Below are positions 1 to 36,519 of a stretch of DNA of 36,519 nt, piece after piece. Each line of letters opens with the position of its first letter. Positions within the stretch are counted from its first letter, which is position 1. Source of the stretch: Candidatus Geocrenenecus arthurdayi (GTDB lineage Archaea; Thermoproteota; Nitrososphaeria_A; Caldarchaeales; Wolframiiraptoraceae); contig JAKCEX010000010.1 in assembly GCA_023539395.1 (NCBI GenBank), positions 1-36,519 of the forward strand, in the 5' to 3' direction. The notes beneath the pieces were generated by a model. That model did no database searches and had not been told where the DNA came from. It worked only from the letters and a program-made list of their open reading frames with translations. The translations under genes were made by a program, and so were the position numbers.

Positions 1-165
1 TTTTCCGTAGTTTATTGCTGCGTGGAGTGTGAATCCTAGTTTTGGTAGTTTTTCTTTTAGTATGTATCTTACTGTTGTTATTGGTATTCCTGTTTCTCTT
101 GATATTGTTGTGTATTTTGGTCCATGCTTCATTAGTGCTTCTACTACTTTTCTAATCTGGTTCAT
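1..165 (-). CDS. Helix-turn-helix protein, N-terminal part (runs off window edge)
   Basis: The visible 55 codons begin at an ATG (163-165) and run off the left edge with no stop. The protein starts MNQIRKVVEALM and continues with an unmistakable helix-turn-helix pattern (KYTTISRETGIP then ITTVRYILKEKL, about residues 18-40), as in Lrp/AsnC-like and other archaeal winged-helix regulators. This part would bind DNA; the ligand or effector domain is outside the window, so the family cannot be settled. It lies downstream of the Lhr helicase gene on the same strand, about 130 bases away. Its codons are odd: 41 of 55 end in A and only two end in T, while Lhr next door uses A, T and G endings freely. 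This may mean a recently acquired gene. Confidence 0.6.
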   Translation of the reverse strand, partial: MNQIRKVVEALMKHGPKYTTISRETGIPITTVRYILKEKLPKLGFTLHAAINYGK

Positions 166-293
166 ATAATCGCCACGTTACCTGTTTTTCAAAAATCCTC
201 TGTTTGATTTAAACTTTTGTTACATAATTCGTTTTTTAGTAGAGGGATAGAGTGTTGTTCATTAATGTACACTGCATGGTTCATTTATTCTAA

Positions 294-3155
294 CTATTGG
301 AATCTCTTCTGTAATGCTTTCTTTTCCGCGTCTATTATTAATTCTATTAGCTTCATGCTTTCTCTGTTTTCCTGCTTCAATATGCCTACTACTTCTTTTA
401 GTGTTAACCCTCTAGCCGAGAGAACGATTACAGCAGGTCTCCCATACTTTTGAATTAGTACAGAGTTTCTCTTTAGTTCTGCAAGTATCTTTCTCTCTTT
501 TTTATTTATTGGTTTCCCTCTCCTCGCAATTAATCCTAGGATATCTTCAAGCTCGCATTTGGCCACCCCTATTCTCTCTGACCCACAGACTGGGCAGGTA
601 GGCTTCTCATCTATATCTTTGACGTAGACTTTGTTGTAGTATTCAAAGCATTCTGTACATGCTTGTATCCAGGATTCATAGAGTAGCCTAGACTTAACAG
701 ATGTTAATACTAGCTTCTTCATTCCTTCACCTAGCGTTACTTCTCCTTCATGCTCAAATCTTGAGAGTGTTAATTTAGCGAGTGGAGAAGGCTTAGAAGA
801 AATACTCCTCCACACCTTGACTTCAACCCTGCTCTCAACTATGTCTTCGAGGATCTTCTTCGCAGTCTCTATATCGAAGTCGTGGAATAATGTATAGTTT
901 AATGCTTCCCTATATACTACAGTATTCCTCAGTGTTTCAGCAAACTGATTTATGTTTAGCTCAGTTATGCTTGCTTCACTCTTTATTACACCCATCTTCC
1001 TAGCTACATGGATAAGCCTCCGCTTAAACAATGTTGAAGACTCCACTGCTCTTTTAACATTCTCTTCGAAGCCTTCCCTGAGCAGTTCTTTAACAGCTTC
1101 TATCACAGTCTCCCCTACTAGATGCTTAGACCTGAGTATAATCCTGTATGGGTTCTGTTGGCCATGTATTGGTGCTCCAATCTTCTCAGATAAGTAGTAT
1201 GCTAGCACCTTCTGTATCGTTCTATTTGCTTTGAGCCCCCCATGAATATGCAAGATAGTGTATGGTTCATTTATCTCTAGAAGTACCAGTCTATCGGAAG
1301 GTACAGGTATCTTCTCTGATAAATGTTCTTCAATCTCCCTGAAAGCTTTCAATACTACATCAAAGCTTACACCATATCTTCCAGCTATATCATCTACTAT
1401 CTTCTCAGATTCTTCTCCTGAAATCCTCCTTTCAGCATACTCTCTCCTAAGAGCTCCCACTTCCTGTGCTACTTCGTATGGTACAGGTATCTCGTCTCCA
1501 ACCCAGCTTGGAACAGCACCTTCATAATCATCTAGAGATGAAACATATATTCTATCTCCTTCAGTATGTAGTATCTCCCAAGCTCTACCAGTAAGTATGA
1601 ATCTTGTCCCAGGCTCACCATACTCTGCAACAAACTCTTCATCAAGTATACCGACAGATTCTCCACTCTTCTCTTCAATAACTAGATATTGATGCTCTTC
1701 AGGTATCATTGATAGATTTGAGAAGTAGTATTCGTATAACTCCATACTCCTCCTAGGCTTGGATACTATGCCATCCCTGATTTCAACGATTCCAAGAGAA
1801 GACATGTGTTGTATAACATCCATTAAGTCATCCATCTTTAAGTCTCTGAAATTGTAAGACTTCTTAATTATCGACATTACATCCTCTATTTTTACTCTAT
1901 TATATTCTAGTATTAGCCCAGCAACTTGATGCATTAATACATCTAGAGGATTCATTGGTATCTTAGCTTCTTCTAATTCTTCGCTCCTAGCTCTCCTTGT
2001 AATAACTATTGATTCTAATGCATCATCTGAATCCATAACTATTACTACTCCCTTAGCAGTCTTCTCGAGAGAATGCCCACTCCTCCCAACTCTCTGAACA
2101 AGCCTAGTAACTTCCCTGGGAGAATTATACTGAATACATAATTCTATTCTTCCAACATCTATTCCAAGCTCTAGAGATGATGTACAGATTATCCCAACTA
2201 GTTCTCCACTCTTCAAGCCATGTTCAGCTGTAATCCTAGTTGATTTAGATAGTGAGCCATGATGTATACCTACTGGTACCTGCTGGTCCCATACTCTAAA
2301 CCTATTTGTAAGTATCTCAGCTAGCGGTCTAGTATTAGTGAAGATAAGTGTTGATTCATGTTCTTCTATTAATTTCTTGATTGCTCGTAGCCTTGAAGCA
2401 ACATCTGGGAATACTCCAAGCTTCTCAGCTAACTCATAATCTTCACTCTTAGGCGTGGGATACAATACATCTATCTGGATACTTCTAGCTACAGAAGCAT
2501 CTATTATCTCACATTCTCTACCTACACCTACAAGATATTCTGCGATTTTCCTAGGGCTACCGATAGTTGCTGAGATCCCAATCCTCTGGAAATCCATGCC
2601 TGTTATCATCCTAAGCCTCTCTAAAGCTACAGATAGCTGGGCTCCCCTCTTATCTGTTGCAAGCTCATGTACTTCATCAACAATCACCCATCTAACATTT
2701 CTTAAGTAATTCCTAAGGACTCTAGCTGTAAGAATAACTTGGAGAGTTTCAGGGGTTGTTATTAGTATGTCAGGTGGAGAAATAGTCTGTATCCTCCTTT
2801 CACGGGATGCTGTATCTCCATGCCTTACAGCTACTCTAAAATCAAGCTTCTGAGCCCACCAATCAATCCTATCAAGTAGGTCTCTATTCAATGCTCTAAG
2901 AGGAGTTATGTATAGGAGCTTAATACCGTAGCCACTAGATTCAATAAGCATTTTACTAAATACTGGAAGTAGAGCAGCCTCAGTCTTCCCAGAACCTGTA
3001 GCAGCCATTAATAAAATATTCCTCCCTTCAATTATCCTAGGGATAGCATATAGTTGTGGAGCTGTAAGATGCTTAAACCTCTCTCTAAATGCTTCCGCTA
3101 CAGGTTTAGCTAACATATCCAGTACTTCTTCTTCATCAAGTGGTAGTGTACTCAT
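294..3155 (-). CDS. lhr: Lhr-family ATP-dependent helicase
   Basis: A 953-residue superfamily 2 DNA helicase of the archaeal Lhr family, thought to remodel branched or RNA:DNA structures during repair. Motifs in order: Q-like TAPQLYAIP (31-39), Walker A ATGSGKTEA (52-60, K57), TPLRALNRD, DEVH box (160-163), SAT (195-197), FTNTRPLAE, and motif VI QRVGRSGHS (354-362). After the helicase core come the winged-helix and Lhr-specific domains. The C-terminal part holds a four-Cys zinc site (CTEC near residue 832, CPVC near 853). The length is normal for archaeal Lhr core proteins. The ATG start has GGTGG a few bases upstream. The gene stands alone, with 159 bases before the next minus-strand gene. 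Family assignment is secure; the cellular role is inferred from the family. Confidence 0.93.
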   Translation of the reverse strand: MSTLPLDEEEVLDMLAKPVAEAFRERFKHLTAPQLYAIPRIIEGRNILLMAATGSGKTEAALLPVFSKMLIESSGYGIKLLYITPLRALNRDLLDRIDWWAQKLDFRVAVRHGDTASRERRIQTISPPDILITTPETLQVILTARVLRNYLRNVRWVIVDEVHELATDKRGAQLSVALERLRMITGMDFQRIGISATIGSPRKIAEYLVGVGRECEIIDASVARSIQIDVLYPTPKSEDYELAEKLGVFPDVASRLRAIKKLIEEHESTLIFTNTRPLAEILTNRFRVWDQQVPVGIHHGSLSKSTRITAEHGLKSGELVGIICTSSLELGIDVGRIELCIQYNSPREVTRLVQRVGRSGHSLEKTAKGVVIVMDSDDALESIVITRRARSEELEEAKIPMNPLDVLMHQVAGLILEYNRVKIEDVMSIIKKSYNFRDLKMDDLMDVIQHMSSLGIVEIRDGIVSKPRRSMELYEYYFSNLSMIPEEHQYLVIEEKSGESVGILDEEFVAEYGEPGTRFILTGRAWEILHTEGDRIYVSSLDDYEGAVPSWVGDEIPVPYEVAQEVGALRREYAERRISGEESEKIVDDIAGRYGVSFDVVLKAFREIEEHLSEKIPVPSDRLVLLEINEPYTILHIHGGLKANRTIQKVLAYYLSEKIGAPIHGQQNPYRIILRSKHLVGETVIEAVKELLREGFEENVKRAVESSTLFKRRLIHVARKMGVIKSEASITELNINQFAETLRNTVVYREALNYTLFHDFDIETAKKILEDIVESRVEVKVWRSISSKPSPLAKLTLSRFEHEGEVTLGEGMKKLVLTSVKSRLLYESWIQACTECFEYYNKVYVKDIDEKPTCPVCGSERIGVAKCELEDILGLIARRGKPINKKERKILAELKRNSVLIQKYGRPAVIVLSARGLTLKEVVGILKQENRESMKLIELIIDAEKKALQKRFQ

Positions 3156-3314
3156 CTATCCACCTACACCATTTTTCTCAACGTTAAACTTAAAGGTACC
3201 TTAACAACATGCCTGCACCACTACCATCAGATACCCCTAATCTTTATTAAAATAGTATGCATCCCATTTTCTCCAAACCATTAAACTTGCAAAATCTATG
3301 TTATGATAAACTAC

Positions 3315-4229
3315 TCATTCTTTCTCTTCTATTTTATGCGTCTTCCATAGTATATCTCTGATAGACTCAAGAGGTTGTTCTGGTATACCTATGTATGAAG
3401 CCGCAGTATGTATCTCAACCAAGTCTCTTAATTCTTCTAGGAAGTTTTTCAACTTGGTTCTCCATTGTCTATCTCTAGTTAGATGGTGGTCTAAGATTAA
3501 CGTTTCTATACTTGTCTTCTTAATTATTCTCTTGAGATTCTTTAAAGATTTGTTGAGATCTTCATCTGAATACTTGTCTCCAAGCATGTATGTCATGGGT
3601 CCATCGCATATTACTACTTCAGGCATATTTGAGATAATGAATCTAGCTTGCTCTTCTACAACTATTCCTTCAACATCAGATGTATGAATAATTGTTTCTC
3701 CAGCTTCGTACACTGATACTTGGAGTACATATCCTAATCTAGAGTCATTCCCATGCTGTACAGGTTCAGAAAACTTTACTCTACATTTCCCGAATACTAG
3801 CTCTCTACCATCTACTACTTCAACATCTGCATTAACTTTCTTCAGATTTTCTAAAAAGATCCTTGCCCTCATCCTCTGACTATAGTTAATGTTATGGTGT
3901 GGATCCTTAATTAACAGCTTCTTCCCCGCTAACCAGCTTATATCTTCACTAGGTCTAGGGATGTGGTCGTAATGATAATGAGTAATAATTATTATATCAG
4001 ATTCTCTAGCTGCTTCTGAAATCTTTTCTTTATGCTCTCTAAGTTTCTCATATTCTAATGGGTGAGGTGGAAGACCATACCTTCTTGGGCCAAGTGCTGC
4101 ACTCGGGTCTATCAATATCTTGATCGACTTGGCCATAATAACAGTAGACATACTTCTCGTTCCAAGACTATCAAAAGCTATTGGCGTTACCTCCACTCTA
4201 TCCCACGTAATATATGTATCAAATCTCAT
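3315..4229 (-). CDS. Metallo-beta-lactamase fold hydrolase, UPF0282 type
   Basis: A 304-residue metal-dependent hydrolase. The metallo-beta-lactamase signature THYHYDH is at residues 83-89, followed by further metal-ligand candidates (DPHHN, HTSDVEG, and DHHLTRD near the C-terminus). The N-terminus with DSLGTRSM and IDPSAALGPRRYGLPPHP fits the archaeal UPF0282 family, whose substrate is not established. It lacks the beta-CASP domain of archaeal CPSF/RNase J enzymes and the exosite of RNase Z, so those names are not used. The ATG start is at 4229. The gene is transcribed toward lhr, and the facing gene at 4360 is divergent with about 130 bases between them. Confidence 0.82.
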   Translation of the reverse strand: MRFDTYITWDRVEVTPIAFDSLGTRSMSTVIMAKSIKILIDPSAALGPRRYGLPPHPLEYEKLREHKEKISEAARESDIIIITHYHYDHIPRPSEDISWLAGKKLLIKDPHHNINYSQRMRARIFLENLKKVNADVEVVDGRELVFGKCRVKFSEPVQHGNDSRLGYVLQVSVYEAGETIIHTSDVEGIVVEEQARFIISNMPEVVICDGPMTYMLGDKYSDEDLNKSLKNLKRIIKKTSIETLILDHHLTRDRQWRTKLKNFLEELRDLVEIHTAASYIGIPEQPLESIRDILWKTHKIEEKE

Positions 4230-4359
4230 TGATTAAAATATCCATTTACTTATCCCCATCGTATAAATTAATGATTGTGTAAAAAAGGGCACCCTCATAA
4301 TCGAATAGAAAAATAAGAATAATATACTAGATATAGTAAAGTAGGGTAGGTCGGTAAGA

Positions 4360-5250
4360 TTGAGTGGAGATTTTAGAAAATTTTGTTACGATGAGTATCG
4401 AGACTACATGGTTTACTCAGCTCTTCTAAGAGTGGAGGAAGACTCTAAGAGAAGAGAAATCCTTAGGGAAATAGCATCTCAAGAATATGAACACTACTTA
4501 TTTTGGAGGAACCTTTCAGATAAATGTCTTGTTAAAGTCAGTAGAATATACATCTACATGATGTTACTGATCAGGTTTATCTTTGGTTTAACCTTTACGC
4601 TCAAAATATTAGAAGCTCACGAATCTAGAACGATACAAGAATATAAGAGAATCATGAATAATTTAGATGATAATAGTAAGGTACAGTTAGAGAAGCTGAT
4701 TAATGATGAAGAAGAACATGAGAGATATTTTATAAATCAGATAGATGAGAAAATATTAAAGTACACAGGGTTTATTATTCTAGGTTTAGCGGATGCAATC
4801 ATTGAGATTACAGGCGTTCATGCAGGTTTTCTAGGTGTTACAAATTCAACGATTATAGCTGGTGTTGCAGGGCTTATAGTTGGATTTGCTGCTGCAATAT
4901 CAATGGCTGTAGCATCATATCTCCAAGCAAAAACCCATATAATCGAGAAAAGTTCACCAATACTCTCTGCATTAGCTACAGGTATTACGTATATTGGATC
5001 TGTTGCCGCCTTAGCAACACCCTATTTCCTGCTAAGGAATATCTTATATGCTTTCATAGCCTCTATAACGATAGCTATAGTTTTAACATTCATCTTCACA
5101 TTCTATACATCCATCGTAAATGAGAAAAACTTCATGAAAGAATTCACCGAAAGCATTCTACTGATCTTAGGCACTGCTTTAGCGACATTTTTCTTCGGTG
5201 AATTTCTAGGAGACGTATTCGGTATTAAAGAGAAAGTATTCCTAGGTTAA
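4360..5250 (+). CDS. Ferritin-like domain fused to VIT1/CCC1 iron/manganese transporter
   Basis: A 296-residue two-part protein. Residues 1 to about 125 form a rubrerythrin/ferritin-like helical domain with Glu and His in the usual spacing (SQEYEHYLFW near 40 and NDEEEHERYF near 115). Residues about 130-296 form a VIT1/CCC1-type membrane domain that begins GLADAIIEITGVHAGFLG and has about five hydrophobic helices. Proteins of this layout (MbfA-like) move Fe2+ or Mn2+ out of the cytoplasm, with the ferritin-like part sensing or delivering the metal; this is family knowledge, not shown here. The start is TTG at 4360, preceded by a weak AGGTCGGT purine stretch; no better start exists upstream. 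It seems monocistronic, with a PaREP1 gene 165 bases downstream. Confidence 0.85.
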   Translation: MSGDFRKFCYDEYRDYMVYSALLRVEEDSKRREILREIASQEYEHYLFWRNLSDKCLVKVSRIYIYMMLLIRFIFGLTFTLKILEAHESRTIQEYKRIMNNLDDNSKVQLEKLINDEEEHERYFINQIDEKILKYTGFIILGLADAIIEITGVHAGFLGVTNSTIIAGVAGLIVGFAAAISMAVASYLQAKTHIIEKSSPILSALATGITYIGSVAALATPYFLLRNILYAFIASITIAIVLTFIFTFYTSIVNEKNFMKEFTESILLILGTALATFFFGEFLGDVFGIKEKVFLG

Positions 5251-5414
5251 TCTAGCTACTTCTACATCTAAAAACTATTCAATCTTGGTAATCAGCAATG
5301 TGAAGAGGGGCTTGAAGGCCACTAAACATTTAGCTGACGTGTTTGGCTAAATAAATTAAGTTCTTAGTAAAGTTTAATAAGTTTGCTCTAAACTTCTCAG
5401 CTGGGAAAAGGTTA

Positions 5415-5891
5415 ATGGCTACCATCACTATCCCCGACGAGATCTATAACGTTATCTTGGAAATCGCTAATAAAAGAGGCATAAGCATTGAAGAACTATT
5501 AGTAGAATCTATAGCTGAAAAACTTGATCCTTTTACAAGAATCGAACTTTACATGAGGCTTTCAGAGAAGTATCTTAAAGAAGCTGAGGAGCTATATCAG
5601 AAAAATGACTTGGTTCAGGCTGGTGAGAAGCTTTGGGGAGCGGCTGCAACGCTCCTCAGTGCTTTTAGCGAAAAGACGAACCTGCCACATTATAGTCATA
5701 GAGATCTTAAAGAAGTATCCATATACTTGACTAGAACCATGAGGGATCCTGATTATACGAGGTTATTTTCAAGCCTTGAGACACTGCATGCAAATTATTA
5801 TCATAACTTTCTCGATAAAGAGACTTTTGATATCCATAAGGAGGATGCTCTTAGATTTATAGGCAAGGTTAAAAAACTTCTCAATCCCTAA
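5415..5891 (+). CDS. PaREP1 family protein (HEPN-like), copy 1
   Basis: A 158-residue soluble helical protein of the PaREP1 family, found mainly in hyperthermophilic archaea. It opens with MATITIPDEIYN and a short ribbon-helix-like part (residues 1-35), then the HEPN-like core: YMRLSEKYLKEAEELY, LVQAGEKLWGAAATLL, a SHRDL motif and LETLHANYYHNFL near the end. A paralogue with the same landmarks is at 18677-19168. PaREP1 proteins are grouped with HEPN domains by structure comparison, but their activity is unknown. ATG start with GGGAAAAGG upstream. It stands alone between the VIT1-like gene and a convergent membrane protein gene. Confidence 0.8.
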   Translation: MATITIPDEIYNVILEIANKRGISIEELLVESIAEKLDPFTRIELYMRLSEKYLKEAEELYQKNDLVQAGEKLWGAAATLLSAFSEKTNLPHYSHRDLKEVSIYLTRTMRDPDYTRLFSSLETLHANYYHNFLDKETFDIHKEDALRFIGKVKKLLNP

Positions 5892-5971
5892 ATTCCCAGC
5901 TTCTAAAAAGAGCTCACTAGATTACGGATACTACTTTCTTTAAGCAGTCTTTATAGTTGTTGGAGGCTTAC

Positions 5972-6742
5972 TCATTCTTCTCCTTGGTACTCTCCACATA
6001 GTGGGCAGTAGATCGAGTCATAAGGTATCATTTCCCCACAATGCTTACATTTTTTTAATAATTCTTCTACAGTAACTTTTCTAGTAACCGGAGCTTCCTC
6101 TAAAACAGCCTCCTCCTTAGTTTTTGTTTCTTCTTCTATTTCTTTAACTAATTCTTTTATTATATCTAGTTCAGGCTCAGGTGTAACTGTAGGAGTCTCC
6201 ATAGGCTTAACCTCTGCTTCCGCTTCTTCTCTAATAGCTTCTACAGGAACCCCTTCCTTTACAGGTTCTTCAACCAACTGTTTCTCCTCCACTACTAACT
6301 CTTCTTTTCTCTCTTCTATCATTTCTTCTCTCCGCTCCTCTAATTCTATTATAGGTTGTGGCTTAGGTTTCACCATGCTTAGATAAGCTAGAGAGATTAT
6401 TGCAGCTAGAGCTGGAGATGATAGAATCGTGAGATGGAATAAAGGTCTCCCCAGAACTATCAATAATAATGGTGGTAGACTGATTTGAAGTATGCTATCA
6501 AATATGTAGGGTGTCAGTAGACCTAGGACTCCACCTATAACTGATGTTAGGACAGCTTTAAGCTTGTTTTTAGTGATTAGAGTAGACTCTAATCCTACTA
6601 CTATACCTACAGCTGCTATCACCGTTATATCCAATATGATGTCAGAAATTTGTTGGAAGATTAGATATGTATATATGAAGGCAGGTAGTAAGAGAGATGT
6701 AAAGTAGGCTAGTATGCCTGCTGCCAGCGTTTTTAACCTCAA
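5972..6742 (-). CDS. Membrane protein with Glu-rich linker and C-terminal zinc ribbon
   Basis: A 256-residue protein of unknown function in three parts. Residues 1 to about 128 hold four hydrophobic segments (starting TLAAGILAYFTSLLLP). Residues about 130-225 are a low-complexity stretch rich in Glu, Val, Lys and Pro, probably an extended charged tether. Residues 232-249 form a zinc ribbon, CKHC(232-235) and CPLC(246-249). The layout suggests a cytoplasmic metal-binding head on a flexible stalk at the membrane; the partner is unknown. The start is TTG at 6742, and it overlaps the TGA of a tiny ORF upstream (bases 6739-6742), which suggests translational coupling. It follows glycerate kinase on the same strand. 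Confidence 0.75.
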   Translation of the reverse strand: MRLKTLAAGILAYFTSLLLPAFIYTYLIFQQISDIILDITVIAAVGIVVGLESTLITKNKLKAVLTSVIGGVLGLLTPYIFDSILQISLPPLLLIVLGRPLFHLTILSSPALAAIISLAYLSMVKPKPQPIIELEERREEMIEERKEELVVEEKQLVEEPVKEGVPVEAIREEAEAEVKPMETPTVTPEPELDIIKELVKEIEEETKTKEEAVLEEAPVTRKVTVEELLKKCKHCGEMIPYDSIYCPLCGEYQGEE

Positions 6743-6864
6743 TTCTTTCCAGTATAGTTTTCTAGAAACAACTCTTTAAATGTTTCCATTATTTTAGGAG
6801 TCATAATCTCATAACACTTCCCCAGTATTCTCATCGTATTTTCATAGTAAGTATTGTCTGGCAA
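6739..6864 (-). CDS. Probable small protein (41 residues) coupled to downstream gene
   Basis: This short ORF fills the space between glycerate kinase and the zinc-ribbon membrane protein. It reads LPDNTYYENTMRILGK then CYEIMTPKIMETFKELF and ends NYTGKN. The TTG at 6864 has AGAGGT six bases upstream; another TTG at 6879 is in frame but has no clear ribosome binding site. Its TGA overlaps the TTG of the next gene. The tight fit between two same-strand genes, the ribosome binding site and the plausible amphipathic helix support a real gene, but at this length chance is possible. No family is recognised. Confidence 0.4.
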   Translation of the reverse strand: MPDNTYYENTMRILGKCYEIMTPKIMETFKELFLENYTGKN

Positions 6865-6880
6865 GTCAAGACCTCTCAAA

Positions 6881-8257
6881 CTATTGGTTACGGTAAACCG
6901 CTATTACAATATCTCCTACATTTGTACCGGTTGGTTCTGTAATTACATGACTTCCTACATGTTTAAAGAATTCATATGAATTGTTATCTTCTAGGTAGAT
7001 TATAGGGTTAAGTCCATTCCTTACTGCTTCACTATATGTTTCATTGTCTACTATTGCACCTGCAACATCTGTTGGTCCATCAACTCCATCTGTCCCAATA
7101 CTTACTAAGCAGGAGTAAGCTAGCTTACTAATGTTTATAGAAGTAGATAATGCTAGTTCCTGATTTCTTCCTCCTATACCATGACCTCTAACTCTTACTG
7201 TTGTCTCTCCACCACATATTAATGCAATTCTCCCCTTTTTATCTGCTAGCTCTCTCAATATACTCCCTAGGAATCTACCAATTTCTGAAGCTTCACCCTC
7301 CATATATCTTGTCAATATTTTTGCAGGGTATTTTCTTGACGTTAAGCATCTACGAGCAGCTCTACAAGCATCTGATACACTTGCAACAACTACGTTTTGA
7401 ACTCTATCGAATACTGGATCTCCAGGCTTAGGATTCTCATCTAATAACCCATTTAATCCATCTTCAATCCTCTTCCTTATATTTTCAGGTACTTTATCCC
7501 ATAGATTATATCTTCTTAAGACATCATATGCATCTTTGAATGTTGTTGGGTCTGGAGCGGTTAAACCTGAGCCTATTACTTCAAGCTTATCACCAACTAC
7601 ATCTGAAATTATTAATGATACTATCCTAGCATTATTAAGCTTCTTAACTAGTCTACCCCCCTTAATCTCTGAGATATGCCTCCTAACAATATTTATTTCA
7701 TCTATTGTTGCCCCAGAACTTAGTAAGAGTTTAGTTGTCTGTGCTTTATCTTCCAGTGTGAGAGGTGGAGCTGGTAGGGGTGTTAATGCAGATGCACCAC
7801 CTGAAATTAAGAAGATTACGAGCGTTTCAGAATCTACTGAACTAGCATATTCTAGTAACCTTTCCGATGCTCTTACTCCAAGCATACTTGGAATAGGATG
7901 AGTAGAAGGAGCAACCTCGATCTTCTCCAACCTAGCTTTTGATGCCAACTCTCTAGGTGCAATTATTAACCCCGAATCAATCTTATCCAGCAGTATCTCT
8001 TCAATATACTCAGCCATCCCTATAGATGCCTTCCCCGTACCTAATACAACCACCTTCTTGAATGCATTCAATCTGTATCTGGTCTTCTTAACTATTAACA
8101 TGTTTCCAACTCTTTTTACATGTTTCTGTAAAGCATTCCGAGGCAATACTTCTTCAATAGATTTCTCAGCTGCATCTAATACATCTACTCTAATATCAGA
8201 GAGAATACCACTTCTTTCCTGAATCAGCTGATCAAAGTTCTTGATAATCCTATTCAT
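6881..8257 (-). CDS. Glycerate 2-kinase (MOFRL family)
   Basis: A 458-residue kinase that phosphorylates D-glycerate to 2-phosphoglycerate, feeding the lower part of glycolysis; in many archaea it closes the non-phosphorylating Entner-Doudoroff route. Landmarks are VLGTGKAS (72-78), LISGGASALTPLPAPPL, RRHISEIKGG, GGETTVRVRGHGIGGRNQE (the MOFRL domain) and GTDGVDGPTDVAG near the C-terminus. Length is as expected for the MOFRL/GckA family. These proteins are sometimes labelled hydroxypyruvate reductase (TtuD); the kinase name is better supported biochemically in archaea. ATG start at 8257. It is the first gene of a probable minus-strand transcript with the small ORF and the zinc-ribbon membrane protein. 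Confidence 0.9.
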   Translation of the reverse strand: MNRIIKNFDQLIQERSGILSDIRVDVLDAAEKSIEEVLPRNALQKHVKRVGNMLIVKKTRYRLNAFKKVVVLGTGKASIGMAEYIEEILLDKIDSGLIIAPRELASKARLEKIEVAPSTHPIPSMLGVRASERLLEYASSVDSETLVIFLISGGASALTPLPAPPLTLEDKAQTTKLLLSSGATIDEINIVRRHISEIKGGRLVKKLNNARIVSLIISDVVGDKLEVIGSGLTAPDPTTFKDAYDVLRRYNLWDKVPENIRKRIEDGLNGLLDENPKPGDPVFDRVQNVVVASVSDACRAARRCLTSRKYPAKILTRYMEGEASEIGRFLGSILRELADKKGRIALICGGETTVRVRGHGIGGRNQELALSTSINISKLAYSCLVSIGTDGVDGPTDVAGAIVDNETYSEAVRNGLNPIIYLEDNNSYEFFKHVGSHVITEPTGTNVGDIVIAVYRNQ

Positions 8258-8448
8258 CGTTAATAATAGAGAACGAATCTAGAGATAAATCTATTATTTC
8301 TAGATAAATCGGAAACAAGGATAGAAAACCATACTAATCTAGTAGCTTAGAGATACAGCTAATCATGCACCCATACACATTAATTGAATAAGATGATGAA
8401 GGGAATATTAAGTACATGTATTATCAAGTTATTAGGAGTTGGTGGTTG

Positions 8449-9153
8449 ATGTCTAGGGGTGGGTATGTCTCGAGTAGAGCAGTTATTTATGGAAGAGTTG
8501 AAGAAGATGCAGTAGTATATGGTCCATCAAGAATTGGTAGGAATACGTTTATTGATAGGTGGGTTCAGGTTGGGTATCCATCTAGAGAGAAGCTGCTGAA
8601 AATTGCTGATTCTGAATTTTCCACCCTAGATAATATGAGTGATGGAGCTACAATAGGTGATAAATGCATAGTAAGAAGCTTCTCAATAATTTATGAAAAA
8701 GTAAGAATAGGTGATAATGTAGAACTAGGTCACGGAGTATTAATACGTTCCAACTCAACGGTAGGTTCAAGATCTAGAATAGGTAGTTTTACACAGCTTG
8801 ATGGAGAAGTACATATTGGGGAAGAAGTAATAATCCAATCTATGGTATATCTTCCACATTTAACTGAAGTTGGAGATAAAGTATTTATTGGTCCAAACGT
8901 TGTTGTAACTAATGATAAGTATCCAATAGGCAGGCTTCAAGGAGTAAAGATAGGTAGAAACGTAATTGTAGGAGCTAACTCAACTATCTTAGCAGGAGTC
9001 AGCATAGGGGATGACTCAGTAATAGGTGCAGGCTCAATAGTAACCCATGATGTACCTTCTTCAACGGTTGTCGTAGGAGCACCTGCTAAACCATATATAA
9101 GCAGATGGGAATATGAAGAGAAAAAGAAGCAAATAGGTAGCTATAGACAATGA
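8449..9153 (+). CDS. Left-handed beta-helix (hexapeptide repeat) acyltransferase-like protein
   Basis: A protein of about 234 residues made of hexapeptide repeats ([LIV]-G-x4 steps such as IGDKCI, IGDNVE, VGSRSR, IGSFTQ, IGRNVIVGANSTILAGVSIGD). It ends IGAGSIVTHDVPSSTVVVGAPAKP, the usual end of sugar O- or N-acetyltransferases of the maltose/galactoside acetyltransferase-like group. The acceptor is unknown; archaeal relatives often sit in nucleotide-sugar or glycan pathways. I place the start at ATG 8449 (MSRGGYVSSRAVIYG), which has GGAG and GGTGG upstream and matches where such proteins begin. An upstream in-frame ATG at 8416 would add MYYQVIRSWWL, which looks unlike this family. Divergent from glycerate kinase. 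Confidence 0.85.
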   Translation: MSRGGYVSSRAVIYGRVEEDAVVYGPSRIGRNTFIDRWVQVGYPSREKLLKIADSEFSTLDNMSDGATIGDKCIVRSFSIIYEKVRIGDNVELGHGVLIRSNSTVGSRSRIGSFTQLDGEVHIGEEVIIQSMVYLPHLTEVGDKVFIGPNVVVTNDKYPIGRLQGVKIGRNVIVGANSTILAGVSIGDDSVIGAGSIVTHDVPSSTVVVGAPAKPYISRWEYEEKKKQIGSYRQ

Positions 9154-9169
9154 TTTTTGGAATAGAATA

Positions 9170-9177
9170 TTTATATA
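9170..9177 (+). promoter_or_regulatory. Archaeal TATA box for aIF1 gene
   Basis: TTTATATA lies about 50 bases before the aIF1 ATG (9220). A start of transcription about 25 bases downstream, near 9200, would leave a short leader that includes the ribosome binding site GGAGGTAGGTA. Confidence 0.5.
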
Positions 9178-9219
9178 ACCGCCTACACTATTTCATGAGT
9201 GCTAGTAAGGAGGTAGGTA

Positions 9220-9528
9220 ATGCCGGAGATCTGCCCAGTTTGTGGATTGCCTAAATCGATTTGTGTATGTAAAACAATAAGTAGAGAGCAGCAGAGGATA
9301 AAAGTAAAATTGGAGACAAGGAAATGGGGTAGACCAGTAACAATTATTGAAGGATTAGATGGAGATAAGAATGAACTAGAGCAATTAGCGAGGAAACTTA
9401 AATCTTTATGTGCCTCAGGTGGAACCGTAAAGAATGGAGTAATCCTTCTACAAGGAGACCATAGAGATAAAGTTAAGGAAGTATTACTATCTATGGGTCA
9501 TAGCGAAGAAAATATAGAAGTAGTCTAG
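9220..9528 (+). CDS. Translation initiation factor aIF1 (SUI1 family)
   Basis: A 102-residue SUI1-domain protein, the archaeal counterpart of eIF1, which acts on the small ribosomal subunit in start-codon selection. The N-terminus carries a Cys cluster, CPVC then CVC within residues 5-16, typical of archaeal aIF1 with a small metal site. The SUI1 core follows: RKWGRPVTIIEGLDG, then KLKSLCASGGTVKNG and ILLQGDHRDKVKEVL. ATG start with a strong ribosome binding site, GGAGGT, five bases upstream. Its last bases overlap by 4 the convergent tfb stop codon. Given that two genes in this window seem to use non-standard start codons, a start-selection factor in the same window is worth noting but shows no link. 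Confidence 0.93.
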   Translation: MPEICPVCGLPKSICVCKTISREQQRIKVKLETRKWGRPVTIIEGLDGDKNELEQLARKLKSLCASGGTVKNGVILLQGDHRDKVKEVLLSMGHSEENIEVV

Positions 9529-10457
9529 CTGGACACCCTAGATTCTTCAAGAACTTCCTTAAGACCTTTAAACCTATTCCTAACTGTAACTTCTGTTACA
9601 CCTGCAGCTCTAGCAATATCTTTCTGAGTTATATTCTGAGTTGTTTCTTGGCAGGCCATGTATAAAGCTGCAGCAGCTATACCTACAGGGTCTTTCCCTA
9701 CAGTAGCGCCTTTCTTCGCAGCTTCCTGCAGTATCCTTAATGCTTCTTGAACTGTCCTCTGATCTAATCCAACTTTTGAAGCAATCTTATTCAAGTATAT
9801 TGCTGGATCAGCTACTGGAACCTTAAACTTCAGATACTTCAATAGTAATCTATATCCCTGAGCTATTGTCTTCCTCTTAACTACTGGATATGCTTTCTCA
9901 AGTTCTCTAAGGTCTCTTGGAGCACCCATAGACCTGCATGCAGCATATACTGCTGCAGCCATTATAGACCTGATACTTCTACCTCTAACTAATCCCTCTT
10001 TTAATGCTTTCCTATATATTAGCATAGCTTTCTCAGCTATTGCTTGGCTTAGATGGAGTTTATCAACATATATTTGTAGTATGTTTACAGCTTGCTGTAG
10101 GTTTCTAGCTTCAGAAGCATCTACCTGGCTTGTAGCATCTAGCTTCTTCAATCTAAGAAGCTTCTCTCTAGCTTCCTTCGGAAGTTTTCTTCCAGTAGCA
10201 TCTTCATCAATCTTATCTATTACTGTTGAGAGACCATGGTCACGATACATTATAGATAGTGGTGCTCCAACTCTACTTCTATTTTCTTCTTCATCATCTA
10301 TACTTCTCCATTCTGGTCCACGATCTATATCTCTCTCTAAGACTACATATCCACAGCTAGGGCAGGTTACTTCTCCCGTCCTAGGGTCAGTTACTAATAT
10401 ATCATTTCCACATTCTGGACAGATCATTCCTTCCTTCCAGCTCTTCACTCTTTCCAT
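9525..10457 (-). CDS. tfb: Transcription initiation factor B (TFB)
   Basis: A 310-residue archaeal TFIIB, which bridges TBP on the TATA box, the BRE and RNA polymerase. The N-terminal zinc ribbon is CPEC and CPSC (residues 13-36), then the B-reader/linker region (GPEWRSIDDEEENRSRVG), then two cyclin repeats (first from about 115, ARNLQQAVNILQIYV; second from about 210, PAIYLNKIASKVGL), ending with a recognition helix VTEVTVRNRFKGLKE that reads the BRE. Length is normal. ATG start with a perfect GGAGGTGA seven bases upstream (10465-10472), and an AT-rich box at 10486-10494 before it. Convergent with aIF1. Confidence 0.96.
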   Translation of the reverse strand: MERVKSWKEGMICPECGNDILVTDPRTGEVTCPSCGYVVLERDIDRGPEWRSIDDEEENRSRVGAPLSIMYRDHGLSTVIDKIDEDATGRKLPKEAREKLLRLKKLDATSQVDASEARNLQQAVNILQIYVDKLHLSQAIAEKAMLIYRKALKEGLVRGRSIRSIMAAAVYAACRSMGAPRDLRELEKAYPVVKRKTIAQGYRLLLKYLKFKVPVADPAIYLNKIASKVGLDQRTVQEALRILQEAAKKGATVGKDPVGIAAAALYMACQETTQNITQKDIARAAGVTEVTVRNRFKGLKEVLEESRVSS

Positions 10458-10621
10458 TTTTCATTCACCTCCATAAAAAACAAATTTTTTATATCCCCAA
10501 TACTGAAAGGATAAAACATGTATATTAGCCTTACCTCCTTGCCCAATTATGCTTCTAAACGATATTTAAGCATTTCTATTATACACATATTCCATGCAAT
10601 AATGAATATCTCCATAGTTCC

Positions 10622-10680
10622 TTTATATTTAGATGGTAAGATTACACGGAAATGCGGAGTTCGGCTTTCGTACCGCCTAT
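10622..10680 (+). other. TATA-like box followed by GC-rich patch; possible small RNA
   Basis: Within the roughly 250-base space between tfb and cysS, a TATA-like TTTATATTT (10622-10630) is followed by a GC-rich stretch at about 10645-10676 that stands out from very AT-rich surroundings. The patch can form only a short GCGG/CCGC stem. No C/D-box or tRNA pattern was found. In AT-rich hyperthermophiles, isolated GC-rich islands often mark structured RNAs, so I note it without naming a class. Confidence 0.2.
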
Positions 10681-10709
10681 ATTAGTAACTTGTTTGAATA
10701 CATTCAGCT

Positions 10710-12524
10710 TCAGGATATATGCCATCTTGTTCCCGAAGGGGTATCTTCCAAGACTATTCCCATATTCTTTAATCTCTCTCTAATCTCGTCTGCTAAAGCA
10801 TACTCCTTCTTTTGACGAAGCTTACTCCTTATATCTACTACTAATTCAATTAATTCAGCTATTTTCGTATCACTTAACTTCGCAATATCTTTCTGGAGTA
10901 TCCCAAGTATGCTTCCAAGCTCTCTAAAAGTACTTAAAACTTCTTCTGCCAACTTCCTATTTATTTCTCCTTTTTCTTGACAATACTTAAAGAATAATGT
11001 AGCAAAATCATGTAGTACAGCTATTGCTCTAGGTGTATCAAGATCATCATCCATGGCTTCTAAGAATTCTTTCCTCATAAGTTGAAGTTTTTCTCTAATC
11101 TTCTCTGATTCTGGATCTATTTTTTCAACTTTAGGCGCTGTCTGAGCATAACGTATAACGTTGTATAGTCTTTCAAGCCCTTGCTGAGCTTGTTTTATAG
11201 GTGTTTCAATTAGATGCTCAGGCTTAATTGGATTCAAGGGGTCAGGGTCGAAGGGAAGTCTGAGATCCATTCTATGCCTGTATCTTGTTAGTAGTACCCA
11301 GTATCTCAGCACTTCTGGATCGAAAACCTTCATTGCATCTCTAACGGTAATATAGTTTCCAAGAGACTTAGACATCTTCTTACCATTAACTGTTAAAACA
11401 TCTGTATGCACCCAGAATCTCACCCAAGGTTTAACATCCGTATATGCTTCAGCTTGAGCTACCTCTGCTTCATGATGAGGAAACATTAATTCTTTAGCTC
11501 CACCATGTATATCTATCTGTGAACCTAGAAGCCTCAATATTATTGATGTATCTTCAATATGCCATCCAGGTCTACCTAAACCCCATGGAGAAGGCCAGCA
11601 TGGATCTTTAGGATAACCTTCTCTAATCTTTCTCCATAAAGCCCAGTCTGCATCATTCTTCTTATTCGGGTCAGGCTCAATCCTATGGACTCTATACTCT
11701 CTTGCTGGATTGACTCTTGAAAGCTTACCGTAATCTCTAAACATAGATGAATTAAAGTATAATGCATTCAGAGTATCATATGCATACCCTTTTTCTTCTA
11801 GTTTACTTGCAACCTGTATTATCTCGGGAATAAAATCGCTTGCTCTAGCAAATAAAGTAACCGAGTTTATCCCAAGAGCACGTAAGTCTTCTTTAAAGTA
11901 TTCTTCAAATTCTCTAGCTAAGCTTATAGGGTCGAGACTACGATTCTTATGCAGTATCTCTTCAATGAGCATCCTACCATTTTCTGAAAGACGTACAGTG
12001 CTGTCAAGCATCAATTTTCCTTCAAGAAGAGCATATTCTTTTTCTAGAATCTTTCTTTCATCTTCATCTTCTATTTGAGATAACTTCTTATCCAACTCTA
12101 TTAACTGTTCTCTAAGGTTTGGCATACCTGCTACTTCGATATAACCAGATTTAACCAACTCGATTATTCTTTCTCTCGTATAATCTAACCCTATCTCCAG
12201 CTGACTCATTATCTCACTTATCTTCCTATCTGAATCTTTAAGAAAAGCTAGGATTCTTCTATCAATCGACCTATTTATTATCTTATCATCCACATCTGTT
12301 ATATTCATCAAGAAGAAGACTGAGTATCCTTTATAGGTTAGATATCTAACTAATACATCATAGAAGAAGTAAGTTTTCATATGTCCGAGATGCATATAGT
12401 CATAGACTGTTGGACCACAAACATACATAAACACTTTACTACCACTAATGGGGGTAAACTCCTCAACTTCACGGGTTAAAGAATTATAAATTCTTAAACC
12501 TTTATCAGCAGCCATTTCCCCCAT
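10710..12524 (-). CDS. cysS: Cysteinyl-tRNA synthetase with a large insertion
   Basis: A 604-residue class I synthetase that charges tRNA-Cys. The Rossmann core shows MYVCGPTVYDYMHLGHMKTY (HIGH box 45-48, HLGH), NITDVDDKI (74-82), RPGWHIED (318-325), FPHHEAE (348-354) and KMSKS (383-387), followed by the anticodon-binding helical part. Most CysRS are about 460-480 residues; here about 115 extra residues, charged and probably helical, lie between NITDVDDKI and LAREFEEYF (about 86-200). At the place where bacterial CysRS has the zinc ligand Cys in WHIEC, this protein has Asp325; C36, H350 and E354 or nearby remain as candidate ligands. I believe the Asp also occurs in other crenarchaeal CysRS, but cannot check. 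ATG start at 12524; a second ATG is three codons later. Confidence 0.93.
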   Translation of the reverse strand: MGEMAADKGLRIYNSLTREVEEFTPISGSKVFMYVCGPTVYDYMHLGHMKTYFFYDVLVRYLTYKGYSVFFLMNITDVDDKIINRSIDRRILAFLKDSDRKISEIMSQLEIGLDYTRERIIELVKSGYIEVAGMPNLREQLIELDKKLSQIEDEDERKILEKEYALLEGKLMLDSTVRLSENGRMLIEEILHKNRSLDPISLAREFEEYFKEDLRALGINSVTLFARASDFIPEIIQVASKLEEKGYAYDTLNALYFNSSMFRDYGKLSRVNPAREYRVHRIEPDPNKKNDADWALWRKIREGYPKDPCWPSPWGLGRPGWHIEDTSIILRLLGSQIDIHGGAKELMFPHHEAEVAQAEAYTDVKPWVRFWVHTDVLTVNGKKMSKSLGNYITVRDAMKVFDPEVLRYWVLLTRYRHRMDLRLPFDPDPLNPIKPEHLIETPIKQAQQGLERLYNVIRYAQTAPKVEKIDPESEKIREKLQLMRKEFLEAMDDDLDTPRAIAVLHDFATLFFKYCQEKGEINRKLAEEVLSTFRELGSILGILQKDIAKLSDTKIAELIELVVDIRSKLRQKKEYALADEIRERLKNMGIVLEDTPSGTRWHIS

Positions 12525-12638
12525 CTATTGTCAAGGTGAGTAATTTTAAATTTTAAACTTTTAACTAAGCATCGCTACATAGATATATTGGTTTAAAAGC
12601 TAGAAATACTGACCTCCTGACCTTGAAGGTTTGGGACT

Positions 12639-13349
12639 ATGTATAAGATTGTTATCTTAGCTGGAGGGCTTGGTAAGAGGTTGAGACCATTAACAGAGAA
12701 TACTCCGAAGGTTCTTCTTCCAGTAGCTGGGAAGCCAATCTTGGAATGGCAAATATTATGGCTGAGACATTATGGATTCTATGATATCATTTTGTGTGTA
12801 GGATACCTTTGGCAGAGGATTAGGGAGGTGATCGGTGATGGGAGCAGATACAATGTCAAAGTCGCGTATGTAGTAGAGTCTGAGCCATTAGGAACAGGTG
12901 GGGCATTAATGAATGCAAAGAAAGAACTTGAAGATACTGATAAATTCATAGTAATTAATGGAGACATACTAACTAACCTAGACTTAGTAGAGTTTTCTAG
13001 ATATATAGACGATAATGTTGGAGCTATAGCACTTGTCCCCCTACCATCAACGTTCGGTATAGTTGATTTTGATAAAAATACATTAAAGATAAAATCATTT
13101 ATTGAGAAGCCTAGGATAAAAGACTACTGGATAAATGCAGGGGTGTATATCTTCAGAAATGAGATATTCGATTATCTCCCTGAAAGGGGAGATATTGAGA
13201 GAACTACTTTCCCTAAGCTAGCCAGTGAACTTAAGCTTAAAGCTGCAATCTTTCCAGATGCGTTCTGGATTAGTATAGATAGTCATAAGGATCTAGAGGA
13301 AGCTTCAAAAATGATCCCCGAGGTTTATCCTTTCCATAGATATGTATAA
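12639..13349 (+). CDS. Sugar-1-phosphate nucleotidyltransferase
   Basis: A 236-residue nucleotidyltransferase that makes an NDP-sugar from NTP and a sugar 1-phosphate. The signature ILAGGLGKRLRPLTENTPK is at residues 6-24, then GKPILEWQ, ESEPLGTGGAL, a metal-binding NGDILTNLDL, IEKP and NAGVYIF. It lacks the C-terminal beta-helix seen in longer archaeal GlmU-like or GMP enzymes, so it is a single-domain enzyme of the mannose-1-phosphate guanylyltransferase/glucose-1-phosphate thymidylyltransferase superfamily. Substrates cannot be told from sequence. ATG start with GAAGGT ten bases upstream. Divergent from cysS; the 103-residue unknown gene follows 39 bases later and may be cotranscribed. Confidence 0.85.
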   Translation: MYKIVILAGGLGKRLRPLTENTPKVLLPVAGKPILEWQILWLRHYGFYDIILCVGYLWQRIREVIGDGSRYNVKVAYVVESEPLGTGGALMNAKKELEDTDKFIVINGDILTNLDLVEFSRYIDDNVGAIALVPLPSTFGIVDFDKNTLKIKSFIEKPRIKDYWINAGVYIFRNEIFDYLPERGDIERTTFPKLASELKLKAAIFPDAFWISIDSHKDLEEASKMIPEVYPFHRYV

Positions 13350-13388
13350 AGAAAAAAGAGAAATACAGCGTCTTCAAGTATTCTACCC

Positions 13389-13700
13389 ATGAGCAAACAG
13401 GCTTTCCAGATAAAGATTGAGACAGAAGACTTCGAGCAGTTAATCTTGCTAAGTTCGATCATGCCTGTATCCTTAATCAACATAGATGTAGAGAAGAAGA
13501 TTGCATTCGTATTTTTACAGCCTCTCGCTTCAACACTCCCAATAGTCTACTATAGTAGACTAGAGAAAATACCTCAAAATAGATTCGTTTACCTAAATAG
13601 AGTGACTGGAAAAGTTAGATTTGGAGATGAATTCTCAACAGAACCAAACGATATAACAATACCATTAGTGAAAGTAAAAAGCGGTAACCTAATAGTATGA
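13389..13700 (+). CDS. Unknown 103-residue protein
   Basis: I do not recognise a family. The protein is small and soluble with alternating beta-strand-like segments (FQIKIETEDFEQLILL, VSLINIDVEKKIAFVFL, RFVYLNRVTGKVRFGDE, ITIPLVKVKSGNLIV) and has no Cys, signal peptide or membrane span. Codon use matches its neighbours. ATG start at 13389. It sits 39 bases after the nucleotidyltransferase gene and about 180 bases before polB, both on the same strand. Real coding is likely from the length, the tidy spacing and the amino acid make-up. Confidence 0.6.
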   Translation: MSKQAFQIKIETEDFEQLILLSSIMPVSLINIDVEKKIAFVFLQPLASTLPIVYYSRLEKIPQNRFVYLNRVTGKVRFGDEFSTEPNDITIPLVKVKSGNLIV

Positions 13701-13882
13701 TTATTCAAAGCTACATATAGAATATAGGAAAGGAGCTGTAAGCTTAACAGAAGTAAGAAATTTTATCTGATACAAGCTAAAAATGGCTTACTAGAATACC
13801 CTTGTTTACCAAGCATAATCTTTAAAGATATATGCATCGGTTTTTCTTGAGTCCAAGTTTATCTACTTGTCCATAGAATATT

Positions 13883-16174
13883 ATGTTAGAGGAAATGAAG
13901 TTCATAGGAGAGTTTTGGCTCTTAGATGTTGCTGTAGAGTTAGAAGATGGTAACCCTTCTATCTGGTTATGGTGTAAAGACAAAGATGGGAAGACATACA
14001 TTGTTAAACAAACGTATTCTCCTAGCTTTTATATTGTATCAGATAAAATTAGAGATATTCTTGAGAATTTGAGAAGTCAGCAGCTTAGAGTTGAAGAAGT
14101 TGATAGGAAAATTAGAGGTAGAGATGTTAAAGCTCTTAAAGTTTATGTTAATGTAGAAGATGTTGAGTCTGCTGCTAAGAAGATTATGAAAGGATTAAGG
14201 AATATCGAAGTATTTGAAGAAGATATTAGACCATCTACAAAATACTTGATAGAGAATGGATTAAAACCTTCAGGTGGAGTAAGAGTTTTAGGTGAATTGA
14301 TTGAAGATGGTGTATTTAAGATTGTGGAAGCTGAGAGAGTTGAGTATATTCCAGATATGATTTCGCCTCCTCTCCATGTCTTATCATTCGATGCAGTGTA
14401 TTATTCTAAGAGTGGTTCTCCACGACCTGAGAGAGACCCAGTTATAATAATCTCTATTACTACATTGAAAGGATTAAAGATACAGTTAGTGGGGGATGAG
14501 AAGGAAATACTTCGAGAATTCATAAGAATCATAGAAGAAGAAGACCCCGATGTTATTGTAGGTTTTTCATCAAATAGAATTCACTGGAATTACCTAGTGG
14601 AGAGGGCACGTATAAATGGATTAAAGCTTACTATTGGAAGACTCAGCTCAGAACCTCATACAAGTATACATGGACATGTCTCCATCAGAGGTAGATTGAA
14701 TATAGACTTAGAAGACATGGCTAGAGATATACCTGAGCTGACAGTTGAGACTCTAGAAGAATTTGTCAGCTATCTAGGTCTACAATATAGTTTTGATACA
14801 GTTGAAGATTGGGAAGTGGCTGAAACATGGGAGAAGAATCCTGAAAAAATTAAGAGATACTCTATACAGAGAGCAGAAGCACTATTGAAATGTTATGAAG
14901 CTCTAGTAGATTACATATTCAGTCTAAGTGAGCTGACTGGAATGCCTGCTGATTACGTCTTAACAGCATCTACAGGATTTAGAGTAGAAAACTACTTAAT
15001 GTATCTTGCTGTAAAGAAGAATGAGTTAATCCCTAAGAAGCCCGAGATCTCCCATGTATCATATATTGGTGGGCTCGTCAAGAGTCCTAAGCCTGGATTA
15101 CATAAAGATGTTGTAGTAGTAGACTTTAGGTCGATGTATCCGAGCCTAATGATCAAGTATAATATTTCCTTCGATACTCTAAGTGAGGATGGAGAATATA
15201 TTTCACCAAATAATTATAGATTCCGTAAAGAACCTGAAGGATTTCTCCCACATGCATTAAAGACATTAATATCTGAGAGGAGGAGGATACAGGAGAAGCT
15301 GAAGATACTTAACCCTGAATCTACCGAGGCCAGAGTATTGAATGCTCGTCAGAAAGCTGTTAAAGTAATTTCTAATGCAGTTTATGGGTATACGGGATGG
15401 GTTGGAGCAAGATGGTATACTAGGGAAGTTGCAGAAGCTACTACAAGCTGGGGTAGACAAGTCATCTTAGAATCAATGAGGAGAGCTGAAGAGCTCGGTA
15501 TGAAGGTGCTATACTCTGATACAGATTCACTCTTCCTCCAAGATTATATTGGAAAACTTGAAAGCTTCCTTAAATGGATAGAAGAAGACCTTGGCCTAGA
15601 AGCAAAGATTGACAAAATCTATAAGCGGATACTATTTACGGAAGCTAAGAAGAAGTATGCAGGGATAACTGAAGATTCTAAGATAGATATTGTTGGATTA
15701 GAAGCTGTTAGAGGGGACTGGAGCATGATAGCTAGAGAAGCACAGAGAGAAACCGTTAAAACATTACTTGAGAAAGGAGATGTAGAAGAAGCATTGAAGA
15801 CTTCTAGAAGATACGTTAAGAAGATCCTGGATGGAGACATAGAATTGAGGCAGCTAATAATATGGAAGCAGATAACTAGACCACTAGATGAGTATGAGGC
15901 TACTCAACCCCACATAGTTGTAGCACGTCAATTAATACAAGAAGGATGGAGGATACAGCCGGGAGATAAGGTAGGATACATCATTATTCGTGGTGGTGGA
16001 CCATTGTATAGAAGGGTTAAGCCATATTTTAAAGTTAGTAGGGATGAAATTGACTGGGAATACTATCTGGATAAACAAGTTATGCAAGCATGTATCCGCA
16101 TCCTTGAACCCCTTGGAGTTAAACTTGAAGAATTAAAGAAGACTGGAGAAGTTTCATTGACTGATTTTCTTTAA
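13883..16174 (+). CDS. Family B DNA polymerase with degraded 3'-5' exonuclease motifs
   Basis: A 763-residue family B DNA polymerase, the size of crenarchaeal PolB3. Polymerase motifs are intact: motif A DFRSMYPSL (D414), motif B KVISNAVYG (K494-G502), motif C YSDTDS (D546, D548). Catalysis of synthesis is therefore expected. The exonuclease motifs are not: Exo I reads FDAV where DxE is required (D170 kept, Glu replaced by V172); Exo II reads SSNRIHWNYL where the Asp is replaced by H234; Exo III reads YSIQR where YxxxD is required (R330). The fold of the domain still aligns (DPVIIISI, EEDPDVIVGF), so it is an inactivated, not a missing, domain. The C-terminus GEVSLTDFL resembles a PCNA-binding motif with Glu in place of Gln. 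ATG 13883 chosen; ATG at 13895 is an alternative. Confidence 0.93.
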   Translation: MLEEMKFIGEFWLLDVAVELEDGNPSIWLWCKDKDGKTYIVKQTYSPSFYIVSDKIRDILENLRSQQLRVEEVDRKIRGRDVKALKVYVNVEDVESAAKKIMKGLRNIEVFEEDIRPSTKYLIENGLKPSGGVRVLGELIEDGVFKIVEAERVEYIPDMISPPLHVLSFDAVYYSKSGSPRPERDPVIIISITTLKGLKIQLVGDEKEILREFIRIIEEEDPDVIVGFSSNRIHWNYLVERARINGLKLTIGRLSSEPHTSIHGHVSIRGRLNIDLEDMARDIPELTVETLEEFVSYLGLQYSFDTVEDWEVAETWEKNPEKIKRYSIQRAEALLKCYEALVDYIFSLSELTGMPADYVLTASTGFRVENYLMYLAVKKNELIPKKPEISHVSYIGGLVKSPKPGLHKDVVVVDFRSMYPSLMIKYNISFDTLSEDGEYISPNNYRFRKEPEGFLPHALKTLISERRRIQEKLKILNPESTEARVLNARQKAVKVISNAVYGYTGWVGARWYTREVAEATTSWGRQVILESMRRAEELGMKVLYSDTDSLFLQDYIGKLESFLKWIEEDLGLEAKIDKIYKRILFTEAKKKYAGITEDSKIDIVGLEAVRGDWSMIAREAQRETVKTLLEKGDVEEALKTSRRYVKKILDGDIELRQLIIWKQITRPLDEYEATQPHIVVARQLIQEGWRIQPGDKVGYIIIRGGGPLYRRVKPYFKVSRDEIDWEYYLDKQVMQACIRILEPLGVKLEELKKTGEVSLTDFL

Positions 16175-16208
16175 CCAAAGTTATACTAAACAGTGTTTCT
16201 GACTATTC

Positions 16209-17057
16209 CTAACTTTTTTCTAGAAATTCTTGTAGGAATTTTCTAAGGTCTTCGTATGGTTTACCCTTCAAGAGTGAGAATCCATGTCTTTCTTCTTCGT
16301 AAAGCTTGATGACATAGTTTGTTTTACCTTCTTTTTCAAGTGCTTCTGCAAGCATTACGGTATGTGTCGGCGGGATTGTTTCATCTCTTAATCCATGCAT
16401 TAGTAAGATCCTCCCATGAATCTTCGCTACATTATATATCGGGGAGAGGTCTTGAAGAACTAGCGTTTTATTGAGCTTATTATCTTCAATGTATTTAATT
16501 ATGCTGGTGTAGTATCCGCCCCACTCAGACCATAACGCAGGGTCTCTCCTAGCATGGTTAAAGGTTTCCTCTAAATCTGTTGGACCATACGCATCTACAA
16601 TACATTCAAGACCAGTTTTTATACCTGCCATTAATGCTAGATATCCACCTCTACTTGTTCCAATTATGCACATCTTTTCATAATTGATGAAGTATTTCAT
16701 CTTAATGTATTCAATAGCTTTAACAACATAGTTTATTTCATCCATCAAAGTCATGTTTTCCGGGTAATCAATAGAAAAAACTAAAAATCCCAAGTCACCT
16801 AATTTATCATAAAAGCTTTTACAGTATTCTACAGCTGCTTGGCTAGATGCTCTACCTCCATGAATCACGACCAATGCATGATAGATAGTTGTGTTTTGTC
16901 CACATATGAGTATCCTACCATTACCTAGTACTTCTTCATAGAGTCTTAGATGTGTGCTCACTCCAGGTGGAAGCATTAAGAAGAGCGTAAGTGCAGCTAT
17001 GAAGATTGTTGAGGATAGTAGGATAACGATGAATAATCTATGAATTTTTGTCTTCAA
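16209..17057 (-). CDS. Secreted or membrane-anchored alpha/beta hydrolase (peptidase S9-like)
   Basis: A 282-residue hydrolase with an N-terminal hydrophobic segment (about residues 8-29), so it is exported and probably stays anchored by that helix. The alpha/beta-hydrolase triad is visible: nucleophile elbow GTSRGG (S135), acid in HGLRDETIPP (D225) and H258 in ERHGFS. This order and the C-terminal RILLMHGLRDETIPP pattern fit the prolyl oligopeptidase/dienelactone hydrolase group; substrate (peptide or ester) is unknown. The start is TTG at 17057, with GAGAGGT about eight bases upstream. It is convergent with polB and follows moeA on the same strand after about 215 bases. Confidence 0.82.
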   Translation of the reverse strand: MKTKIHRLFIVILLSSTIFIAALTLFLMLPPGVSTHLRLYEEVLGNGRILICGQNTTIYHALVVIHGGRASSQAAVEYCKSFYDKLGDLGFLVFSIDYPENMTLMDEINYVVKAIEYIKMKYFINYEKMCIIGTSRGGYLALMAGIKTGLECIVDAYGPTDLEETFNHARRDPALWSEWGGYYTSIIKYIEDNKLNKTLVLQDLSPIYNVAKIHGRILLMHGLRDETIPPTHTVMLAEALEKEGKTNYVIKLYEEERHGFSLLKGKPYEDLRKFLQEFLEKS

Positions 17058-17272
17058 TCTCTCGTAACCTCTCCAACCAGAGGTAGAGCCTATAAATTAA
17101 TTACTCTACTTAATAAAATATTTTTAGAGACTAGATTAATTTATCCCAGATTTACTATGTTCCTCATAAAACTAGCTAGATTGTGAGCTGGTGGTCATAT
17201 ATTCTTCTAATGTAGTACACAAACAATACTATTAAGTAGGAAGGAATCAACCTCATTCATAACGAAGTTTTC

Positions 17273-18535
17273 TCAAGAGAGTTTCCATGAGAATACTTCA
17301 AGTGGGTTTAGGAGGGTTACTTCGACTATTTCTCCAGATGATAGCTTTACTCCTGGAGGTATTAGGATGTATCCTCCAGCTTTCGATAGTATTGTGATTA
17401 GTGTTGATCCGCCAAGCCTCTTCAAGTGTGGTGTCGCTCTTAAACCATCATTACCCCATTCTAGAATAACAGTTCTAAAGGTGTATAATCCAGGTCTAGC
17501 TTCTATAGGCATGGTCAGCTTAGCTAAGACTTTAGGTAGAAGACCTATCCCATCATAATATATTTTTGAGATGATTGGCATGATTATATTGCATATGCAT
17601 GAGGTTGCTGAGCCGATATGTCCTGGTACGAGGAATACTGGTTTACCATCTACTTTACATACACCTGAAACCTTCCCAGGACTCAATGTTGTTGCATGGA
17701 ATATTACTTCACCTATCTTCTCTACACTCATGCCTGTATAGTCTCTTACACCTCTAGCTGTTCCACCGATTAATGCTAAAGCATCATAGTGGCTGATATT
17801 CTTTGAGATGAATCCTACTATCTCATCTGGGTCATCTCTAAGAATTCCAATGGAAACTGTTTTACAACCTATTAGCTGGAGTGTAGATGATACTAGGAAG
17901 AAGTAGTTGTCTGGGTATGGTATTCCTTTCTCAAATCTTTCTAGAAGCTCATCACCCACCGATGCTATCCCAATTGTTGGCTCTCTATAGACTTTGACCC
18001 TAGTTAAGCCTATCTCCAGTAATAGGACTTGGTCTTGAGGTCTAATGACTGAACCTCTAGATATTAGGACATCCCCCTTCCTAGCATCTTCCCCTCTCAA
18101 TATAACATCTTCGTATAATTCAACTTCCTTCTTAATTAGTACGTAGTCTCCCTGCCTTAATGTAAACTCTTCTCTAACGATTGCATCAGCACCTTCAGGT
18201 AGAGGAGAACTAGTTGCAAGATATACTGCTTCTCCCCTCCCAACTCTTAAACCTATTTCCTCACCATCCTTCAAAACAGAGCCGACCAGTAGGAGCTTGA
18301 CAGGATTAGATGCAGTTGCACCTCTAGTATCTTCATATCTCACAGCATAGCCATCGTAAAATGCTATATTCTTTCTAGGCATATCGAACGGTGCTTGGAT
18401 GTCTTCTGCTATCCTTCTTCCAAGAGCTTCAGACGCAGGGACAAGCTCATATGCTGCTTTCTGTGGGAAAGCTTGAAGAGCAGACTTCAAAGCTTCATCG
18501 TAAGGTCTAGCTCTAAATCTATATTCTAAAGGCAT
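17273..18535 (-). CDS. moeA: MoeA-like molybdopterin molybdenumtransferase
   Basis: A 420-residue MoeA homologue, which inserts Mo or W into adenylated molybdopterin. The N-terminal MoeA domain shows AFYDGYAVRYED (58-69), EVELYEDVILRGEDARKGD and VIRPQDQVLLLEIG; the MoCF-binding domain shows IGIASVGDEL and ALIGGTARGVRDY; domain IV is at the C-terminus. Two signature places are unusual: GGTARGVRDY where GGVSVGDYD is typical, and VPGHIGSA where LPGNPVSA is typical. The protein is thus a divergent MoeA and might have a changed metal or partner. ATG start at 18535. It is divergent from a PaREP1 gene; mobA and mobB lie within 3.5 kb, which supports the pathway call. Confidence 0.85.
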   Translation of the reverse strand: MPLEYRFRARPYDEALKSALQAFPQKAAYELVPASEALGRRIAEDIQAPFDMPRKNIAFYDGYAVRYEDTRGATASNPVKLLLVGSVLKDGEEIGLRVGRGEAVYLATSSPLPEGADAIVREEFTLRQGDYVLIKKEVELYEDVILRGEDARKGDVLISRGSVIRPQDQVLLLEIGLTRVKVYREPTIGIASVGDELLERFEKGIPYPDNYFFLVSSTLQLIGCKTVSIGILRDDPDEIVGFISKNISHYDALALIGGTARGVRDYTGMSVEKIGEVIFHATTLSPGKVSGVCKVDGKPVFLVPGHIGSATSCICNIIMPIISKIYYDGIGLLPKVLAKLTMPIEARPGLYTFRTVILEWGNDGLRATPHLKRLGGSTLITILSKAGGYILIPPGVKLSSGEIVEVTLLNPLEVFSWKLS

Positions 18536-18676
18536 GTAAGAAAATCAGGCTATCTTAAAAATAAATATTATGGGTCTTATTCTAAACTCGGAGAGAGCTC
18601 TAGACTGATAGTTTACTGATGAGTATTTCATGAAAAGTTAATTATTATGTTTGACTTGGTTGATGGTGGAAGAATC

Positions 18677-19168
18677 GTGGCGACTATTACATTTGAGGTT
18701 CCTGAGAAGCTTCTAGTTATTCTGAAAGAGAGAGCTAAGTCAGAGGGTAAAATTATAGAAGAACTGATTAGTGAGGCAGTTCTCAAGTATTATGATCCTG
18801 GCGACCCAGGGCTTAAAGCTGAGATCTACTTAAAGCTCTGTCAGAAGTATCTTATGGAAGGTGAGAAACTGCTTAAAGAGAAAGACTATGTTCAAGCTTC
18901 TGAAAAATTTTGGGGTTCTGCCACCCAGATAGTTAAGGCAATAGCAGCTGAGAGAGGTCTTGAATTAAGAAGTCACGATGAATTACATAGCTTTATCTTA
19001 AAGCTGGAGAAGGAAGCTGGAAATCCAGATATTAGAAGGCTTTGGCAGTCTGCTGGAATGCTGCATCAAAACTTCTATGAGAACTGGCTTCCACCCGAAA
19101 TGGTTGAAGAAAACGCTGAAGATGTAAAAAAATTAATTAACATTATTAAGAATATGCTCAAGCTCTAG
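18677..19168 (+). CDS. PaREP1 family protein (HEPN-like), copy 2
   Basis: About 163 residues, a paralogue of the protein at 5415-5891. The same landmarks appear in order: ATITFEVPEKLLVILKERAK, IYLKLCQKYLMEGEKLL, YVQASEKFWGSATQIV, RSHDELHSF and MLHQNFYENWLP. I choose the GTG at 18677 because it aligns with the MATITI start of copy 1 and has GGTGG seven bases upstream; an in-frame ATG at 18647 would add ten residues. Function of PaREP1 proteins is unknown. It lies between moeA (divergent) and mobA (same strand, about 110 bases downstream). Confidence 0.82.
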   Translation: MATITFEVPEKLLVILKERAKSEGKIIEELISEAVLKYYDPGDPGLKAEIYLKLCQKYLMEGEKLLKEKDYVQASEKFWGSATQIVKAIAAERGLELRSHDELHSFILKLEKEAGNPDIRRLWQSAGMLHQNFYENWLPPEMVEENAEDVKKLINIIKNMLKL

Positions 19169-19280
19169 GAATATAACTTTAAGGTCATTAACCTGTTAAA
19201 TTGTAAATCAATTTTCATGACACGTTTACATGGGATAATTTATTAATCATGGTGACGTAATAGATTTTAGTTGAGTCTAA

Positions 19281-20174
19281 ATGCTTTATGGGGTATTGCT
19301 GGCAGGTGGTTTATCAGAAAGGTTTGGGGGGGATAAGTATCTATGGAGGATTCAGGATAGACCCCTCATATCGATAGTTGCTTCTGCTGTTAGAGGTTTA
19401 TCGGATAAGGTTCTCCTAATAGTTAGGGATCAAGAACGTGCATCTAAGCTTTTGGAAGAATCACATGCTCATGTAGATGGATTCATTATCGATGATCCCA
19501 ACATTAATTGTAGTGGACCTCTCAGGGGGATGCTTACTGCATTATTCCATGTTGAAGCTGACGAGTACCTCATAGTTCCAGGAGATATGCCGTGGATTGA
19601 TAAAGAAAGTTTAGGCCACTTCATAGATATGTGTAGAAGTCTAAACGTGGATTGTGGGAGTATAGTGTGGGGGAACGGTGCATTGTCTTCAACGATACAA
19701 TACTTCACGAAGAATGCTAGAAAATATCTTGAAGTAGTTGCTAAGCTACGTGGAATCTATGGTCGTGCAACAGATACTTTAAGAAGCTGTAGCAGGATAC
19801 TCCTAGCTCATGTAAAAAATGTTACAAATGACCCTAGAAAACTCGTAGGTGTAAATTTTAAAGAAGAGATAATTAACCCGGAGATACCGCCTATTGATGG
19901 AGTGGTTAAAGACAACGTATACATCGAGCATCTCAACCCTTACTTTATCCAGGCTTTAACTACTGAAAACTCTCAAAGAATCAATGAAGCATTAGAGATT
20001 TACAAGTTCGAGGCAGGAGAATACCTTAGCTTGAATGTATATCATCTTGCATTACATACATTGATTGATGTGAAAAGATGCTTGAGTAGGGAAGATACAG
20101 AGATGGACAGTAAAATCCAAGTATGTATTAATGAGTTAGGGTGGAATAGAGCTAAACATCACATACCTAGATAA
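19281..20174 (+). CDS. mobA: MobA-like molybdenum cofactor guanylyltransferase
   Basis: A 297-residue nucleotidyltransferase that joins GMP to molybdopterin. The N-terminal signature is LLAGGLSERFGGDKY (6-20), with DDP, GPLRGMLTAL (78-87) and the metal-binding PGDMPW (98-103), as in MobA. Residues beyond about 200 form an extra C-terminal part of roughly 95 residues of unknown role; MobA alone is usually near 200 residues. Other members of this superfamily (MocA, CofC, GlmU-type enzymes) are possible, but the nearby moeA and mobB genes favour MobA. ATG start at 19281, 112 bases after the PaREP1 gene on the same strand. Confidence 0.8.
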   Translation: MLYGVLLAGGLSERFGGDKYLWRIQDRPLISIVASAVRGLSDKVLLIVRDQERASKLLEESHAHVDGFIIDDPNINCSGPLRGMLTALFHVEADEYLIVPGDMPWIDKESLGHFIDMCRSLNVDCGSIVWGNGALSSTIQYFTKNARKYLEVVAKLRGIYGRATDTLRSCSRILLAHVKNVTNDPRKLVGVNFKEEIINPEIPPIDGVVKDNVYIEHLNPYFIQALTTENSQRINEALEIYKFEAGEYLSLNVYHLALHTLIDVKRCLSREDTEMDSKIQVCINELGWNRAKHHIPR

Positions 20175-20226
20175 CCATAAAGCATCTAGATAACTCAAAT
20201 CAATGAAGCCTATTCTGAGTGCTCAC

Positions 20227-20580
20227 TTATATTTTAATTAATTCTTCCTCCGGTATGAATCTCTTATACCATTTATCATAAACTAGCTTGCTGACTATAT
20301 GGAATTCAATTGGATAATCTATATATTTTCGTCTAAGAGAAGCTCTTATCTTATCAATCTGTTCTAAATCGTCTATATCTGATATGATTAGCATATCTAT
20401 ATCGCTCAAAGCAGTATACTTGCCTCTAGCTGCGGAACCGAACAAGTATACCTCTGACCCTGGTAGTAGCAGCTGTACCTGATGCTTAACATCCGCTAAG
20501 ATTCTTCCTAGATTGCTGAATATATAGTTTAAACGTTTCCCCTCTTCTATATAGATATCGAAGCTAGATCTTCTCGACAA
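20227..20580 (-). CDS. MNT-type minimal nucleotidyltransferase (partner of HEPN protein)
   Basis: A 117-residue minimal nucleotidyltransferase with the polymerase-beta-like signature GSAARGKYTALSDIDML (G48-S49, D60 and D62 as metal ligands). MNT proteins paired with HEPN proteins act as antitoxins, in some systems by adding AMP to the HEPN toxin; this is family knowledge. The TTG start at 20580 lies within the 3' end of the HEPN gene (17-base overlap) and has GAGGTGG about eleven bases upstream. The catalytic residues look intact. Confidence 0.85.
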   Translation of the reverse strand: MSRRSSFDIYIEEGKRLNYIFSNLGRILADVKHQVQLLLPGSEVYLFGSAARGKYTALSDIDMLIISDIDDLEQIDKIRASLRRKYIDYPIEFHIVSKLVYDKWYKRFIPEEELIKI

Positions 20581-20950
20581 GCGGTTTCACCACCTCGGCT
20601 ATGAATTTCATCATAGCCTCCACTTCTATTCTGCTATACCTCCTTGGAAGATACCTTGAACCAATACATGCATCTTCAATCTTCGTTAACATCAATAGAT
20701 ATTCTTCTTTGTCAATTAATATATTGAGTGTTGAGGCTAGTTTTGAAAGTTCACTCACGAGCCGTGTCAATGAATGTGTTCTTGGATAGGTACCAGTTTT
20801 TATCAAGAGTTTATACTTCAGTATCAGTTGACAGTATTGCTCTATGTTGAATGCTGCCAGGTCATAGAAGCCTTCTTCTATGAGGCGTTTTGCATTTTCA
20901 AGAAACATTTGAGCTCTTTCTCTAATTAGTTCTGCTTCTTCAAAACTCAA
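20564..20950 (-). CDS. HEPN domain protein (paired with MNT nucleotidyltransferase)
   Basis: About 128 helical residues of the HEPN fold: SFEEAELIRERAQMFLENAK, EEGFYDLAAFNIEQYCQL, YPRTHSLTRLVSELS. It precedes and overlaps the MNT gene, the standard order of HEPN/MNT toxin-antitoxin pairs. The RNase motif R-x(4-6)-H expected near the C-terminus of active HEPN toxins is not visible: the corresponding region reads SRYLPRRYSRIEVEAM with no His. It may therefore be an inactive or differently acting HEPN protein. The start chosen is TTG 20950, which places the first helix at the N-terminus; an upstream GTG at 21007 would add 19 basic residues. Divergent from mobB. Confidence 0.78.
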   Translation of the reverse strand: MSFEEAELIRERAQMFLENAKRLIEEGFYDLAAFNIEQYCQLILKYKLLIKTGTYPRTHSLTRLVSELSKLASTLNILIDKEEYLLMLTKIEDACIGSRYLPRRYSRIEVEAMMKFIAEVVKPLVEKI

Positions 20951-21057
20951 TCTAACTCGATGAAGTAATAAGTAAAGCTGAATATATGTTCTCCTATACG
21001 GTAGCACTCTCCGCTCTTGAGAGTAATAGCTATATTCATCATGGCTGAATTCTTAGC

Positions 21058-21552
21058 ATGGTGTCTTTAATGAAGGTTATTGCTATCGTTGGTTATAAGA
21101 GGTCTGGTAAGACTAGGCTTGCAGTAATGTTGATAAGGAGCTTAAGGGAGAGAGGATATAAAGTAGCTAGTGCTAAGCATGTCCACCATGCTGATTTCAG
21201 TATTGACCAACCTGGTAAAGATAGCTGGAAACATAGTGAAGCTGGAGCAAACCCAAACATAATAATCTCCCCAAGAGAAGTAGCATTAATATGGAGAGAT
21301 AGAAGCATTAATTCCATAGAAGATCTATTAAGCCTTACCAGAGGAGAAGTAGACTTCCTCATCTTAGAAGGATTCTATAGCTTAGTTAAGGAGTATGAGA
21401 GAGCATTGAAAATAGTGCTTATCAAGAAGGTGGAGGAAGCAGTCGGATTAAAGGGAGATGTTATCGCATCGTTCGAAGATACTAATCTTTCAGGAATATT
21501 AAAGCTTCCTGAACAATACCCACAGTTACTAAACATTATCCTCACAGCTTAG
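21058..21552 (+). CDS. mobB: MobB-like molybdopterin-guanine dinucleotide biosynthesis GTPase
   Basis: A 164-residue P-loop protein of the MobB family, which assists MobA in forming the guanine dinucleotide cofactor. Walker A is GYKRSGKT (12-19), followed by the typical AKHVHHADFSIDQPGKDSWKH, in which the His and Asp residues are family signatures, and DFLILEGFY as Walker B-like region. Length is typical of MobB. ATG at 21058; a second ATG four codons on (MKVIAIVG) is an alternative start. It completes a loose moeA-mobA-mobB group with intervening HEPN-type genes. Confidence 0.87.
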   Translation: MVSLMKVIAIVGYKRSGKTRLAVMLIRSLRERGYKVASAKHVHHADFSIDQPGKDSWKHSEAGANPNIIISPREVALIWRDRSINSIEDLLSLTRGEVDFLILEGFYSLVKEYERALKIVLIKKVEEAVGLKGDVIASFEDTNLSGILKLPEQYPQLLNIILTA

Positions 21553-21948
21553 GATAGCTCATAAAGCTGTAGACGGGTAGAATCGTAAGTCTCGGTTAAA
21601 GAGAGATAAAAATGCAACATCAAAAATCTGAAGATTAAATAGATTCTCTTCATCTCTTCTACTAAATTATTTTAAGAGAGAACTTAACCATAATGTTTTC
21701 CAGCATACTCGTTGAGGGTTTCCATTGAAGTTCTTGAATATGCTTATCTAGTTGATATCTCATGATAAGCCTTGATTAAGATAGAAGAAAAGAAGCTTAA
21801 AGAAGCACTAAACTTTCCAATACTTATATTATAAAGTAGTCAGGATTAGGGTTATACTAATACATTACTCTACCTCTAAACTACATCAACTGGAAATAAC
21901 TATCAAGAACAACCGTAACGAATTTAATGTATCTTAGAGGTGATAGAG
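21553..21948. other. Intergenic stretch of nearly 400 bases without a convincing gene
   Basis: AT-rich and free of long ORFs on both strands. It holds a TATA-like TTATATTATAAAG near 21824-21836, plausibly the promoter of the downstream LOG-like gene, although that would give a leader of about 90 bases. A 13-codon minus-strand ORF (21684-21725) is the only coding-like scrap and is probably chance. No repeats or RNA signatures were recognised. Confidence 0.4.
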
Positions 21949-22521
21949 GTGAGTAGAAGATACATCCCGATTGGGATAGCTGGTTCAAGTGATAGAGAGT
22001 TACTAGAGAATGCTGTTAGGAAGGCTAGGAGATTCGCTCAGAGATTGGCTGAGTATAAAGATGAAGTTAAGCTATTAAGCGGAGGAGATGGTGGATTAAT
22101 GAAGATCGTATGTAAAGAATTTGTTGAACATGGTGGAGAGACAATAGGCTTCATACCAGTAGAAGATGAGGGGAGGAAGCCTGGAGACCCAAGATACAAT
22201 CCATACAATACTATAAGGATACTTACTGGTGTAACATTCCAGACTAGGAGCATAATGCTTGTACGCAGTAGCTATTCATTCGTAGTCCTTGGTGGTGGAG
22301 CGGGAACGATAATTGAAGCATACCTCGCATACTTATATGCTATACCTCTCATAATCTTGACTGGGACGGGGTATCCATCGGACAACCTTGAGAAGATATG
22401 TATTGATGGCTATTTAGATCATAGAAGGATAATTAGAGTCTACTTTACAGGAGAACCTGAGGAAGCTGCGGACCTTTCCTATAAACTAGGTTCTGAGAAA
22501 TCTAGATCCATTAATGCTTAA
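21949..22521 (+). CDS. LOG/DprA-like nucleotide-binding protein (TIGR00725 type)
   Basis: About 190 residues with a Rossmann-like fold related to LOG (lysine decarboxylase-like phosphoribohydrolase) proteins. It shows PIGIAGSSDRE at the N-terminus, LLSGGDGGLMKI and VVLGGGAGTIIEAYLAY, the last in place of the PGGxGTxxE motif of LOG enzymes. The TIGR00725 group has no established function. The GTG at 21949 is preferred because AGAGGTGA sits about five bases upstream; a GTG three codons earlier (21940) is also in frame. It overlaps the convergent membrane-protein gene by about 11 bases. Confidence 0.75.
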   Translation: MSRRYIPIGIAGSSDRELLENAVRKARRFAQRLAEYKDEVKLLSGGDGGLMKIVCKEFVEHGGETIGFIPVEDEGRKPGDPRYNPYNTIRILTGVTFQTRSIMLVRSSYSFVVLGGGAGTIIEAYLAYLYAIPLIILTGTGYPSDNLEKICIDGYLDHRRIIRVYFTGEPEEAADLSYKLGSEKSRSINA

Positions 22522-23038
22522 GCTGGTAGTATGCTCCTGCAATTGCGAGAACTATTATTATTATGAGAGAAGCTATTGTTCCCAAGGATATGAATATATT
22601 TATAGAGTAGGAGACGAGGATCGCGCCGAGTACTGCTGTCCCAATTGAAAGTAGCTTGTTGAAGAGTACTAATACTACTGCAAAAACTATTACGGCTATT
22701 ATTAATGGGGGCATCCAGTCTTGGAAATAGGGGTTAACAAATCTATAAGTTAAGTATCCTGCTATTACTGCTCCAAGAAGGTGGATTAAAGCTATTGCTA
22801 GTACTCCAGATATTATGAATCCTAAGAATGCTATTATGTAGTTAAATGGTTCACTTATCTTAAGCCATGGAATTATGTATTCATAGATTAAGATTGCTCC
22901 AATTATCCCTCCAACTATGAATGTAATTATCTTAACCAACTTCCTTCCATAGAAGACTAGTATGAGACCGAGTATTAAGAAGATTATAGCAGGAAGAGAT
23001 TCTATAGATTGAAGATTTACATTCAACTGTAGGATCAT
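22511..23038 (-). CDS. Polytopic membrane protein, TMEM198/DUF4203-like
   Basis: A 175-residue, almost wholly hydrophobic protein with six or seven predicted helices, e.g. IIFLILGLILVFYGRKLVK, IITFIVGGIIGAILIYEYI and AFLGFIISGVLAIALIHLLG. The FYGRKLVK element after the first helix and glycine-rich repeats resemble the TMEM198/DUF4203 group; function unknown. ATG 23038 is used; a GTG one codon before it is also possible. It lies 22 bases downstream of the leuB-type gene on the same strand and may be cotranscribed. Its 3' end overlaps the convergent LOG-like gene. Confidence 0.65.
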   Translation of the reverse strand: MILQLNVNLQSIESLPAIIFLILGLILVFYGRKLVKIITFIVGGIIGAILIYEYIIPWLKISEPFNYIIAFLGFIISGVLAIALIHLLGAVIAGYLTYRFVNPYFQDWMPPLIIAVIVFAVVLVLFNKLLSIGTAVLGAILVSYSINIFISLGTIASLIIIIVLAIAGAYYQLKH

Positions 23039-23060
23039 CACGAGATCTCATCTATCCTCA

Positions 23061-24080
23061 CTAAATAAGTTTTCTTCTTATATACTCTATAATCTTGTGG
23101 GCTACATTATCAGTCTTAGCTTTCCCTCCAAGATCTGGTGTTAGAGTATCTCCATCTTCTAGGATTTTCTCAACTGCTTCTCTTATTTCTCTTGATGCAT
23201 CCATGAATTCTCTCCTCCCCTTCTTATATGATAACCATTCGAGCATCATTGACCCTGTGAGAACTTGACCAAGTGGATTAGCATATTCAGGGTCAATGTC
23301 TGGTGCAGACCCATGTACAGGCTCAAACAATCCATGTTCATCACTAATATTTGCTGAGCATGTTAACCCTATAGATCCAATTAATCCAGCAGCTTCATCG
23401 CTTAAAATATCTCCGAACATGTTTGGTGTTAATAGTATATCAAACCTTTCTGGGTTTATAATTAATTGGTATGCTGCATTATCTACATACATATCCTCAA
23501 CATCAACGTTATCGTATCTTCTTCCAACTTCTACTGCAACATCCCTGAAGTAGAGGTAGCTTCTCAAAACATTTCCTTTATGGATTATCGTAACTTTCTT
23601 TCTTCTTCTTAGAGCTAGATCGAAAGCTATCTTAGCTATCCTCTCTGTTCTCTTCCTAGTTATAACCAGTAATGCTACTGCATAGTCTGGACCAAGATCT
23701 TCTACTCCACGATATAGGTCTTCAGTATTTTCCCTAACAATTACTAAGTCTATGTTTCTCCAGAAACTCTTAATGCCTCTAAAAGTTTTGAATGGACGTA
23801 TATTTGCATAGAGGTCTAGATATTGTCTCAGGTATACTATTACATCTCTAGCTGTCTCACCTACTGGTCCCTTAAGACATGCATCCGAGTTAACAATCTT
23901 CTCAAGAGAAGATTTTGGCAATGCTTCCCCAAATTCTCTTAAAACATTATCTCCTGCAGGTGCATCAATAAACTCTAGGTTGAGATTATAGAGGTCTGAT
24001 ACTTCTTCAAGTATTCTAAGAGTTACGTTAACTATTTTAGGGCCGATACCATCACCATGTATAACGCTAATTCTCACCAA
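23061..24080 (-). CDS. leuB: Isopropylmalate/isocitrate dehydrogenase family protein, probably LeuB
   Basis: A 339-residue beta-decarboxylating dehydrogenase. Landmarks are VIHGDGIGPKI (6-16), RENTEDLYRGVE, TIIHKGNVLRS, MYVDNAAYQLI, ILLTPNMFGDILSDEAAGL and EPVHGSAPDIDPEYANP. The family includes 3-isopropylmalate, isocitrate, homoisocitrate and tartrate dehydrogenases. I favour LeuB because of the size (as in thermophilic archaeal LeuB) and because the gene is divergent from a leuA-ilvBNC operon; in archaea such an enzyme may also act on methylmalate made via citramalate. leuC and leuD are not in the window. Start TTG at 24080, with GTG immediately after as alternative. Confidence 0.8.
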   Translation of the reverse strand: MVRISVIHGDGIGPKIVNVTLRILEEVSDLYNLNLEFIDAPAGDNVLREFGEALPKSSLEKIVNSDACLKGPVGETARDVIVYLRQYLDLYANIRPFKTFRGIKSFWRNIDLVIVRENTEDLYRGVEDLGPDYAVALLVITRKRTERIAKIAFDLALRRRKKVTIIHKGNVLRSYLYFRDVAVEVGRRYDNVDVEDMYVDNAAYQLIINPERFDILLTPNMFGDILSDEAAGLIGSIGLTCSANISDEHGLFEPVHGSAPDIDPEYANPLGQVLTGSMMLEWLSYKKGRREFMDASREIREAVEKILEDGDTLTPDLGGKAKTDNVAHKIIEYIRRKLI

Positions 24081-24186
24081 TTTAAACCCGTAAGACCCTC
24101 TAAATATGCAAGTTATATCTATTTTTCAGGTTAAACTTATTATCTCATCTTTAATATAATGAGTGCTCGAGCCTCTTGCCTAAAAA

Positions 24187-24194
24187 TTTAAATA
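24187..24194 (+). promoter_or_regulatory. TATA box of the leuA-ilv operon
   Basis: TTTAAATA preceded by an A-rich element (AAAAAT, BRE-like) is a good archaeal TATA box. It predicts transcription from about 24215, leaving a leader of roughly 135 bases before leuA, long for this kind of archaeon. A second AT box (TTTAATATAA, about 24150-24160) lies further upstream and would make the leader longer. Confidence 0.45.
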
Positions 24195-24275
24195 GTATTA
24201 AAGAAAGAATTCTATCTACAAGAGCGTGGTGAGAATATTGCTCCAAATTCGATATTCCTAACTGCTTCAAAGAGT

Positions 24276-24341
24276 TTGACTAGCACCATAGTAGAAGTAA
24301 CTATCATCTTTTACTTTGTCTTGCTCATTACCCTCTTCTAG
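24276..24341 (+). CDS. Putative Ile/Val/Leu-rich leader peptide upstream of leuA
   Basis: A 21-codon ORF starting at TTG (24276) and ending at TAG (24339-24341). The peptide reads MTSTIVEVTI then IFYFVLLITL and F; it has 4 Ile, 3 Val, 3 Leu and 4 Thr. Its stop codon overlaps the AGGTGGT ribosome binding site of leuA (24340-24346), so ribosomes finishing the leader would sit on the leuA initiation site. A 7-codon ORF with its own GGTGAG (24238-24261) precedes it. No strong ribosome binding site is seen for the TTG itself. It could be a regulatory leader, a tiny membrane peptide or a chance ORF in a T-rich stretch. Confidence 0.3.
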   Translation: MTSTIVEVTIIFYFVLLITLF

Positions 24342-24350
24342 GTGGTCTAT

Positions 24351-25883
24351 ATGGCTTGGAGAAGCATTATCTCCAGAGAGTATATTCTCCCTGAAAGAGT
24401 CCAGATCTTTGATACAACTCTTAGAGATGGTGAGCAAACACCTGGAGTAGCATTAACTAAAGATAACAAGATAGAGATTGCGAAAGCTCTTGATGAATTA
24501 GGAGTAGATGTAATCGAGCTAGGATTTCCAATAGTCTCTAAAGGTGAAGAAGAAGCTATAAAAGAGATTGTAAAAGAAAATCTAAGATCAAAAACATGTG
24601 TTTTAGCTCGTGCCAATAAACTAGATATTGATAAAGCAATTGAGTGTGAAGTAGACTGGGTACATATCTTCATTGCTACTTCAGATATTCACTTAAAGCA
24701 TAAGTTGAAAATGAGTAGAGAAGAAGTAATTGAAAAAGCTACTAGAATGGTGGAATATGCTAAAGACCATAATGTAACAATCCACTTCTCAGCTGAAGAT
24801 GCTACTAGAACAGATCTCGACTACCTAGTTAGAGTGTTTAAAGCAGTTGAAGAAGTAGGGGCAGACAGTATTGATATTCCAGATACAGTTGGGTTCGCAG
24901 TTCCTTCAATTATCAGGATAATAGTCTCCACGGTTAAGAAGAGTCTAGAGGTTCCTATCGCTATACATTGCCACGATGATATGGGTTTAGCTGTAGCAAA
25001 CTCTCTAACAGCTGTTGAGTCTGGTGCAGAAATAATACATGCAACGATAAACGGTATAGGTGAGAGAGCGGGTAACGCATCTTTAGAAGAAATCGTAGTA
25101 GCATTACATACATTATATGGAGTTAAAACAAATGTTAAACTTGAAAAAATATATGGAGTCTCAAGGCTTGTTGAAAAATTAACTGGAATTATCGTTCCAA
25201 AGAATAAAGCTATAGTTGGTGAGAATGCTTTTAGCCATGAGAGTGGGATACATGTCCACGGAGTTATATCCTCACCTCAAACATATGAACCAATAGAACC
25301 TGAGACAGTAGGTAGAAAGAGGAAGATAATATTAGGTAAACATTCAGGAAAACATTCAGTCATGGAGCTAGCTAGACAGTTTGGAGTTAGACTGAATGAT
25401 GATCAAGCAGAAACGATTCTAAGAGAGATAAAGAATATAGGAGACTTAGGCCATAAAATTAACGAGATACAATTCCTAGAGATGCTAGTAGGTGTTACCG
25501 ATAGATGCAATATCTATAAGAAAGCGGTTATTAAGGATATATGTTTACATTCTACAGAAACTGGCACGACCGCATTACTACATCTAAATATATTGGGGGA
25601 AGACTACGTCTTAACAGGTTTTGGAAGGAATGAAATAGAAGCTTTAACGAACATTTACTATACATCATTAGAGAGAACTTATAGATCAAGTCTAAGTGAT
25701 TACAGAGTCTGGTTAGCTCCAAGCATGAAGTTGGTATCTGAATCTGAAGTAATACTATGTACGAATAATAACAATGAAGTTGTTGGGAGAGGTATTCACC
25801 ATTCGCACTCTATAGCTTTTGCACAAGCATTGATTAATGCTTTAAATCAATTACTTGAAAAGGAGGAGATGAGAAATGATTGA
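24351..25883 (+). CDS. leuA: 2-isopropylmalate synthase
   Basis: A 510-residue acyl-CoA lyase of the LeuA family, joining acetyl-CoA to 2-oxoisovalerate as the first step to leucine. The catalytic TIM barrel shows FDTTLRDGEQTPGVA (R25, D26), ELGFPIVSKGEE, AIHCHDDMGLA (metal-binding His pair) and NGIGERAGNASLEE; then GKHSGKHSV and the C-terminal LeuA regulatory domain (TGTTALLHLNILGED onward), the site of leucine feedback in the family. Citramalate synthase of the methanogen type is the main alternative, but a clear citramalate synthase of another type is present at 34036. The ATG at 24351 has AGGTGGT four bases upstream; the GTG at 24342 would sit inside that site. Overlaps ilvB by 8 bases. 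Confidence 0.87.
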   Translation: MAWRSIISREYILPERVQIFDTTLRDGEQTPGVALTKDNKIEIAKALDELGVDVIELGFPIVSKGEEEAIKEIVKENLRSKTCVLARANKLDIDKAIECEVDWVHIFIATSDIHLKHKLKMSREEVIEKATRMVEYAKDHNVTIHFSAEDATRTDLDYLVRVFKAVEEVGADSIDIPDTVGFAVPSIIRIIVSTVKKSLEVPIAIHCHDDMGLAVANSLTAVESGAEIIHATINGIGERAGNASLEEIVVALHTLYGVKTNVKLEKIYGVSRLVEKLTGIIVPKNKAIVGENAFSHESGIHVHGVISSPQTYEPIEPETVGRKRKIILGKHSGKHSVMELARQFGVRLNDDQAETILREIKNIGDLGHKINEIQFLEMLVGVTDRCNIYKKAVIKDICLHSTETGTTALLHLNILGEDYVLTGFGRNEIEALTNIYYTSLERTYRSSLSDYRVWLAPSMKLVSESEVILCTNNNNEVVGRGIHHSHSIAFAQALINALNQLLEKEEMRND

Positions 25884-27582
25884 AGCCTCTGGTGCTAAAG
25901 CATTAGTTGAAACATTAAGAAAGATTAAGGTCGAGGTAATCTTCGGAATTCCAGGAGGAGCTATAATGCCAGTATACGATGAATTAAGAGATTCAGGGAT
26001 AAGACATATCTTAACCAGACATGAACAACATGCAGCTCACATGGCTGATGGATACGCTAGAGCAATTAAGAAACCTGGAGTATGCATGGCTACCTCGGGA
26101 CCAGGCTCAACAAACCTAGTAACAGGGATTGCAAATGCTTACATGGATTCGTCTCCCATCGTTGTTTTCACGGGTCAGGTAGCTACAACTATGATGGGAA
26201 AGGGGGCATTCCAAGAAACAGATATTATTGGGTTAACAACGCCGATTACTAAATGGAGCTATCAAGTAAGGTCTGTAAGAGAGATACCGAATGCTGTTAT
26301 GACAGCTTTCAAATTAGCAATAACGGGAAGACCAGGCCCAGTAGTTATAGACCTTCCTAGAGATATCCAGGTAGGAACGGGGCTAGTAGACTTTGAGAAA
26401 AATTCTATGTTAGTGAAGATTGTTTCTCCTCCACCACCTGACCCTCTTATAGTTAAGAAGATTGTTCAAGAACTACTTCAATCTGAGAGACCAGTAATAT
26501 TGGCTGGTGGAGGTGTTAAATGGGCTAGAGCTGAAAAGCTTCTAATACGGTTAGCTGAGACCCTGCTTATACCTGTTGCAACTACTTTTATGGGTAAAGG
26601 CGTGATACCTGAAACTCACCCATTATCTCTAAGATGCGTAGGTATGCATGGAAACCCGGTAGCTCATGAAGCTATAATGAACTCAGATTTGATATTAATT
26701 ATTGGAGCAAGATTATCAGATAGAACAACATGTAAGATTGATGAATTCGGTCAACAAGCTAAGATAATCCATATAGACGTTGACCCTTCAGAGATAGGTA
26801 AGAATAAGGAAGTTTATCTTGGATTAATAGCTTCAGCTGATGAAGCTATTAAAGCAATCCTTGAAGCCTTACCTAAAATCCTAGCTAAAGATGGTAAGAA
26901 TACATGGATAGATAAAATAAATGAGATTAAGGGTAAGTGGGAAGAGGTAATAGGTGAAGATGGAGTCATCGGAAGGTCTGAGGTAGCATTATTGTTTAAA
27001 GCTTTAAGGAGAGCTGCACCCCCAAATACTATTGTAACTACTGAGGTTGGTCAGAATCAAATGTGGTCATCATTATTCTGGACCATACTCGAACCAGGCA
27101 CATTCATTACATCTGGAGGTCTTGGAACAATGGGCTTCGGGTTCCCAGCTGCTATAGGTGCAAAAGTAGCCAGACCAGAATGCCCTGTGATGGATATAGC
27201 GGGTGATGGAAGTTTCCTCATGAATGAGAGTAATCTAGCTGTAGTAGCTACAGAAAATATTCCTGTTATCGTAGTTATACTTGATAATAGAATGCTTGGC
27301 ATGGTTGCTCAATGGCAGAGAATCTTCTATAACAGAAGATATATGGCCGTCCAATTTGCTGAGTCACCTGACTTTGTTAAGCTTGCAGAAGCATACGGTG
27401 TAGAAGGTGTAAGAGCTGAAACCCCTGAAGAAGTTGAGAAAGCAGTCTCTAATGCAATTAGAAACAATACCCCTTTAGTAGTTGATGTGATAATTGATCC
27501 AGAAGCTGATGTCCTACCCTTCGTACCTCCAGGTAGAAGCTACAAGGATATAATAATTCCAGGAGGGTATCCTAAGAAATGA
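25876..27582 (+). CDS. ilvB: Acetolactate synthase, catalytic subunit
   Basis: A 568-residue thiamine-diphosphate enzyme that makes acetolactate from pyruvate (or acetohydroxybutyrate with 2-oxobutyrate), the shared step to Val, Leu and Ile. It shows EVIFGIPGGAIMPVYD, the catalytic Glu in RHEQHAAHMADGYAR (E50), ATSGPGSTN, GKGAFQE, IDLPRD, RLSDRTTCK and the TPP-binding DIAGDGSFLMNE near residue 440 with ILDN about 28 residues on. Length is normal. ATG start with GGAGGAG about seven bases upstream, within the end of leuA. The next gene starts in the stop codon (ATGA overlap), so the operon is translationally coupled. Confidence 0.95.
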   Translation: MIEASGAKALVETLRKIKVEVIFGIPGGAIMPVYDELRDSGIRHILTRHEQHAAHMADGYARAIKKPGVCMATSGPGSTNLVTGIANAYMDSSPIVVFTGQVATTMMGKGAFQETDIIGLTTPITKWSYQVRSVREIPNAVMTAFKLAITGRPGPVVIDLPRDIQVGTGLVDFEKNSMLVKIVSPPPPDPLIVKKIVQELLQSERPVILAGGGVKWARAEKLLIRLAETLLIPVATTFMGKGVIPETHPLSLRCVGMHGNPVAHEAIMNSDLILIIGARLSDRTTCKIDEFGQQAKIIHIDVDPSEIGKNKEVYLGLIASADEAIKAILEALPKILAKDGKNTWIDKINEIKGKWEEVIGEDGVIGRSEVALLFKALRRAAPPNTIVTTEVGQNQMWSSLFWTILEPGTFITSGGLGTMGFGFPAAIGAKVARPECPVMDIAGDGSFLMNESNLAVVATENIPVIVVILDNRMLGMVAQWQRIFYNRRYMAVQFAESPDFVKLAEAYGVEGVRAETPEEVEKAVSNAIRNNTPLVVDVIIDPEADVLPFVPPGRSYKDIIIPGGYPKK

Positions 27583-27875
27583 GCAGAGAAGTTTTTGAAA
27601 AGAGATTTCTCATTTGGGGTTTGGTAATAGACCAACCCAATATAGTTGAAAAGATTGCTGGTACGGTTAGGCGTTCACCTAAATTATTCCAGCTTGTTAG
27701 ATTATATTATAGTTTAACTAGGGAGGATGGTAAAGCATTATTTTACGTTGAGGTAAAATCTAATGAGAAGAATGCTCAAAGACTCGCCACAATCTATGAA
27801 AACTATGTTGAAGTCTTGAAGGTTTGGTGGAGAGAACTAGATAAGAAAGAGATTTATAATGGTATGAGGGGGTAG
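27579..27875 (+). CDS. Small ACT-like protein, putative acetolactate synthase regulatory subunit
   Basis: A 98-residue protein read from an ATGA overlap with ilvB and followed by ilvC after 6 bases, exactly where the acetolactate synthase small subunit is expected. It starts FEKRFLIWGLVIDQPNIVEKIAGTV, which can be laid over the first strand and helix of an ACT domain, and continues LVRLYYSLTREDGKALFYVEVKSNEKN. It is much shorter than usual IlvN (about 160 residues), lacks the NRPGVL signature and has no second domain. It could be a reduced ACT-only subunit that binds valine or only activates the enzyme. The role rests on position; the fold is inferred. Confidence 0.6.
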   Translation: MSREVFEKRFLIWGLVIDQPNIVEKIAGTVRRSPKLFQLVRLYYSLTREDGKALFYVEVKSNEKNAQRLATIYENYVEVLKVWWRELDKKEIYNGMRG

Positions 27876-27881
27876 ATTATC

Positions 27882-28865
27882 ATGGCGAAGATATGGAGAG
27901 ATAATGAAATAGATATGAGTGTCTTAGATGGTAAAGTTATCGCAGTAATCGGGTATGGTAGTCAAGGTAGAGCTCAAGCCCTCAACATGAAAGATTCAGG
28001 ACTTAACATTATAGTTGGAGTAAGACAGGGAGGAGAATCATGGAAGAAAGCATTACAAGATAACGTTAGAGTTAAGAGTATAGAAGAAGCAGCAGAAGAA
28101 GCAGACATAATACATCTCCTTATACCAGATACTGAGCAGCCAAAAGTCTATAAAGAGTCTATTGAACCATACATGAAGCCTGGGAAAACACTTGGATTCT
28201 CACATGGATACAATTTCCACTTTAAGCTTATAGACCCACCAAGTGGGGTAGACGTAATTATGATTGCACCTAAGGGTCCAGGTCCAATACTACGTGAAAT
28301 GTATCTGAAGGGTGATGGAGTCCCAGCGTTAGTTGCTGTTGGAAGAAACTTCTCTGGAAAAGCTTTAGAGAAAGCATTAGCTATAGCGAAAGCAATAGGT
28401 GCAGCTAGGAGAGGAGTAATAGAGACAACTTTCCAAGAAGAAACAGAAACAGATCTCCTAGGAGAACAAGCTGTCCTCGTCGGTGGTGTAATGGAGTTGA
28501 TAAAGAAGGGTTTCGAAGTACTTATAGAGAATGGATACCAGCCTGAACTAGCATACTTTGAAGTCTGTAATGAGCTAAAACTGATAGTAGACTTAATATA
28601 TAGAGGTGGATTAATGGAGATGCTTAAATCTGTATCTGATACCGCTAAGTATGGTGGATTAGTAATCGGTCCACAGATAGTTGATGAAAATGTTAAGCAG
28701 AATATGTTAAAAGCGCTCAAGATGATTAAAGATGGAACCTTCGAGAAGATGTGGACAGGAAATCCGAGAGCTAGAGAAATCCTGAGGGAGAAGATGGAAG
28801 AAGTCTCAAATCATCCTCTCGAAGTAGTTGGAAGACAGGTTAGAAGATTATTAGAGGGCAGGTAA
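27882..28865 (+). CDS. ilvC: Ketol-acid reductoisomerase (class I)
   Basis: A 327-residue enzyme that isomerises and reduces acetolactate to dihydroxyisovalerate. The Rossmann motif [15 protein letters not shown] is at 21-35. The cofactor-specificity loop reads [13 protein letters not shown] (R48, S53), with Gly in a position that often carries Ser in NADPH-specific enzymes, so NADH use is possible. Catalytic and metal sites appear in [35 protein letters not shown] and [14 protein letters not shown]. Length matches class I enzymes. ATG start with AGGGGGT upstream. Last gene of the operon leuA-ilvB-ilvN-like-ilvC. Confidence 0.95.
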
Positions 28866-28909
28866 ATCCACCCATACCCTACATAATCCATCTTCTCACT
28901 AGTGGAGTC

Positions 28910-29611
28910 CTAGAATACATCAATCTTAGACTGTTGTTCACCTCTATCCTCCTTATACTTAGCGTTTATCAGCTCATATATCTTTAAGCTCTTCTCAGCG
29001 GGTATCTTACCGGCCGTTGACAAGACGTTTGGTTCAGCATTGAATACTTCTCTTAAGCTCCCGAGAGTTTTTAGTAATCTCTTAGCGGTTGTAGGACCTA
29101 CCCCTGGAAGAGATGTTAAGACAAAGATCTGTAATTCATTTAGTTCTGCTTTCTTCTTTCTAGGTTTAACCCATACGTCTTCTTCTTTTTCCTTCTTCCT
29201 CTTAGATATTACAGTTATCAATGTAGCGGTTTCTTCAGGAGAATTTGTAAAGAAAACAGTCTGCTTGAAATCATATGTTAAACTTGCTAATGCTCCCCAG
29301 AAAGCATTTACATTCTCAAAATACATTAACCCATTCTTAATATCTCCCTCGATTATAAATGTTGGGTTATTGGATGCTTTAGAGAGGTTCAATGCTTGGT
29401 CAAACAATCTACCATCAAGGATTGAAGATATGAAATCATTAACCGTCTTCCTCTCAATCAGTATATCTCCAGGCAGAGCATAATCTCCAACTTCAAGCAT
29501 ATCGAACCTAACACTTAAACCACGTTTTATCAGTAAAGAAGGGACCGCAGACTTCTCTTCTCTTCTATCAACTATAACTACACCCGGCTTAAGAATTCTC
29601 AATTCCTTCAA
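28910..29611 (-). CDS. xpf: XPF/Mus81-family structure-specific nuclease
   Basis: A 233-residue short XPF of the crenarchaeal type, which cuts branched DNA next to ss/ds junctions and needs PCNA. The nuclease domain shows VDRREEKS (14-21), GDYALPGD and the catalytic ERKxxxD (ERK 53-55, D59), with the tandem helix-hairpin-helix domain LTSLPGVGPTTAKRLLKTLG near residue 165-185. It has no helicase part, as is normal in this lineage. The C-terminal QSKIDVF (227-233) matches a PCNA-interacting motif. Start TTG at 29611 with AGGTTAG upstream; TTG three codons later is possible. Convergent with ilvC. Confidence 0.92.
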   Translation of the reverse strand: MKELRILKPGVVIVDRREEKSAVPSLLIKRGLSVRFDMLEVGDYALPGDILIERKTVNDFISSILDGRLFDQALNLSKASNNPTFIIEGDIKNGLMYFENVNAFWGALASLTYDFKQTVFFTNSPEETATLITVISKRKKEKEEDVWVKPRKKKAELNELQIFVLTSLPGVGPTTAKRLLKTLGSLREVFNAEPNVLSTAGKIPAEKSLKIYELINAKYKEDRGEQQSKIDVF

Positions 29612-29849
29612 GATTCTAACCTAAGAATACTCCAACATAATCTTATATATACTCATTGTGCAAGGTTCTAAGCAGCTTAGTAGGTTTATCGTTCGCTTTG
29701 TAGAAAAGTAGAGTTAGAGCTTTAGACTAAATTATGGGAAGTCCAGAACATCTAGAATCTTTGAAAGACTGGAGAGGTTAGGAGCATGTGGAGGTGAATC
29801 TTAACTTGGAGTGTTCATTATTCTCCGAGAGGGTAAGCATATCGGTCGG

Positions 29850-30623
29850 TTATGGGATACTGATTCTTGAAAAGTATCTAATATAGATTGCTACAGTAAA
29901 AAGTGTGATTGAGGCTGATAGCGTTATCCAGTCTTTAGTTGTCATTTTTAGTTCTCTAAGGTATGTTCTATTCTTTTTTGCTCCAAAACATTTTACTTCT
30001 ATTGCTTCTGCCAGTTCATATGATCTCCTTAAGACATTAACCATTAATGGGACGAGTATCGGGATATATCTTCTCAACCTAGTTATTATGTTTCCCTTCT
30101 CAAGCTCTAACCCTCTACTCCTTTGTGCATCTACTATTGATTGGAGCTCTTCTGCAAGTATTGGAGTAAATCTAATAGCTGAGATAAAAGCAAAGGTATA
30201 CATGTAGGGTACCTTCATTTTTGTTAAAGCCATTCCAAGTTCCTCTGGGGTTGTTGTCAAGAAGAAGATTGAGAATGATGCTAGAAAGGCTACAAGCCTA
30301 TAAGCTAGTTGGAGAGATTCATATATGCTCTGGAAGCTGAGAGATTGACCGGGCATAGAGAGTTTGAATAAGAAGTTTGCTATGAATACGAGGATTATTA
30401 GTGGAGCTGCTCCATAAACTGTTCTAGCCCATCTACTAAAAACCTTCGCTACTATTGATAGCAGAGCCTCGACAACTATCACCATGGTTATTATTGTTAC
30501 TTCTAGATACAATGCTGCAGTGGCCATGAGTAGAAGAGATATCACTAGCTTAACCCTGGGATCAAGTTTATGGATTATAGTCTTTCCAGGATAGAATTGG
30601 AGACCTCTAAGAATAGTTGACAA
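29850..30623 (-). CDS. ECF transporter transmembrane subunit EcfT (CbiQ family)
   Basis: A 257-residue membrane protein, the T-component that couples the two ATPases to a vitamin- or metal-binding S-component. It opens with FYPGKTIIHKLDPRVKLVISLLL, typical of EcfT/CbiQ, has five or six membrane spans, and carries the coupling motif AQRSRGLEL; the second coupling motif is degenerate (EAIEVKCFG). The TTG start at 30623 has GAGG four bases upstream and overlaps the end of the preceding ATPase gene by 17 bases. No S-component is in the window, so the substrate is unknown. Confidence 0.87.
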   Translation of the reverse strand: MSTILRGLQFYPGKTIIHKLDPRVKLVISLLLMATAALYLEVTIITMVIVVEALLSIVAKVFSRWARTVYGAAPLIILVFIANFLFKLSMPGQSLSFQSIYESLQLAYRLVAFLASFSIFFLTTTPEELGMALTKMKVPYMYTFAFISAIRFTPILAEELQSIVDAQRSRGLELEKGNIITRLRRYIPILVPLMVNVLRRSYELAEAIEVKCFGAKKNRTYLRELKMTTKDWITLSASITLFTVAIYIRYFSRISIP

Positions 30624-31437
30624 GATGCCTCACTCTTCTTGCAATCTCGTTGGCTACTTCTTCAGGTCTAGCTAGCTTGGGCTTTAATCCTAGGAAATCG
30701 AGCTTAGATGTTAATGAGACTATCTGAGGAGGTAGTAATCTACATTCTTGAAGTATGGAGATATCGGTTAAGACTTCTTCAGATGGACCGTCTCTAACTA
30801 TTCTACCCTTACTCATCAGTATTATTCTTGGTTTAAGTTCAGCGATAAACTCGACATCATGTGAAGATATAATTATTGTCTTACCCTGCTGGTTGGCCTG
30901 TCTTATGATTTGTATCATCTTCTCTTTCTGGAGTATATCTTGACCTACTGTAGGTTCATCTAAAGCAACGATATCTGGAGACCATGCAAGAATTATTGCT
31001 AAGGCTAGCCTCTTCTTCTCTCCTCCACTAAGTAGGAAAGGTGATTTCTCTCTATATTCTTCAAGCTCCATGAATTTTAGAGCCCAGTCAACTCTCTTCC
31101 TTATAACGTCTCCTGGAAAGTGGAAATTATTTAATGCAAACGCTATCTCTTCCTGGATTGTTGGAGAGAAAAACATATCTTCAGCATTCTGGAAAACTAT
31201 TCCAACTTTTCTTGAGAGGGAAGCCACTGTTGAATGTCTAGTGTCAACCCCATCTATAAGGACCCTCCCTGAGGTAGGCTTCAGTAATCCATTTAGATGT
31301 TTTAATAAGGTTGTCTTACCTGCACCATTCTCACCCATTAAAGCAACTACCTCTCCAGAATTTACTTCTAGATTAATTCTATTTAGTGCTTTGAAGCCAT
31401 TAGGGTAAACATATTCTACGTTCTCGAAGATTATCAT
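30607..31437 (-). CDS. ECF transporter ATPase EcfA (second copy)
   Basis: A 276-residue ABC ATPase of the CbiO/EcfA type. Motifs: Walker A GENGAGKTT, Q-loop QNAEDMFF, signature LSGGEKKRLALAI, Walker B IVALDEPTVGQD, and the switch His in ISSHDVEF. The acidic residues after the Q-loop are usual for EcfA. I place the start at ATG 31437 (MIIFENVEYVYPNGF) because it forms an ATGA overlap with the stop of the upstream ATPase gene and has GGAGGAG just before it; a GTG four codons upstream (31449) is less likely. It pairs with the ATPase at 31434-32285. Confidence 0.9.
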   Translation of the reverse strand: MIIFENVEYVYPNGFKALNRINLEVNSGEVVALMGENGAGKTTLLKHLNGLLKPTSGRVLIDGVDTRHSTVASLSRKVGIVFQNAEDMFFSPTIQEEIAFALNNFHFPGDVIRKRVDWALKFMELEEYREKSPFLLSGGEKKRLALAIILAWSPDIVALDEPTVGQDILQKEKMIQIIRQANQQGKTIIISSHDVEFIAELKPRIILMSKGRIVRDGPSEEVLTDISILQECRLLPPQIVSLTSKLDFLGLKPKLARPEEVANEIARRVRHLVNYS

Positions 31438-32285
31438 TTCTCCTCCCACCGACGTATAATATCAACGAATTCTTCAACAGAGAGGGGTGTCCATGGGATA
31501 AGAGAGTTGTTCAAGGTTTTCTTTAAATGCATTACAACTTTAACTATCCTTGGGACTGATACTCCATAAGGTATTACATCGTATTTCTCCAATATCTCTC
31601 TGGGGTTACCGTCTAGAACTATTCTTCCATTATCTATTATGATTATGCGTGATGCGTATGGTAGGAGCATTTCGAGGCGGTGCTCTGCGATAAGTATGGT
31701 TATTCTGTGTTTTTGATTTAAGCTTATTATTGTATCTATTAATTGTTTAGCTGAGAATGGGTCTAGGGAGCTTGTAGGCTCATCTAGCAAGAGTATCTTT
31801 GGATGCATAGCTAGGATAGATGCTATTGCAACCTTCTGTTTCTGACCTCCCGATAACTCTAATGTTGACTTGTCTCTTAGCTCTTCTATACCCATAATCT
31901 TCAAAGCTTGGTCAACCCTCTCCTTAATCTCATCTCTAGGAAATGATAGATTTTCTAAAGCAAATGCTACATCAGCTTCTACTGTTAAAGCAAATAATTG
32001 GTTATCAGGGTTCTGGAAGACCATACCAGCATACTGGGATAGAATGTATGGTGGATGCTGACGAGTATCAAGACCGCATACTTCTACTTTTCCAATCATT
32101 TCACCATCATAGAAATGTGGTATCAAACCATTAAAACATCTTAAGAGAGTTGATTTACCACATCCACTCCTACCTGCAAGTACAACGAATTCACCTTCAT
32201 TTATCTCTAGATTAACTTCTCTCAATGCCCATTCACTGCTACCAATATACTTAAACCATAGATTACTAGTTTTTACAGCTATCAG
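31434..32285 (-). CDS. ECF transporter ATPase EcfA (first copy), apparent CTG start
   Basis: An ABC ATPase with Walker A GRSGCGKST, Q-loop QNPDNQLF, signature LSGGQKQKVAI, Walker B ILLLDEPTSSLDP and switch His in AEHRLE. The first ATG/GTG/TTG in frame is a TTG that would begin at REVNLEINEGEF and cut off the first strand and the aromatic A-loop. The missing part (IAVKTSNLWFKYIGSSEWAL) is encoded just upstream in the same frame. In that stretch only CTG (32285) or ATA (32282) can start. CTG forms a CTGA overlap with the DHH gene's TGA, like the ATGA overlaps elsewhere in this cluster, and has GAGGTG eight bases upstream, so I annotate 283 residues from CTG. Confidence 0.82.
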   Translation of the reverse strand: MIAVKTSNLWFKYIGSSEWALREVNLEINEGEFVVLAGRSGCGKSTLLRCFNGLIPHFYDGEMIGKVEVCGLDTRQHPPYILSQYAGMVFQNPDNQLFALTVEADVAFALENLSFPRDEIKERVDQALKIMGIEELRDKSTLELSGGQKQKVAIASILAMHPKILLLDEPTSSLDPFSAKQLIDTIISLNQKHRITILIAEHRLEMLLPYASRIIIIDNGRIVLDGNPREILEKYDVIPYGVSVPRIVKVVMHLKKTLNNSLIPWTPLSVEEFVDIIRRWEEK

Positions 32286-33301
32286 ACACCTAACACCTCA
32301 GGCTTAATATTCAACCTATTCGCTAATTCATCTATGAAGTGGTATGCTAATTCTCCTGGAGTTGTTTTACATTCAAGATGAGCAGCTGAGGCATGTCCAC
32401 CTCCATGACCCCCCAGCTTAATCCCTAATCTTTCAGCTAAATCTACACCTAGGTTTATCTTATTTTGTTCTACGAATTCTTGAGATGCACGTATCGAGGC
32501 TGTTACCCTTGATTTATCTACTTCACCTATAGCTATCGCAAGATGAGCTCCAAGATTAATGAGAGAACGAGCTACAGAACTCTGGAATCCACCGACAATT
32601 GTAACTACTACTAACCAGTCTCTAAATCTATAGATCTTCATTCTCGCCGCTCCTTTCAATCTTGCAATCCTCTCTGAAATATCTATCTTTTGCTCTAGTT
32701 TAGCTAAGACGTTACCTAAACTAACCCCTCTATCGATGAGCCTACATAACTTATGGGAAGTCTCTGAGTCTGCTATTGAAAGCCTTGCAGTATCATAATA
32801 CATACCTATTAGTATTGCTTCTGCTTCAAGTAGACCTAGCTTGAATCCGATGTATTCAGCTAAATCATAGATGATCTCTGATGTAGATTGGTAATACTCA
32901 CTAGAATATACTTTAATCGTGGGCGGATAACGGTTAACAGTATTTGAGTGATGGTCTATAACAATAACCTGTTTATCCCCTCTAGAGATAACCTCAAAGT
33001 ATCCATCTAACTGTTCAGGTGAACCAACATCAACTACTATGTATGCATCCACATCTCTAACATCGCGGGTAACCTCAATCTGGAAATACTCTACTAGAGC
33101 TTTAGTATGCGCTGTAGGAGAATCTGGAACACTTATCCATACATTACCAACATTAAAAATCTCTTTTAATATTTTCTTCAAACAATACGCTGAGCAGATT
33201 GAATCTGGATCGCCACCAGCATGGGTCAAGATACTTACTCTTAGGCTAGCTAGTTGACTTAATTCTCTACTAAGAAGAGAGATAAATGATTCATTCCTCA
33301 T
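32282..33301 (-). CDS. DHH/DHHA1 phosphoesterase
   Basis: A 339-residue DHH-family phosphoesterase, related to nanoRNases and archaeal RecJ-like proteins that degrade short oligonucleotides or cyclic dinucleotide products. Motifs: THAGGDPDSICSAY (about 26-39), YIVVDVGS, the DHH motif IDHHSN and a C-terminal DHHA1 domain with GGHGGGHASAA. The metal-binding Asp and His residues look complete. ATG start at 33301, four bases after the stop of prefoldin beta, so the two are cotranscribed; the same neighbours occur in other crenarchaea, from memory. The 3' end overlaps the EcfA gene. Confidence 0.88.
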   Translation of the reverse strand: MRNESFISLLSRELSQLASLRVSILTHAGGDPDSICSAYCLKKILKEIFNVGNVWISVPDSPTAHTKALVEYFQIEVTRDVRDVDAYIVVDVGSPEQLDGYFEVISRGDKQVIVIDHHSNTVNRYPPTIKVYSSEYYQSTSEIIYDLAEYIGFKLGLLEAEAILIGMYYDTARLSIADSETSHKLCRLIDRGVSLGNVLAKLEQKIDISERIARLKGAARMKIYRFRDWLVVVTIVGGFQSSVARSLINLGAHLAIAIGEVDKSRVTASIRASQEFVEQNKINLGVDLAERLGIKLGGHGGGHASAAHLECKTTPGELAYHFIDELANRLNIKPEVLGV

Positions 33302-33304
33302 TTT

Positions 33305-33670
33305 CTATGATAGCTTCTTCTCTGCAAGTGCTGACTGTATTTCTTTCTGTAATGTATCAAGCTGGCTTCTAGTTCTCTGCTCCTGTTTTTCCAGAATCTT
33401 TAATCTTGTCTCTGCAAGCTCTTTCTTCTCATTTAATTCTTGTAGAAGTTTCTCGCGGGAAGACTGCACTAATACTGGTCCTACAGCTTTGTATACTATG
33501 GCAGCATCTGTAACTCTCTCTAATTCTTGCAGTGCATTCTTAACTTCAAGTAATTCTGATTCAAGCCTCTGCCTCTCAACTAAGATGATATTTAGAGTCT
33601 GTTGAAGCTGCTGTAACCTTAAAATCTGCTGCTGTAAGCTGGGAGGCAGCTCTCCCTCTCTGGTCGCCAA
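33305..33670 (-). CDS. pfdB: Prefoldin beta subunit
   Basis: A 121-residue two-helix coiled-coil chaperone subunit; with alpha subunits it forms the hexamer that hands unfolded proteins to the thermosome. Heptad-rich helices surround a central hairpin (ALQELERVTDAAIVYKAVGP VLVQ region). I choose TTG 33670 (MATREGELPPSL) because GGAGGGAGAT lies upstream and the length then fits the family. The TTG at 33724 would add 18 residues, encoded by what looks like the promoter (TTAAATTA near 33710). The gene heads the minus-strand chain pfdB-DHH-ecfA-ecfA-ecfT. Confidence 0.88.
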   Translation of the reverse strand: MATREGELPPSLQQQILRLQQLQQTLNIILVERQRLESELLEVKNALQELERVTDAAIVYKAVGPVLVQSSREKLLQELNEKKELAETRLKILEKQEQRTRSQLDTLQKEIQSALAEKKLS

Positions 33671-33893
33671 CGCTATCTCCCTCCTACAATATTGAAAATC
33701 GACATAATTTAAGACTTGCCCCAAATTGATAAGTAGTCGAGCTTAGAAAAATTAATGCTCTCGTGGAACCTAAATTCAGAGAAGTTACAATTGGTAAGCG
33801 TTTAAACCATCACAACTATACTTAAAACATGAACAATAACGATTAATATAGACTGACCTACACAATGTAGTTTAACCCCCCGTGTAAGTTTAT

Positions 33894-33948
33894 AGTGTTT
33901 TTGATAATAGTTTTTAGGGGTAAGAGTACTATTGAACACTTTAAAAAC
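33894..33948 (+). repeat. Nested inverted repeats upstream of cimA
   Basis: AGTGTT (33894-33899) pairs with AACACT (33935-33940), and inside it AATAG (33906-33910) pairs with CTATT (33929-33933). A competing pairing, GTTTTTA (33910-33916) with TAAAAAC (33942-33948), overlaps these. The element lies upstream of the predicted cimA transcription start, so it is more likely an operator or the remains of one than an RNA switch. Confidence 0.3.
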
Positions 33949-33981
33949 CCGGCTTTCTGCCCAGGTGAACCCTAGAAAAGA

Positions 33982-33990
33982 TTATATAAA
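33982..33990 (+). promoter_or_regulatory. TATA box of cimA
   Basis: TTATATAAA predicts transcription from about 34010, giving a leader of about 26 bases that ends with GGGGGGGAG. Promoter and ribosome binding site both look functional. Confidence 0.55.
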
Positions 33991-34035
33991 GGGATTAGAA
34001 TAGACTTCATAATCACCGAAGTGGGGGGGAGCTGA

Positions 34036-35631
34036 ATCGATTATATCGAAGTCCTCGATACGACTCTTAGAGACGGTGCACAAACTACAGGTGTATCTTT
34101 CACTTTAGAAGAGAAACTTAAGATTGTTGAAAAATTGGATGAGCTCGGTGTAGATTATATTGAAGGTGGATGGCCAGCTTCTAATCCTAAGGATAGTGAA
34201 TTCTTTAAGAAGGTTAAAGATTTATCTCTTAAGCATTCCAGCATAGCTGCTTTCGGGAGTACCGCTAGGATTGGTATACCTATTAATCTCGACCAATCAC
34301 TAAACTCTATTTTAGAATCAGATGTCTCTGTAGCTGTATTATTTGGGAAGTCATGGTCTCTGCACGTTGAGAAGGTCTTAAAATGCAGTTTCGAGGATAA
34401 CCTGCAGCTTGTTTATGATAGTATAAGCTATCTTAGAGAACATGGGTTAAGAGTAATCTTTGATGCAGAACACTTCTTTGATGGTTATCTCGATAATCCC
34501 GAGTATGCGGTGGAAGTTTTGAAAGTTGCTGAAGAAGCTAAAGCAGAAACGATAGTTTTAGCTGATACAAATGGCGGTAATACTTTCAATACCATAATGA
34601 AGATCGTTCAGAATGTAAAGGGCAAAGTCAAGAGCAGGATCGGGATACATACCCATAATGATTCCGGGTTAGCTGTTGCAAATACTCTAGCAGCAGTAGA
34701 AGCTGGTGCACGCCATGTTCAAGGGACTATAAATGGTTTAGGTGAGAGATGCGGTAACGCCGATCTTGTTCAAGTTCTTCCAGCCTTAATACTTAAAATG
34801 AATTATGATGCTTTGAAAGCTAGGATGCCTCGTGAAGAGAAGTTGAAGAAGCTTAGAAATATTGCAACATATGTTGCTGAAGCATCTGGCATACCTCTCT
34901 CACCATATCATCCCTACGTTGGAGAATATGCTTTTAGCCATAAGGGTGGAGTACATATAGATGCTGTATTAAAAGAGAAGAAAGCATATGAGCATATAGA
35001 CCCTAGCTTAGTAGGAAATCTAACAAGATATATCGTCTCAGACCAAGCTGGAAGAGCAGCTATACTACAAGAAGCATTAGAGATGGGGCTTAAACTTTCT
35101 AAAGATAACCCTGCTATAACCAAGTCACTGCAGGAGATCAAGAGTATGGAGGCTGAAGGATACAAATTCGATAATGCTACTGGAAGCATACGTCTAATCA
35201 TTCTAAAATCCCTAGGATATAATATAGATAGATTGAAGATTATTTCGTGGAGAACCCTAGTAGAAAAAGGACCAACAGATAGGGTTGAGGCAATAGTTAC
35301 ATTGCAATTAAATGGAGATATAGTTCATGGAGTAGGTAACGGTGTAGGACCAGTACATGCATTAGACCTAGCTCTCAGAGATGCAATATTGAGAAGGCTT
35401 CCATATTTGGAGAAGGTTAAGCTCGTAAATTATAAAGTTTCAGTAGTAGATGCAGCGAATGGTACAGGTGCAGCTGTAAGAGTCTTCATAGAGTTTACAG
35501 ATGGAGAAAAAAGCTGGGCGTGTACAGCTTACTCTAGGAATATTCTTGAAGCAAGCTTGAAAGCATTAATAGATGGTTACACATACAAGCTGATAACACA
35601 TGATTTAGAAGAAAACCTACCTAGTAGATGA
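34036..35631 (+). CDS. cimA: Citramalate synthase (CimA, TIGR00977 type), non-canonical start
   Basis: A 531-residue LeuA-family enzyme joining pyruvate and acetyl-CoA to (R)-citramalate, the entry to threonine-independent isoleucine synthesis. EVLDTTLRDGAQTTGVSF (5-22) and YIEGGWPASNPKD are hallmarks of the TIGR00977 class, with VLADTNGG, GIHTHNDSGLAVANT and NGLGERCGNADL for metal and substrate binding, and a C-terminal regulatory domain. The first canonical start in frame is TTG 34135, which would remove the catalytic Arg-Asp. Upstream, an in-frame TGA (34033-34035) is followed directly by ATC GAT TAT ATC GAA; no ATG, GTG or TTG exists in between. GGGGGGGAG ends four bases before the ATC. 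I therefore start at ATC 34036, either a real AUC start or an ATG hit by mutation or sequencing error. The 3' end overlaps pcc1 by 15 bases. Confidence 0.85.
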   Translation: MDYIEVLDTTLRDGAQTTGVSFTLEEKLKIVEKLDELGVDYIEGGWPASNPKDSEFFKKVKDLSLKHSSIAAFGSTARIGIPINLDQSLNSILESDVSVAVLFGKSWSLHVEKVLKCSFEDNLQLVYDSISYLREHGLRVIFDAEHFFDGYLDNPEYAVEVLKVAEEAKAETIVLADTNGGNTFNTIMKIVQNVKGKVKSRIGIHTHNDSGLAVANTLAAVEAGARHVQGTINGLGERCGNADLVQVLPALILKMNYDALKARMPREEKLKKLRNIATYVAEASGIPLSPYHPYVGEYAFSHKGGVHIDAVLKEKKAYEHIDPSLVGNLTRYIVSDQAGRAAILQEALEMGLKLSKDNPAITKSLQEIKSMEAEGYKFDNATGSIRLIILKSLGYNIDRLKIISWRTLVEKGPTDRVEAIVTLQLNGDIVHGVGNGVGPVHALDLALRDAILRRLPYLEKVKLVNYKVSVVDAANGTGAAVRVFIEFTDGEKSWACTAYSRNILEASLKALIDGYTYKLITHDLEENLPSR

Positions 35632-35958
35632 TGGACCTTCCATATCCGAGATAATCTTGATGGATCTCAATGATGAATCTATAAATCTTAAGAATGAATT
35701 TAATGCAGCTCTCAAAGATACGGTATCATCTGCATAGATTATTAATTTTAATCCTTCATTAACAGCTAAAAGCTGTACTCTCATTCTCCTAGAAGGTATA
35801 TCTCCCGCTTCTATTGAAATAGATCTATGGAGTATATCTCTTTCAAGAGGGGGGACGCTTATCATTATCTCTGCTGTAGCTCTATTTATCTGAGAGCTGG
35901 AGTGAGCTGACTTTAACGAATCTGTATCTTTATCTCCTCTGAGTGAATGCTTCTCCAT
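35617..35958 (-). CDS. pcc1: KEOPS complex subunit Pcc1
   Basis: A 113-residue protein whose residues about 30-110 match Pcc1, the dimerising subunit of KEOPS, which makes t6A37 in tRNAs with Kae1, Bud32 and Cgi121. Recognisable parts are LERDILHRSISIEAGDIPS, VQLLAVNEGLKLIIYADD and SLRAALNSFLRFIDSSLR. The first 27 or so residues are polar and probably disordered, longer than in most Pcc1 proteins. ATG start at 35958 with an AT box (TTATTATATG) just upstream. In other crenarchaea, as I recall, pcc1 sits between rpl37A and prefoldin beta; here cimA has come between pcc1 and pfdB. Confidence 0.82.
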   Translation of the reverse strand: MEKHSLRGDKDTDSLKSAHSSSQINRATAEIMISVPPLERDILHRSISIEAGDIPSRRMRVQLLAVNEGLKLIIYADDTVSLRAALNSFLRFIDSSLRSIKIISDMEGPSSTR

Positions 35959-36101
35959 CTAGTAATTGAGTATTCCCACATATAATAAAAATTTTTCACG
36001 TAAAACTCTATTTACGTGATTATTGAAGTTAATAAATCATGATGGCATTATTCAGAGAGTAATTAGTCTTCTATGCCTAATTCAGTGAAATCACTATGCA
36101 T

Positions 36102-36329
36102 TCACTTCTTTGAAGATAAAGTCCATGCTCCACCTGCAAATTTGTAGCCACATTTAGCGCAATACCAGATTCCTACTGATACTCTCTTAACTTTTGGTTC
36201 ACCACAGCTTGGACAAATATGTAGTGCTCTCTGCTCCCGTTCTATCTCAGCTACCTTCTTCCTAACAGTAGAGCCGTACCTAGCCATAAACCTCTTAGCA
36301 GGATTACCCTGTACACGTCCAACCCTCAT
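36102..36329 (-). CDS. rpl37A: Large-subunit ribosomal protein eL43 (L37Ae)
   Basis: A 75-residue zinc-ribbon ribosomal protein. It has the basic N-terminus RFMARYGSTVRKKVAEIE and the four-Cys zinc site CPSC (39-42) and CAKC (57-60), ending KFAGGAWTLSSKK, all typical of L37Ae/eL43. Length matches the family. ATG start at 36329 with GGAG upstream and a TATA box at 36358-36368. pcc1 follows about 140 bases downstream on the same strand. Confidence 0.95.
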   Translation of the reverse strand: MRVGRVQGNPAKRFMARYGSTVRKKVAEIEREQRALHICPSCGEPKVKRVSVGIWYCAKCGYKFAGGAWTLSSKK

Positions 36330-36357
36330 AAAAGCTCTCCAAAACTATTTCAAAACC

Positions 36358-36368
36358 TTAATATATAC
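36358..36368 (-). promoter_or_regulatory. TATA box of rpl37A
   Basis: On the minus strand TATATATTAAG lies about 30 bases before the ATG at 36329, which predicts a short leader of about 10 bases containing GGAG. Confidence 0.55.
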
Positions 36369-36406
36369 GTAACCCCAATGAATAGGGATCTTGTCAGCTA
36401 GGTGTT

Positions 36407-36425
36407 TTCCAGTACTAGACTGGAA
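36407..36425. repeat. Perfect 7-bp inverted repeat upstream of rpl37A
   Basis: TTCCAGT, five loop bases ACTAG, then ACTGGAA. It is outside the predicted rpl37A transcript. It could be a terminator-proximal hairpin of a gene to the right, a protein-binding site, or part of a small RNA; flanking AGCT pairs give only four more base pairs. Confidence 0.3.
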
Positions 36426-36519
36426 GGACAGCTTCTCCAGCCCATTATCTAATAAAAGATTTAAAATTTACAGATAGTGTCCAAATAAGTATTTTCGCTC
36501 ACCTCCCTGTCCTCGCAGC
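36426..36519. other. Right edge; no gene resolved
   Basis: On the minus strand a perfect GGAGGTGA (36499-36506) is followed only by short frames ending near 36470, so a gene start cannot be shown. A reading frame entering from the right edge could end at a TAA near 36470, giving 16 C-terminal residues (LRGQGGERKYLFGHYL), but this is unsupported. Confidence 0.2.

Follow-up and report, generated by a model that had tools for sequence, protein, structure and literature searches.

Alignments and trees show that the predicted proofreading site of a PolB3 DNA polymerase encoded in the window (the whole stretch of 36,519 nucleotides analysed here, from a genome of 1.53 Mb that is 94% complete) went dead long ago and that its polymerase site is still under selection. 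Judged by its sequence, the gene descends from PolB3 and belongs to an exonuclease-dead (exo-dead) branch, not to the proofreading PolB3s. Its features and those of a RecJ-family neighbour gene are listed in Table 1.

Table 1. Features of the polB3 gene (window coordinates) and positions of RecJ-family genes
Feature	Position	Strand	Evidence
PolB3-family DNA polymerase gene, 763 aa, predicted exonuclease-dead	13883..16174	+	translation, Pfam, structure-sequence match, orthologues
Codon V18, at the Tyr7 position of the uracil read-ahead pocket, Tyr replaced	13934..13936	+	equivalence from structure-sequence alignment
3'-5' exonuclease domain, aa 161-345, active site lost, predicted fold retained	14363..14917	+	PF03104, AlphaFold model
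ExoI SFDAVYY: D170 kept, Glu replaced by V172	14384..14404	+	alignment
ExoII GFSSNRIHWNYL: Asp replaced by H234	14561..14596	+	alignment
ExoIII YSIQRA: Asp of YxxxD replaced by R330	14858..14875	+	alignment
Polymerase motif A DFRSMYPSL, intact	15122..15148	+	translation, alignment
Polymerase motif B KVISNAVYG, intact	15362..15388	+	translation, alignment
Polymerase motif C YSDTDS, intact	15512..15529	+	translation, alignment
C-terminal PIP-like tail SLTDFL, putative PCNA binding	16154..16171	+	translation, family alignment
RecJ-family gene	L036:9261-10445, L042:3079-4266, L046:8299-9462, L051:8272-9480	orientation varies	beside polB3, distant lineages
RecJ-family gene, own genome	C18:35550-36725		unlinked to polB3

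The polB3 gene and its two active sites

The translated frame contains SFDAVYY, GFSSNRIHWNYL, RYSIQRAEALLK, DFRSMYPSL, KVISNAVYG and YSDTDS, with SLTDFL at the C-terminus, reproducing every Exo and polymerase motif quoted in an earlier note on this DNA. The protein matches the Pfam families DNA_pol_B (E 2.5e-63) and DNA_pol_B_exo1 (4.5e-18), and its nearest solved relative is PolB3 from Pyrobaculum calidifontis (5mdn, E 8e-165, 553 bits, aa 10-763). The best PolB1 chain, 1s5j, lies well behind with 135 bits, and the PolB1 and PolB2 proteins of the same genome score just 162 and 107 bits. In a tree built from the polymerase domain only, from which the exo columns (the trait itself) were excluded, the protein falls inside the TACK PolB3 clade with a support of 99. 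Thus, what the earlier note had called a PolB3-size polymerase is assigned by alignment and tree to PolB3, not to PolB1 or PolB2. PolB2 identity, which would go with a degenerate motif C and a missing ExoIII, was rejected because YSDTDS is intact, the ExoIII region is there and the PolB2 gene is a separate one. The closest named relatives are the PolB3 proteins of Candidatus Geocrenenecus huangii (83%) and of the MAG Nitrososphaerales KUA_Bin06 (84%).

Alignment with exo-intact PolB3s leaves one of the four catalytic acids, D170, with the others lost at V172, H234 and R330, which agrees with the earlier count of a single remaining metal-binding acid; the missing ExoIII Asp belongs to the column of R330, not Q329. 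The same losses, in open frames, are found in all 14 orthologues from the Wolframiiraptoraceae ('Aigarchaeota'), a set of 13 proteins with 58-84% identity besides the window protein, and this rules out chance, sequencing error or a pseudogene. The ExoI Glu position is hydrophobic throughout the set (V/I/L), the ExoII Asp position is occupied by H, Q or Y (H or Q in most) and the ExoIII Asp position by R, K or I, and the D170 column holds N in two of the 14. Acids preserved at shifted positions, which the earlier note had named as evidence against its reading, are not seen at the level of the aligned residues: across the 14 family sequences, no acid near 172, 234 or 330 is invariant. Motif state and activity are not related one-to-one, since PolB3 from A. 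pernix, whose motifs are intact, has a weak exonuclease (PMC5911459).

The AlphaFold model (mean pLDDT 74, built from 14 sequences, poor in the palm and used for exo fold retention only) keeps the exonuclease domain, with block pLDDT values mostly of 75-93 and 5mdn as the best fold match. Within the genus, dN/dS is 0.04-0.14 in the exonuclease domain and about 0.05-0.11 in the polymerase domain, both values being rough because of high dS. Across the phylum, the ratio of exonuclease to polymerase domain divergence is 1.55 in exo-dead versus 1.15 in exo-intact PolB3s. On these substitution measures, the exonuclease domain is under relaxed constraint yet retained. The polB3 gene is under purifying selection, and neither the acids of motifs A, B and C nor the lysine of motif B vary among the 14 family orthologues. 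A [ST]L-[DE]F[FL] tail is common to all full-length members, so the PCNA-like end proposed earlier is conserved as a PIP-like sequence in the family alignment.

All 51 exo-intact PolB3s that have a residue at the position of the uracil-pocket Tyr keep this Tyr, compared to 32 of the 80 exo-dead proteins. The equivalents of Pro36, Tyr37 and Phe116 (Pfu numbering, alignment from the 5mdn search), which we take to be pocket residues as well, are eroded mainly in the exo-dead set. This Tyr matters for the sensing of template uracil by archaeal B polymerases (PMC5911459). Loss of the pocket fits an enzyme that would have no need to stop at damaged templates, and simple relaxation could explain it too.

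Several other features of the window and its genome were recorded. Upstream of polB3, a 103-aa gene (13389-13700) is conserved in the genus and has no Pfam match. A 142-bp piece of polB3 covering ExoI (14356-14497) is repeated with 99.3% identity at contig C61 27408-27549 (L348 1109-1250) of the same genome, in unrelated surroundings close to the contig end, and represents either a duplicated piece of the gene or a chimera of the assembly. Overlapping small genes at 20227-21007 resemble a nucleotidyltransferase and a HEPN protein, a possible toxin-antitoxin pair, and two look-alike ORFs of 158 and 173 aa (5415-5891 and 18647-19168) appear by eye to be of the PaREP1 type.

Distribution and origin of the exo-dead state

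PolB3 is present in at least 229 of the 398 genomes searched across the Thermoproteota, the presence or absence of polymerase genes being taken here and below from the matches listed in the searches. The 138 PolB3s that were complete enough were fetched and coded at their exonuclease and polymerase acids. Their distribution is two-peaked: 53 have all four exo acids and 80 have none to two with the polymerase acids intact, the remaining five (L217, L218, L220, L222 and L223) being broken at both sites. The exo-dead proteins come from 29 family codes plus part of f21, with Brockarchaeota, Bathyarchaeota, Culexarchaeum, Nitrososphaeria MAGs and Wolframiiraptoraceae among the named lineages. All five doubly broken proteins belong to f21, which is probably Sulfolobaceae; loss of polymerase acids in f21 is limited to some genera. 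Among the matches listed, PolB3 is absent from genus g4 of the window's own family and from most of the order.

In the polymerase-domain tree, the exo-intact PolB3s group together, and f51 with f46 and part of f21 form secondary exo-dead lineages inside this group. The first tree had several separate basal exo-dead branches. When the 47 main exo-dead sequences were constrained to one clade, the likelihood changed by +12.6 (p-AU 0.665), and repeated basal loss of the exonuclease is unneeded, since the constrained tree scores higher. One old loss with a few later ones would be the simplest reading of these trees, not a proven one; the few other losses look independent. The exo-dead sequences of f3 and L073 sit on long branches and are placed with the outgroups. 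L018 and L019 (both f3) and L073, whose motif C is DTDG, make up another, divergent type of exo-dead PolB-like protein and lie outside the main PolB3 clade.

Companion polymerases and the RecJ-family neighbour

The earlier note had suggested that another polymerase may do bulk replication, and the genome does encode PolB1, PolB2 and PolD. Its PolB1 (contig C62) has intact exonuclease motifs (LSIDIEV, TFNGDDFDMPYL and YSFYDALLV), such motifs being recognisable in each of the 81 PolB1s sampled in the phylum, and PolB2 lies on contig C29. PolD is represented by DP2 and by DP1 (C49) with the phosphoesterase motifs SDLH, GDIVD, GNHD and GHVH. These sequences support the earlier picture of a polymerase that would synthesise without proofreading and has another replicase at its side; its treatment as a single odd gene does not hold, because the state is clade-wide. 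A separate observation concerns PolB2 at L351 2642-5078, where a slightly overlapping 92-aa gene precedes it that may be an arCOG07300-type partner, and the other flank carries a gene resembling ribonucleotide reductase with an intein.

Exo-dead PolB3 genes reside in genomes with DP2 in at least 71 of 80 cases, and for 48 of the 53 exo-intact genes the genome has no DP2 among the matches listed. Exo-intact PolB3 occurs together with PolD in f35, f44 and f49. Conversely, DP2 was not found among the matches listed for nine exo-dead genomes, some of them incomplete and one, Bathyarchaeia-like, 98% complete. Because the states cluster on the tree, the association of exo loss with PolD rests on about three independent transitions or comparisons.

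The Y-family polymerase PolY was not found among the matches listed for any of the 22 genomes of the family, the window's own included. Two sister families that lack PolB3 have it in at least 17 of their 19 genomes; in the same order, PolY occurs without PolB3 in f2 and f4, and exo-dead PolB3 without PolY in f1 and f3 (matches listed). In raw counts, PolY occurs in 117 of 143 PolD genomes without PolB3 versus 24 of 78 with it. Independent pairs on the PolB1 tree gave 1.2 for this anti-association, 2.5 against and 8.3 uninformative, and PolY is found in some genomes of the exo-dead families f5, f10, f17, f34, f38 and f58. Complementarity of PolB3 and PolY is suggestive and is not significant after phylogenetic correction. 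Genus g4 has neither PolB3 nor PolY among the matches listed, and therefore the function is dispensable there.

In most family members, a gene for a RecJ-family DHH nuclease is adjacent to polB3 or one gene away. The best NCBIfam model for this protein is RecJ_archaeal, with a score under the curated cut-off, its nearest structures are T. kodakarensis GAN and archaeal RecJ2, and its DHH motif is intact. In Benthortus (L042), the gene follows polB3 on the same strand with few bases between them. It is convergent with polB3 in Brockarchaeota, L048, L051 and L055, and adjacent in f3 and f35. In the window's own genome, the gene has moved to contig C18. Since an exo-intact PolB3 (L196, G138) has the same neighbour, the linkage suggests that the two proteins take part in one process, rather than that the nuclease stands in for the missing exonuclease. 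In genera g2 and g5 (L039, L045, L056), polB3 and polB1 are about 2-3 kb apart, separated by two or three genes (metallo-beta-lactamase, PhoU-domain protein and a small ORF).

Proposed role and its alternatives

We consider it probable that PolD and PolB1 replicate these genomes and that the exo-dead PolB3 is a PCNA-tethered, proofreading-free polymerase for repair or lesion bypass. PolD and PolB1, with their proofreading motifs intact, would most likely carry out bulk replication, and the putative PCNA-binding tail at the C-terminus would recruit PolB3 to gaps, damaged templates or forks that have stalled. At such sites, it would synthesise DNA without excising its own additions and, given the loss of key pocket residues, probably without stalling at template uracil, its exonuclease domain being retained for its structural contribution to the fold. 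More weakly, PolB3 may cover the role of PolY next to the PolB2 module. Sulfolobus without PolB3 is sensitised to 4-NQO (PMC8100216).

The same sequence evidence, and the conserved PIP-like tail equally well, would suit an enzyme of primer extension or gap filling like Pol alpha, which makes short patches (Okazaki gaps, base-excision repair) that PolD or PolB1 proofread later; in eukaryotes, Pol alpha and Pol zeta are family B enzymes whose exonuclease is inactive (PMC7544198). We regard this role as unlikely, however, as no conserved link to a primase gene was noticed in the loci examined, PolB3 is dispensable in genus g4, and the loss of uracil-pocket residues suits bypass slightly better. 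PolB3 might instead still be the replicase and be proofread in trans by the neighbouring RecJ-family nuclease, whose intact DHH motif and position beside polB3 in most family members, Brockarchaeota, f3 and other lineages would allow it, some archaeal RecJ proteins being 3'-5' exonucleases (PMC5615345, PMC5717133). This is very improbable: the RecJ gene of the window's own genome is unlinked, linkage does not track exo loss, and PolB1 and PolD already have proofreading motifs.

That the exonuclease is still active through a site remade from different ligands, His234 and D170 among them, has about as little to recommend it. Purifying selection on the domain, its predicted intact fold and the prevalence of H or Q at the ExoII position could be read this way, but the replacements vary by lineage with no invariant acid nearby, and the domain evolves faster than in intact relatives. 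That the gene is decaying towards loss seems scarcely credible. PolB3 is indeed missing in g4 and most of the order, and some f21 proteins have lost polymerase acids; against this, the frame is open in every family orthologue, the polymerase acids are invariant, dN/dS is far under 1, and the exo-dead state has persisted over 29 families.

Canonical crenarchaeal PolB3s (P. calidifontis 5mdn and the PolB3/Dpo3 enzymes of Aeropyrum and Sulfolobus) resemble the window protein in full-length family membership, polymerase motifs and PCNA-type tail, but have the exo acids and the uracil-pocket Tyr that it has lost. Archaeal PolB2/Dpo2 is likewise an exo-inactive family B polymerase beside an active replicase and extends past lesions (PMC8764526); its polymerase motifs are altered too (HGLIDS in this genome), whereas the window protein has the canonical YSDTDS. 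Pol zeta and Pol alpha of eukaryotes also combine an intact polymerase with an inactivated exonuclease, for lesion extension or priming (PMC7544198). Unlike them, the window protein has no zinc-binding C-terminal domain, ends at a PIP-like tail and is closest to archaeal PolB3. Thermococcus PolB is another B3 enzyme in a PolD-bearing organism, used in T. kodakarensis for repair, not replication (PMC6759347). Enzymes of this type keep the exonuclease motifs and uracil sensing, in contrast to the present clade, which lost the exo acids, and the window's family, which also lost the pocket Tyr.

A broader proposal, to which we give somewhat less than even chances, is that this ancient exo-dead branch, found in most sampled PolD-bearing TACK lineages that have PolB3, may be an archaeal counterpart of Pol zeta. 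It would have been freed once PolD (with PolB1) proofread replication, would have lost exonuclease and uracil read-ahead, its two fidelity checks, and would have partly replaced PolY.

PolB3 is usually regarded as an active polymerase that proofreads. In surveys, PolB2 is the archaeal group that became inactivated, and PolB3 counts as active (PMC4104785, PMC7544198, PMC5911459). No published exo-dead PolB3 branch was found in the main text of the open-access papers searched. Thermostable B3 enzymes are a source of high-fidelity PCR enzymes, and the exo-dead PolB3s offer a testable prediction in dozens of lineages and may be a source of naturally exonuclease-free thermophilic polymerases. A widespread, long-kept PolB3 branch with a dead exonuclease and an eroded uracil pocket bears on how PolD, PolB1 and PolB3 share the work in archaea, and on the turning of family B polymerases into damage-tolerance enzymes, seen separately in eukaryotic Pol zeta.
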